Virus record (IMG/VR): IMGVR_UViG_3300036944_001031
Location: 1-37,505 of that record
Strand: one strand, 5' to 3'
Length of the DNA stretch: 37,505 nt
Source: a virus
In this document: positions 1 through 37,505 of the stretch, in pieces
Layout: every line of letters starts with the position of its first letter
Numbering within the stretch: position 1 is the stretch's first letter
Notes under the pieces: model-generated
Told to the model about the DNA's origin: nothing
The model's input: only the letters and a program-made list of their open reading frames with translations
Database searches by the model: none
Translations under genes and position numbers: made by a program

Positions 1-1
1 T

Positions 2-577
2 AAGCAATCGGGTGGCCTAGCTTCATTCAAGGGAATATCGGCGTCGATATCTACAACCGAGGCGCTTTTAGCTTTAGGTATAAACATCGACGCTGATTTA
101 GCGGCTAGCATAGCAGAGACCAACGCAATTCTAGCTTTGATCGTAGCATTACAAGCTGACTTGTCTGCGAGCGGTACAATTACAGACGCTAACATGGCGA
201 TCATCATTCTACTTGAGGCGGCTCTATCTGCTAGTGGAACTCTTACCGATGCTCAGTTAAATAACATTTTAAATCTAGCGGCTTCGATGTCGGCAAACAT
301 GACCCTTACTAATAGCATTACAAACTTAGTAAACTTGTCGGCAGATATATCAAACGCAGCGGCTGGAGTGGCAACGCCTGAACAAATAGCTGCCGCCGTA
401 TGGAATGCCTTAATTGCAGACTATCAAACTTCTGGCACTACTGGAGAAGCTATCAGTAACGCAGGAGCCGGCGGTAATCCTTGGGCTGCACTTCTTGCTT
501 CGAACATAGATGACGGCACATTCGGTAAAAAGATACAGGAACTATTAACTAAAATAGATTATTTAGGATTAAAATAA
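2..577 (+). CDS. Phage structural protein with ~21-residue repeats, 5'-truncated
   Basis: The reading frame is open from base 2, so the N-terminus lies outside the window; 191 residues are visible. The visible part holds about three imperfect repeats of roughly 21 residues built around the pattern LSASGT-(I/L)-TDA, all small and hydrophobic residues. It ends in a region (AAAVWNALIADY...GTTGEAIS) of a type often seen in phage head and tail proteins. It lies directly upstream of the prohead protease with a 10-base gap, so it belongs to the head module. I do not recognise a specific function; a structural or minor virion role is inferred from position only. Confidence 0.6.
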   Translation, partial: KQSGGLASFKGISASISTTEALLALGINIDADLAASIAETNAILALIVALQADLSASGTITDANMAIIILLEAALSASGTLTDAQLNNILNLAASMSANMTLTNSITNLVNLSADISNAAAGVATPEQIAAAVWNALIADYQTSGTTGEAISNAGAGGNPWAALLASNIDDGTFGKKIQELLTKIDYLGLK

Positions 578-587
578 AGGAGGTCTA

Positions 588-1622
588 GTGGAACAAAAAG
601 ACATGATGTCTATAAAAGGCGTTGAGATTTTCTCCGCTGGAAAATGGAACGGGGACGAATACTCTAAGGCAGATCTATCAGAAATGGTCTTAGCTTTTGA
701 GGAAAACAAAACTGGATCTAGACCTTTCCTAAAACTAGGTCACGATCCAAAACAACAGCTACTCCAAAGGGATGGGCTACCTTCCGCCGGCTGGGTTGAT
801 AAGATTTACGTTAGCGGAGACAAATTGTTAGCGGATTTTGTTGACATACCCCGCAAGGTTTATGCTTTAATAAAGCAGAAGGCATATCGAAAAGTATCTT
901 CAGAGATTTTCTGGAACATTAAAATAGGCCAAAAAACATACAAAAGAATGCTCGCGGCGGTTGCTCTTTTAGGAGCTGACACCCCGGGAGTTCAGAATCT
1001 AAGCGACATCCTAGCGATGTATGACATCAAAGACAGCTATGAAAAAATGGGACGGGGTGAAGACCTTGATCTTAAATTATTTGATTTAGAAGAAAGTAAT
1101 AAAAAGGAGTTTATAACAATGGAAAAAACAGAAGCAGAATTGAAGCTAGAAGCAGATCTTCAGGCAGAAAAAGAAAAAGCAGAAGCTCAGCTAAAAGAAT
1201 TCACAGCTAAGCAAGAAGAAGCACAAAAAGAACTTGAGGCGTTAAAGCAATTTAAAGTAGATGCAGAGGCTCGCGAAGCAAAGCTAAATGAAGAAAAAGC
1301 ACAGGCAGAGATCGAGAAATTCTACACTGAAATGGCAGCCGAGGGTTTAGCTACTCCTGCTATGAAAGAATACATCGTCGAACTTCTAGGAGCAGATAAA
1401 AAAGAATATACTGCTAAAAAATTAGACAAAAAAGATACTGTTAAAGAAATGTTAAAATTATTCAAAGCCGGAAACGAAGTTAACTTAGATGAGAGTTCTT
1501 CTAAAGGCAAAGAGTACAAAATGGACGACAAAGCTATGGACGAAAAAGTTCAGGCTTATATGAAAGAAAACAAATGCAGCTATGGACAAGCTGTTAAAGC
1601 TCTAAAACTAAAATCAAAATAG
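588..1622 (+). CDS. Prohead protease-scaffold fusion (Mu gpI-like)
   Basis: A 344-residue protein starting at GTG, placed 4 bases after a strong AAGGAGG ribosome site. Residues ~8-150 resemble the Mu I-type head maturation protease: VEIFSAGKWNGDEYS, then a KLGHD stretch, GWVDKI and an ADF...KVSSEIFW region. Residues ~178-240 are a highly charged Glu/Lys/Ala coiled coil, as expected of a scaffold, and the tail (~310-344) is a compact basic region. Known for this family: the protease cleaves scaffold and sometimes capsid during head maturation, and the scaffold templates the shell. It sits just upstream of decoration and capsid genes, the normal place. Catalytic residues cannot be assigned by eye. 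Confidence 0.75.
   Translation: MEQKDMMSIKGVEIFSAGKWNGDEYSKADLSEMVLAFEENKTGSRPFLKLGHDPKQQLLQRDGLPSAGWVDKIYVSGDKLLADFVDIPRKVYALIKQKAYRKVSSEIFWNIKIGQKTYKRMLAAVALLGADTPGVQNLSDILAMYDIKDSYEKMGRGEDLDLKLFDLEESNKKEFITMEKTEAELKLEADLQAEKEKAEAQLKEFTAKQEEAQKELEALKQFKVDAEAREAKLNEEKAQAEIEKFYTEMAAEGLATPAMKEYIVELLGADKKEYTAKKLDKKDTVKEMLKLFKAGNEVNLDESSSKGKEYKMDDKAMDEKVQAYMKENKCSYGQAVKALKLKSK
1119..1622 (+). CDS. Nested in-frame scaffold protein (internal start)
   Basis: Inside the protease-scaffold gene an ATG at residue 178 is preceded by AAAAAGGAG with a 9-base spacing, a ribosome site as good as those of the neighbouring genes. It would give a separate 167-residue protein made only of the coiled-coil scaffold and C-terminal domain. 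Known parallels are lambda C/Nu3 and Mu I/Z, where the scaffold is also made alone from an internal in-frame start. The start is seen directly; its use is inferred. Confidence 0.65.
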   Translation: MEKTEAELKLEADLQAEKEKAEAQLKEFTAKQEEAQKELEALKQFKVDAEAREAKLNEEKAQAEIEKFYTEMAAEGLATPAMKEYIVELLGADKKEYTAKKLDKKDTVKEMLKLFKAGNEVNLDESSSKGKEYKMDDKAMDEKVQAYMKENKCSYGQAVKALKLKSK

Positions 1623-1651
1623 AGCACACCAATAAGAAAGGAGTCTAAAAA

Positions 1652-2032
1652 ATGTCACATATCCCACCAATCTCAATGAAAGTTAATGCGACTATCGCGG
1701 CTTACCGCATCGTTACTGCTTTAACTGGAACTGCGCACACTGTAAAAGTTCCCGCTTCTGCTTCTGAGCTTCCTATCGGCATCACTTGCGATACAGTTCT
1801 AGACACTAGCGTAGCTATTCCTGTAGCAATCTCGGGAATTCAGAAACTTTACTTTAACGACACAGTAGCTTCCGGCGCTTACGTTGCATCAAACAACGCA
1901 GGTCAAGGGGTTCCTCACGCTAACGTAACGGCTGGATCTTATGTTGTCGGTATCTTGATCGGACCCGCAGTCGCTGCGACCGCTACAATTGCCGATGTTT
2001 TAATTAACCCACACTATAAAGCAATCCCATAA
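1652..2032 (+). CDS. Small head decoration protein (capsid cement)
   Basis: A 126-residue protein with ribosome site AAAGGAG. It is rich in Ala, Val and Thr with no charged clusters and shows alternating beta-type segments such as GIQKLYF and GSYVVGILIGPAVAA. Size, composition and place between the scaffold gene and the major capsid gene match small capsid-stabilising decoration proteins (DUF2190/gpD-like types). The function is inferred mainly from gene order. It is probably made in large amounts together with the capsid protein. Confidence 0.55.
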   Translation: MSHIPPISMKVNATIAAYRIVTALTGTAHTVKVPASASELPIGITCDTVLDTSVAIPVAISGIQKLYFNDTVASGAYVASNNAGQGVPHANVTAGSYVVGILIGPAVAATATIADVLINPHYKAIP

Positions 2033-2065
2033 CTGATTGGATAACTTAAGAAAGGAGTTTGAAAA

Positions 2066-2974
2066 ATGCCATTAAAGTCACAATTACACGTAAATCAGCT
2101 TTTATCTAACGTATCCGTTCAGTATAAGAACGAAGAATATATCGCAGATAAAGTATTCCCAAAAATCGCGGTTATGAAAGACACGGATCTATACCGAGTA
2201 TATGATCGTTCTTTTAAAATCCCAGAATCAAAGCGCGCTCCTAAAGGTGTAGCTAAAGAATTTTCATTCGAATTTTCTACTAGCTCATACGCTTTAGAAC
2301 AACACGCACTTAAAGATTATGTGGGCGTAGACGAAGAAGAAAACAACGACCAAGGTTCTCTAGAAGTAGATACTGTCGAGTCATTGACAGACGCTATTAT
2401 GCGAAGAATGGAATTGTCTGTTGCTTCTTTATTCACGACTACTAACTGGTCTTTGAATGTGTCTCTAGCTGCGGCTTCTGCTTGGAGCTCGAACACAATC
2501 ACTTCAGATCCGGTTCCTGTTTGGGATACAGGCGCGACAACTGTAATCAACAACTCAGGTAAAACACCGACTTTCGGTATCTTGCCAAGAGATGGTTACA
2601 TCGCGATCAAAAACCACGTTTCTGTTCTAGATCGTATTAAGTACACTAGCTCAGAAGTTTCTAAGAACATGATCCAAGCATTGATCGGTGTTAACGAATT
2701 GTTAGTCCCTACCGCGGTTCAGGATACTGCCGCTGACGGTCTAGCTCCAGTTATGTCACCATTCTTCGCAGATTTTGCTTTCTTAGGATGGAAACCTGCT
2801 GGCGGTGGCGGAATCAAGACACCTTCATGCGGTTATATGTTTGAACGTTCTGCTCCACGAGTTCGCTCATGGAAAGACGAAGAGCGTAACGCGACAGCTA
2901 TCGAAGTTGAAATTAAATATCAACCTAAGATTGTTGCCTCACTAACTGGCTATCTAATTAAAGATACAGTTTAG
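2066..2974 (+). CDS. Major capsid protein
   Basis: A 302-residue protein with an AAAGGAG ribosome site 7 bases before ATG. The N-terminal part has features common in phage capsid proteins: NVSVQYKNEEYIADKVFP, followed by a region ending DYVGVDEEE, a long helix around LTDAIMRRMELSVASLF, and a C-terminal beta-rich end. It follows the decoration gene directly and is followed by a structured intergenic region, as expected for the most strongly expressed late gene. An HK97-type fold is inferred from family knowledge, not shown here. It has no separate N-terminal scaffold segment, which fits a separately encoded scaffold. Confidence 0.75.
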   Translation: MPLKSQLHVNQLLSNVSVQYKNEEYIADKVFPKIAVMKDTDLYRVYDRSFKIPESKRAPKGVAKEFSFEFSTSSYALEQHALKDYVGVDEEENNDQGSLEVDTVESLTDAIMRRMELSVASLFTTTNWSLNVSLAAASAWSSNTITSDPVPVWDTGATTVINNSGKTPTFGILPRDGYIAIKNHVSVLDRIKYTSSEVSKNMIQALIGVNELLVPTAVQDTAADGLAPVMSPFFADFAFLGWKPAGGGGIKTPSCGYMFERSAPRVRSWKDEERNATAIEVEIKYQPKIVASLTGYLIKDTV

Positions 2975-2985
2975 TAGTTACTTAG

Positions 2986-3060
2986 TTTTATAATATGAGT
3001 GGGCTGGTTTTCCGGGGGGTTTACTGGTCCACTCTCTATTAACCCCTCGATATTATAAAA
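2986..3060 (+). promoter_or_regulatory. Structured RNA element after the capsid gene
   Basis: A perfect 11-base inverted repeat (TTTTATAATAT at 2986-2996 and its complement at 3050-3060) closes a 53-base interior. Inside are GAGTGG/CCACTC (2997-3002 with 3029-3034) and the alternative GGGGTT/AACCCC (3016-3021 with 3041-3046). The 3' arm runs into the AAAAGGAG ribosome site of the next gene. It could be a processing or stability hairpin, a partial terminator, or a translation control for the downstream gene. No simple U-tract terminator follows. Confidence 0.55.
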
Positions 3061-3069
3061 GGAGTCATA

Positions 3070-3402
3070 ATGTCCGACATGAAAAAAGAACCCGTACCAT
3101 TTAAAGATGCGCCAGGATTAGAATCTAATCAGCACGCTAAAAAACTAGCTCAATCCGCAGCTAAAAAAAGAAAAACTAAATTCGAATCTTTCTATTCTCA
3201 GAAGGGCACTAAGGTTGTAAAGGTAACTTTTAAACCTACAGGCCAGTATCAGGAATACGTTGGCAATCTTGCCAAGACTAAAAGAGGCGAGGCTCAGCAA
3301 CTAAAAGACATGATCGTTATGTGGAAAAAAGAAAAACTTTGGATCGAACCACACATGCTAGACGAAGTTGCTACAGATAAAATTGAGAAACTAAGCAAGT
3401 AG
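3070..3402 (+). CDS. Hypothetical basic head-region protein
   Basis: A 110-residue Lys-rich protein starting 3 bases after AAAAGGAGTCATA. It has a basic stretch near residue 30-40 (AKKRKTKFES) and a compact C-terminal region with KDMIVMWKKEKLWIEP. I do not recognise the family. Its place between capsid and head-tail connector genes suggests a head-completion or structural accessory role. The ribosome site lies at the foot of the long hairpin after the capsid gene, so its translation may be lower than that of the capsid. Confidence 0.6.
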   Translation: MSDMKKEPVPFKDAPGLESNQHAKKLAQSAAKKRKTKFESFYSQKGTKVVKVTFKPTGQYQEYVGNLAKTKRGEAQQLKDMIVMWKKEKLWIEPHMLDEVATDKIEKLSK

Positions 3403-3419
3403 TGAAAGGACCGTGATCA

Positions 3420-3908
3420 GTGGGTACTTATTCAACGACAACAAGCCTTCAAGTAATAATGATAGGTACAAAATTTGATACCGTCACGACTGCTTTGGCC
3501 GATAAAATGCTCACTCGGGCCGAGAACGAAATAAATAAATATTTAAGCAAAAGGTATGATATCGGAGCATTCTATACAACGACTGCTTCGATACCTCCTT
3601 TATTAACAAGCCTGACCGATGATTTAGCCGCTGGGTATATGCACTTCTATAATTCTAGAGGCGGCAAGGATGCGATGTCTCGCGGTCAAGAATTGATTAA
3701 AATGGTTCAAGATAATTTAAAACTTATCGCAGATTACAAAGCCGATTTAATCGACTCTTCGGGTGATTCATTATCTGATAAAGACGGGTCTGGATATAAA
3801 ATCCAATCCACAACAGAAGATTACTCGAATACTTTTAACGAGGACGATCAGATCAACTGGGCTATCGATTCTGGAAAACTTGACGACATCGACAGCGAGA
3901 GGGACTAG
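3420..3908 (+). CDS. Head-tail connector / adaptor (DUF1320/gp6-like)
   Basis: A 162-residue protein starting at GTG after GAAAGGA. The N-terminal half is helical with the pattern ALADKMLTRAENEINKYLSKRYD and then LTDDLAAGYMHFY, which fits phage proteins that line the neck as a helical ring (DUF1320/gp6-type adaptors). The C-terminal third is acidic and probably flexible. Position after capsid and before a virion morphogenesis protein supports a head-completion role. The assignment rests on pattern and order, not on a diagnostic motif. Confidence 0.6.
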   Translation: MGTYSTTTSLQVIMIGTKFDTVTTALADKMLTRAENEINKYLSKRYDIGAFYTTTASIPPLLTSLTDDLAAGYMHFYNSRGGKDAMSRGQELIKMVQDNLKLIADYKADLIDSSGDSLSDKDGSGYKIQSTTEDYSNTFNEDDQINWAIDSGKLDDIDSERD

Positions 3909-3910
3909 CC

Positions 3911-4390
3911 TTGTCTGAAGTTGACGTAGCCGAATTTGATGACGCAGAAGTTAGAGAATTCCTAAGCGCACTTAGTGAAAAAACGGCTAAAATTAAAGGC
4001 GCTAAAAAAGAATACGCAGGACTTTTGTCAGCTATTGTTTACCAGGACGTAGTTCAGCATTTTGAAAAAGAAGCAGGCTCCGGCGGACCATGGGCTAAGT
4101 GGTCAGAAAGCTATAGAGAATCTATGGAAAAGCGTGGCCGAGCTGGGAATAAAATATTACAGGATTCGGGTAGACTAAAGAATTCATTCTTGCCTAAGAA
4201 TTACCGCCAAACTTCCGGTGGCATTCTATGGTTTAATCCAGCTAAGACAAAGACAGGTTTTCCATACGCCGCAGCTCATGACGAGGGTGGTCCTAAATTA
4301 CCACAGCGTGATTTTATGTGGCTATCTGATCAAGCAATGGACAAGATAGAAATTCAGACTCTACAATTTCTATTAGAAAAAGGAATTTAA
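3911..4390 (+). CDS. Virion morphogenesis / tail completion protein (Mu gpG-like)
   Basis: A 159-residue protein starting at TTG, 2 bases after the preceding stop and with GAGAGG upstream. It shows the typical pattern of the phage virion morphogenesis family (PF05069): WAKWSESYRESMEKRG, then LQDSGRLKNSF, an AAAHDEGG segment, and LPQRDFMWLS near the C-terminus. Known members help join head and tail or complete the tail. It is the second in a run of connector genes. The start is a rare codon, but no better in-frame start with a ribosome site is seen. Confidence 0.7.
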   Translation: MSEVDVAEFDDAEVREFLSALSEKTAKIKGAKKEYAGLLSAIVYQDVVQHFEKEAGSGGPWAKWSESYRESMEKRGRAGNKILQDSGRLKNSFLPKNYRQTSGGILWFNPAKTKTGFPYAAAHDEGGPKLPQRDFMWLSDQAMDKIEIQTLQFLLEKGI

Positions 4391-4391
4391 A

Positions 4392-4901
4392 ATGGCAGCA
4401 CGAGCCAACTTAAACGGAATAAAAGAGCAGATTCAAACCCTGTTGTTAGCCGCAAATACTACAACCGGCTCACCAATAGACCTATCCGCTAACCTGTCAG
4501 ACTCTAAACGGGTCCAAGAAGTGCTAAAAATAAACCCGGAGATGATTAGGCCCCAGGCTTCTATCTTCCCACTGGTGACCTGCTACATAGAAAATAAGAA
4601 CATAAAGCGCGACGATATAGCTAAATCCCAGCTAGACACTAAGCGAAGGGCCACTCTTTTAATTAACGTAGTCGGATCTATTTGGAATGATAATTACGAA
4701 AACTTTGACGAAGATCCAGCGGACGAGGATATTAACTATCTAATGGAAAACATCGAGTTAATTTTACGATCAGATTACAATTTGAACGCGACCTGCAATT
4801 GGCAAAAGCCTATCGAGGTCGGATATTTCACTACAGTTTTAACTGAACAAACTCACTTGCGCTCGGGTCTTTTGAAGCTCGAATGTGAAGTTTATTATTA
4901 A
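4392..4901 (+). CDS. Probable tail terminator protein
   Basis: A 169-residue protein beginning 1 base after the previous stop, with the ribosome site AAAAGGAA inside the end of that gene. A helical N-terminus (LNGIKEQIQTLLLAA) is followed by beta-rich segments such as ASIFPLVTCYIE and RRATLLINVVG, and then ENIELILRSD. Mixed alpha/beta proteins of this length in this position are usually tail terminators that cap the tail tube. No sequence motif proves it, so the call is by position and general shape. Confidence 0.5.
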   Translation: MAARANLNGIKEQIQTLLLAANTTTGSPIDLSANLSDSKRVQEVLKINPEMIRPQASIFPLVTCYIENKNIKRDDIAKSQLDTKRRATLLINVVGSIWNDNYENFDEDPADEDINYLMENIELILRSDYNLNATCNWQKPIEVGYFTTVLTEQTHLRSGLLKLECEVYY

Positions 4902-4916
4902 AGGAGAAACCCCCAA

Positions 4917-5903
4917 ATGAAAGACGATGCCTTAATCAGACAGTCGAATACGGCCTACAGCCAGTGGGCAGAGCAGTGGCGAGCAAACGCTACGATTCAT
5001 TCTAAATTTGAAATGAAGCCGCTTCATAACCTATCTAATTTAGGAATAGGCAAAGCCATTCTGTGCGTAGCGAACGGATACTCGTTAGAAGAAAACATGC
5101 AGACGATTAAAGAAAATGCCCATAACGTTGATATAATATGCTGCGACAAAACCCTAGGGCACTTGATCGATAATGGTGTAAAGCCAACCTATGTAATGGT
5201 TTGCGATGCAAATGTAAATTATGAGAAATACATGGAAAAGTGGAAAGATCAACTTTCTGATTCCATACTTTTAATCAACGTCTGCGGTAATCCCAAATGG
5301 TCTAAGAATGGTAACTGGAAAGATGTTTATTTCTTTGTTAATAAAGACGTAATCGATTCGCACCTAGAATTTTCTGGCCTATCTGGTTGTCAAAATTTTA
5401 TCCCAGCGGGGACTAATGTATCTAACGCTATGATAATTATTCTATCTCAGTCCGACAATGATGGTAAAAAGAACTTCTTTGGATACGATAAAATGCTCCT
5501 AATCGGCTACGATTACTCTTGGAGATTAGACGGAAAGTATTATGCCTATGACGAAAACGGAGACGGCAAAGCAGATTACATGAGGCATATTTATTTTAAT
5601 TCACCTAGCGGGAAATTCTGCTATTCTAGTGGAAACCTCTCGTTTTCTAAGGACTGGATCACAAAGTATATTAACACTTTCAATCTTCCAGTAGTCCAGT
5701 GCGCAAAAGACACTTTACTAAACCTTAGACTTAGTGGAGACTTAGGCTATCAAATGTCTTATCGGCACAAAACCGGGGACGCTTTCGAGGTTCGAAGTCT
5801 AGTTAAAGATTACGATAAACTTCAAAAAAAACTTAAAGAAACAAAAAACAAACTCGATGCTATCGGTAAAGACCATCACATGGCCGTAGCTAGAAGTATT
5901 TAG
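4917..5903 (+). CDS. DUF115 / Maf-like glycosyltransferase in the tail module
   Basis: A 328-residue protein with ribosome site AAAGGAGAAA. Residues ~40-110 show the core of the DUF115 (MptE/Maf-like) fold: GKAILCVANGYSLEENM, then VDIICCDKTLGHLIDNGVKP and YVMVCDAN. This matches the pattern where a GxxxSLE loop and a D at the end of a strand bind the nucleotide. Known relatives include motility accessory factor (Maf) proteins, which transfer nonulosonic sugars to flagellin, and a pterin pyrophosphokinase. The C-terminal ~40 residues form a Lys-rich coiled coil. It sits between the tail terminator and tail tube genes, so it may modify a tail protein (inference). Confidence 0.65.
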   Translation: MKDDALIRQSNTAYSQWAEQWRANATIHSKFEMKPLHNLSNLGIGKAILCVANGYSLEENMQTIKENAHNVDIICCDKTLGHLIDNGVKPTYVMVCDANVNYEKYMEKWKDQLSDSILLINVCGNPKWSKNGNWKDVYFFVNKDVIDSHLEFSGLSGCQNFIPAGTNVSNAMIIILSQSDNDGKKNFFGYDKMLLIGYDYSWRLDGKYYAYDENGDGKADYMRHIYFNSPSGKFCYSSGNLSFSKDWITKYINTFNLPVVQCAKDTLLNLRLSGDLGYQMSYRHKTGDAFEVRSLVKDYDKLQKKLKETKNKLDAIGKDHHMAVARSI

Positions 5904-5912
5904 GGGGTATTT

Positions 5913-6962
5913 ATGGCCGTTGGACAGGGTGTAGTTGTAGGTGATTTATCCTACGTCGCTATTGGAAGAGAATTAACTTACGGATCTTATAACACTGCAA
6001 CAGCGGGTCTGAATGTTTTAAGTGCAAATCTTAAAATCATGAAAGAGACAAAAATCCTAGAAGAAATTCAAACCTCTAGAACAAATTCAAACTATATTCA
6101 GCTAGGCAGAACTCTAGAGGCGAGCGTAGAGGCTTATTTCTCTCCTAGATCTTTGGCTTGTAATTACCTTTTACAAAATGCTTTCGGAGGCGGCGCTGTA
6201 ACTAGCGCGACTGCAACAGGCGATACTGTAGGGTCTGGCACATTTCAACATACGGTAAATATAAATAATTTCTTAACCACTTATTCTAGCTTGTGCATCA
6301 ACGCGCGCAAGGGTGATGCTACTAACGGAAAGATTTTCCAATACGATGGTCTAAGAGTAAATGAATTCGGCCTAGTTGCAGAATTAGACGAGCCTCTAAT
6401 GATGTCTGTTTCTATGGTTGGCAGAGACGCAACAGTCGGATCAAATGATGTTTCCTCTGTCCTAGATACCAGCGCACAAGTTCCTTTGAGCTTTGTAAAT
6501 GGAAGATTGTCTATCGAAACCAGCACGGCGGCTTTAACTTCAACTAGCTTTTGGCATGTTCAATCAGTAGAGGTAAAAGTATCAAACAATTTAAATTCAG
6601 ACAGCACAGCTCGCCGAATTGGTTCGGATACTCTGCAAGTTCTTCCGGCTGGGTTAGCTCAGTTCGAATTAAAGTGCACAATCCGATTTGATACTACTAC
6701 CGCATACGACGCTATGATGGCAGGGACTAGATTCGCTGCGGACTTTTTCTTTAGCGGATCTACAATGACGGGATCTAATTTAAGAGAAAGCATAAATTTA
6801 AATATGCCTTTCTTGTTAATCAGCGATGCGGGTGACCCAGAAATCGGTGGGCCAAATGAGCCTCTAACTAGCGAAGTTATTTTCGCAGTCCTTAGAGACC
6901 CAACCGCTTCCGGGTACGCAATGCGAGCTACGGTAATAAATAATACTAGTACTTATGCTTAG
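5913..6962 (+). CDS. Major tail tube protein
   Basis: A 349-residue protein starting after TAGGGGG with a 6-base spacing. It has a beta-rich sequence with a conserved-looking N-terminus (GDLSYVAIGRELTYGSY) and the pattern LGRTLEASVEAYFSPRSLACNYLLQNAFGG spread over residues ~67-95, typical of long phage tail tube proteins. A 'PLMMSVSMVGRDA' strand follows in the middle. It lies just before the frameshifted chaperone and tape measure genes, the normal order in siphoviruses. The 3' end overlaps the chaperone gene by 8 bases. Confidence 0.75.
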   Translation: MAVGQGVVVGDLSYVAIGRELTYGSYNTATAGLNVLSANLKIMKETKILEEIQTSRTNSNYIQLGRTLEASVEAYFSPRSLACNYLLQNAFGGGAVTSATATGDTVGSGTFQHTVNINNFLTTYSSLCINARKGDATNGKIFQYDGLRVNEFGLVAELDEPLMMSVSMVGRDATVGSNDVSSVLDTSAQVPLSFVNGRLSIETSTAALTSTSFWHVQSVEVKVSNNLNSDSTARRIGSDTLQVLPAGLAQFELKCTIRFDTTTAYDAMMAGTRFAADFFFSGSTMTGSNLRESINLNMPFLLISDAGDPEIGGPNEPLTSEVIFAVLRDPTASGYAMRATVINNTSTYA

Positions 6963-7365
6963 TTTTTTCAGATGGATTTTTGGAAAGAGTTTAGATCAAC
7001 ATTTGTCTGCGACCCGAACGGTTCGGGTTAAGGGCATAAGGTTTCAGATAAGGCGGTTAAATGCGCTCAATTATTTGGATGGTTCAAAAGCTCTTAGACA
7101 AACTTACGATACATATAAGTCAGGAAGCGCCACGGCTGGAGCTGTGGACTTTGGTGATAAAAAGATTACTGAGCACTTTGGCCATGTTCTTGTTGGTGGT
7201 GTGGTTGCTCCTAAACTTAGTTTTGATTCTAATGGTGATGGAATCCACGTTGATCAAATGTTCACAGACTGGGACTTGGTTGTTGGATTGTATAACGAGA
7301 TAATGTGGTTCACTTACGGTAAAAAAAAAATTCAGTCGTTAGCATCGCTAGGGAAAAAGCCGTAG
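6955..7365 (+). CDS. Tail assembly chaperone, short form (gpG-like)
   Basis: A 136-residue protein whose start overlaps the end of the tail tube gene by 8 bases. It is located between the tail tube and tape measure genes, the standard place of lambda G/T-type chaperones, which coat the tape measure during tail assembly. The last residues are read through a run of ten A (7321-7330), after which this frame stops quickly (LASLGKKP then stop). The main sequence is not recognisable beyond its position and frameshift structure. Confidence 0.7.
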   Translation: MLSFFRWIFGKSLDQHLSATRTVRVKGIRFQIRRLNALNYLDGSKALRQTYDTYKSGSATAGAVDFGDKKITEHFGHVLVGGVVAPKLSFDSNGDGIHVDQMFTDWDLVVGLYNEIMWFTYGKKKIQSLASLGKKP

Positions 7366-7529
7366 AGGTCGACTTCCTAGCGAAAAGATACGGAGTTTTA
7401 CCAAGTGAATTCTTAAAACTTTCAGCGGACGACTTTCAATTCAATTTGTTTGCTGCAAGATTGGGCACACAGGACGAAGCGCGAGCAATGGAAAAGGCGC
7501 AAAAAAGGGCAAGGATGCGTGGCAAATAA
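6955..7529 (+). CDS. Tail assembly chaperone, -1 frameshift product (gpGT-like)
   Basis: At the A10 run (7321-7330) a -1 slip enters a frame open for 66 further codons, ending at TAA 7527-7529. The fused protein would have about 191 residues. The added part is well-behaved protein sequence (REKAVEVDFLAKRYGVLPSEF, then LGTQDEARAMEKAQKRARM) and has no start codon of its own near the site, so it only makes sense as an extension. Known: lambda gpG/gpGT and many siphoviruses use exactly this arrangement. The A10 run might work by ribosomal slippage or by polymerase slippage; the sequence cannot decide. Confidence 0.8.
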
Positions 7530-9291
7530 AGAAGCAACACTCTTATTAAAAATAAAAACGGCGGGTGAAGAGGCTTTAGATAAAGTATCTTCTTCGCTTG
7601 GCGCTATTGCTACGGTCGGGGTCGCTGCCTTTGGAGCTATATCCGCAGCTATTGTAAAAGGCATTGGCGAGTATGCTCAGCAAGAGCAGGCCGTTAATTC
7701 TTTAACTAGAACTATGGTCAACAACGGGATCTATTCGGCCCAACTAAGGGACGCATATTTAGCCCAGGCCGACGCACTTTCTAAAGTTACCCTATTCGGC
7801 GACGAAAATATTATTCAGGCTCAATCTCAATTTTCCCAGCAAGCCAAGGGCGTAAAGCTAACAAAAGAGGCAACGAGCGCAATTCTAGATTTCGCGCAAG
7901 CGCAAGGAATAGACGCCGCGAATGCTGCCGAAGTTGTAGGCAAGGCGGTTGGAACTGGCACGAATGCCTTGGCCAGATACGGAATCGAAGTCACGGCAAC
8001 AGCCTCTAAGTCAGAAAAAATGGCTCAGGTCCTTGCTGGATTAAATTCTAAATTTGGTGGTCAAGCAGAAGCCGCGACTGGTGGATTAGGCGCTCTTAAA
8101 TTATTAAGTAAATCAGTCGGTGAATTATTTGAAACCCTAGGCGAAAAACTAGCTCCGGCCGTCACATGGGTGGCTAAAGAATTACTAGCCCTAGTTAATA
8201 CTCAGAGTTTTGTCGGTGGATTTATCGATGCTATTTCGTCAGGTTTTAACTTTCTAGTTAAACTATCGACAAGCCTAGCGTTTGCTTTTCAATCTTTAGG
8301 GACAACTATCGGTGGGACTTTTGGAACTATTGCCGGGTCCTTACAGCTCTTGATTAAGGGTCAATTTGCTTCGGCTAAAACTGCGTTAGTTGATGGGTTT
8401 AAAGAAATAGCAAGCGAGCGAGAAAGAATTCAGACTGCCCATAATGCAAAAATGGCAGAGCTAGACAGTTTAGATACTCAAGGTAAAGTAAAAAAAATAG
8501 AAGCAGATAAAAATCTTTTAATAGAATCTAATAAACAAAATACAATCATAAATGAAGAACAAAGGCTTTCTGATCGAGAGCGACAACTAAACGCTTTAAT
8601 TGAAGATTCTAACCTAATCGCCCAGGCCGAGCTTGCTCAATTATCTGGCAAACAGTCTGCTATTTATGAAGCAGAAGCGGCCGCGGCGGCAAAGAAATAC
8701 ACTTTAGCAGTAGGACAAAAAAACAAAACAGCCGCGCTAGAGGATCAATTCAGGGCTACGGATCTAGCGAACCAGGCCAAATATGACGAAGCTAGGCAAG
8801 AAGCTGTTAAGAGTTCTTTATCGATGATTGCTTCTTTGTCTAAATCAGGAAACTCAACTTTGGCAACGATTGGAAAGGCTGCGGCTCTTACCCAAATTGC
8901 TATCGATACCCCGGTCGCTATTGGTCGCGCACTATCCGCGGCGCCACCTCCTTTTAACTTTGCTCTAGCCGCTGGTGTGGCCGCCGCAATGGCCGCACAG
9001 ACTGCGAATGTTTTAGGTGTGCCCTTAGCTGAGGGTGGAATAGTTCTCCCCCGCGCGGGCGGCACTCAGGCCACAATAGGTGAAGCCGGCCAAGCCGAGG
9101 CGGTTATTCCTTTAGATAGAATGGCAGAATTCGGAATGGGTGGCGGTGGGTCTAATATTACTATCGTTGTAAATGGTGGAATGTTAGGCACAGAAACCGA
9201 GGCTCGCGAGTTTGCTAAAGTCTTAGATCAAGAACTTTTAAAGCTACGAAGAAATAACGAGTCAGTTTCTTTCGACAGTGGGGTCATATAA
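7519..9291 (+). CDS. Tail tape measure protein
   Basis: A 590-residue protein. I chose GTG at 7519, which has AAGGATGC upstream and overlaps the end of the frameshifted chaperone by 11 bases; the frame is open further upstream but that part lies inside the chaperone extension. Features: Ala/Leu-rich helices throughout, hydrophobic segments around residues ~30-55 and ~235-290, a coiled coil (~310-390), and the characteristic C-terminal IGEAGQAEAVIPLDRM stretch. Length predicts a tail of roughly 90 nm by the usual 1.5 angstrom per residue rule. It sets tail length and helps DNA entry. Confidence 0.85.
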   Translation: MANKEATLLLKIKTAGEEALDKVSSSLGAIATVGVAAFGAISAAIVKGIGEYAQQEQAVNSLTRTMVNNGIYSAQLRDAYLAQADALSKVTLFGDENIIQAQSQFSQQAKGVKLTKEATSAILDFAQAQGIDAANAAEVVGKAVGTGTNALARYGIEVTATASKSEKMAQVLAGLNSKFGGQAEAATGGLGALKLLSKSVGELFETLGEKLAPAVTWVAKELLALVNTQSFVGGFIDAISSGFNFLVKLSTSLAFAFQSLGTTIGGTFGTIAGSLQLLIKGQFASAKTALVDGFKEIASERERIQTAHNAKMAELDSLDTQGKVKKIEADKNLLIESNKQNTIINEEQRLSDRERQLNALIEDSNLIAQAELAQLSGKQSAIYEAEAAAAAKKYTLAVGQKNKTAALEDQFRATDLANQAKYDEARQEAVKSSLSMIASLSKSGNSTLATIGKAAALTQIAIDTPVAIGRALSAAPPPFNFALAAGVAAAMAAQTANVLGVPLAEGGIVLPRAGGTQATIGEAGQAEAVIPLDRMAEFGMGGGGSNITIVVNGGMLGTETEAREFAKVLDQELLKLRRNNESVSFDSGVI

Positions 9292-10065
9292 ATGGAGTTT
9301 ATCAAAGCTAACCTTTTAAACACAACGACTCAGATTAGTGTAAATTCTAATACAGGAACCTCAGTAAATTTATTTAACAGAGACTTTTTGTATCAATATT
9401 ATTCCGATCAATTCAACAACGACGCGACTACTAGCTCTATAACAATTACCTTTGATGCCACAACTCCGGTTTCAAGGATTGCTTTAATAGATAATAACTT
9501 TAAAGAGTTTTCTGTTTTCTACGATGGGGTCACGGCTTCTACTTTTTCTTTAACAAACGGGGACACTTCGGCAAGTTCTTATTTAAACAATGCCGATCAA
9601 TACAAATATTTTAGATTCTCTACACTTCAAGTTTCTTCTATAACAATAAACGCTAAGTCAACCCAAACGGCTAACCAGGAAAAACTTCTTGGATTGCTTG
9701 TTATTTCGGACCTAGATATTTCTCTTACCAAGATACCAAACGCTCAGGCTTATAAACCTAGAGTTGTGCCTAAGCAGGTTGTGCATAAATTAAGCGACGG
9801 CGGGTCTAGAGTAAACACAGTCAGAAGAAAATACGAAGTCGATCTAAATCTAAACTATGTCGACGCGGTTCAAAGAGATCAACTCTATGATCTTTATATT
9901 TCTAACAATGAGTTTAATTTTTGCCCATTTGGAACAGCGACTGGGTGGGATGGGTTTCTTTTTGAATCCGTCTGGACCGGTAACTTTGACTTCTATGAGT
10001 ATTCCGACAATGCGGCTAGCTCTGGATTTTCTGGAAAGATAGCGCTTAAGGAGACCCCTGTTTGA
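9292..10065 (+). CDS. Distal tail protein with discoidin-like N-terminus
   Basis: A 257-residue protein directly adjacent to the tape measure gene (no gap). Residues ~1-140 are beta-rich with SSITITFDATTPVSRIALID and FKEFSVFYDG, a pattern of galactose-binding/discoidin-like folds seen in phage tail-tip proteins. The second half (VRRKYEVDLNLNYVDAVQRD...FLFESVWTGNFDFY) is a tail-component-like beta domain. The place after the tape measure fits a distal tail (Dit-type) protein. Sugar binding is not shown. Confidence 0.55.
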   Translation: MEFIKANLLNTTTQISVNSNTGTSVNLFNRDFLYQYYSDQFNNDATTSSITITFDATTPVSRIALIDNNFKEFSVFYDGVTASTFSLTNGDTSASSYLNNADQYKYFRFSTLQVSSITINAKSTQTANQEKLLGLLVISDLDISLTKIPNAQAYKPRVVPKQVVHKLSDGGSRVNTVRRKYEVDLNLNYVDAVQRDQLYDLYISNNEFNFCPFGTATGWDGFLFESVWTGNFDFYEYSDNAASSGFSGKIALKETPV

Positions 10066-11474
10066 GTGTTGTTGATATTAACTATCTTATTAAGTCCCCA
10101 GCGAGTCAGGTCTTTAGACGGGCCTATATAAAGCGCAGGGAAACAGATACAGGAGAATTTGAGTCTGGCTGGACAGCTATTTCTAGCGATGTAAAATCAT
10201 ACGGGAAAATAACAACTCAGGCCGATGCGGTTCGTAGATATAAATTTACTTTTGGAAACGCTAAGCTAGTGATGGAAAACTCAAGCGGCAGATATAATCC
10301 CCATTCTGATCTAGGGTCTTTATGGAGCGGGTATTTAAATCAACAAAGAACCCTGGTAAAAATAGAAGCAGGGTATCAATATTATCAAAAAAATGCTAAC
10401 GGGGTTTGGGCGATTTCTGAGTTTCCAGCGGAAAGTCTTTGGGACGATTCCTTGTGGGACGCTCCCGATTCTATATGGGATGCAAGTCAAAGCTCTACTG
10501 TTTTCACTGGACTAATATCTGGTGACATAACTTTTTCAGACGCTAACGAGGTCGTATTTAATCTAAAGCCTCTTAATTCTGTATTCCAAGAATACCCAGC
10601 TAGGAACCTAACCGGGTGGACGACAACTGGAGTGACCGCGAGCAGGTTTATAGAGCTAGTCAGAGACCAAACAGACGGAGCGGGTAACTTTATATTTAAA
10701 CCATTCTTCGGGAACACTAATACAAACTTTGATATTTCAACTACCAGCAATGTTTTCTCTAATTTAAATACAGCTACGGCCGAGGATGTTGTCGACAAGA
10801 ACGTCTGGGAAATCATAGAAAAATTATCAGAGGCAGAGAATTATATTCCTTACGTTACGCGCACAGGAGTATTTAAATTCGTCTCTAGAGATGCCGTAGC
10901 AACAGCGACTGTTTATCAATTCCATGGGGCTGGGTCTTTTGATACCACTTACGGGCACACTATAAAGAGGGTTTCATCCTTTGGGTTCAAGGCTTCTAAA
11001 TATTATTCTAGGGTCCAGGTAAAATATAATTCAGCGAACACAGCGACTAGCTATGTGGTCGTGGAAACTACTCTATCCGTATCGGGTGCAAATAACCCAT
11101 GGGTTCTAGGTGCTAAAACTTTAGCCATCGAGAATTTCTATATTCCGAACACAGCCACGGCGAGCACGTTAGCCACCACTATATTCAATGACGTATCTGC
11201 TTTAAGAAATGAAGTCGAATTCGAAACAACTTTTATTCCTCAATTAGATTTATTAGACAGAATATCAGTTACTTACGACCCTAATGAATTTACGAATAAC
11301 AATTTATGGGATCAAAAGAACTGGGCAGCTGACGACACATCGACCTCAGAAGATCTAATTTTTGATAAGTCTAATTTTGACTCGCTAGTTCTCGACGGCC
11401 AGGAATTTAAATTTTTGTCTTTTGAGATTGATCTAGATAATTTTTCCAATAAATTTACAGCAAGGGAAGTGTAA
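10062..11474 (+). CDS. Tail tip / baseplate hub protein
   Basis: A 470-residue protein starting at TTG, overlapping the previous stop by 4 bases, with AAGGAG 9 bases upstream. The start of the protein (QVFRRAYIKRRETDTGEF) and a strand with FTFGNAKLVMENSSGRYNP resemble large tail-tip proteins that build the baseplate ring. Repeated 'SLWDDSLWDAPDSIWD' acidic Trp motifs occur near residue 125-140, and a similar 'NNLWDQKNW' near 410. Position between the distal tail protein and the fibre genes supports a hub or tip role. No enzymatic motif seen. Confidence 0.55.
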   Translation: MSVVDINYLIKSPASQVFRRAYIKRRETDTGEFESGWTAISSDVKSYGKITTQADAVRRYKFTFGNAKLVMENSSGRYNPHSDLGSLWSGYLNQQRTLVKIEAGYQYYQKNANGVWAISEFPAESLWDDSLWDAPDSIWDASQSSTVFTGLISGDITFSDANEVVFNLKPLNSVFQEYPARNLTGWTTTGVTASRFIELVRDQTDGAGNFIFKPFFGNTNTNFDISTTSNVFSNLNTATAEDVVDKNVWEIIEKLSEAENYIPYVTRTGVFKFVSRDAVATATVYQFHGAGSFDTTYGHTIKRVSSFGFKASKYYSRVQVKYNSANTATSYVVVETTLSVSGANNPWVLGAKTLAIENFYIPNTATASTLATTIFNDVSALRNEVEFETTFIPQLDLLDRISVTYDPNEFTNNNLWDQKNWAADDTSTSEDLIFDKSNFDSLVLDGQEFKFLSFEIDLDNFSNKFTAREV

Positions 11475-11476
11475 CC

Positions 11477-12139
11477 ATGCCTTCGAGCGCAACAATAACC
11501 TCATTTTATAGTTTCACTGCGCTGACCACAATTCGGTCTGCGGACGTGAATACTAATTTCTCTACATTTCGTGGGCACATTATCCCAGTAGATCCAACAG
11601 CGGCTAGCTCTCCTACAATTACTTATGATCTAGGAGCCGACGGGCACGCATGGAGAAATGTTTATGCTAAGGGACTTCACATATTTGGCGACACAGTGGG
11701 AGCAACTCCTCCCTCTGGTTATTATAATGTCTATGTTAAATCTACTGACGGGAAGGCTTATAAAAAAGATTCTTCAGGTACTGAAAGCCAGTTGGGTGGC
11801 GGTGCGCTTGTGGCAGCGGGAACGCCATCGGCACCAAGCACAATCACAGCCGCCGGCGGAATTAGTTACACATTCGCAGCCGGGGAGCGACAGATATTAT
11901 ATCTAGTCGGTGATACCACAACCGGCACAGATATCACGGCAAACCCACAGGTCGCAGCGGCGACGACTACGTCTGTCAATCTAGAATTATATTTATACGG
12001 AACCGATAACGATCGCTTTGTTACTTTAGATGATAGCAATGGGATTTCTCTTCCCGGCACCAGGGTTTTGTATAGTGGTTCCGTTTTAGCGCTATTATGG
12101 AATGGGACAACCTGGAAAGAATTATTTTACACGGAATAA
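11477..12139 (+). CDS. Tail fibre-like protein A with shared N-terminal anchor
   Basis: A 220-residue protein. Residues 1-65 (MPSSATITSFYSF...TFRGHIIPV...TYDLG...WRNVY) closely match the N-terminus of the protein encoded at 16307-17086, while the rest is unrelated. The TYDLG...WRN piece is typical of fibre and spike proteins that end a repeating stalk. After a Gly/Ala-Pro-Ser linker (~110-125) comes a beta-rich C-terminal domain. I infer that the first domain anchors to the tail tip and the rest contacts the host. No chaperone domain is seen. Confidence 0.6.
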   Translation: MPSSATITSFYSFTALTTIRSADVNTNFSTFRGHIIPVDPTAASSPTITYDLGADGHAWRNVYAKGLHIFGDTVGATPPSGYYNVYVKSTDGKAYKKDSSGTESQLGGGALVAAGTPSAPSTITAAGGISYTFAAGERQILYLVGDTTTGTDITANPQVAAATTTSVNLELYLYGTDNDRFVTLDDSNGISLPGTRVLYSGSVLALLWNGTTWKELFYTE

Positions 12140-12151
12140 AAGGAGTTACTT

Positions 12152-14107
12152 GTGCTTAAGTTTTTATCAATATTTATTTTTACCCTACTGACCATTAGTC
12201 CAGTTTTTGGGTCTATCATTGTTCCTGCGGACGTTGTCGAGGGTCAGGACACAGAAAGAAACTTTGTAGGAAGAAAAGGCCATTTCGAAAAAACGGCTAA
12301 CGGGGTTAATGGTTACGATGACGGCAGTGCGGCTACTCCTGTAGATGGGGCTGGTGGCGCGACTATTACCACGACCTGCACTCGAACAACAACCACTCCT
12401 TTAGATGGTGACGGAAGCCTAATTATAACAAAGGACGCTGCGGACAGACGCGGAGAGGGTTGCTCTTTAGACTTTACAATACCTTCGGCAATGAAGGCTA
12501 AGGTCGCACAGATTGAATTCGACTATCAGGTTGCTTCTGGAACTTTTGCTGCTGGGTCCAGCTCTACAAATTCCGACGTCATAGCCTACATATACGATGT
12601 CACAAATAGTACTCTCATAGAGCCAAGTTCTCTCAAACTGCTTTCTAATTCTTCAACAATTACTGATCGATTCGTTGCTAACTTTCAAACTAGCGCCACA
12701 GGAACAAATTATCGTTTAATGTTTCATATTTCTACAACTTCGAGCAGCGCTTGGGTTTTAGAAATCGATTCGGTAAAAGTCAAACCGAGTAAATATGTAT
12801 ACGGCACGCCCATCACGGATTGGGTGAGTTATACGCCGACAAATTTAAATACTACGAATGTTTCTAGCAATCTTGGTTACTGGCGCAGGGTCGGCGACTC
12901 AATTGAAATTACAGGCAGAACAGTCTGGTCAGGCGCTGGCGCTGGAGGTCAATGGACATCGGCTCTGCCATCCGGACTAACTTTTGATACTGCAAAGATG
13001 AATGCTGCAACGGACGGCACAACTCTTGGCCTTTTTAACTATGTAGATTTAGGAACAAACTTTAGAGTCGGTAACGTAGTTTATAACAATACAACAACGG
13101 TTAAATTTACAGCGGATAGCTCTACTGATAATTTACTGGGCTCAGGATTTGCGAGCGGTGACGGGCTTTCCTATAAAATTTTCGCACCAATCACAGGCTG
13201 GAGCAGTAGCAGTCAGGTCAGCGATTCCTACTCAGGTAGAGATATCATAGCGAGGTACACAACAGCGGCGGGTCAATCTATTGCCAACGCTTCTGATGTT
13301 TTAATCGACTTTGGAACCAAAGACATCGATACCACAGCCAGCGTGACAACGGGCGGCTCTTGGAAATTTACAGCCCCTACTTCTGGATATTACAAAGTTT
13401 CTGGCCTTATTGAATTTACTAATGGCGGCGGTTGGTCGAATGTTGGTAATGAAGAAGCCTTTGTTTCTTTATATAAAAACGGAAGTTCACAGTATCGTAT
13501 TGGCTCAATACAGGCGCAAGCCGCTCATGGAAACTATTTCGCTATTCCACTTGCTACAACAATTATACAATTAAATGCTGGCGACTATGTTGACCTGAGA
13601 GTTTATCAAAGCTCTGGGGCTTCTTTGGCTTTACTTAACTCTAGCATTGCGAACTGGATAGCTATTGAGAAAACAAACCCAGCGGCAACAATCTCTTCGA
13701 CTGAGGTTGTGGCGGCTAGCTATAAAACCGACGCTGCTCAATCGCTTACAACTGCCGCAATCATTAAGTTTGAAGATAAAGATTTTGATACTCACAATGC
13801 TTACAATACTAGCACCGGAGTTTTCACAGTACCAGTTTCCGGTTTTTACGATGTTTCGTTTAGTACTTTCACTATTGATACAACTACAGCTCAAGACTTT
13901 GAATTTGCAATAAGAAAAAATTCAGTAGTCGTCGCCAGGTTTCACAGCGGGGTTTATTTAACAAATAGATATTCGGCAAACGGCAGCTATGTGGTGCAGG
14001 CGGTCGCCGGAGAAACTATTGATATTTACAACACTTCAAATTTCGCAGCGGGAACTCTTTATAACAATGCATCTGATAACGTTTTTAGCATTAGAAGAAT
14101 TAAATAA
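12152..14107 (+). CDS. Secreted-type fibre protein with tandem C1q-like domains
   Basis: A 651-residue protein starting at GTG after AAAAGGAG. Residues 1-20 look like a signal peptide (basic start, hydrophobic FIFTLLTI core, then SPVFG), odd for a tail gene. Next is a beta-rich region (~25-215) with few Cys, then a domain with LGYWRRVGDSIEITGR (~240), then two tandem repeats (~365-512 and ~515-651). These share AxYxTxAxQS, a strand with KD-D-T, and PxSGxYxVS, typical of C1q/TNF-like jelly rolls. Such domains are receptor or glycan binders. It lies between tail fibre A and the lysis genes, so a virion or surface adhesin is inferred. Confidence 0.65.
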   Translation: MLKFLSIFIFTLLTISPVFGSIIVPADVVEGQDTERNFVGRKGHFEKTANGVNGYDDGSAATPVDGAGGATITTTCTRTTTTPLDGDGSLIITKDAADRRGEGCSLDFTIPSAMKAKVAQIEFDYQVASGTFAAGSSSTNSDVIAYIYDVTNSTLIEPSSLKLLSNSSTITDRFVANFQTSATGTNYRLMFHISTTSSSAWVLEIDSVKVKPSKYVYGTPITDWVSYTPTNLNTTNVSSNLGYWRRVGDSIEITGRTVWSGAGAGGQWTSALPSGLTFDTAKMNAATDGTTLGLFNYVDLGTNFRVGNVVYNNTTTVKFTADSSTDNLLGSGFASGDGLSYKIFAPITGWSSSSQVSDSYSGRDIIARYTTAAGQSIANASDVLIDFGTKDIDTTASVTTGGSWKFTAPTSGYYKVSGLIEFTNGGGWSNVGNEEAFVSLYKNGSSQYRIGSIQAQAAHGNYFAIPLATTIIQLNAGDYVDLRVYQSSGASLALLNSSIANWIAIEKTNPAATISSTEVVAASYKTDAAQSLTTAAIIKFEDKDFDTHNAYNTSTGVFTVPVSGFYDVSFSTFTIDTTTAQDFEFAIRKNSVVVARFHSGVYLTNRYSANGSYVVQAVAGETIDIYNTSNFAAGTLYNNASDNVFSIRRIK

Positions 14108-14122
14108 CAAAAAGGGGTCAAT

Positions 14123-14254
14123 ATGAAACTTATACTAATTTTAGTAACACTTGGAATGCTAGCTGGATGCTCGCACAGTATCCTAGCTAAAGAATGCAAA
14201 GCCGTTCAAGACGATAGCAAATACGTTTGTAAATCAATATTGCCTTGGCAATAA
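14123..14254 (+). CDS. Small lipoprotein, possible outer-membrane spanin
   Basis: A 43-residue protein with AAAGGGG upstream. It has a hydrophobic N-terminus and a clear lipobox LAGC at residues 13-16, so it should be processed and lipidated. The mature part is only about 28 residues with two further Cys residues. It lies directly before a single-TM coiled-coil protein and a holin-like protein, so an o-spanin role in lysis is plausible. A role as a lysis-inhibitor or superinfection protein cannot be excluded. Confidence 0.6.
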   Translation: MKLILILVTLGMLAGCSHSILAKECKAVQDDSKYVCKSILPWQ

Positions 14255-14263
14255 GAGGTCATT

Positions 14264-14458
14264 ATGAAATTCACAGAGTTCAAGGATTGGGCACTGTTAG
14301 GTCTAGTGAGCAGCGGCGTATTTATATTATGGATGATGTCTCAGAGCGTCGCCACTCTTAACGAAAAGATAGCTGTTATTATAGAGCGACAGGAGTCGCA
14401 AAAGTCAGTCGACCAGGACCATGAGGTAAGGTTGAGGATTTTAGAAAATCCAAAATGA
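14264..14458 (+). CDS. Single-TM coiled-coil protein, possible inner spanin or holin partner
   Basis: A 64-residue protein starting with ATG after AAGAGGTC. Residues ~10-28 form one transmembrane helix (WALLGLVSSGVFILWMM) followed by a polar helix with heptad-like spacing (LNEKIAVIIERQESQKSV...). This is the usual make-up of XhlA-like or inner-spanin phage proteins. It lies between the lipoprotein and a second small membrane protein, supporting a lysis role. The stop overlaps the next start by 4 bases. Confidence 0.5.
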   Translation: MKFTEFKDWALLGLVSSGVFILWMMSQSVATLNEKIAVIIERQESQKSVDQDHEVRLRILENPK

Positions 14459-14619
14459 TGACTTGTGAAGCGACGAATTACGTTTATATAATTGTAACAG
14501 TTGGCGGAATGCTTCTAGAATACTGGTTAGGTAAAACTGACAAGACCAAATCAGGAAGCCTAGTAGAACTAATTATAAATATTGTTAAAAAGATCTTAAC
14601 CATAAAAACAAGGAGTTAA
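14455..14619 (+). CDS. Holin-like small membrane protein
   Basis: A 54-residue protein starting at ATGATG overlapping the previous stop (ATGA). It has one hydrophobic helix (YVYIIVTVGGMLL) followed by EYWLGKTDKTKSGS and an amphipathic C-terminal helix (LVELIINIVKKIL). The EYWLGKT...KSGS pattern is one I associate with small phage membrane proteins often found near lysis genes. A holin or holin-accessory role is inferred from size, topology and neighbours, not proven. Confidence 0.5.
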   Translation: MMTCEATNYVYIIVTVGGMLLEYWLGKTDKTKSGSLVELIINIVKKILTIKTRS

Positions 14620-14623
14620 TATT

Positions 14624-15124
14624 ATGGCAGGTGAATTACAGGTTGTTTACAACCACGATGTCGCAGGGATACACAGAAGACTAAATCGTTTTATCGTAGA
14701 AATGATTAAGTCAGTTTCAAACGCGGGTTCATTAATGAATGAATTCGATCAGAAAAGACTTGCGTCTTATCTTAACGCAATGAAAGCCTACGTTGCCTGG
14801 GTAACTGGACAGCCAGCTTTAGATTTGCCAGAGACAAGCCCTAGACCATATTCTCTAGACGCTAACCCAGTTTATGACTTAGTAGAAAATGAGTCTGTGG
14901 TTGACGTTGTGAGAATGCTAGAACTAGTTCGCGACGAGGTTGTGCATTCACAATCTGCTAGAAACGCGGCTGGACTTACTAAGTTCGACGAAGCTCGTTT
15001 ACTTGCGATCGTGACTAAAGTAGAGAATTTTTTGGCTTCTTATATTGCTACTGTAACACCTCTAGACTTACCAGAAAGTTCGCCCATGAGAACGGCTGCA
15101 ACTGCTGGAAAACTTGGAATTTAA
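14624..15124 (+). CDS. Hypothetical protein with internal duplication
   Basis: A 166-residue soluble protein, ribosome site AAGGAG. It is mainly helical. A segment near residues 67-75 (LDLPETSPRP) is repeated near residues 146-154 (LDLPESSPMR), and the helix before each copy is similar (SYLNAMKAYVAWVTG versus IVTKVENFLASYIAT), so the gene seems to come from an internal duplication. I do not recognise it. It lies in the late region between lysis-like genes and small coiled-coil genes and could be a virion protein. Confidence 0.6.
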   Translation: MAGELQVVYNHDVAGIHRRLNRFIVEMIKSVSNAGSLMNEFDQKRLASYLNAMKAYVAWVTGQPALDLPETSPRPYSLDANPVYDLVENESVVDVVRMLELVRDEVVHSQSARNAAGLTKFDEARLLAIVTKVENFLASYIATVTPLDLPESSPMRTAATAGKLGI

Positions 15125-15141
15125 TAAAGGAGATATGTAAA

Positions 15142-15480
15142 ATGTTTGAACAAATTTTAGCTGCTTTGGCAGCTCTACAAACTCAAGTAGTAGAATTACA
15201 GGCTAACGCTTTAATTCGCGAACAAGCTAAATACGACGAAGGCTATGCGGCTGGTCTAGCTGCTTCCGGCAACGGTGGAATCTATTCTCAGGAACAATTA
15301 GACGCGGCTGTAGCTGCGGCTGTTAATCCTTTGAAAGATGAAATCGCGGCTTTGAAGTTAGAAGTCGACGCTCTAAAGGCTGCGGCTTTGCAATACAAGG
15401 CAGATTTAAAAGCTGCTTACGAAGCGCAACAAGTAGCAGAAACAGAAGGCGAAACTGGCTTCAAAAATTTACTAGGTTAA
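15142..15480 (+). CDS. Hypothetical coiled-coil protein
   Basis: A 112-residue protein with AAAGGAGATATG upstream. Two helical coiled-coil regions (residues ~1-30 and ~60-100) are separated by a Gly-rich loop (AAGLAASGNGGIYSQEQLDAA). The 'YSQEQLDAAVAAAV' element is frequent in phage tail-fibre/stalk and coiled-coil proteins. No membrane segment. It may form a trimeric or dimeric rod, perhaps a structural virion part, which is an inference from shape and region. Confidence 0.55.
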   Translation: MFEQILAALAALQTQVVELQANALIREQAKYDEGYAAGLAASGNGGIYSQEQLDAAVAAAVNPLKDEIAALKLEVDALKAAALQYKADLKAAYEAQQVAETEGETGFKNLLG

Positions 15481-15494
15481 TAAAGGAGTATTTT

Positions 15495-15707
15495 ATGGCA
15501 AATGAATTTAAATTAGACGAAGCGAAGGCTTTAGAAGTTTTAAAACTTCACGGTAAAAACTTAGCAGCTGATCTTTTAGTTCAGATTTTAGAGCCAGCAT
15601 TAAAAAATGTTGTGGCTTCTTCTGAAAATAAATTTGACGACGCTATGTTTGCAATCGGCTACGAGCCGTTAAAAGCAGAAATGCTTAAGTTAATTAAAGG
15701 TCTATAG
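15495..15707 (+). CDS. Hypothetical small helical protein
   Basis: A 70-residue soluble protein with AAAGGAG 8 bases before ATG. Helical throughout (DEAKALEVLKLHGKNLAADL; YEPLKAEMLKLIKGL). It ends 2 bases before the next start and is clearly co-translated with its neighbours. No recognised family and no membrane segment or metal-binding motif. Confidence 0.55.
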   Translation: MANEFKLDEAKALEVLKLHGKNLAADLLVQILEPALKNVVASSENKFDDAMFAIGYEPLKAEMLKLIKGL

Positions 15708-15709
15708 TT

Positions 15710-16033
15710 ATGAACGGAGCCGCTTTTGCCACCTTAAAAGCGGCTCTTATAAAAATGGCAATCGAAAGAGCCATGAAAGAGCTGGTCCTCCAGACTGCTT
15801 TTTTCGCTTATCCGGTGGTAAATAAACTAACCTTAAAAGCAATAGAATGGTTAGTTACTTTTATAGTAGAGAAAACAGAGCTGGGGTTATACTTTTTATA
15901 TACTGACTATGTGGTTGAAAAACAGGCAGCTCAGTTAATAGAGAGTTTAAAAAAATACCGAGAGGAATCTAGTGCAGAAAATGAAGAAGATCTTATTTCT
16001 AAATTTGATAATCTTATTCGCATTAAGCCTTAG
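15710..16033 (+). CDS. Hypothetical membrane-associated helical protein
   Basis: A 107-residue protein starting 2 bases after the preceding stop. The first two thirds are helical and largely hydrophobic or amphipathic (TLKAALIKMAIERAMKEL; AIEWLVTFIVEKTELGLYFLY), and the last third is a charged helix. It could associate with the membrane. The 3' end overlaps the lipoprotein gene by 62 bases in another frame. Function unknown; holin-like activity is possible but not supported by a clear topology. Confidence 0.5.
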   Translation: MNGAAFATLKAALIKMAIERAMKELVLQTAFFAYPVVNKLTLKAIEWLVTFIVEKTELGLYFLYTDYVVEKQAAQLIESLKKYREESSAENEEDLISKFDNLIRIKP

Positions 16034-16307
16034 TTCATGCGCTCATAAACTTCCTGACGAACCTGTTTGTTTAGAGCTGAATCCTGCAAAAGGATATTGC
16101 ACTTATACGATTAGTGAAAAAAGCGCATTCATAGAAAACGAAGAGTGGCTAAAATTAAAATCACAAAGCCTGTTGATTCCTATTAGTTCATGGAAAGAAA
16201 TCAAAGAATTTATTTTAAAAATATGTGCGGATTACGGCAAGTGTGAAATTGCTGAAAACAAAGTTCAAGAAATAGACAATGCGCAACTTTACCGAGGAGT
16301 TCCTTAA
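15972..16307 (+). CDS. Lipoprotein of unknown function
   Basis: A 111-residue protein starting at GTG after GAGAGG (an ATG three codons later is an alternative). It has a basic N-terminus, a hydrophobic core FLNLIILFALSL and a lipobox LSSC (Cys at residue ~23), so it should be a lipoprotein. Mature part ~88 residues with four more Cys residues. It overlaps the previous gene by 62 bases and its stop overlaps the next start by one base. It could be a second spanin-like or periplasmic accessory protein. Confidence 0.65.
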   Translation: MQKMKKILFLNLIILFALSLSSCAHKLPDEPVCLELNPAKGYCTYTISEKSAFIENEEWLKLKSQSLLIPISSWKEIKEFILKICADYGKCEIAENKVQEIDNAQLYRGVP

Positions 16308-17086
16308 TGCCAAGCTCAGCAACAATTACAGCATTCTATACTTTTTCTGCAAACGCTAAGGCTCGCGCATCACAAGTTAATAATAACTTTGATACATTCA
16401 GGGGTCACATTATTCCTGTTCACGTTTCTACAGTTACTAGCGCAAATAATACTTATGATTTAGGCTCGACGGAATACAGGTGGAGAAATTCCTATTTAGC
16501 CTCTGTCTATTTAGGAACAACAACAACCAGCTTTAACATTTCTCAGGAAACTACAACCGGAGAAATTTTATCTTTGAAAAAAAATGGAACTACTGTGTTT
16601 AATTTTTCATCCGTTGGACAAACAACTTCTGCGAATTATTCACAAATAGGAGTTTCGGCTGTTTTTGGAAGCACGGCTGGAACTCAAGATTTTAACTTTA
16701 CTGCCGGTTCTGCATTATTGTCATATTTTACGATCGCAGCGTTAACTATAAAAACATCTGGACAGCCAGTGGTCCTGAGCGTAGTTCCGTTTGAGGCCAG
16801 TTTATCTTCTGGAAACTCTTTAAGGGCTTTTTCTAATACAACAACTCAATACACTATCGTGTGGGGATTTAGAAGAAATGGTAATGCTATCTGTTGGAAC
16901 TCCAGATCAGCAAATAGTACAAATCCTTTAAGTGACGGATATTTTATAGGAACTGACTTTCCTGACGCGACTACATCTTGTTCTTATGAGTTTGGAGTGC
17001 TTCTAAATGCTGTTCTTTCTGGTGGCGCGATAATGACCGGAAGCATAACTAGATTGTACAAATTTTATGCAAAAGAAACTTTATAA
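16307..17086 (+). CDS. Tail fibre-like protein B, shares N-terminal anchor with protein A
   Basis: A 259-residue protein with GAGG upstream (in the lipoprotein gene). Residues 1-65 (MPSSATITAFYTF...TFRGHIIPV...TYDLG...WRNSY) are a clear paralogue of the N-terminus of the protein at 11477, and the remainder is different: a short stalk with TGEILSLKKNGTTVF and then a beta-rich C-terminal domain with several Cys. Shared anchor plus different tips is the usual pattern for receptor-binding proteins that bind the same tail site. It is the last tail-type gene before the sugar cassette. Confidence 0.6.
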   Translation: MPSSATITAFYTFSANAKARASQVNNNFDTFRGHIIPVHVSTVTSANNTYDLGSTEYRWRNSYLASVYLGTTTTSFNISQETTTGEILSLKKNGTTVFNFSSVGQTTSANYSQIGVSAVFGSTAGTQDFNFTAGSALLSYFTIAALTIKTSGQPVVLSVVPFEASLSSGNSLRAFSNTTTQYTIVWGFRRNGNAICWNSRSANSTNPLSDGYFIGTDFPDATTSCSYEFGVLLNAVLSGGAIMTGSITRLYKFYAKETL

Positions 17087-17089
17087 ATA

Positions 17090-17118
17090 TTGACACTAAA
17101 TAAAAGACGGAATCTAAT
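17090..17118 (+). promoter_or_regulatory. Sigma70-type promoter, leaderless, for the sugar cassette
   Basis: TTGACA (17090-17095, full consensus) and TCTAAT (17113-17118, 5 of 6) are separated by 17 bases. The expected start point, about 6-8 bases after the -10 box, falls at about 17124-17126, on or next to the ATG of the next gene at 17124, which has no ribosome site. The mRNA would therefore be leaderless or nearly so. Confidence 0.75.
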
Positions 17119-17123
17119 TTGCT

Positions 17124-18080
17124 ATGCGCAAAAACTCCCTGTCCTATTTTTTGTATCGCTTTAAATACAGATTCGCTAAAGAATTACGCTTAACAAGACC
17201 CGTGGATATTAGTTTAGAATTAAGTTCTAGATGCAATCAACGCTGCGGTTATTGCTACCATTCAGATCAAGCAAACCTTCCCTTTTCGCTAGGGTTTATG
17301 ACCTACGAAACAGCGGCTTTAATTATTGCGGATGCTGCATTGCTGGGCGTAAATAGTTTAAAGTTTAACTTTAGAGGCGAAGGAACTTTGAACCCAGACT
17401 TTAGTCGGATTCTAAATCTTGCTAAGGATCACGCTAAAGACTCAACTTTCATAGACAGAATTCTAAATTCTAATTTTAAATTCTCTAATGATAATGAAGA
17501 ATTATTTGAAGCACTATGCACACTGACTAAAGTGAAAATTAGTTTTGATTCATTTAATGCCGATGTCATGCACGCGCAAAGAGCTGGGTCGGTTCATTCT
17601 CTAGCCTTAAAAAATATAGATAAATTCTACAATCATCCAAATAGAAAAAATACTAAGATAGTGATCCAAGCGGTTAGGACTAAGCTAAACAAGGACGAAG
17701 ATATTTATGGTATGGCTAAAGCTCGCTGGCCCGATTGTGAAGTTAGCATTCGCGATGCTGTTAGTGGTCGCGTTAACAAGGATGTTTCTTCTTTTGTAGA
17801 TAGAAAAAGAGACTTCTCAAATAGACAGTCATGCATACAGGCATTTGCTAGAATTATTTTCGCATGGAATGGCAACGCTCAGATGTGCTGCCCGGATACC
17901 GGGTCTAATCTAGTGATAGGAAACATCCACGATAAGCCTATCTATGAAATATTTAATTCTGTTAAAGCAAAAAATATTAGAAAATCTTTAAGAGATAAAA
18001 CTGCTTTTAGCATGAGCCCGTGTAATAATTGCTCAAGTTACGAATCTTTCAAAGGATATTCTCACCCCTGGGGGTCATAA
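17124..18080 (+). CDS. Radical SAM / SPASM-domain protein
   Basis: A 318-residue protein. Residues ~37-44 have the radical SAM cluster motif CNQRCGYC (Cx3Cx2C), preceded by a strand ISLELSS. A glycine-rich element FRGEG follows at ~80, where SAM binds. The C-terminal part contains SPASM-type Cys residues: a single Cys ~235, a CC pair ~255, and C-x2-C near 300 (PCNNC), which would bind a second Fe4S4 cluster. Known relatives modify peptides or sugars. It is first in an operon with a cytidylyltransferase-glycosyltransferase fusion, so a sugar or glycan precursor is a plausible substrate. No ribosome site; see the promoter. Confidence 0.8.
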   Translation: MRKNSLSYFLYRFKYRFAKELRLTRPVDISLELSSRCNQRCGYCYHSDQANLPFSLGFMTYETAALIIADAALLGVNSLKFNFRGEGTLNPDFSRILNLAKDHAKDSTFIDRILNSNFKFSNDNEELFEALCTLTKVKISFDSFNADVMHAQRAGSVHSLALKNIDKFYNHPNRKNTKIVIQAVRTKLNKDEDIYGMAKARWPDCEVSIRDAVSGRVNKDVSSFVDRKRDFSNRQSCIQAFARIIFAWNGNAQMCCPDTGSNLVIGNIHDKPIYEIFNSVKAKNIRKSLRDKTAFSMSPCNNCSSYESFKGYSHPWGS

Positions 18081-18262
18081 TGAAATTATTTGAAAAACTA
18101 ATTCTAACCATGGACGAGTTTCAAAAAGATTTAGAAATCATAGATAAGAAAGAATTAGAGGCTGTATACGCCAAGATAGTGTTTCTTGTTTGGGATACAA
18201 AACAGGAATTAAATAAAAGAGAAAAGGCAGCTAACCTAAAAGAATCGACTAAAGATGCCTAG
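18080..18262 (+). CDS. Small hypothetical protein in the sugar cassette
   Basis: A 60-residue protein. The start ATG overlaps the preceding TAA by one base and is preceded by GGGGGTC. The frame is also open upstream, but that part lies inside the radical SAM gene. The sequence is a charged helix (MDEFQKDLEIIDKKELEAVY...KQELNKREKAANLKES). No family recognised. Translational coupling with the radical SAM gene suggests a partner or accessory protein, perhaps a small substrate or docking helper, which is speculative. Its end overlaps the next gene by 8 bases. Confidence 0.55.
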   Translation: MKLFEKLILTMDEFQKDLEIIDKKELEAVYAKIVFLVWDTKQELNKREKAANLKESTKDA

Positions 18263-19586
18263 GGTCGGGATAGTAATTTGCTCTCGGTTAGGGTCATCTA
18301 GATTGCCCAACAAGGCTCATATCCTAATAGAAAATAGGACTGTAATATCTCATCTAGTTCATAATTTAAAAGATCTTGGATTGCCTGTTGTTGTAGCTGT
18401 TCCGCATCACGACTTTCATAAGTTTTCAACAGACGAGTCATTCCCTAGACAACAAAATGTTTTAATTTACCCTAGCGAGTTTGCAGAAGATCCGCTTGCT
18501 AGGACCCATCAAGTAGCTAAGCAATTTGAATTTGATTACGTAGTCCGAATTACTCACGATAAGATTTTTATTGATACCGAAAGTTTAAAAGAGGCTATAA
18601 AAGTGGCGATTAACCAGAAGGCAGAATATTTGTATTGCCCTAATTTAATTGCTGGCAGCGGCTTTGAGGTTATTCAATACAGAGCATTGTCCGAAGCCGC
18701 AACTAGATACGACAATGTTGAATTTATAGGCTACGCTGTAAGAAATGTTTCTAAGAACACGATAGCGTTTAACAAAGATAATAACTACTTAAGTCTAGAT
18801 AACCCGCTATTGCTTTTAGATTACGAAGAAGATCTAAAGCTATTTCAGGTTATTTATTCTCGCTTAGGAGTTAATGCAAACTTTGCCTCGGCGGTTGTTT
18901 ATCTAGCTAAGAATTCACACCTATGCCAAATAAACAGAAAGCCTTTACTCACAATTTACACATGCGCGTACAACTCCCAGGAATTTCTATTAGATGCAAT
19001 TAAGAGCGTATTTAACCAAAGTATATTCGGATCTTGTGAATATATCTTGATCGACGATTGTTCTACAGATGCCACGTTTGAAATCATGGCCTCAGCGCAT
19101 GACCTTACATCTAATTATAAATATATTAGAAATCAAAGAAACATGGGCCTTAGTTCTAGCTCTAATATAGCCCTGGCCAAGGCGCGCGGAAAATATATTA
19201 TTCGTCTGGATTCTGACGACTACTTTTCGCACGAAAATGTTTTAGAAGAGCTATATGAATATGCAGAGCTAACGAGTGCGGAAATGATTTACCCTGATAA
19301 TTATTTTGGTAGCTTTGATATTATTCAGCACGGGAAAGATGCCCACCATGTAGGCGGCGCTTTGTTTAATAAGAATGCACTTAATTTTATAAAGTTTACT
19401 GACGGGCTTCGCGGATACGAAGGTTATGATTTATTCCTTCGCGCAAAGGATAGATTAAAAGTTGGGTATTACGAGAAGCCCTGCTTCTTTTACACGCAAC
19501 GACAAGGAAGTATGTCCTCGACTAATCCTAAAATAAGAAAAAGAATCAAGACCGAAATAGAAACCAGATTAAAAGTTAGGATTTAA
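18255..19586 (+). CDS. Cytidylyltransferase-glycosyltransferase (GT2) fusion
   Basis: A 443-residue two-domain protein. Residues ~1-225 are a CTP-transferase fold (SpsF/NeuA/KdsB type, PF02348): VGIVICSRLGSSRLPNK with the nucleotide-binding R-x-GSSRLP-x-K element, then YVVRITHDK and later strands. Residues ~230-443 are a GT-A, family 2 glycosyltransferase: LTIYTCAYNSQEFLLDAI, LIDDCSTD and the metal-binding RLDSDDYF. Known cytidylyltransferases activate a sugar as CMP- or CDP-sugar; GT2 enzymes transfer a sugar. The fusion suggests that one polypeptide activates a sugar and transfers it. Operon partner: a DAHP-synthase-like enzyme. Confidence 0.8.
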   Translation: MPRVGIVICSRLGSSRLPNKAHILIENRTVISHLVHNLKDLGLPVVVAVPHHDFHKFSTDESFPRQQNVLIYPSEFAEDPLARTHQVAKQFEFDYVVRITHDKIFIDTESLKEAIKVAINQKAEYLYCPNLIAGSGFEVIQYRALSEAATRYDNVEFIGYAVRNVSKNTIAFNKDNNYLSLDNPLLLLDYEEDLKLFQVIYSRLGVNANFASAVVYLAKNSHLCQINRKPLLTIYTCAYNSQEFLLDAIKSVFNQSIFGSCEYILIDDCSTDATFEIMASAHDLTSNYKYIRNQRNMGLSSSSNIALAKARGKYIIRLDSDDYFSHENVLEELYEYAELTSAEMIYPDNYFGSFDIIQHGKDAHHVGGALFNKNALNFIKFTDGLRGYEGYDLFLRAKDRLKVGYYEKPCFFYTQRQGSMSSTNPKIRKRIKTEIETRLKVRI

Positions 19587-19587
19587 A

Positions 19588-19974
19588 ATGTCTAGAAAAC
19601 AAGAAGGCATAGATATAATAAAACTAATGACCTTCGGCTCGCATAAGGGTTGGAATGAGTTTCTAGATAAGTGCTACAAGAATAATAATATCAACGAGCT
19701 GGCTAGGGTTAAATATCAAATATCTGTAGGGATGACTGACCTTGCTAAGACTAATCTAAACACAGAAGAAATTAACGTGCAGTTTGTTCGCTGGGTAAGA
19801 TCTCTAGAAATAACAGCTAGGAAGATAATTAAAAAAATGTATCCTATGCCGACCGATTCTATATCTAGAGACGAGTTGGCTTTAATAAACAGAGATGATC
19901 AAAAGAAAATACAAAAAGCTAAAAGGGCCAGGGACGCGGCGTTAGCTGAATTTTTACGCAAGAGCTCTTTCTAA
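19588..19974 (+). CDS. Hypothetical helical protein in the sugar cassette
   Basis: A 128-residue soluble helical protein, basic (IRKIIKKMYPMPTD-like and DDQKKIQKAKRARDAALAEF segments), starting one base after the preceding stop with AGGATT as a weak ribosome site. No family recognised. It lies between the cytidylyltransferase-glycosyltransferase and the DAHP-synthase-like gene and is co-transcribed with them, so it may be a cassette-specific component; nothing in the sequence shows what it does. Confidence 0.6.
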   Translation: MSRKQEGIDIIKLMTFGSHKGWNEFLDKCYKNNNINELARVKYQISVGMTDLAKTNLNTEEINVQFVRWVRSLEITARKIIKKMYPMPTDSISRDELALINRDDQKKIQKAKRARDAALAEFLRKSSF

Positions 19975-20005
19975 GATGGGAAGAATCGGCCTAAGGAAAA
20001 AGATA

Positions 20006-20824
20006 ATGGAGATATTCGCAGATAAAAGAAGATTTGGGCCTATGCCTAAGTATGAATTAGTTAAAGCCTATGAACCAAAAGATAGTCAATTTGTGCTTAT
20101 TTCTGGTAGTTGCTCGGTTGAGTCGCCGGAGCAGGTCGAGGAGATAGCTCGAATAGTTGCTAAACTGGGCGCTACGCACTTAAGAGGCGGGGTGTTTAGA
20201 GCCGGAACCTATCCAGGTATGAACCTAGGATGGGTTGATACGACCCTAATTAGGGCCTATAGAGAAGCTGCGGTTTCGAATGGTTTAAAAAATATCATTG
20301 AGGTTTTAGAATACTCACCTAAAAGTTTTGATTTGATCGCTGATAATTGCGATGTGTTTCAGGTCGGAGCTAGATCGCAACAAAACTATTCCTTACTTAA
20401 AGCGCTAGGCCAATATGATAAACCTGTTTTCTTAAAAAGAAATACCGGGTGCACAGTCGACGAATGGCTAGGCAGCGCAGAGCATTTGTTAAAGGGCGGG
20501 GTTAAAGAATTATACTTAATTGAGCGCGGATCTAGCACATTCCATAATGATGTGCGTTGGACCCCATGCCTGCACACAATACCTTCCGTAAAATCTATCT
20601 GTAAAATTCCTGTCATCATGGACGCTTCCCACGGGTCAGGGAGAAGAGATTTAGTAGAGGCCCTGACTTTAGCCGGGGTTGCGGCTGGTGCCGGTGGCGT
20701 CCTTGTAGAGTGCCATAAAGACCCGGACAAAAGCATGAGCGATAGTGAGCAAGCCGTTAGTCCAGAAACTCTTGAGTCGATAATTAAAAAAATAAATAAA
20801 ATAAGGAAGGTCTTAAATGATTAA
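20006..20824 (+). CDS. DAHP/KDO8P synthase-like (ulosonic acid synthase) enzyme
   Basis: A 272-residue TIM-barrel type enzyme. I chose ATG 20006, with AAGGA 8 bases upstream; the frame opens at 19976, but without a good ribosome site. Key elements fit DAHP synthase type I-beta: GSCSVESPEQ (~34), HLRGGVFRAGTYP (~62), VFQVGARSQQNYSLLKALG (~118), FLKRNTG..TVDEWL, and DASHGSGRRDLVEAL (metal/phosphate site), then VECHKDPDKSMSD. In classical DAHP synthases the position after GG(A)F is KPRTSPY, which binds erythrose-4-phosphate; here it is RAGTYPG, so the aldehyde substrate probably differs. Known reaction type: PEP plus an aldose phosphate gives a 3-deoxy-ulosonate phosphate. A host-like metabolic gene in a phage. 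Confidence 0.75.
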   Translation: MEIFADKRRFGPMPKYELVKAYEPKDSQFVLISGSCSVESPEQVEEIARIVAKLGATHLRGGVFRAGTYPGMNLGWVDTTLIRAYREAAVSNGLKNIIEVLEYSPKSFDLIADNCDVFQVGARSQQNYSLLKALGQYDKPVFLKRNTGCTVDEWLGSAEHLLKGGVKELYLIERGSSTFHNDVRWTPCLHTIPSVKSICKIPVIMDASHGSGRRDLVEALTLAGVAAGAGGVLVECHKDPDKSMSDSEQAVSPETLESIIKKINKIRKVLND

Positions 20825-22133
20825 ATGCCCCAACTGCCAGGAAGATCACTGGGAAAACATAGACAATTACAGATTTAAAGATGTCGATAAAAAAGGCAAA
20901 GAAATCAATATGTGTCTATGCACGAATTGCGGAATGGTTAGCTATCCGGACCGGATCAAAGATAAAGAAAAAATGCTAGAGCATTACCGGAAGGACTACC
21001 GCCCGGCTCCTACGATTCAGAATTCTTTTACAGGTCAGAGAAAAAATGGGTTTCATTACCATTTCTTGAAAGATCTATTTGATAAGTGGACTAAAGAAGA
21101 AAAAACAAACCCTGTTATTTGCGACGTTGGTTGTGCTTTTGGAATGAGCCTCTCTATGTTCAAACAATTCTTTCCTGAGGCAGATCTTAACGGAACCGAG
21201 TTAACACAGACAATGCGAAACGTTGCCTTTCATGAATTTGGATTCAGGCTTACTGAAGAAATCGACGAGAGCAAAAAATATGATTTAATTATGTCGTATA
21301 AAGTTCTAGAGCACATGATAGACCCTCTCGAAGAGCTGCATAAATATGCAAGATTGTTAAAAGAAGACGGTCGTCTTTATATTTCTGTTCCTACGTGGTT
21401 TAACACAATGTCTAATTTTGGCTTAGAAGGTTTTGATCTAGAATATTATTACGACCCTAATCATGTAAACGTATGGACTTTAGAAATGTTTGAAAGTCTT
21501 TTGCTTCGCGCAGGTTTAAAGATAATTAAAAAAGATCACCTAACTTATGGTGATACATATTTATGCGAGTATTCAGAAAAGCACAAGTCTGAGGCTGTTT
21601 TTAAAGAAGATTATTTCGACATGAAGGCAAAACTTGAAAAAATAAAAAAAGCCTTTGAACTATACACCGACTATAAATTTGAAGAAGCAACTAAACTTTG
21701 GCCGAATTACCCAGCGGCCTGGATCTCTAAATTAGAAATGAATAGAAAAATTATAGGTGAAAAAGGCTATGAGTATTTTAAAGACAATTACATCAAGCCA
21801 TTTATCAAGGCTTGCACTAATGGAATAGAGCCTTGGATCGTAGCCACGGACTACGCTATGCGATCTCGTCAATGGGAAGACGCACTAAGGTGCGTAGACG
21901 TAGCCATGAAGATAAGACCTAACAACCCTATTTCTTTAAATCATTTAATTAAGATCTATAAAGAACAGGGTGCTAGAGAAAAAGACGAGCAAAAAAAACA
22001 AGAACTTTTTACATTGGCTAAAGAGGCCGCGATTGTTCTTCATAATTCTTCTGCGGAAAATAGAACAGAAGCCGTTAACGAGTTGTATTTCATAAGTTCT
22101 TTATTGCCAATACCGGAGGTTAAAAATGCCTAG
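20817..22133 (+). CDS. Zinc-binding SAM methyltransferase with C-terminal TPR-like region
   Basis: A 438-residue protein whose start overlaps the previous stop by 8 bases. Residues ~4-40 have two CxxC pairs (CPNC and CTNC), a putative zinc-binding N-domain as in sugar C-methyltransferases of the NovU/TylCIII type. Residues ~100-240 form a class I methyltransferase with motif I ICDVGCAFGMSLSMF and an L..GTELTQTM stretch, then a YKVLEHMIDPLEEL element. Residues ~270-430 are helical repeats (TPR-like; WEDALRCVDVAMKIRPNNP). It could methylate the sugar made by this cassette, or an attached glycan. No membrane segment. Confidence 0.75.
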   Translation: MIKCPNCQEDHWENIDNYRFKDVDKKGKEINMCLCTNCGMVSYPDRIKDKEKMLEHYRKDYRPAPTIQNSFTGQRKNGFHYHFLKDLFDKWTKEEKTNPVICDVGCAFGMSLSMFKQFFPEADLNGTELTQTMRNVAFHEFGFRLTEEIDESKKYDLIMSYKVLEHMIDPLEELHKYARLLKEDGRLYISVPTWFNTMSNFGLEGFDLEYYYDPNHVNVWTLEMFESLLLRAGLKIIKKDHLTYGDTYLCEYSEKHKSEAVFKEDYFDMKAKLEKIKKAFELYTDYKFEEATKLWPNYPAAWISKLEMNRKIIGEKGYEYFKDNYIKPFIKACTNGIEPWIVATDYAMRSRQWEDALRCVDVAMKIRPNNPISLNHLIKIYKEQGAREKDEQKKQELFTLAKEAAIVLHNSSAENRTEAVNELYFISSLLPIPEVKNA

Positions 22134-22491
22134 CTTTTCCAAATCATCTCAAGCAAAACTAGCTACTTGCCACCCAGACTTACAGAGATTGTTTAACGAA
22201 GTAATTAAGCATGTAGACTGCACAATTATTTGTGGCCATCGCGGAGAGAAAGAACAGAACGAAGCATTCGAAAATGGCTTTAGCACGTTGAAGTTTCCTA
22301 ATTCAAAACATAACGGGTCCCCGTCGCAGGCTGTCGACTGCCTGCCATATCCGATCAAATGGAATGCCAGCGAGTCACATCATTTATTTGCTGGGTTCGT
22401 TATGGGCGTAGCGTCACAAATGGGAATTAAAATTGAGTGGGGCGGAAATTGGTCATCGTTTGAAGATAGGCCACATTTTCAACTAAAGTAG
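22126..22491 (+). CDS. Endolysin, M15-type L-alanyl-D-glutamate peptidase
   Basis: A 121-residue protein starting 7 bases inside the end of the previous gene. It has the VanY-type signature: ICGHRGEKEQNEAF, SKHNGSPSQAVDCLPY (His and Asp zinc ligands) and the C-terminal RPHFQLK. This family cuts peptidoglycan cross-links (L-Ala-D-Glu). No signal peptide, so export depends on a holin. It lies after the sugar cassette, about 7.5 kb from the small membrane lysis genes, an unusual separation. No terminator is seen after it. Confidence 0.85.
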   Translation: MPSFSKSSQAKLATCHPDLQRLFNEVIKHVDCTIICGHRGEKEQNEAFENGFSTLKFPNSKHNGSPSQAVDCLPYPIKWNASESHHLFAGFVMGVASQMGIKIEWGGNWSSFEDRPHFQLK

Positions 22492-22530
22492 TCTAGTTAA
22501 TATTATAGTATACTAAATTTAAAAAAAATG

Positions 22531-22552
22531 ACCCATCATTTAAAGGATGGGT
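22531..22552 (+). promoter_or_regulatory. Hairpin over the start of the phosphoesterase gene
   Basis: ACCCATC (22531-22537) and GATGGGT (22546-22552) form a 7-base-pair stem with an 8-base loop ATTTAAAG. The 3' arm contains the ATG at 22547, and the loop holds AAAGG, the only ribosome-site-like sequence. It may lower translation of the phosphoesterase gene. There is no poly-T after it, so it is not a good terminator. A short palindrome, TAGTATACTA, lies just upstream (22507-22516). Confidence 0.5.
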
Positions 22553-23308
22553 TTAAAATTGGCCTTGTTAATACCAGATTGCCACATCCCTTATCAGAAT
22601 AAAAAAGCATATAACCTAATGATAAAAATAGCGAAGGACCTATGTCCGGACGAAGTTGTTATTTTAGGGGACTATGCGGATTTTTATTCCGTTTCTTCGC
22701 ACGCTAAAGATCCGCGCGTTGTTAATATTTTAATCGACGAAGTGGCAGAGGTTAATAAAAAGCTAGACGAATTAGACGAAAAATTCCCTAATGCTAAAAA
22801 AATATATCTAGAAGGCAATCACGAAAACAGACTAGAAAGATATTTAGTTGATCGGGCTCCGGCTTTGTTCGGAGTGACTGAAACTAGATTCCTATTCGAT
22901 ATCGACAAGCGCCCTAACTGGCGGTTTATTCCCTATGGCCCTAGACAAAAGCATTCTGTTTTAGGCTCCTATCTTTACGCAAAGCACACTCCGCTAGCAA
23001 ACTCGGCAAAGGCTACGGTCACAAAGGCCCTGTGCTCGCTAGTTTATGGGCACATTCATTCAATGGAAGAAAATCATATCGTAGGCATGGAAGGAACAAA
23101 CCATGTGGCATTTAGCGTAGGGTGGCTAGGCGACAAGAATCAGGACCTAGTTTTTAGCTATGTAAAGAATCATCATCAATGGCAGCTTGGCTTTGGGCTA
23201 GTTTACGTGAACGATAAAACAAAATGCTTTTATCACCAAAAAATTCACATCTTAGAAAGCGACGATAAATATTCCTGCGTCGTGAATGGGAAATACTATG
23301 AAACTTAA
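22547..23308 (+). CDS. Metallophosphoesterase (calcineurin-like)
   Basis: A 253-residue protein with all main metal-site motifs of the calcineurin-like family: LIPDCHIPY (DxH), LGDYADFYS (GDxxD), LEGNHENRLERYL (GNH[D/E]) and YGHIHSME (GHxH), in that order. It may act on nucleotides, phosphoproteins or nucleic acid; the substrate is not deducible. The start at 22547 is inside a hairpin. It overlaps the next small gene by 11 bases. Confidence 0.85.
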   Translation: MGLKLALLIPDCHIPYQNKKAYNLMIKIAKDLCPDEVVILGDYADFYSVSSHAKDPRVVNILIDEVAEVNKKLDELDEKFPNAKKIYLEGNHENRLERYLVDRAPALFGVTETRFLFDIDKRPNWRFIPYGPRQKHSVLGSYLYAKHTPLANSAKATVTKALCSLVYGHIHSMEENHIVGMEGTNHVAFSVGWLGDKNQDLVFSYVKNHHQWQLGFGLVYVNDKTKCFYHQKIHILESDDKYSCVVNGKYYET

Positions 23309-23579
23309 AGTATTTGGAGACGTGGTTCCCGTTGTCGTAAAAGATAATCTAGAAAATATGGGCGAGTATCATGTGCAGGAAAAAGTGATATTTATAAAAG
23401 CAGGTCTTTCTAAAGAGGAATATAACTGCACTCTGATTCATGAAATGTTCGAGGCCGTCTACGCTCGATGTTCTTTTTATCAGGGATTAAACAACGAGAT
23501 AAAAGAAATCTTTATCGACTGCCTATCTAAAGCGGTTGCAGAAAATTTTGATTTAAAATTAAAGTCTAAATCTAAATAA
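23298..23579 (+). CDS. Small protein with HExxE motif, possible metallopeptidase-like
   Basis: A 93-residue protein; I chose ATG 23298 (an upstream ATG at 23286 is in the same frame but lacks a ribosome site). It contains TLIHEMFEAVYAR (~46-58), which resembles the metal-binding helix of small phage HExxH/HExxE proteins (ImmA/IrrE-like shape). If it is a peptidase, the third ligand is not obvious. It is the last plus-strand gene before the converging minus-strand operon; no clear terminator hairpin separates them. Confidence 0.6.
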   Translation: MKLKVFGDVVPVVVKDNLENMGEYHVQEKVIFIKAGLSKEEYNCTLIHEMFEAVYARCSFYQGLNNEIKEIFIDCLSKAVAENFDLKLKSKSK

Positions 23580-23798
23580 TTATTTTACTATTTTTAGAGT
23601 AGGATTGTTTCCAAATTCTCCATTTATCAACTTATGAATAAATAGGTCTAGTGATTTATTCATGAATGTCATCTGAGTGACAACTCCGTTTCCCTGGATA
23701 TCGCACTTTCCTTCTTCTGATATAGATATTAGTAAAAACGCCTGAGAGTTTTCGTTTAATTTAATCACAGCATTTAGAGCTTCTTCTTTTATTTTCAT
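23580..23798 (-). CDS. Hypothetical small protein, last gene of the minus operon
   Basis: A 72-residue protein at the 3' end of the minus-strand operon; its stop lies one base from the stop of the plus-strand neighbour. The start overlaps the preceding gene's stop (ATGA). It has a short helix then beta-like segments (AFLLISISEEGKCDIQGNG). No known family. No terminator hairpin is visible between the convergent genes. Confidence 0.6.
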   Translation of the reverse strand: MKIKEEALNAVIKLNENSQAFLLISISEEGKCDIQGNGVVTQMTFMNKSLDLFIHKLINGEFGNNPTLKIVK

Positions 23799-24367
23799 GA
23801 TATCTTTTCCTTTATAGTTTTAATCATAAGCTCTGCAAGCTCTGGCTCGCCTCTCCATCCATTCCAATACTTAGTGATAGAAATTTCCCATTCATCATTT
23901 AATTCGCACCACATCCGCAAGTACCTAACATCAGCTACCATCAACATACAGATTAGCTGATTACTTTCGGCTAACGGGTCAATAATAGCGCTATATACTA
24001 CATCAAGGTATAACCACATTCGCTCAAGCCAGGTATCAGGCTCGCCAGAACATCGCTTGAAGTGACCACGTACTGAAGGGCTGATATAGTCACCGTTTGG
24101 CGGGTTGTAATTTGGATTCACAATATCTTGAAAATTAGAAAGATAAAGCCCGGCAAACAATGGAGCGATTTGGTCTCTTGATATTTTATATTTATTTCCC
24201 TCAACAGGGTGTCGCCGATAAACCGGGCCATTATTATCGTGATAAACATAGTCTCTTAAAAATGGTTTTTGTGGATGATTTGCAACCCACATAATTCCCG
24301 CTAAGCGCGCACTATCAGCGCCGTCCGTCGAGCCAAAATCTACTGGATACCCGTCTTGCCATCTCAT
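23795..24367 (-). CDS. Hypothetical phage protein
   Basis: A 190-residue protein. The frame is open 34 codons further upstream, but the ATG at 24367 has a perfect TTGGAGGAG ribosome site and overlaps the stop of the 41-residue protein by 4 bases (ATGA), so I chose it. Rich in Trp and Tyr (MRWQDGYPVDFGSTDGADSA...MWVANHPQKPF...WNGWRGEPELAELM). I know of no family. No membrane segment or catalytic motif is evident. Confidence 0.65.
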   Translation of the reverse strand: MRWQDGYPVDFGSTDGADSARLAGIMWVANHPQKPFLRDYVYHDNNGPVYRRHPVEGNKYKISRDQIAPLFAGLYLSNFQDIVNPNYNPPNGDYISPSVRGHFKRCSGEPDTWLERMWLYLDVVYSAIIDPLAESNQLICMLMVADVRYLRMWCELNDEWEISITKYWNGWRGEPELAELMIKTIKEKIS

Positions 24368-24489
24368 TTTCTCCTCCAATAAGTTTCGTATACAGTTTCT
24401 GAAAAAGCATAGACCACAATCAAATTCACTGTTGGCCAAAAAATCAAAAATATAATCGTTAAAACCCAACCTTTTGCTTCATTACTCAT
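24364..24489 (-). CDS. Small membrane protein (41 aa)
   Basis: A 41-residue protein read from ATG 24489 with AAAAAGGAGAATA upstream. It has one transmembrane segment (GWVLTIIFLIFWPTVNLIVVY) and a basic end YWRRK. Its start overlaps the previous gene's stop and its stop overlaps the next start by 4 bases. Good ribosome site and coupling support a real gene. Small phage membrane proteins of this kind often act on host or competing phages, but function here is unknown. Confidence 0.7.
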   Translation of the reverse strand: MSNEAKGWVLTIIFLIFWPTVNLIVVYAFSETVYETYWRRK

Positions 24490-25019
24490 GGCTTATTCTC
24501 CTTTTTGTCATGTTTGGAAAGCACGGCTCTGGCAATTTGACCATCTTCAACTCTTAGCTCTTCGTGGCAAAAATGTTGCTCGCTTGCGTAATATTCCAGC
24601 GCCGCTCTAAACTCAGTGTTTTCAAGGGTTAAGGCGTTTAACTTTTCTTTTGCTAAATTAAACTCACTGGTGCGAATAACTTTATAATCATACTGCTGTT
24701 CGCTGTGTTCTCTATTATTTCTTTCATTTATTCTGATGTCTTCAATGAGTTCGCTATTATAATTTTGCAATTTTAAATTCTCAGCTATCAAGGCGGCGTT
24801 TTCATCAACAAGAAGTCGTGCAGTTTTATAGCCAAACTCTTTTAGAAATCTTACTTCTTCTTTCCATTTGTCACATTCAGCTTTTAGGGCTGAGTAGGCT
24901 TGTTCAAGCTCAGTAGCTGCTAAGTATAAATTGTGGAACGCTACGGTTGAGCGTGTCTGTGCGTAGTCTGATATTATTCTTTGCGCTTCGGGCATGGTTT
25001 TGGTTTTTGATTGGCTCAT
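24486..25019 (-). CDS. Hypothetical coiled-coil protein
   Basis: A 177-residue mostly helical protein. I chose ATG 25019 (MSQSKTKTMPEAQR), which overlaps the stop of the 31-residue gene by 4 bases (ATGA) and has GGGAG about 9 bases upstream; an upstream in-frame ATG at 25034 lacks this. Long heptad-like stretches (LYLAATELEQAYSALKAECDKWKEEV; ENLKLQNYNSELIEDI), no enzyme motif. Its first codons repeat those of a 13-codon ORF upstream. Confidence 0.6.
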   Translation of the reverse strand: MSQSKTKTMPEAQRIISDYAQTRSTVAFHNLYLAATELEQAYSALKAECDKWKEEVRFLKEFGYKTARLLVDENAALIAENLKLQNYNSELIEDIRINERNNREHSEQQYDYKVIRTSEFNLAKEKLNALTLENTEFRAALEYYASEQHFCHEELRVEDGQIARAVLSKHDKKENKP

Positions 25020-25111
25020 TTCCACGGCTCCCATATACTAATAATCCACGCAATTGAAAAAATTAAAGCTACTAAAACAAAGGCTGATGCTCCATTGTCT
25101 ACTATAATCAT
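25016..25111 (-). CDS. Small membrane protein (31 aa)
   Basis: A 31-residue protein starting at ATG 25111 after GGAGAGGATACGAA. It has one hydrophobic helix (ASAFVLVALIFSIAWIISI) and ends EPWK. The TGA stop overlaps the next ATG by 4 bases. Strong ribosome site and coupling suggest it is real, although too short for a family call. Confidence 0.6.
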   Translation of the reverse strand: MIIVDNGASAFVLVALIFSIAWIISIWEPWK

Positions 25112-25149
25112 TTCGTATCCTCTCCATTTTTAAATCCTGATTGGCTCAT
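25108..25149 (-). CDS. Very short ORF (13 codons), possible remnant
   Basis: Start ATG 25149 lies right after the stop of the previous gene and 6 bases after GAAGG. It encodes MSQSGFKNGEDTK and its stop overlaps the next start (ATGA). The first 12 bases equal the start of the gene at 25019. It may be a decayed duplicate or a leader peptide that keeps ribosomes moving. Confidence 0.3.
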   Translation of the reverse strand: MSQSGFKNGEDTK

Positions 25150-25493
25150 CTTAAACCTTCCAATTCGATCAATAAATTACCTATTTCAAAAGCTCCAGTG
25201 ATATACTTGTTCACATGAAAACCATTGCTCACAAAAATTCTTCCAATTGTCGGGCCTTCTGTTTTGTGAGCGGTTAAATGAAAGCCTATATATTTTATGA
25301 CTTCGTTTCCGCTTTCTACGTATTTAAAATTCAATCTAACTCTATTTCGAATTGATAAAACTTTCTTTTTTAAAGTTAGTTCAAAATCAGATAAGCGCAC
25401 CGGCAACCTTTCGTATCCTTCTAAATCACACTCAACGCCGCCTTTGCCTAGTGGGTCTTCGGTGTATAGAGATAAGTAAACATAGTCGCTCAT
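25146..25493 (-). CDS. Hypothetical beta-rich protein
   Basis: A 115-residue protein whose start overlaps the previous stop by 4 bases (ATGA). Beta-rich (VYLSLYTEDP, RNRVRLNFKYVESGNEV, IGFHLTAHKTEGP). No family recognised and no membrane segment. A phage early accessory protein by position. Confidence 0.55.
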   Translation of the reverse strand: MSDYVYLSLYTEDPLGKGGVECDLEGYERLPVRLSDFELTLKKKVLSIRNRVRLNFKYVESGNEVIKYIGFHLTAHKTEGPTIGRIFVSNGFHVNKYITGAFEIGNLLIELEGLR

Positions 25494-25792
25494 TCCGCAA
25501 CTCCATTTTTACTAACTGCGCCAGCTGTAAATTCTGCTACAGCTTCACACTTTCGACAGCTAGTTACCTTTCTATCTTCACTATCAAAGTAAGTGCTGCC
25601 TACAAAACAGTCGTGGTCGTCAACTAATTCGACAAGCATAGCAATCTTAGCCTCTACGTCGGTTAGCGCGGCTTGGTAGCCAAGCATTACGTCATCACGA
25701 TACTCGCAATCTACAATGTCACAGTCACACCGAGACATGGCCGCTGCTTTCATTTGCTTTTCAAACCTTTGCTGCAAATTAATTTTGGTCAT
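25490..25792 (-). CDS. Hypothetical Cys-rich small protein, zinc-knuckle-like
   Basis: A 100-residue protein starting at ATG 25792 directly after the previous stop, with TTTGGAGG inside the end of that gene. It has a CDCDIVDC cluster (~22-30), then CF and a final TSCRKCEAVA (~75-85) that could bind zinc. A helical region (GYQAALTDVEAKIAMLVEL) lies between. It may be a small zinc-binding protein that acts on host proteins or nucleic acid; not recognised. Confidence 0.55.
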   Translation of the reverse strand: MTKINLQQRFEKQMKAAAMSRCDCDIVDCEYRDDVMLGYQAALTDVEAKIAMLVELVDDHDCFVGSTYFDSEDRKVTSCRKCEAVAEFTAGAVSKNGVAE

Positions 25793-25954
25793 TTAGATAT
25801 CCCTCCAAAGCGCGTGTCTCATAAAAAATTCACAGCCAATTAAAATAAAAATAATTCCTAAGCAAATACAGCCTAAAGAAACTAGTCCTGGCATAAAGAA
25901 ATCACCGAGCCACCATTCAGGATGCTTTTTTATGTAATAAATAATTTTGGTCAT
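25793..25954 (-). CDS. Small membrane protein (53 aa)
   Basis: A 53-residue protein starting at ATG 25954 with GGGAGTGG upstream and overlapping the previous stop (ATGA). Two hydrophobic segments (GLVSLGCICLGIIFILIGC) follow a soluble basic start (TKIIYYIKKHPEWW). Its stop is directly followed by the next ATG. The first four codons MTKI are also those of the following gene, which suggests that the two starts are related. Confidence 0.65.
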   Translation of the reverse strand: MTKIIYYIKKHPEWWLGDFFMPGLVSLGCICLGIIFILIGCEFFMRHALWRDI

Positions 25955-26109
25955 TTTTTCCACTCCCTAACTATTATCTTTCTTTCTTCAACAGCGCCTT
26001 CGGAGTTTATAAAACCGACTACAAATCTGCATTTCTCACAAATCAAACACCACATCTTTTGAATTGGAATTCCATCGTGTCCACACTTAGGACATTTTAT
26101 TTTCTTCAT
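25951..26109 (-). CDS. Small zinc-ribbon protein (52 aa)
   Basis: A 52-residue protein starting at ATG 26109, overlapping the previous stop by 4 bases (ATGA). It has CPKCGHDG and CLICEKC, two CxxC pairs spaced 11 residues apart, a typical zinc ribbon. No other domain. It could bind nucleic acid or a host protein. Its stop overlaps the next start. Confidence 0.65.
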   Translation of the reverse strand: MKKIKCPKCGHDGIPIQKMWCLICEKCRFVVGFINSEGAVEERKIIVREWKK

Positions 26110-26342
26110 ACTAACTCTTTTCCCGACTGATAATATTTAGCAGTAAAATCAATTCCTAGATCTTCTTCGACCCATCTTTTGAAAGCATTATCGAGATACA
26201 TCGACCAAAAAACAGAAGCCCGAAGCATAGAAATAACTTTATCAGGGCCTAGGCTCTCAACCTCGAAGGCCGTTACTGTAAATTTATTATTTGGCTCTAT
26301 GGCAATGACAAACCTTGCCCGGCTAGTTCTAAAAATCGACAC
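26106..26342 (-). CDS. Hypothetical protein
   Basis: A 78-residue protein starting at GTG 26342 with GGAAAG about 8 bases upstream. The start overlaps the previous gene by 14 bases. Pattern of beta strands then helix (ARFVIAIEPNNKFTVTAFEVE...VFWSMYLDNAFKRWVEEDLG). No family recognised. The GTG start is inferred; there is no ATG with a better site. Confidence 0.5.
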   Translation of the reverse strand: MSIFRTSRARFVIAIEPNNKFTVTAFEVESLGPDKVISMLRASVFWSMYLDNAFKRWVEEDLGIDFTAKYYQSGKELV

Positions 26343-26574
26343 TAAAATGCTTTCCTTTTACGTTTTTATTCTTAGTCCTAACTCCCTTAGCCTCGGAGAC
26401 TAACCTATCAATAGTGGACTTATCTATGACGGTGCACTTATACCAACCGGAAGAAAATAAAACTGATTTAATTTCTTCATATTGTCCCGGCGAAATATAA
26501 GGCAGAGCGACTTTGTCTAGATCTTTATAATTCTGTTTCAGATACTCTACTTTCTGAGCCCTTGTAATTATCAT
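26329..26574 (-). CDS. Hypothetical protein
   Basis: An 81-residue protein, overlapping the preceding gene by 50 bases and the following by 14 bases. Start ATG 26574 (MIITRAQKVEYLKQNYKD). Short helices and beta segments, basic C-terminus (KGVRTKNKNVKGKHF). No family recognised. Overlap on both sides supports coupled translation in the operon. Confidence 0.55.
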   Translation of the reverse strand: MIITRAQKVEYLKQNYKDLDKVALPYISPGQYEEIKSVLFSSGWYKCTVIDKSTIDRLVSEAKGVRTKNKNVKGKHFSVDF

Positions 26575-26746
26575 CCGAATTACCCCTTTTCGAATCTCTA
26601 GCTAACTGTTTAATAAGATCAAAAGCATATAAAGAACCCTCTACAAAATGGCTCCTGTTTTCCGCATGGTCAGTTTTATTCATTTCGATAAACTTACCGG
26701 CCGCTATTTGTCTTAATATTGCTCGATCTATTTTTAAATGATCCAC
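26525..26746 (-). CDS. Hypothetical helical protein
   Basis: A 73-residue protein starting at GTG 26746, directly after the TAG of the MazG-like gene with AGGAG 8 bases upstream. Helical, with AILRQIAAGKFIEMNKTDHAE and a polar C-terminus rich in Ser and Arg. It overlaps the next gene by 50 bases in another frame. No family recognised. Confidence 0.55.
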   Translation of the reverse strand: MDHLKIDRAILRQIAAGKFIEMNKTDHAENRSHFVEGSLYAFDLIKQLARDSKRGNSDDNYKGSESRVSETEL

Positions 26747-27031
26747 CTAATACGCTCCTGTTTTAACATCTAGTTCTTCTATCATTGCCAAAGTTACGGC
26801 AGCAACCTGGACTAGCTCTTTTCTATATTCGTGATGCTCTTTAGCTTGGAAGGTCATCTCGATAATTTCTTTAGCAACCTCGCCGACTTCTTCGGATAGG
26901 ATTGTAAAATAAACTTCTGGCTTATAGTTTTGGTATCCGAATCTTTTAATCTGACTCATACGCTCGTGCTGGATATCGCTATTTATTCCCGAGCGGATAT
27001 TGCTTCTGATTTTTTCTTCTATTTCATTCAT
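26747..27031 (-). CDS. MazG-like nucleotide pyrophosphohydrolase
   Basis: A 94-residue protein starting at ATG overlapping the Gp157-like gene's stop by 4 bases. It has the MazG-type core helices: YFTILSEEVGEVAKEIIEM (ExxE metal site) and YRKELVQVAAVTLAMIEEL. Known: hydrolyses dNTPs or ppGpp-type nucleotides; phage MazG homologues often alter host metabolism during infection. The second acidic site is less complete than in classical MazG, so the substrate is uncertain. Confidence 0.75.
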   Translation of the reverse strand: MNEIEEKIRSNIRSGINSDIQHERMSQIKRFGYQNYKPEVYFTILSEEVGEVAKEIIEMTFQAKEHHEYRKELVQVAAVTLAMIEELDVKTGAY

Positions 27032-27513
27032 TTGTAACTAATCCTTTCGCTAACCTCTATATCCGCACCAGGGACTAGCTCGCCTTGATCGATCGCTTTT
27101 TTTATAGCCGTCTTATCGGGCTCTATTTTAATTCTCACGTAGTCCGGAGGGATAGCTTGAGGGTCTATTATTTTTACAGAGCTAGACTTTCTAGTAGAGA
27201 TCCAGTTTCCGTTGTTTCCGTCCAATCTTGATCCCCTCGCAATTACAACGTCTAAAGCTATTTTTTCTAATTTACATTTAGCAGCGTCAATTCTAGAAAT
27301 GTATTCCTCTGCTTTTTTAATTTGTTCTTTAGTAAATTCAATTTCATTTTTATACTTTGATAAAACAAGAATGTAGTTACTAACTTTAGTTTTAGACTCT
27401 ATTAGATTTGCGGTAAGCATTGTTTCTAATTCTTGACTAATTTGACCATCATTTTCTAATAGTAAGTCCATTAACTCTTTATACTCGTTATTTAGTATTG
27501 TTAAAGACGACAT
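27028..27513 (-). CDS. Gp157-like phage protein
   Basis: A 161-residue protein with ATAAGGAGAGGCG upstream of ATG. A long helical region (KVSNYILVLSKYKNEIEFTKEQIKKAEEYISRID) is followed by beta strands and the end SSVKIIDPQAIPPDYV...DKTAIKKAIDQGELVPG, closely resembling the Siphovirus Gp157 family. Function in other phages is not well defined; it is usually near recombination genes. It overlaps the HNH gene by 13 bases, and its ATG overlaps the MazG-like gene's stop chain. Confidence 0.8.
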   Translation of the reverse strand: MSSLTILNNEYKELMDLLLENDGQISQELETMLTANLIESKTKVSNYILVLSKYKNEIEFTKEQIKKAEEYISRIDAAKCKLEKIALDVVIARGSRLDGNNGNWISTRKSSSVKIIDPQAIPPDYVRIKIEPDKTAIKKAIDQGELVPGADIEVSERISYK

Positions 27514-28019
27514 TCGCCTCTCCTTATATTATTCTGATAGACACAAAAGCATTCTTTACAATATGTATTGTGCTTATCTGGGCTGCTTCTGTTTTTTGAA
27601 AAACATATTAATTTTTTTAGTGTTTTACAGCGTGGGCAAGTTTTGCTTTTCCTAGTTAAGGGATTGCCATATTTTTTATGCCGGTATTTTTTAGAGTAAT
27701 GCCTTAGGTTCTTAATGTGTTCTATCATTCCATCAGTAAGTCGTCTATTGTTTTGCTGTTCTTTTCTAGTTGCCCATCTACAATTTTCTTTTGAATAATT
27801 TCCATCATTGTCAATGCGGTCTATAGAATGATATTTACTAGGTCTTGGGCCCATGTCTTTATAAAAGTTCAAAAAAGACTTGATCCAAGAAGCACTAACT
27901 TTAATTCCTCGAGCACCATAATCTTTGAATGCTTCATTGTCTCTGTTGTAACACCTGCTTTTCATGTGCATATAAGCTACATACTCAACAGATCTAGATA
28001 GACCATGATAGCTCCTCAT
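27501..28019 (-). CDS. HNH endonuclease with C-terminal zinc ribbon
   Basis: A 172-residue protein. I chose ATG 28019, whose ATGA overlaps the bet stop and which has CGGAG 8 bases upstream; the frame also opens at TTG 28043 but only within bet. N-terminal: YMHMKSRCYN, FKDYGARGIKV then DRIDNDGNYSKENCRWA and TRKEQQNN, typical of phage HNH proteins. C-terminal: CPRC(...)CFS and YCKECF, a CxxC/CxxC ribbon. Known family: free-standing homing or accessory nucleases. It separates bet from Gp157-like genes and may be inserted, but the 4-base ATGA overlap shows tight integration. Confidence 0.75.
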   Translation of the reverse strand: MRSYHGLSRSVEYVAYMHMKSRCYNRDNEAFKDYGARGIKVSASWIKSFLNFYKDMGPRPSKYHSIDRIDNDGNYSKENCRWATRKEQQNNRRLTDGMIEHIKNLRHYSKKYRHKKYGNPLTRKSKTCPRCKTLKKLICFSKNRSSPDKHNTYCKECFCVYQNNIRRGECRL

Positions 28020-28975
28020 TTCTTTACTCCGAACAGGGCCCAAGTGTCAGAATATTGCTCTTGATTCATCTCGGACCATTTTAAAATATTATATTTTTTA
28101 TAAAGATGGTGGCTCATTTCTTCTAATGTCCACCCGTTTCGATCGCCTACTTTAAAGAGCTGGTGCGACTGGTCTTTTGAGATTTTAACGTTGTTCGCAG
28201 CGTTTCCGATACGAGATCCAGCATTGTCGCTAGACTGTTTCCCATCGTTAACAGGGTCAGCTTTTCCATCTGAACTGTTCCCATAATTGGCTCCGTTACC
28301 GTTTTCTTTCTCGCTAACTTTTTGGTCGTCTTTCTTTTCATTTTCTTTCTCCTTTTTCGGCTCTATTTTATAGGCCGTTGTTGTTTGTTTTGGCGTTACG
28401 TCTTTTAAATCTTCGGCCTGCTCCATTTCTTCTTGCCCGTAAACCCCACTTAGGTCCTGCGGAAAGGCTTTTCTTAATGCTAGGCACTCGGCAACTTTAG
28501 CGATCATTAGGTCTGGCATTTTTAACCAGAATGGGGTCAAAGATCCGTCTTTCTTTTTAGCTGCATAACTCGAGAATTTAGCAACTGCCCACAGGGGTTC
28601 CTTAAAATCCTCTTTTAAAACTCCCACCTTCGCGGCTACGGGGGGTTTATCAGAAAGCCATACGTCCTTCCATTCTCCATTTTCTCCGCACCAGTAAGGC
28701 CCTAGCTGCCCTGAATACTTGCCCGATCTATTAGCAACTATTCGAAAACCATCGACCCCGGTCTGAAAACTAAAGACTTCCCGTCCTAAACTAGAATCCC
28801 ATCGCTTAACGGCCCAGCATTGCTTCTGCATGGGATCTAATCCGGTCCGATTACAATTAGTCACGAATAGGTCTAATTCCGAATCGGAAGCACCCTTCAT
28901 GATCATATCTTTTACTAACTGGATTCTTTCCTTAGGAATAACTTCGCGTTGAACGTAGGGGGTTATGTTGCTCAT
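28016..28975 (-). CDS. bet: Single-strand annealing recombinase Bet/RecT-like
   Basis: A 319-residue protein starting at ATG with TTGGAG 7 bases upstream. Residues ~20-190 match the Bet family: FVTNCNRTGLDPMQKQCWAV, FQTGVDGFRIVANRSGKYSGQL and VAECLALRKAFPQDLSGVYG. Residues ~195-270 are a low-complexity Lys/Glu/Asn/Ser linker, then a helical end (QLFKVGDRNGWTLEEM). Known: anneals complementary single strands, usually with a partner exonuclease that is not seen in the window. First gene of the minus operon, preceded by a structured leader. Confidence 0.85.
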   Translation of the reverse strand: MSNITPYVQREVIPKERIQLVKDMIMKGASDSELDLFVTNCNRTGLDPMQKQCWAVKRWDSSLGREVFSFQTGVDGFRIVANRSGKYSGQLGPYWCGENGEWKDVWLSDKPPVAAKVGVLKEDFKEPLWAVAKFSSYAAKKKDGSLTPFWLKMPDLMIAKVAECLALRKAFPQDLSGVYGQEEMEQAEDLKDVTPKQTTTAYKIEPKKEKENEKKDDQKVSEKENGNGANYGNSSDGKADPVNDGKQSSDNAGSRIGNAANNVKISKDQSHQLFKVGDRNGWTLEEMSHHLYKKYNILKWSEMNQEQYSDTWALFGVKK

Positions 28976-28978
28976 ATA

Positions 28979-29079
28979 GCTCCAAAAAAGGAGCCCGACT
29001 TGTCCTAGTTGATATTGGCATAAGAATCTAGAACAAGCCGGGCGTGATTTATTGAAAATATTTTTTGTTTGCCAATATC
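28979..29079 (-). promoter_or_regulatory. Structured leader of bet: possible pseudoknot plus SD hairpin
   Basis: In the minus-strand RNA, 29028-29043 and 28993-29008 pair over 16 positions, with two G-U pairs in RNA and no mismatch, around a 19-base loop. In that loop, 29011-29020 (GATATTGGCA on plus) is perfectly complementary to 29070-29079 (10 pairs), which could form a pseudoknot. A third hairpin GCTCC/GGAGC (28979-28983/28990-28994) covers the bet ribosome site and overlaps the first stem by 2 bases. This may switch bet translation. Folding is predicted by eye only. Confidence 0.55.
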
Positions 29080-29128
29080 TAGAATGGGTCTATTTTACTT
29101 TTTTAAAAAAATAAATAGAAAAAACAAA

Positions 29129-29134
29129 ATTATA
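29129..29134 (-). promoter_or_regulatory. Candidate -10 box for the bet operon
   Basis: TATAAT in the minus strand (29134 to 29129), a full -10 consensus, would start transcription near 29122, giving a leader of about 150 bases that contains the whole structured region. I see no matching -35 box at 17-18 bases, so an activator or a phage sigma factor may be needed, or this is chance. GACCCATT-like repeats flank it (29083, 29136, 29168). Confidence 0.35.
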
Positions 29135-29185
29135 CAATGGGTCAAACTTTCCTATTTACTGCTTAAAAATGGGGCAAAAAAGGAA

Positions 29186-29216
29186 AAGGAGTTTACTTTT
29201 TAGGGAAAAACTCCTT
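29186..29216. repeat. Inverted repeat AAAGGAGTTT in the divergent region
   Basis: AAAGGAGTTT and AAACTCCTTT form a 10-base perfect inverted repeat separated by about 12-13 bases at 29186-29217 or so. On the minus strand it is followed by TCCTTTTTTG, resembling a terminator or attenuator upstream of bet. On the plus strand the same block contains a candidate promoter, TTTACT (29192-29197) and TTTAAT (29215-29220) 17 bases apart, that could start the RNA at about 29227. Both readings are weak. Confidence 0.4.
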
Positions 29217-29299
29217 TAATTGATTCTGCAAAAAACACAATTGGTTCAAAGGTACAAAAAAGTCCCATTAAAATCAATTGTTATTTTTACATCAAACAA

Positions 29300-29575
29300 C
29301 GAGAACGGTGAGGGGTTGACTCATATCCCATCATTGCGGCTAAACCGTTCATGCCTCAATGACCAAAGAGTCGGGTTCTGCATTTGTTCCGATGGGAATG
29401 AAACACAGGAGTTGCCTTAACTAATAAGGATACCAAGTAGGCAAATAGCTGTAATTGGTAGAGACTAGTGACGATAAAGCGATTCGTTGAAATTAAACGA
29501 TAGGCCACAATAGAAGTGGTTCATTACGTGGGAAGATCAGGTAAAGAAACAATGTTTCAACCACTGACCTATTAC
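29300..29575 (+). ncRNA. Candidate structured noncoding RNA
   Basis: A gene-free stretch rich in nested helices: GAACGGT 29303-29309 with 29344-29350; TCATTG-GGC 29331-29340 with GCC-CAATGA 29353-29362, whose loop holds the first helix's partner (pseudoknot); GACTC 29318-29322 with 29368-29372; TTCTG plus TTTGTTCC (29376-29390) with GGAATGAA and CAGGA (29395-29410), loop GATG; TTGCCT 29412-29417 with 29439-29444; TCGTT 29484-29488 with 29496-29500; ATAGG 29500-29504 with 29568-29572 enclosing GTGGTT/AACCAC and GAAAC/GTTTC. Strand is assumed plus because the next genes are plus. It matches no class I know; large phage RNAs such as GOLLD or ROOL are candidates. The surrounding 29.0-29.6 kb contains no convincing protein. 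Confidence 0.5.
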
Positions 29576-29619
29576 GGGATGCTTTGTCCTCAAGGAATAA
29601 AACTTAAAGAAAGGATGTT

Positions 29620-29817
29620 ATGGAAGTTGGAAAAACAGGGCTTATTCGAAGGTATAGCGAAGAACAATGGATTGCGGAATGTAAAAGAAGACGACTTAAG
29701 AACGAATTAAAAGAAATTAAACAACAAACGGTCAGTGTTAAAAAAACGATCTTGAGAAAAAATAATAAACAAGATTTAATCCATACACATGAAACAAGAC
29801 AAAACGATAAATATTAA
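29620..29817 (+). CDS. Small basic protein, uncertain
   Basis: A 65-residue ORF with AAAGGATGTT upstream of ATG. Highly basic (RRYSEEQWIAECKRRRLKNELKEIKQQ). It overlaps the ParB-like gene by 29 bases, and a promoter for that gene lies inside it. It could be a DNA-binding accessory protein or a chance ORF at the end of the RNA region. No family. Confidence 0.35.
   Translation: MEVGKTGLIRRYSEEQWIAECKRRRLKNELKEIKQQTVSVKKTILRKNNKQDLIHTHETRQNDKY
29752..29780 (+). promoter_or_regulatory. Sigma70-type promoter, leaderless, for the ParB-glycosyltransferase operon
   Basis: TTGAGA (29752-29757, 5 of 6) and TTTAAT (29775-29780, 5 of 6), exactly 17 bases apart. The expected start, ~29787, lies at the ATG at 29789, which has no ribosome site (CATACAC before it). 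This is the second promoter of this layout in the window. Confidence 0.65.
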
Positions 29818-30607
29818 ATGTGAAGCAAAGAGTTACTTTCAATTAGAAGAGTTAATCCCTTTTCAGGGTAAGTTAAAATCCATAGATAAGAAACACTTTA
29901 AGGATTTAAAAGATAGTTTAATTAAAGACGGCTTGCCCCTAGGGTTTCATGTTTGGAAAGATTCCAAAGACAAAGTATTTATTATAGATGGGCACCACAG
30001 GCAGTTAGCTTTGAAAGCATTGCAAGACGAAGGCTATCACATACCTGCTTTGCCTTGCACTGTAGTCTTTGCGAAGAATAAAAAAGAAGCAGCCAAAGCG
30101 GTTTTAATTTCTAATTCAAAGTATGCGAATATTAGTCCGGAAAGCCTTTCTGATTTCATGATAGATTTTGAATTAGGTTTAGATGATTTACAATTCTTAG
30201 ATATCACCGGTTTAGACATGGATGACTTTGCTAAAGATGCCGGTAAAGAAGGAAAAGACGAAGAGAATTTTTATACTGATAATATTAAGGCTCCTATTTA
30301 TACACCAAAAGGAGAAAAGCCAAAGATTACAGAGCTTTTTGATTTAACTAAAACCAATATTCTTTTAGAGAAAATAAATCAAAGTGAGCTGCCTAAAAAA
30401 GAAAAAGAGTTCTTAAGTTATGCAGCTCAGAGGCATATTGTTTTTAATTATAAAAGTATTGCTGAGTTTTATTGTCATGCTAGCAAAGAGGCACAGGATT
30501 TAATGGAAGATTCTGCTTTAGTTATTATAGATTTTAACAAAGCTGTAGAAAATGGATTTGTTAAATTAACTCAGGATTTAGCTGAAGCGTGTGAAGATGA
30601 AGAATAA
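29789..30607 (+). CDS. ParB-like N-terminal nuclease-domain protein
   Basis: A 272-residue protein. Residues ~15-110 match the ParB/sulfiredoxin fold: ELIPFQGKLKSIDKKHFKDLKDSL, a GFHVWKDSKDKVFIIDGHHRQLALKAL element (DGHHR is the classic box II) and LPCTVVFAKNKKEAAKAVLISNS. The C-terminal half is helical and acidic with no HTH pattern I can see. Known phage relatives lie next to DNA-modification genes, including TET-associated glycosyltransferases. The stop overlaps the next start region by 11 bases. The mRNA probably starts at or near the ATG. Confidence 0.75.
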   Translation: MKQDKTINIKCEAKSYFQLEELIPFQGKLKSIDKKHFKDLKDSLIKDGLPLGFHVWKDSKDKVFIIDGHHRQLALKALQDEGYHIPALPCTVVFAKNKKEAAKAVLISNSKYANISPESLSDFMIDFELGLDDLQFLDITGLDMDDFAKDAGKEGKDEENFYTDNIKAPIYTPKGEKPKITELFDLTKTNILLEKINQSELPKKEKEFLSYAAQRHIVFNYKSIAEFYCHASKEAQDLMEDSALVIIDFNKAVENGFVKLTQDLAEACEDEE

Positions 30608-31463
30608 CCTAGACGATTTTGCAGTATTTATTTTAACTAACGGTCGCCCTGATAATGTTATTACCTATAAAACCCTACAAAATAGTGGTTATACAGGCAG
30701 GGTTTATTTAGTCGTAGATGATTTAGATAAAACTAAAGATAAGTATTTAGAAAAGTATGGTGATCAAGTTATTATCTTTGATAAAAAAGCTATAGCAGCG
30801 ACCTTTGACGAAGGTGATAATTTTAATGATATGCGAGCTATTATCTACGCCCGTAACGCTTGTTTTAAAATAGCAGAAGATTTAGGAATCACTTATTTTA
30901 TTCAATTAGATGACGACTACACTTCATTCAACTTTAGATTTAACAAAGACTTAAAGTATTCATATTCCTCGATTACCAATTTAGATTTAATATTTCACCA
31001 CCTTTTAGATTTTTATATAAATACAAATGTAGATTCTATAGCTATGGCCCAGGGCGGAGACTTTATAGGCGGGGTTGATGGAACTAATGCCTCTGTAAAA
31101 AGTGTTTTAGTATTACGAAAGTGCATGAATAGCTTTTTATGCTCTACAAAAAGACCTTTTAAGTTCGTAGGAAGAGTAAACGAGGACGTGAACACTTACA
31201 CACGGTTAGCTAGCACAGGGCTTTTATTATTTACTATAAATCAAATATCACTTCAGCAGAAACAGACGCAAACTAATCAGGGTGGAATGACCGAAATGTA
31301 TTTAGATTCGGGAACCTATGTAAAAAGTTTCTACACTGTAATGTACCACCCATCTTCCGTTAAAATAAAGATGATGCAGTCTAAGTTTAAAAGGCTGCAT
31401 CACTCTGTCAGGTGGGACCATACCGTTCCTTTGATTCTGGACGAATCCTTTAAGAAGAAATAG
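30597..31463 (+). CDS. Glycosyltransferase resembling TET-associated DNA glycosyltransferase (TAGT)
   Basis: A 288-residue protein (ATG 30597; a GTG at 30591 is an alternative). It begins FAVFILTNGRPDNVITYKTL, then VYLVVDDLDKTKDKYLEKYG and YARNACFKIAEDLGITYFIQLDDDYTSF, with the DDD metal motif (~100), and MAQGGDFIGG. This arrangement is what I recall for the TAGT family, GT-A enzymes that add sugar to 5-hydroxymethylcytosine in phage DNA. It overlaps the ParB-like gene, a pairing known from such operons. No TET/JBP hydroxylase, hydroxymethylase or thymidylate synthase is seen in the window. Family call fairly likely; substrate unknown. Confidence 0.7.
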   Translation: MKNNLDDFAVFILTNGRPDNVITYKTLQNSGYTGRVYLVVDDLDKTKDKYLEKYGDQVIIFDKKAIAATFDEGDNFNDMRAIIYARNACFKIAEDLGITYFIQLDDDYTSFNFRFNKDLKYSYSSITNLDLIFHHLLDFYINTNVDSIAMAQGGDFIGGVDGTNASVKSVLVLRKCMNSFLCSTKRPFKFVGRVNEDVNTYTRLASTGLLLFTINQISLQQKQTQTNQGGMTEMYLDSGTYVKSFYTVMYHPSSVKIKMMQSKFKRLHHSVRWDHTVPLILDESFKKK

Positions 31464-31465
31464 AA

Positions 31466-31681
31466 ATGGACTTTAAATATAAGCTGCCTGGGACCAAATT
31501 AAATTTAGTTGGAAGTCTAAAGATAGAAGGAGACTATTCTAATAGCTTTAACAAGGTAATAAAGGCTTATATAAAAATTACAGATTCCCATCTAGAACTT
31601 ATAATTAAACCTGAAATAGATTATATAGCATCTGATTTAGACACAGAAAAAGACTATAAAATTTACATAGTTAAAGAATAA
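31466..31681 (+). CDS. Hypothetical beta-rich protein
   Basis: A 71-residue protein starting 2 bases after the glycosyltransferase stop with AAGAAGAAATAGAA upstream (weak site). Alternating strands (TKLNLVGSLKIEGDYSN; KAYIKITDSHLELIIK). No family. Being adjacent, it may be an accessory of the DNA glycosylation operon, but this is only from position. Confidence 0.55.
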   Translation: MDFKYKLPGTKLNLVGSLKIEGDYSNSFNKVIKAYIKITDSHLELIIKPEIDYIASDLDTEKDYKIYIVKE

Positions 31682-31703
31682 AATATCATATTGATACAGC
31701 CTA

Positions 31704-31733
31704 TTTACAAACGTAACACTTATGTGTTATACT
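31704..31733 (+). promoter_or_regulatory. Promoter with an operator-like inverted repeat
   Basis: TTTACA (31704-31709, 5 of 6) and TATACT (31728-31733, 5 of 6) are 18 bases apart. In the spacer, TAACAC-TTAT-GTGTTA (31714-31729) is a perfect 6-base inverted repeat that reaches into the -10 box, a usual place for a repressor to bind. It would drive the small genes from 31753 on. No repressor is assigned; the ribbon-helix-helix protein at 32986 is one candidate. Confidence 0.65.
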
Positions 31734-31752
31734 ATGTTTATAGGTGGTAACA

Positions 31753-31974
31753 ATGAAAAACTCAGAAATAAGAAAAGACCTTTTAAATAGATACATGAAA
31801 ATGATAGAAGAGCTTTTAGTTTTAAAAGCTCGATATGAATTTAACGAGCTACCCGTTGCATCTGATTTTAGAATAAAAAAAGAAGAGCTAGTTGGGATTA
31901 GATCAACAATATACCTTTTACAAGATTTAGTCGAACAAATGGAAGACGAAATGGTGGGTCCAGACCATGAGTAA
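31753..31974 (+). CDS. Hypothetical helical protein
   Basis: A 73-residue protein with TAGGTGGTAACA as ribosome site; a GTG 3 codons upstream is in frame but inside this site. Helical (MKMIEELLVLKARYEF...STIYLLQDLVEQMEDEM). Its end overlaps the next gene by 8 bases. First gene after the promoter with the inverted repeat. No family recognised. Confidence 0.6.
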   Translation: MKNSEIRKDLLNRYMKMIEELLVLKARYEFNELPVASDFRIKKEELVGIRSTIYLLQDLVEQMEDEMVGPDHE

Positions 31975-32209
31975 AAATAAGGCTTTAGAAAAACTCAGCA
32001 CACATGCGCATTATGGAAAGCTATATTTTAAACTAGCAGAAAAAGACAGAGCTGAAATAGTAGCTTTTGCTTTGATAAACTTTGATTTAAGTAAAGATGA
32101 TTTTGAATTTAAGGTAAACAGACTTTATTTAGATGTAGAAGCCAAGCCTAAAAATTATACTAAAATTATGGAGCTATTAAGCGCATTTAACACAATGAGG
32201 TTTTTATGA
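31967..32209 (+). CDS. Hypothetical protein
   Basis: An 80-residue protein, overlapping the previous gene by 8 bases and the next by 4 (ATGA). Helical and polar (KALEKLSTHAHYGKLYFKLAEKDRAEIVAFALIN). No family recognised. Likely coupled translation. Confidence 0.55.
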   Translation: MSKNKALEKLSTHAHYGKLYFKLAEKDRAEIVAFALINFDLSKDDFEFKVNRLYLDVEAKPKNYTKIMELLSAFNTMRFL

Positions 32210-32454
32210 AAAAATCATTTATGTTTCATTCTAAAGACGAAGATACTGGGATATTTAGAATTTGCTATGTGATAGACGGTGAAGAAATAGAATGGTTTGA
32301 ATGCACGCGCATGGGGACGGTTATTTCTCACGAAATATTTTCTCAATCAGTGCTAGATTGGGTTAAAGTAGAAAAGAATTACCCAAAAGAAAATAAGATA
32401 TTATTAGAAATGAGTTTGTATAAAGCTATAGAAAAATGGGAGGCAATGCCATGA
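32206..32454 (+). CDS. Hypothetical protein
   Basis: An 82-residue protein starting with an ATGA overlap. Mixed strands and helix (FRICYVIDGEEIEWFECTRM; YPKENKILLEMSLYKAIEKW). No family recognised. Its stop overlaps the exported protein's ATG by 4 bases. Confidence 0.55.
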   Translation: MKKSFMFHSKDEDTGIFRICYVIDGEEIEWFECTRMGTVISHEIFSQSVLDWVKVEKNYPKENKILLEMSLYKAIEKWEAMP

Positions 32455-32984
32455 ATCACGATCCGGATCACCTAGACGAAATTAACCTGACCTTTGTAAT
32501 CATTTCCCTGCTTATGATTTTTCTAGCCAATTCCGCAAGAGCAGAATCTAGGCAACTATCTTTAATAGGAATTACAGTTCACGGGACACCGAGCGGAGGC
32601 GCTGTTTCTAAATCCGCGATGCGGAATAAGATTACTAGCGACGGATTGCTGGCGCTAAACCCGCAGCTAAATTATACTTTTAATTATTCCGATGGGACTT
32701 TCTACAACACAACCGCCCTAATAGATTGCTATGGGCAGCCTGCCGGTATGGTTAGCTATGGGAAAAAATACGAAGTCGAATCCTATTTAAATCTAGGCTA
32801 TATGATAGGAATCTATGGACGCCTATTCCCAGCGGACGAAAACCTAAGGCTAGGGAAGATAGGAGCCTACCAGTTCTTGCCATTCCCTGCCCTAATAGCA
32901 GAGTATAGGATATCTAAAACGAGTAGCTTTAGAATGTCGTCTAATTATTTAATTAACTTTTTTGATTACGCATGGGAGTTTTAA
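32451..32984 (+). CDS. Exported protein, probable outer-membrane beta barrel
   Basis: A 177-residue protein. I chose ATG 32451 (ribosome site GGGAGG) over ATG 32436. Residues ~1-33 contain a hydrophobic core (FVIISLLMIFLAN) ending ARA-ES, a signal peptidase I-like site. The mature part alternates hydrophobic and polar residues with aromatic caps (TFNYSDGTFYNTTALIDCYG; VESYLNLGYMIGIYGRLF) and ends DYAWEF with C-terminal Phe, typical of outer-membrane barrels. About 145 residues would fit 8 strands. A phage-encoded surface change (e.g. superinfection exclusion or LPS modification) is an inference. Confidence 0.6.
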   Translation: MNHDPDHLDEINLTFVIISLLMIFLANSARAESRQLSLIGITVHGTPSGGAVSKSAMRNKITSDGLLALNPQLNYTFNYSDGTFYNTTALIDCYGQPAGMVSYGKKYEVESYLNLGYMIGIYGRLFPADENLRLGKIGAYQFLPFPALIAEYRISKTSSFRMSSNYLINFFDYAWEF

Positions 32985-32985
32985 A

Positions 32986-33171
32986 ATGAAGGGTAGAAAA
33001 AGAAGCAGGTCATTACGCCTAGATACGGTGCACATGATAAAGCTAAACGACCTAGGAATAAACGTATCTGAATTAATCCGCGAAATGATAAGCCAATTTC
33101 TAGACGCTAGAGATTGCCCTGTATGCGGAGCGCATTTAACTGCAAAAAAAGAATTGAAAAAACCAGTTTAA
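32986..33171 (+). CDS. Ribbon-helix-helix DNA-binding protein with zinc knuckle
   Basis: A 61-residue protein; start ATG 32986 with GGGAG 7 bases upstream. SRSLRLDTVHMIKLNDLGINVSELIREM fits the ribbon-helix-helix (Arc/MetJ) pattern: a short basic strand and two helices. After this comes CPVCGAHLT, a single CxxC that could bind zinc in a dimer. Probably a transcription regulator, perhaps of this operon. It is followed by a strong terminator. Confidence 0.7.
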   Translation: MKGRKRSRSLRLDTVHMIKLNDLGINVSELIREMISQFLDARDCPVCGAHLTAKKELKKPV

Positions 33172-33206
33172 TATATATAGAGTTATTCCTAGCTCTTGTT
33201 ATCTTA

Positions 33207-33246
33207 GGCGTTTAGAGATCCGAGCCTCTAAGCGCCTTTTTATTTT
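33207..33246 (+). terminator. Intrinsic terminator after the RHH gene
   Basis: GGCGTTTAGAG (33207-33217) pairs with CTCTAAGCGCC (33226-33236), 11 pairs with one G-U, around an 8-base loop, followed by TTTTTATTTT. It ends the operon from 29.8 or 31.7 kb and isolates the next block. Confidence 0.9.
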
Positions 33247-33284
33247 CTTGCAACCCGTGAAACTTAGTGGTGTTATTTTATTCA

Positions 33285-33713
33285 ATGTTCATATTGAAAA
33301 ACTTCCCCCTAAGTCCTTCAAGTAACCAACTATATAGCTCAGTAAACGGGCGCCTAATTAAATCCCAGGAAGGCAGAAGGTATGCGGCCAGCGTACAATC
33401 GTATGCTTTAACCAAACACCATGAAATTAGAAAAATTAAAGAAGAACTAAAGCCTAGCGATATCCTAAAGGTCGATTTTTATTTTGTTTTCCGTAAATCC
33501 AGAATCATTTCTAAAAAGAATGAATATAAAAAACTAGACGCTCATAACCGCCTTAAATCCGCCGCCGATGGGTTGGCGGATATAATAGGAATCGACGATA
33601 AACAATTCGTCACCGGAATCTGCGAGAAGGTAATCTGCGAAGAGCACGAGCGCGAGCAAATTATAATTCACATATCTAAAACTATTCAAAGAACATTAGG
33701 GGACATATCATGA
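33285..33713 (+). CDS. rusA: RusA-type Holliday junction resolvase
   Basis: A 142-residue protein; ATG 33285 starts MFILKNFPLSPSSNQLYSS (a GTG 6 codons upstream is in frame). RusA pattern: PLSPSSNQLY..VNGR, KVDFYFVFRK, then LDAHNRLKSAADGLADIIGIDD with the Asp/Asn/Lys and Asp-Asp active-site residues. Known: resolves Holliday junctions and helps remove branches before packaging. It begins a new operon after the terminator; its stop overlaps the next ATG (ATGA). A weak promoter-like TTGCAA-17-TGTTAT lies just upstream (~33248-33276). Confidence 0.85.
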   Translation: MFILKNFPLSPSSNQLYSSVNGRLIKSQEGRRYAASVQSYALTKHHEIRKIKEELKPSDILKVDFYFVFRKSRIISKKNEYKKLDAHNRLKSAADGLADIIGIDDKQFVTGICEKVICEEHEREQIIIHISKTIQRTLGDIS

Positions 33714-34465
33714 AAGTCGGAATATATGGGTGCGGAACTGTTGGTGGAACTTTAAAGAGATGGTTAGAAGAAAACACAGACCATGAAATAGCTGTTGTTG
33801 ATCCAGGTCTGAATATAAACGATGATATGAAATATTCAGATGCTATCTTTATTTGCGTGCCTTACGGAGCTAAGCATAAGGATTCGATTGTCATAGAGAC
33901 TGTCTATCAAGCTAAAAAGCATACGCAGAATGTATTTATAAAATCAACTGTCCTGCCCGGAACCAATGATTCTTTAAACACAGTATCAATGCCGGAATTC
34001 CTAACAGCTAGGCGGCCATACTTAGACTTTCAAAAACACCCGATTATGTGCGGACCAATCCCTTTAGAATTTGTTCAGAGACTATTCCCTAATAAAGAAA
34101 TTATTCAGGGCACAAACCTAGAGTGTGAAATATCTAAGTATATGCACAATTGCTTTGGCGCAACCAAAGTAACCTATTTCAATATGTTTAAAAGAATCTG
34201 TGATTTTTATAATACCAACTTCGACAATACTAAAGTCCTAGCAAACCATTCGACTGGCTATCTAGGGACCGAGCATTTACAAGTCCCAGGCCATGACGGG
34301 AAACTTGGCTACGGAGGAACTTGCTTCCCTATAAACATGGAAACCCTAGAGAAGCATTTAGATGTAATAAACAAACATCAAAAATTAAAACAAGACTTTG
34401 GACTAGAAAAAGAATTTATATCGTTAGTCAGAACCATGAATTTATCATATCGGGGTGAGGAATGA
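33710..34465 (+). CDS. Compact UDP-glucose/GDP-mannose dehydrogenase-like enzyme
   Basis: A 251-residue protein, ATGA-overlapped with rusA. NAD fold at the start (VGIYGCGTVGGTLKRWLEE), then IFICVPYGAK, KSTVLPGTND, a middle helix ISKYMHNCFGATKVTYFNMF, and LGYGGTCFPINMETLEKHL with the catalytic Cys. Normal family members are ~390-450 residues; here the C-terminal nucleotide-binding domain is missing, so it is a compact form. Reaction by family: oxidises the sugar C6 of UDP-glucose to UDP-glucuronate. Neighbour epimerase suggests a UDP-sugar pathway. Confidence 0.75.
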   Translation: MKVGIYGCGTVGGTLKRWLEENTDHEIAVVDPGLNINDDMKYSDAIFICVPYGAKHKDSIVIETVYQAKKHTQNVFIKSTVLPGTNDSLNTVSMPEFLTARRPYLDFQKHPIMCGPIPLEFVQRLFPNKEIIQGTNLECEISKYMHNCFGATKVTYFNMFKRICDFYNTNFDNTKVLANHSTGYLGTEHLQVPGHDGKLGYGGTCFPINMETLEKHLDVINKHQKLKQDFGLEKEFISLVRTMNLSYRGEE

Positions 34466-34548
34466 GCCAAGAGGTTTTAGATTTTATATTGATGACAATT
34501 TTCGTAAGTGGCGCATTTATTTTGGCGCATAAATGGTGGATGGAATGA
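34462..34548 (+). CDS. Small membrane protein (28 aa)
   Basis: A 28-residue protein, start overlapping the dehydrogenase stop by 4 bases (ATGA), with GAGG before it and a stop overlapping the next ATG. One hydrophobic helix (FILMTIFVSGAFILA) followed by HKWWME. Too short for a family call, but the double coupling suggests that it is translated. Confidence 0.45.
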   Translation: MSQEVLDFILMTIFVSGAFILAHKWWME

Positions 34549-34919
34549 AAATATACGTGACCCAAAAAGAAATAGATATAATTTATTTGTACGAAATGTT
34601 TCACCATATTTCAGAAATAGAAAATCTAAATAAACCGTTAAAAGAAAAAACTTACTTTTTAAAAGAAATTATAGAAATGACCATTCCATCTCAAACTTAT
34701 GGACAAGCGGTTTTTAAGGAGAAAATACAGGGATATTTCGACCACTTTCTGTTTGATTGTTCAAAGCCTAGAACGCTTGAATACTATTACTCAGAAGATT
34801 TTAATAATTATTTAAGAATGATTCCAGGATTTGGAGCGATGAAACGCCATGATTTTAGAAGGGCAATAGCTCATTTAAGTAATTCTGAAATACAAAACAT
34901 AGAATGGGTGAAACAATGA
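34545..34919 (+). CDS. Hypothetical protein
   Basis: A 124-residue protein; ATG 34545 overlaps the previous stop (ATGA). A helical protein (YLYEMFHHISEIENLNKPLKEK; DFRRAIAHLSNSEIQNIEW) with many aromatic residues. No family recognised. It sits between the sugar dehydrogenase and the epimerase in the same operon. Confidence 0.6.
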   Translation: MKIYVTQKEIDIIYLYEMFHHISEIENLNKPLKEKTYFLKEIIEMTIPSQTYGQAVFKEKIQGYFDHFLFDCSKPRTLEYYYSEDFNNYLRMIPGFGAMKRHDFRRAIAHLSNSEIQNIEWVKQ

Positions 34920-35872
34920 ACATACTAGTAACTGGATGCATGGGATTTATCGGCTCTAACTTAGTAAGCGATCTTTTAAATCAAGGTCATAAGATAATAG
35001 GGCTAGATAATCTCTCTCGGCCATCGATTAACCCAACCGATCGAATGAAGAAAAAATCTGGGAAAAACTGGGACAACTTTACATTCTTTAGGTTCGATAT
35101 TTGTAACCTAGACGATATGAAATCTGTAGTTGCCGCATCGCCTAAATTAGATGCAATTATTCATTTGGCCGCAATAGGATCCGTTCCGCTTAGCTTTGTT
35201 CAGCCGGCCAAGTCTATGAATGCCAACGTTGTGGGCTTCGCTAACATTATAGAGCTAGTTAGAGCCTTTGAAATACCTAAGCTAGTCTTTGCGTCGAGCT
35301 CGAGTGTTTATGGTTTAAGTCCAGAAAACCCAAGAAAGGAAGGCAGAGAGGGAAAACTCCTTTGTCCATATTCTTTAAGTAAAAGAGTTAACGAGGAGCT
35401 CGCTATATTACTTATGCCTCATGATTCCACATTCGTAGGATTAAGATTCTTTAATGTCTACGGTCCGGGTCAAAGTATGCTTGGGTATTACACCCCAGTT
35501 ATTCCTAGATTCCTTACGGAAGAAGTCCCAGAGGTTAACGGGGACGGGGAAACAATACGCGATTATACTTACGTAGACGACGTATCCGAGGCTATTTGTA
35601 AAAGCCTATATCTTAAACAGTCCGCAGTTTTAAACGTCGGGACGGGCTCCAGAACTTCATTAAACGAACTCCTAGATCTTATCGGAAAAAGAGATAAGGC
35701 TATTTATAAAGAACCTAGGCGTGGCGACGTAAGACAGTCTTGGGCGGATACATCTAATATAAATAACCTGCTTAAATGGTCAGCCAATATAAATATTAAA
35801 CAGGGCCTAGCTTTAACAAAAGAATTTTACGACGACTTTATGAAGCAAGGTATCGATAAAGAAAATGCTTAA
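34916..35872 (+). CDS. NAD-dependent sugar epimerase/dehydratase (WbpP/GalE-like SDR)
   Basis: A 318-residue extended SDR; start ATG 34916 (MNILVTG), coupled by an ATGA overlap; an upstream in-frame ATG at 34904 is an alternative. NAD motif GCMGFIGSN, catalytic Ser in FASSSSVYG and YSLSK with Tyr and Lys, then FFNVYGPGQ and RRGDVRQSWADTSN, typical of UDP-GlcNAc/UDP-glucuronate C4 epimerases. Expected role: epimerises UDP-sugars. With the dehydrogenase it could convert UDP-glucose to UDP-galacturonate or similar. Ends 7 bases before the tRNA. Confidence 0.8.
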   Translation: MNILVTGCMGFIGSNLVSDLLNQGHKIIGLDNLSRPSINPTDRMKKKSGKNWDNFTFFRFDICNLDDMKSVVAASPKLDAIIHLAAIGSVPLSFVQPAKSMNANVVGFANIIELVRAFEIPKLVFASSSSVYGLSPENPRKEGREGKLLCPYSLSKRVNEELAILLMPHDSTFVGLRFFNVYGPGQSMLGYYTPVIPRFLTEEVPEVNGDGETIRDYTYVDDVSEAICKSLYLKQSAVLNVGTGSRTSLNELLDLIGKRDKAIYKEPRRGDVRQSWADTSNINNLLKWSANINIKQGLALTKEFYDDFMKQGIDKENA

Positions 35873-35879
35873 AAAATAG

Positions 35880-35956
35880 GATTGTGTAGCTCAGCTGCGT
35901 AGAGCGTCGGATTGCAAACCCGAAGGTCCCAGGTTGAATTCCTGGCACAATCTCCA
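35880..35956 (+). tRNA. tRNA-Cys (anticodon GCA)
   Basis: Perfect 7-bp acceptor GATTGTG/CACAATC, D-stem GCTC/GAGC, anticodon loop TTGCAAA (GCA at 35914-35916), variable loop AGGTC, T-stem CCAGG/CCTGG, U73 and encoded CCA (35954-35956). U73 with GCA fits Cys identity. Odd points: the D-loop reads AGCTGCGTA, so position 19 is C, and the T-loop reads TTGAATT, so position 56 is G, an apparent swap of the usual G19-C56 pair. The last anticodon-stem pair is A-C. Confidence 0.9.
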
Positions 35957-36013
35957 CTAATTGCCTAAAAAATAAACAATGACTAAAACACTCACTTAAC
36001 GCACGATATTATT

Positions 36014-36424
36014 ATGGGTAATCATACAAAAAAAGGGGATTTTAAGCCTGGGAATAAGTTTGGACTCGGTCGTCCACGACTTCCTGATTCTATAAAATCA
36101 ATCCAGAAAATGCCCAAAGAGATATTAGAAAGACTAATATCTAAATACCTAATGATGGACCTAGAAGAGCTAAGGGATATATCTAACACCAAGATGAATT
36201 CGCTTCCTGTTATCGAGGCGTATCTTGTGGCGATAATAGTAGAGGGAATGTCTAAAAGGAATTTTGCTATTATGGAGTGGTTAATGATGCGATCAATAGG
36301 CAGAATCCAGGATGACCCCAACGCAGACGAAACAGATAGAACGACGCACGCCGAGTTAGTTAAATTCTTTCGCGAACGAAAAGAGATGCTAGAATCAACA
36401 AATCTTAATACTATAGACAGGTGA
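36014..36424 (+). CDS. terS: Terminase small subunit
   Basis: A 136-residue protein with helical N-terminal DNA-binding type region: KKGDFKPGNKFGLGRPRLPDS, then KEILERLISKYLMMDLEELRDI and a C-terminal FRERKEMLES. It directly precedes the large subunit with a GTGA overlap. No ribosome site is visible upstream of ATG 36014. The call rests mostly on position next to terL and general features. Confidence 0.75.
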   Translation: MGNHTKKGDFKPGNKFGLGRPRLPDSIKSIQKMPKEILERLISKYLMMDLEELRDISNTKMNSLPVIEAYLVAIIVEGMSKRNFAIMEWLMMRSIGRIQDDPNADETDRTTHAELVKFFRERKEMLESTNLNTIDR

Positions 36425-37505
36425 TAAATAAAATCCCCGAGCTTCAACCATTCTATGACAACGGACATGACCCTCTTTGGCGTCTTGAAAACCTGTACTC
36501 TATAGTGAACAAAGATGGGCAGAAAGTCCCATACACCCCGAACCCGATCCAAGACATAATAAACAATAACCCAGCGCTAAGAAAAATTATCCTAAAAGCT
36601 AGGCAGTTCGGGATCTCTACAAATGAGTTAATCAAACTATTAGACTGGACCATATTCACAGAAAATGCCACCGCCGGAATCATAGCTCACGAGCAGGACG
36701 CTATCGAGAAACTATTCAGGATTGTAAGGCGAGCGTACGATTTTCTACCAGAGCAGATTCGACCACATTTAGACCGCGGTGGTGGATCCAAATACCAAAT
36801 GTATTTCCCAGAAATCAACTCTAGAATCTATTGCGACCTTGAAGTTCGAGGCGACACAATTGGAAAACTTCATGTATCAGAAGCAGCATTTATGAAGGAT
36901 TCCGCACGTTTAAAAGCAACATTGCAAGCGGTTCCTCTTAATAAAGGAATGGTTACGATAGAGACAACCCCTAACGGAATGGCCAACTATTTCTATGATC
37001 TATGGTGCGATCCCGATGCTATCTATGAAAAGCTATTCTTCCCTTGGTACATGTATAAAGACTATAATATCCCAGCTAAAGCTCCCACAGAGTTTAGTGA
37101 AGAAGAATTAAAGTTCATAGATAAAGCAAAGCGCCTATTTAATATCGATATCACACCCGAACAAATGAACTTTCGCAGGTTTAAAAGAGCCGAGCTAAAG
37201 ACCAGCACCTTTGATATAAAGCGCGTACCTTTTGAGCAGGAATATCCAGAAGACGATCAAACTTGTTTCTTAGCCTCCGGCACTCCAGTGATAGACCCAT
37301 TCAAGATTAAAGAAATGATGGACAATGCGCGCGAACCGATTCGCATACAAAAAGGAATTAAGATATTCCAAGAAATCAGCAAAGACACCCAGTACGTAGT
37401 CGGAGCGGATACTTCAGAAGGAGTCGGGTTAGATTACTCCGCTGGTGTAATGATAGATGTGGCCACGATGCAAATAGCTGCGATATTCCACGGGCAACTT
37501 CAACC
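36421..37505 (+). CDS. terL: Terminase large subunit, 3'-truncated
   Basis: From GTG 36421 the frame is open to the window end (about 361 codons). ATPase motifs: IILKARQFGIST (Walker A-like), LHVSEAAFM (Walker B-like) and IETTPNG (motif III, coupling). The start of the nuclease domain is VVGADTSEGVGLDYSAGVMID, with an Asp at the first metal site. Reads by GTGA overlap from terS. The remaining C-terminal part lies outside the window. Packaging motor of the phage. Confidence 0.9.
   Translation, partial: MINKIPELQPFYDNGHDPLWRLENLYSIVNKDGQKVPYTPNPIQDIINNNPALRKIILKARQFGISTNELIKLLDWTIFTENATAGIIAHEQDAIEKLFRIVRRAYDFLPEQIRPHLDRGGGSKYQMYFPEINSRIYCDLEVRGDTIGKLHVSEAAFMKDSARLKATLQAVPLNKGMVTIETTPNGMANYFYDLWCDPDAIYEKLFFPWYMYKDYNIPAKAPTEFSEEELKFIDKAKRLFNIDITPEQMNFRRFKRAELKTSTFDIKRVPFEQEYPEDDQTCFLASGTPVIDPFKIKEMMDNAREPIRIQKGIKIFQEISKDTQYVVGADTSEGVGLDYSAGVMIDVATMQIAAIFHGQLQ

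Follow-up and report, generated by a model that had tools for sequence, protein, structure and literature searches.

A conserved structured RNA with a 5' pseudoknot in a metagenomic phage genome and two Bdellovibrio phages

Described phage RNAs and the present locus

Phage-encoded RNAs of a complexity similar to that of the element reported here are few, and the function of most of them is unknown. Many GOLLD RNAs are longer than 800 nt, and GOLLD and ROOL are often found near tRNA islands (PMC12286853). In phage T4 a pseudoknot leader 5' of gene 32 exerts autogenous translational control (PMC535899), and the putRNA of phage HK022 is a cis-acting antiterminator RNA of early phage operons (PMC9378689). 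The window studied here is one complete IMG/VR virus record (37,505 bases). It is the genome of a tailed phage, and its capsid protein (PHROG 1005) bears no more than a distant likeness to the capsids of cultured phages. A sequence-only reading of this genome had proposed that positions 29300-29575 hold a new structured RNA or one distantly related to GOLLD or ROOL. The true bounds of the element are 29303-29586 on the plus strand, as delimited by covariance models from which the window had been excluded and by the last invariant block, GGGATGCTTTG, which ends at 29586.

The element is like GOLLD and ROOL in being a phage-encoded structured RNA with an elaborate fold and of unknown function (PMC12286853). 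It differs from both in being far shorter, at 284 nt, and in the outcome of covariance-model searches, in which neither model gave a match at E up to 10, so the proposed kinship was not borne out. The tRNA-island feature is also absent here, as a single tRNA-Cys (GCA; 35880-35956) lies 6 kb away in the window and there is none in phi1402 or MAC3UK, the two Bdellovibrio phages that carry homologues. None of the 4,227 families of Rfam 15, GOLLD and ROOL included, matched the window at the gathering cut-off; with the limit relaxed to E 10 for the region and to E 5 for the loci of the relatives, there was still no match. Resemblances to group I introns and tRNA-like structures, seen by eye, were dropped, as no model supported them. 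No mention of this intergenic region of phi1402 or MAC3UK was found in the open-access papers searched, and an earlier remark elsewhere, as in the phi1402 genome paper, is possible. The element appears to be an RNA family not described before; its mechanism may prove to be a known one.

Like the new RNA, HK022 putRNA is a phage RNA close to the start of a transcription unit, and it is a possible functional analogue with neither a sequence nor a structure match. Long-range antitermination of the putRNA kind is unlikely, since only ~600 bp of the leftward unit lie downstream in phi1402. The T4 gene 32 leader likewise places a 5' pseudoknot ahead of a phage gene, but the new element has several domains over 284 nt and no evident tie to a nucleic-acid-binding protein.

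The RNA lies within ~640 bases that hold no credible gene and separate two diverging blocks. The leftward block begins with recT (28016-28975, minus strand), and the rightward block comprises a small basic ORF of 65 aa (29620-29817), a ParB-like protein gene (29789-30607) and a TET-associated glycosyltransferase gene (30591-31463), all on the plus strand. The 65-aa ORF starts 33 nt past the RNA, has an SD-like GAAAGGA, scores 0.144 per codon against a gene mean of 0.21 and returned no database relatives. A promoter-like match (TTCAAA-18-TAAAAT; 29245-29274, plus strand) is found ~28 nt 5' of the RNA and agrees at 9/12 positions, which is chance level. The ParB-like and glycosyltransferase genes (29789-31463) recur as a two-gene cassette in 31 viral loci, in phages that are otherwise different, which suggests a DNA-modification module. 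Near the GC-skew switch, AATGGG(T/G)C is present in three same-orientation copies within 90 bp (29083, 29136 and 29168), with one further copy genome-wide, and is a possible operator or iteron.

Homologues in Bdellovibrio phages

At the default cut-off, blastn returned nothing in phages or plasmids. When the region alone was searched at E up to 10, weak matches were obtained to MAC3UK (E 0.002, query 239-309) and phi1402 (E 0.03, query 93-170). These involved different parts of the query and stood out because both phages are Bdellovibrio phages and both matches lie at the same genome end. A three-way alignment of the window, phi1402 and MAC3UK spans the element end to end, with ~65-76% identity in the aligned blocks and a variable arm between P8 and P9. 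The homologous RNAs are intergenic and unannotated as RNA, at 23.09-23.37 kb in phi1402 and 22.98-23.26 kb in MAC3UK, and share with the window the nine helices of the consensus, the pseudoknot and the invariant blocks.

As a guard against circularity, covariance models were built from phi1402 and MAC3UK only, with the window left out. The 5'-domain model (R2) matched window positions 29303-29416 on the plus strand with 64.7 bits and an E-value of 1.9e-15, with no other match in the window, and the 3'-domain model (R3) matched 29413-29596 on the same strand with 85.4 bits and E 8e-23, the next-best match having E 0.32; these E-values are rough, as the calibration was short. The two matches lie next to each other on the same strand and in the right order, with one significant place each. 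Judged by these bit scores, the homology of the window RNA with those of phi1402 and MAC3UK is beyond reasonable doubt, in a comparison of three sequences of which the latter two are related.

The proteins of the window gave no match to phi1402, MAC3UK or phi1422 (tblastn, E 1e-3). The neighbouring genes are also different: here they are the divergent recT, the 65-aa ORF and the ParB-like and glycosyltransferase genes, and in the Bdellovibrio phages gp41/gp42-type and other small ORFs. As the window has no detectable protein in common with phi1402 or MAC3UK, the RNA probably persists or moves on its own.

A search for further carriers applied the 5' model to the full length of 65 records, among which the window, phi1402 and MAC3UK were the only convincing positives. 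No other phage record in INPHARED matched by blastn, Bdellovibrio phage phi1422 gave no match to the RNA, and the RNA was not found in plasmids. The ParB-like, 65-aa ORF, Gam-like and RusA proteins, used as routes to homologous loci, returned no relatives; RecT led to a Chloroflexi locus and two viral ones that all lack the RNA, which was also absent from the 31 loci of the glycosyltransferase/ParB cassette. The contigs of capsid-sister phages (79-80%) end short of the RNA region. Two sets of candidates were rejected: 46 matches in viral contigs to an exact 15-mer of the P3 loop, whose flank identity of 24% is chance level, and one match of the 5' model among 301 Chloroflexota genomes (E 4.7e-4), which aligned 58 nt to 115 positions, had no 3' domain and was judged to be chance.

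Covariation and consensus structure

The stretch 29303-29586 is almost certainly a genuine conserved structured RNA. Its consensus has nine helices, including the 5' pseudoknot, and a small tenth (P4) that is counted only in the 5'-domain alignment. Across the 53 consensus pairs, 93.6% of cells hold standard pairs, and 19 pairs show two-sided changes compared to 7.1 in shuffles, a number reached by 0/500. A slid control, in which the partner strand was moved by 1-3 columns, gave at most 5 two-sided pairs and 47% paired. The 5' domain alone has 10 two-sided pairs against 4.1 in shuffles, and RNAalifold, left to its own choice of structure, found 22 pairs with two-sided changes. G-U occurs in 25 paired cells, where the opposite strand would have A-C mismatches, so the plus strand is the functional RNA strand. 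The proposal of a new RNA has thus held, with homologues carrying compensatory changes in two Bdellovibrio phages and no Rfam match. The same reading had named a lack of compensatory changes and conservation only as a coding frame as signs against an RNA; both were looked for, and neither was seen.

The 5' domain consists of P1-P5 and, as with all helices below, is read on the plus strand. P1 joins 29303-29309 (GAACGGT) to the P3 loop at 29344-29350 (ACCGTTC), with 7/7 pairs at the same place in all three phages; it is near-invariant, with one two-sided change (G-C to U-G), and its support from covariation is slight. Covariation is clearest in P3, P2, P7 and P9. The P3 hairpin (29331-29362) is formed by 29331-29336/29357-29362 and 29338-29340/29353-29355, with two-sided changes in 7/10 pairs (UCAUUG/CAAUGA, CCGGG/CCCGG and CCGCAAG/CUUGCGG in the three phages). 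Its stem is free to vary, and its loop, AAACCGTT, is fixed and paired to the fixed 5' end, which is the arrangement of an H-type pseudoknot; this had been proposed from the window and is retained in all three phages. P2 (29316-29322/29368-29374) has 7, 9 and 9 bp, with two-sided changes in 4/7 pairs (UUGACUC/GAGUCGG, UUGUUAGUA/UACUAACGG and UUGUUAUCU/AGAUAACGG). P5 (29376-29380/29406-29410) is paired in the three phages without a two-sided change and holds the invariant TTCTGCATTTG, while its cap, P4 (29387-29390/29395-29398), has one two-sided change.

The 3' domain comprises P6-P10 and ends in the invariant GGGAUGCUUUG. It opens with the P6 hairpin (29415-29418/29426-29429; CCUU/AAGG, CCCG/CGGG and GCC/GGC) and continues with P7 (29431-29436/29455-29460; UACCAA/UUGGUA, UAGGCA/UGUCUA and CACGCA/UGUGUG), in which 4/6 pairs show two-sided changes and the loop contains the invariant GCAAATAGC. 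P8 (29466-29471/29521-29526) is 6/6 paired in the three phages, with two two-sided changes. The P9 hairpin is formed by 29504-29508 and 29516-29520 (GCCAC/GUGGU, GCCCA/UGGGU and GCCUG/CAGGU). P10 (29537-29540/29564-29567; UCAG/CUGA, UUAGC/GCUGA and UCAGU/ACUGA) is the weakest helix, its changes being one-sided only. The 3' block TATTACGGGATGCTTTG (29570-29586) is unpaired in the consensus, and within it ACGGGATGCTTTG is invariant in all three phages. The blocks invariant throughout are ACGGTGAGGGGTTG, AAACCGTT, CGGGTTCTGCATTTG, GCAAATAGC, CTGACCT and ACGGGATGCTTTG, and those that are unpaired suggest tertiary contacts or the binding of a partner.

The original proposal had rested on helix density. 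All of its helices are present, but their density is weak evidence: 29300-29575 holds 7 perfect Watson-Crick helices of at least 6 bp against 4.0 expected from shuffles (P 0.11) and 4 of at least 7 bp against 1.0 (P 0.02), and the same counts are reached by 30% (6-bp helices) and 8% (7-bp) of other 276-nt segments of the genome. The folding z of the region is -1.6 to -2.5 on the plus strand and -2.1 to -2.7 on the minus strand, and its best tile ranks 17 of 500 genome tiles in stability relative to shuffles. The single-sequence values of the three phages are unremarkable (-1.6 in the window, -0.5 and -0.2 in the others), so that helix counts and folding z were rejected as proof of an RNA, the relatives' scores being lower still in magnitude. 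This shows that single-sequence folding z-scores miss RNAs of this kind. Three of the seven perfect helices are conserved, 29303-09/29344-50 (P1), 29331-36/29357-62 (P3) and 29431-36/29455-60 (P7). Outside the consensus are 29326-32/29391-97, 29412-17/29439-44, 29486-92/29555-61 and 29515-21/29559-65, two of which overlap and are mutually exclusive. What had been read as a long nested arm at 29500-29572 is made up of portions of P8, P9 and P10, and six conserved helices (P2, P5, P6, P8, P9 and P10) had been overlooked or seen in part.

Possible roles and other folds

We favour a compact, stand-alone structured RNA of ~284 nt that would act in trans, a statement to which, taken whole and with the trans action included, we give about an even chance, ahead of a cis-acting leader. 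A promoter immediately 5' of the RNA would drive its transcription in infected cells, and the RNA would act in trans on a host component, namely RNA polymerase, the ribosome or an RNA-processing enzyme. Such action on the host would explain why the RNA is kept by phages without common proteins despite their differing neighbour genes, and its retention suggests a job aimed at the host. As the RNA is common to the window phage and otherwise unrelated Bdellovibrio phages, a Bdellovibrio-like host is likely for the former. A broader reading, which we hold somewhat more tentatively, is that the RNA belongs to a novel class of phage RNAs that stand alone and are swapped among unrelated phages of predatory bacteria; folded into a pseudoknotted particle, it would reprogramme the RNA polymerase, the ribosome or the RNA processing of Bdellovibrio-like hosts during infection. 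Unlike a metagenomic contig alone, the cultured carriers phi1402 and MAC3UK, which grow on Bdellovibrio bacteriovorus, make the transcript, its structure and its effect on infection directly testable.

The principal alternative, which is plausible and in our view less probable than trans action, is a large cis-acting element in the 5' UTR (an antiterminator, a riboswitch or an autogenous leader with a bound protein) that would control the small basic ORF together with the operon behind it. Beyond the conserved 3' end, all three phages have an SD and a start codon, the latter 20, 21 and 33 nt past the RNA, a spacing compatible with a cis leader also, and no intrinsic terminator was found directly after the RNA. 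The downstream ORFs of phi1402 and MAC3UK begin and end alike (V/MKN... KPxGVxGxIPKV) and differ inside by 46 codons in frame, and that of the window is likewise small and basic and weakly similar to MAC3UK_0043 (P 0.027). The T4 gene 32 leader offers a precedent for autogenous control by a pseudoknot (PMC535899). However, these ORFs are unequal in length (28, 74 and 65 aa), with no significant homology to that of the window, and in phi1402 most of the ORF is gone but the RNA is intact. The genes further on also differ (ParB-like and glycosyltransferase compared to unrelated ORFs), and no helix that would sequester the SD as an alternative is conserved.

A catalytic RNA (self-cleaving or self-splicing), or its remnant, would be compatible with the size, the pseudoknot and the invariant unpaired blocks of the element, but is improbable, as no Rfam ribozyme or intron family matches and there is no adjoining interrupted gene. 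Still less probable is a role as DNA, for instance as an origin or a cruciform operator; a sign change of the GC skew near 29 kb and direct repeats at 29080-29180 would suit it, yet conservation of the G-U pairs is confined to one strand and the pseudoknot is meaningful only as RNA.

A protein gene is very improbable. One frame in each of phi1402, MAC3UK and the window yields a peptide with GFCIC, and the GFCIC-frame peptides match by blastp at E ~3e-4; GFCIC is a side effect of the invariance of CGGGTTCTGCATTTG. The MAC3UK sequence is frameshifted inside the ORF, starts and stops are unconserved with stops falling mid-element, and sequence conservation extends far beyond them. The coding score is 0.002 per codon for the ORF at 29220-29420 and -0.13 for that at 29356-29508 (minus strand) compared to 0.21 for genes, and the wobble positions are invariant while the stems covary. 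The hypothetical proteins annotated over the RNA, phi1402 gp40 (JF344709, 23212-23382) and MAC3UK_0044 (OR167113, 23154-23258), were very probably miscalled on structured RNA, and annotated ORFs such as these can be disguised RNA genes. Helices arisen by chance, in non-coding DNA or in a decayed gene, would be consistent with the density and z-scores alone but are refuted, to near certainty, by the leave-one-out matches and the compensatory changes.

Other folds were noted in these genomes. Relative to shuffles, the most stable of the 500 genome tiles is 28951-29100 on the minus strand, in the recT leader, where 28993-29043 forms an uninterrupted stem (z -6.3) that is the strongest fold of the window and is perfect only as minus-strand RNA, owing to G-U pairs. 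Next comes a small hairpin, GCUCC-U6-GGAGC, in which the recT Shine-Dalgarno is paired, and the fold may be an attenuator, an RNase III site or a translation control. A very long near-perfect hairpin (z -6.1) of unrelated sequence lies 5' of another recT in a Chloroflexi MAG contig (L045:1018-1110), so hairpins in recT leaders may recur.

In phi1402 at ~22.6-23.0 kb (L094:940-1310) and in MAC3UK (L095:1062-1432), a second stretch is 85% identical and is unannotated in phi1402; it has no match in the window. With a very stable consensus fold (-105 kcal/mol) and 7 compensatory pairs, from two sequences only, it may be another structured RNA.
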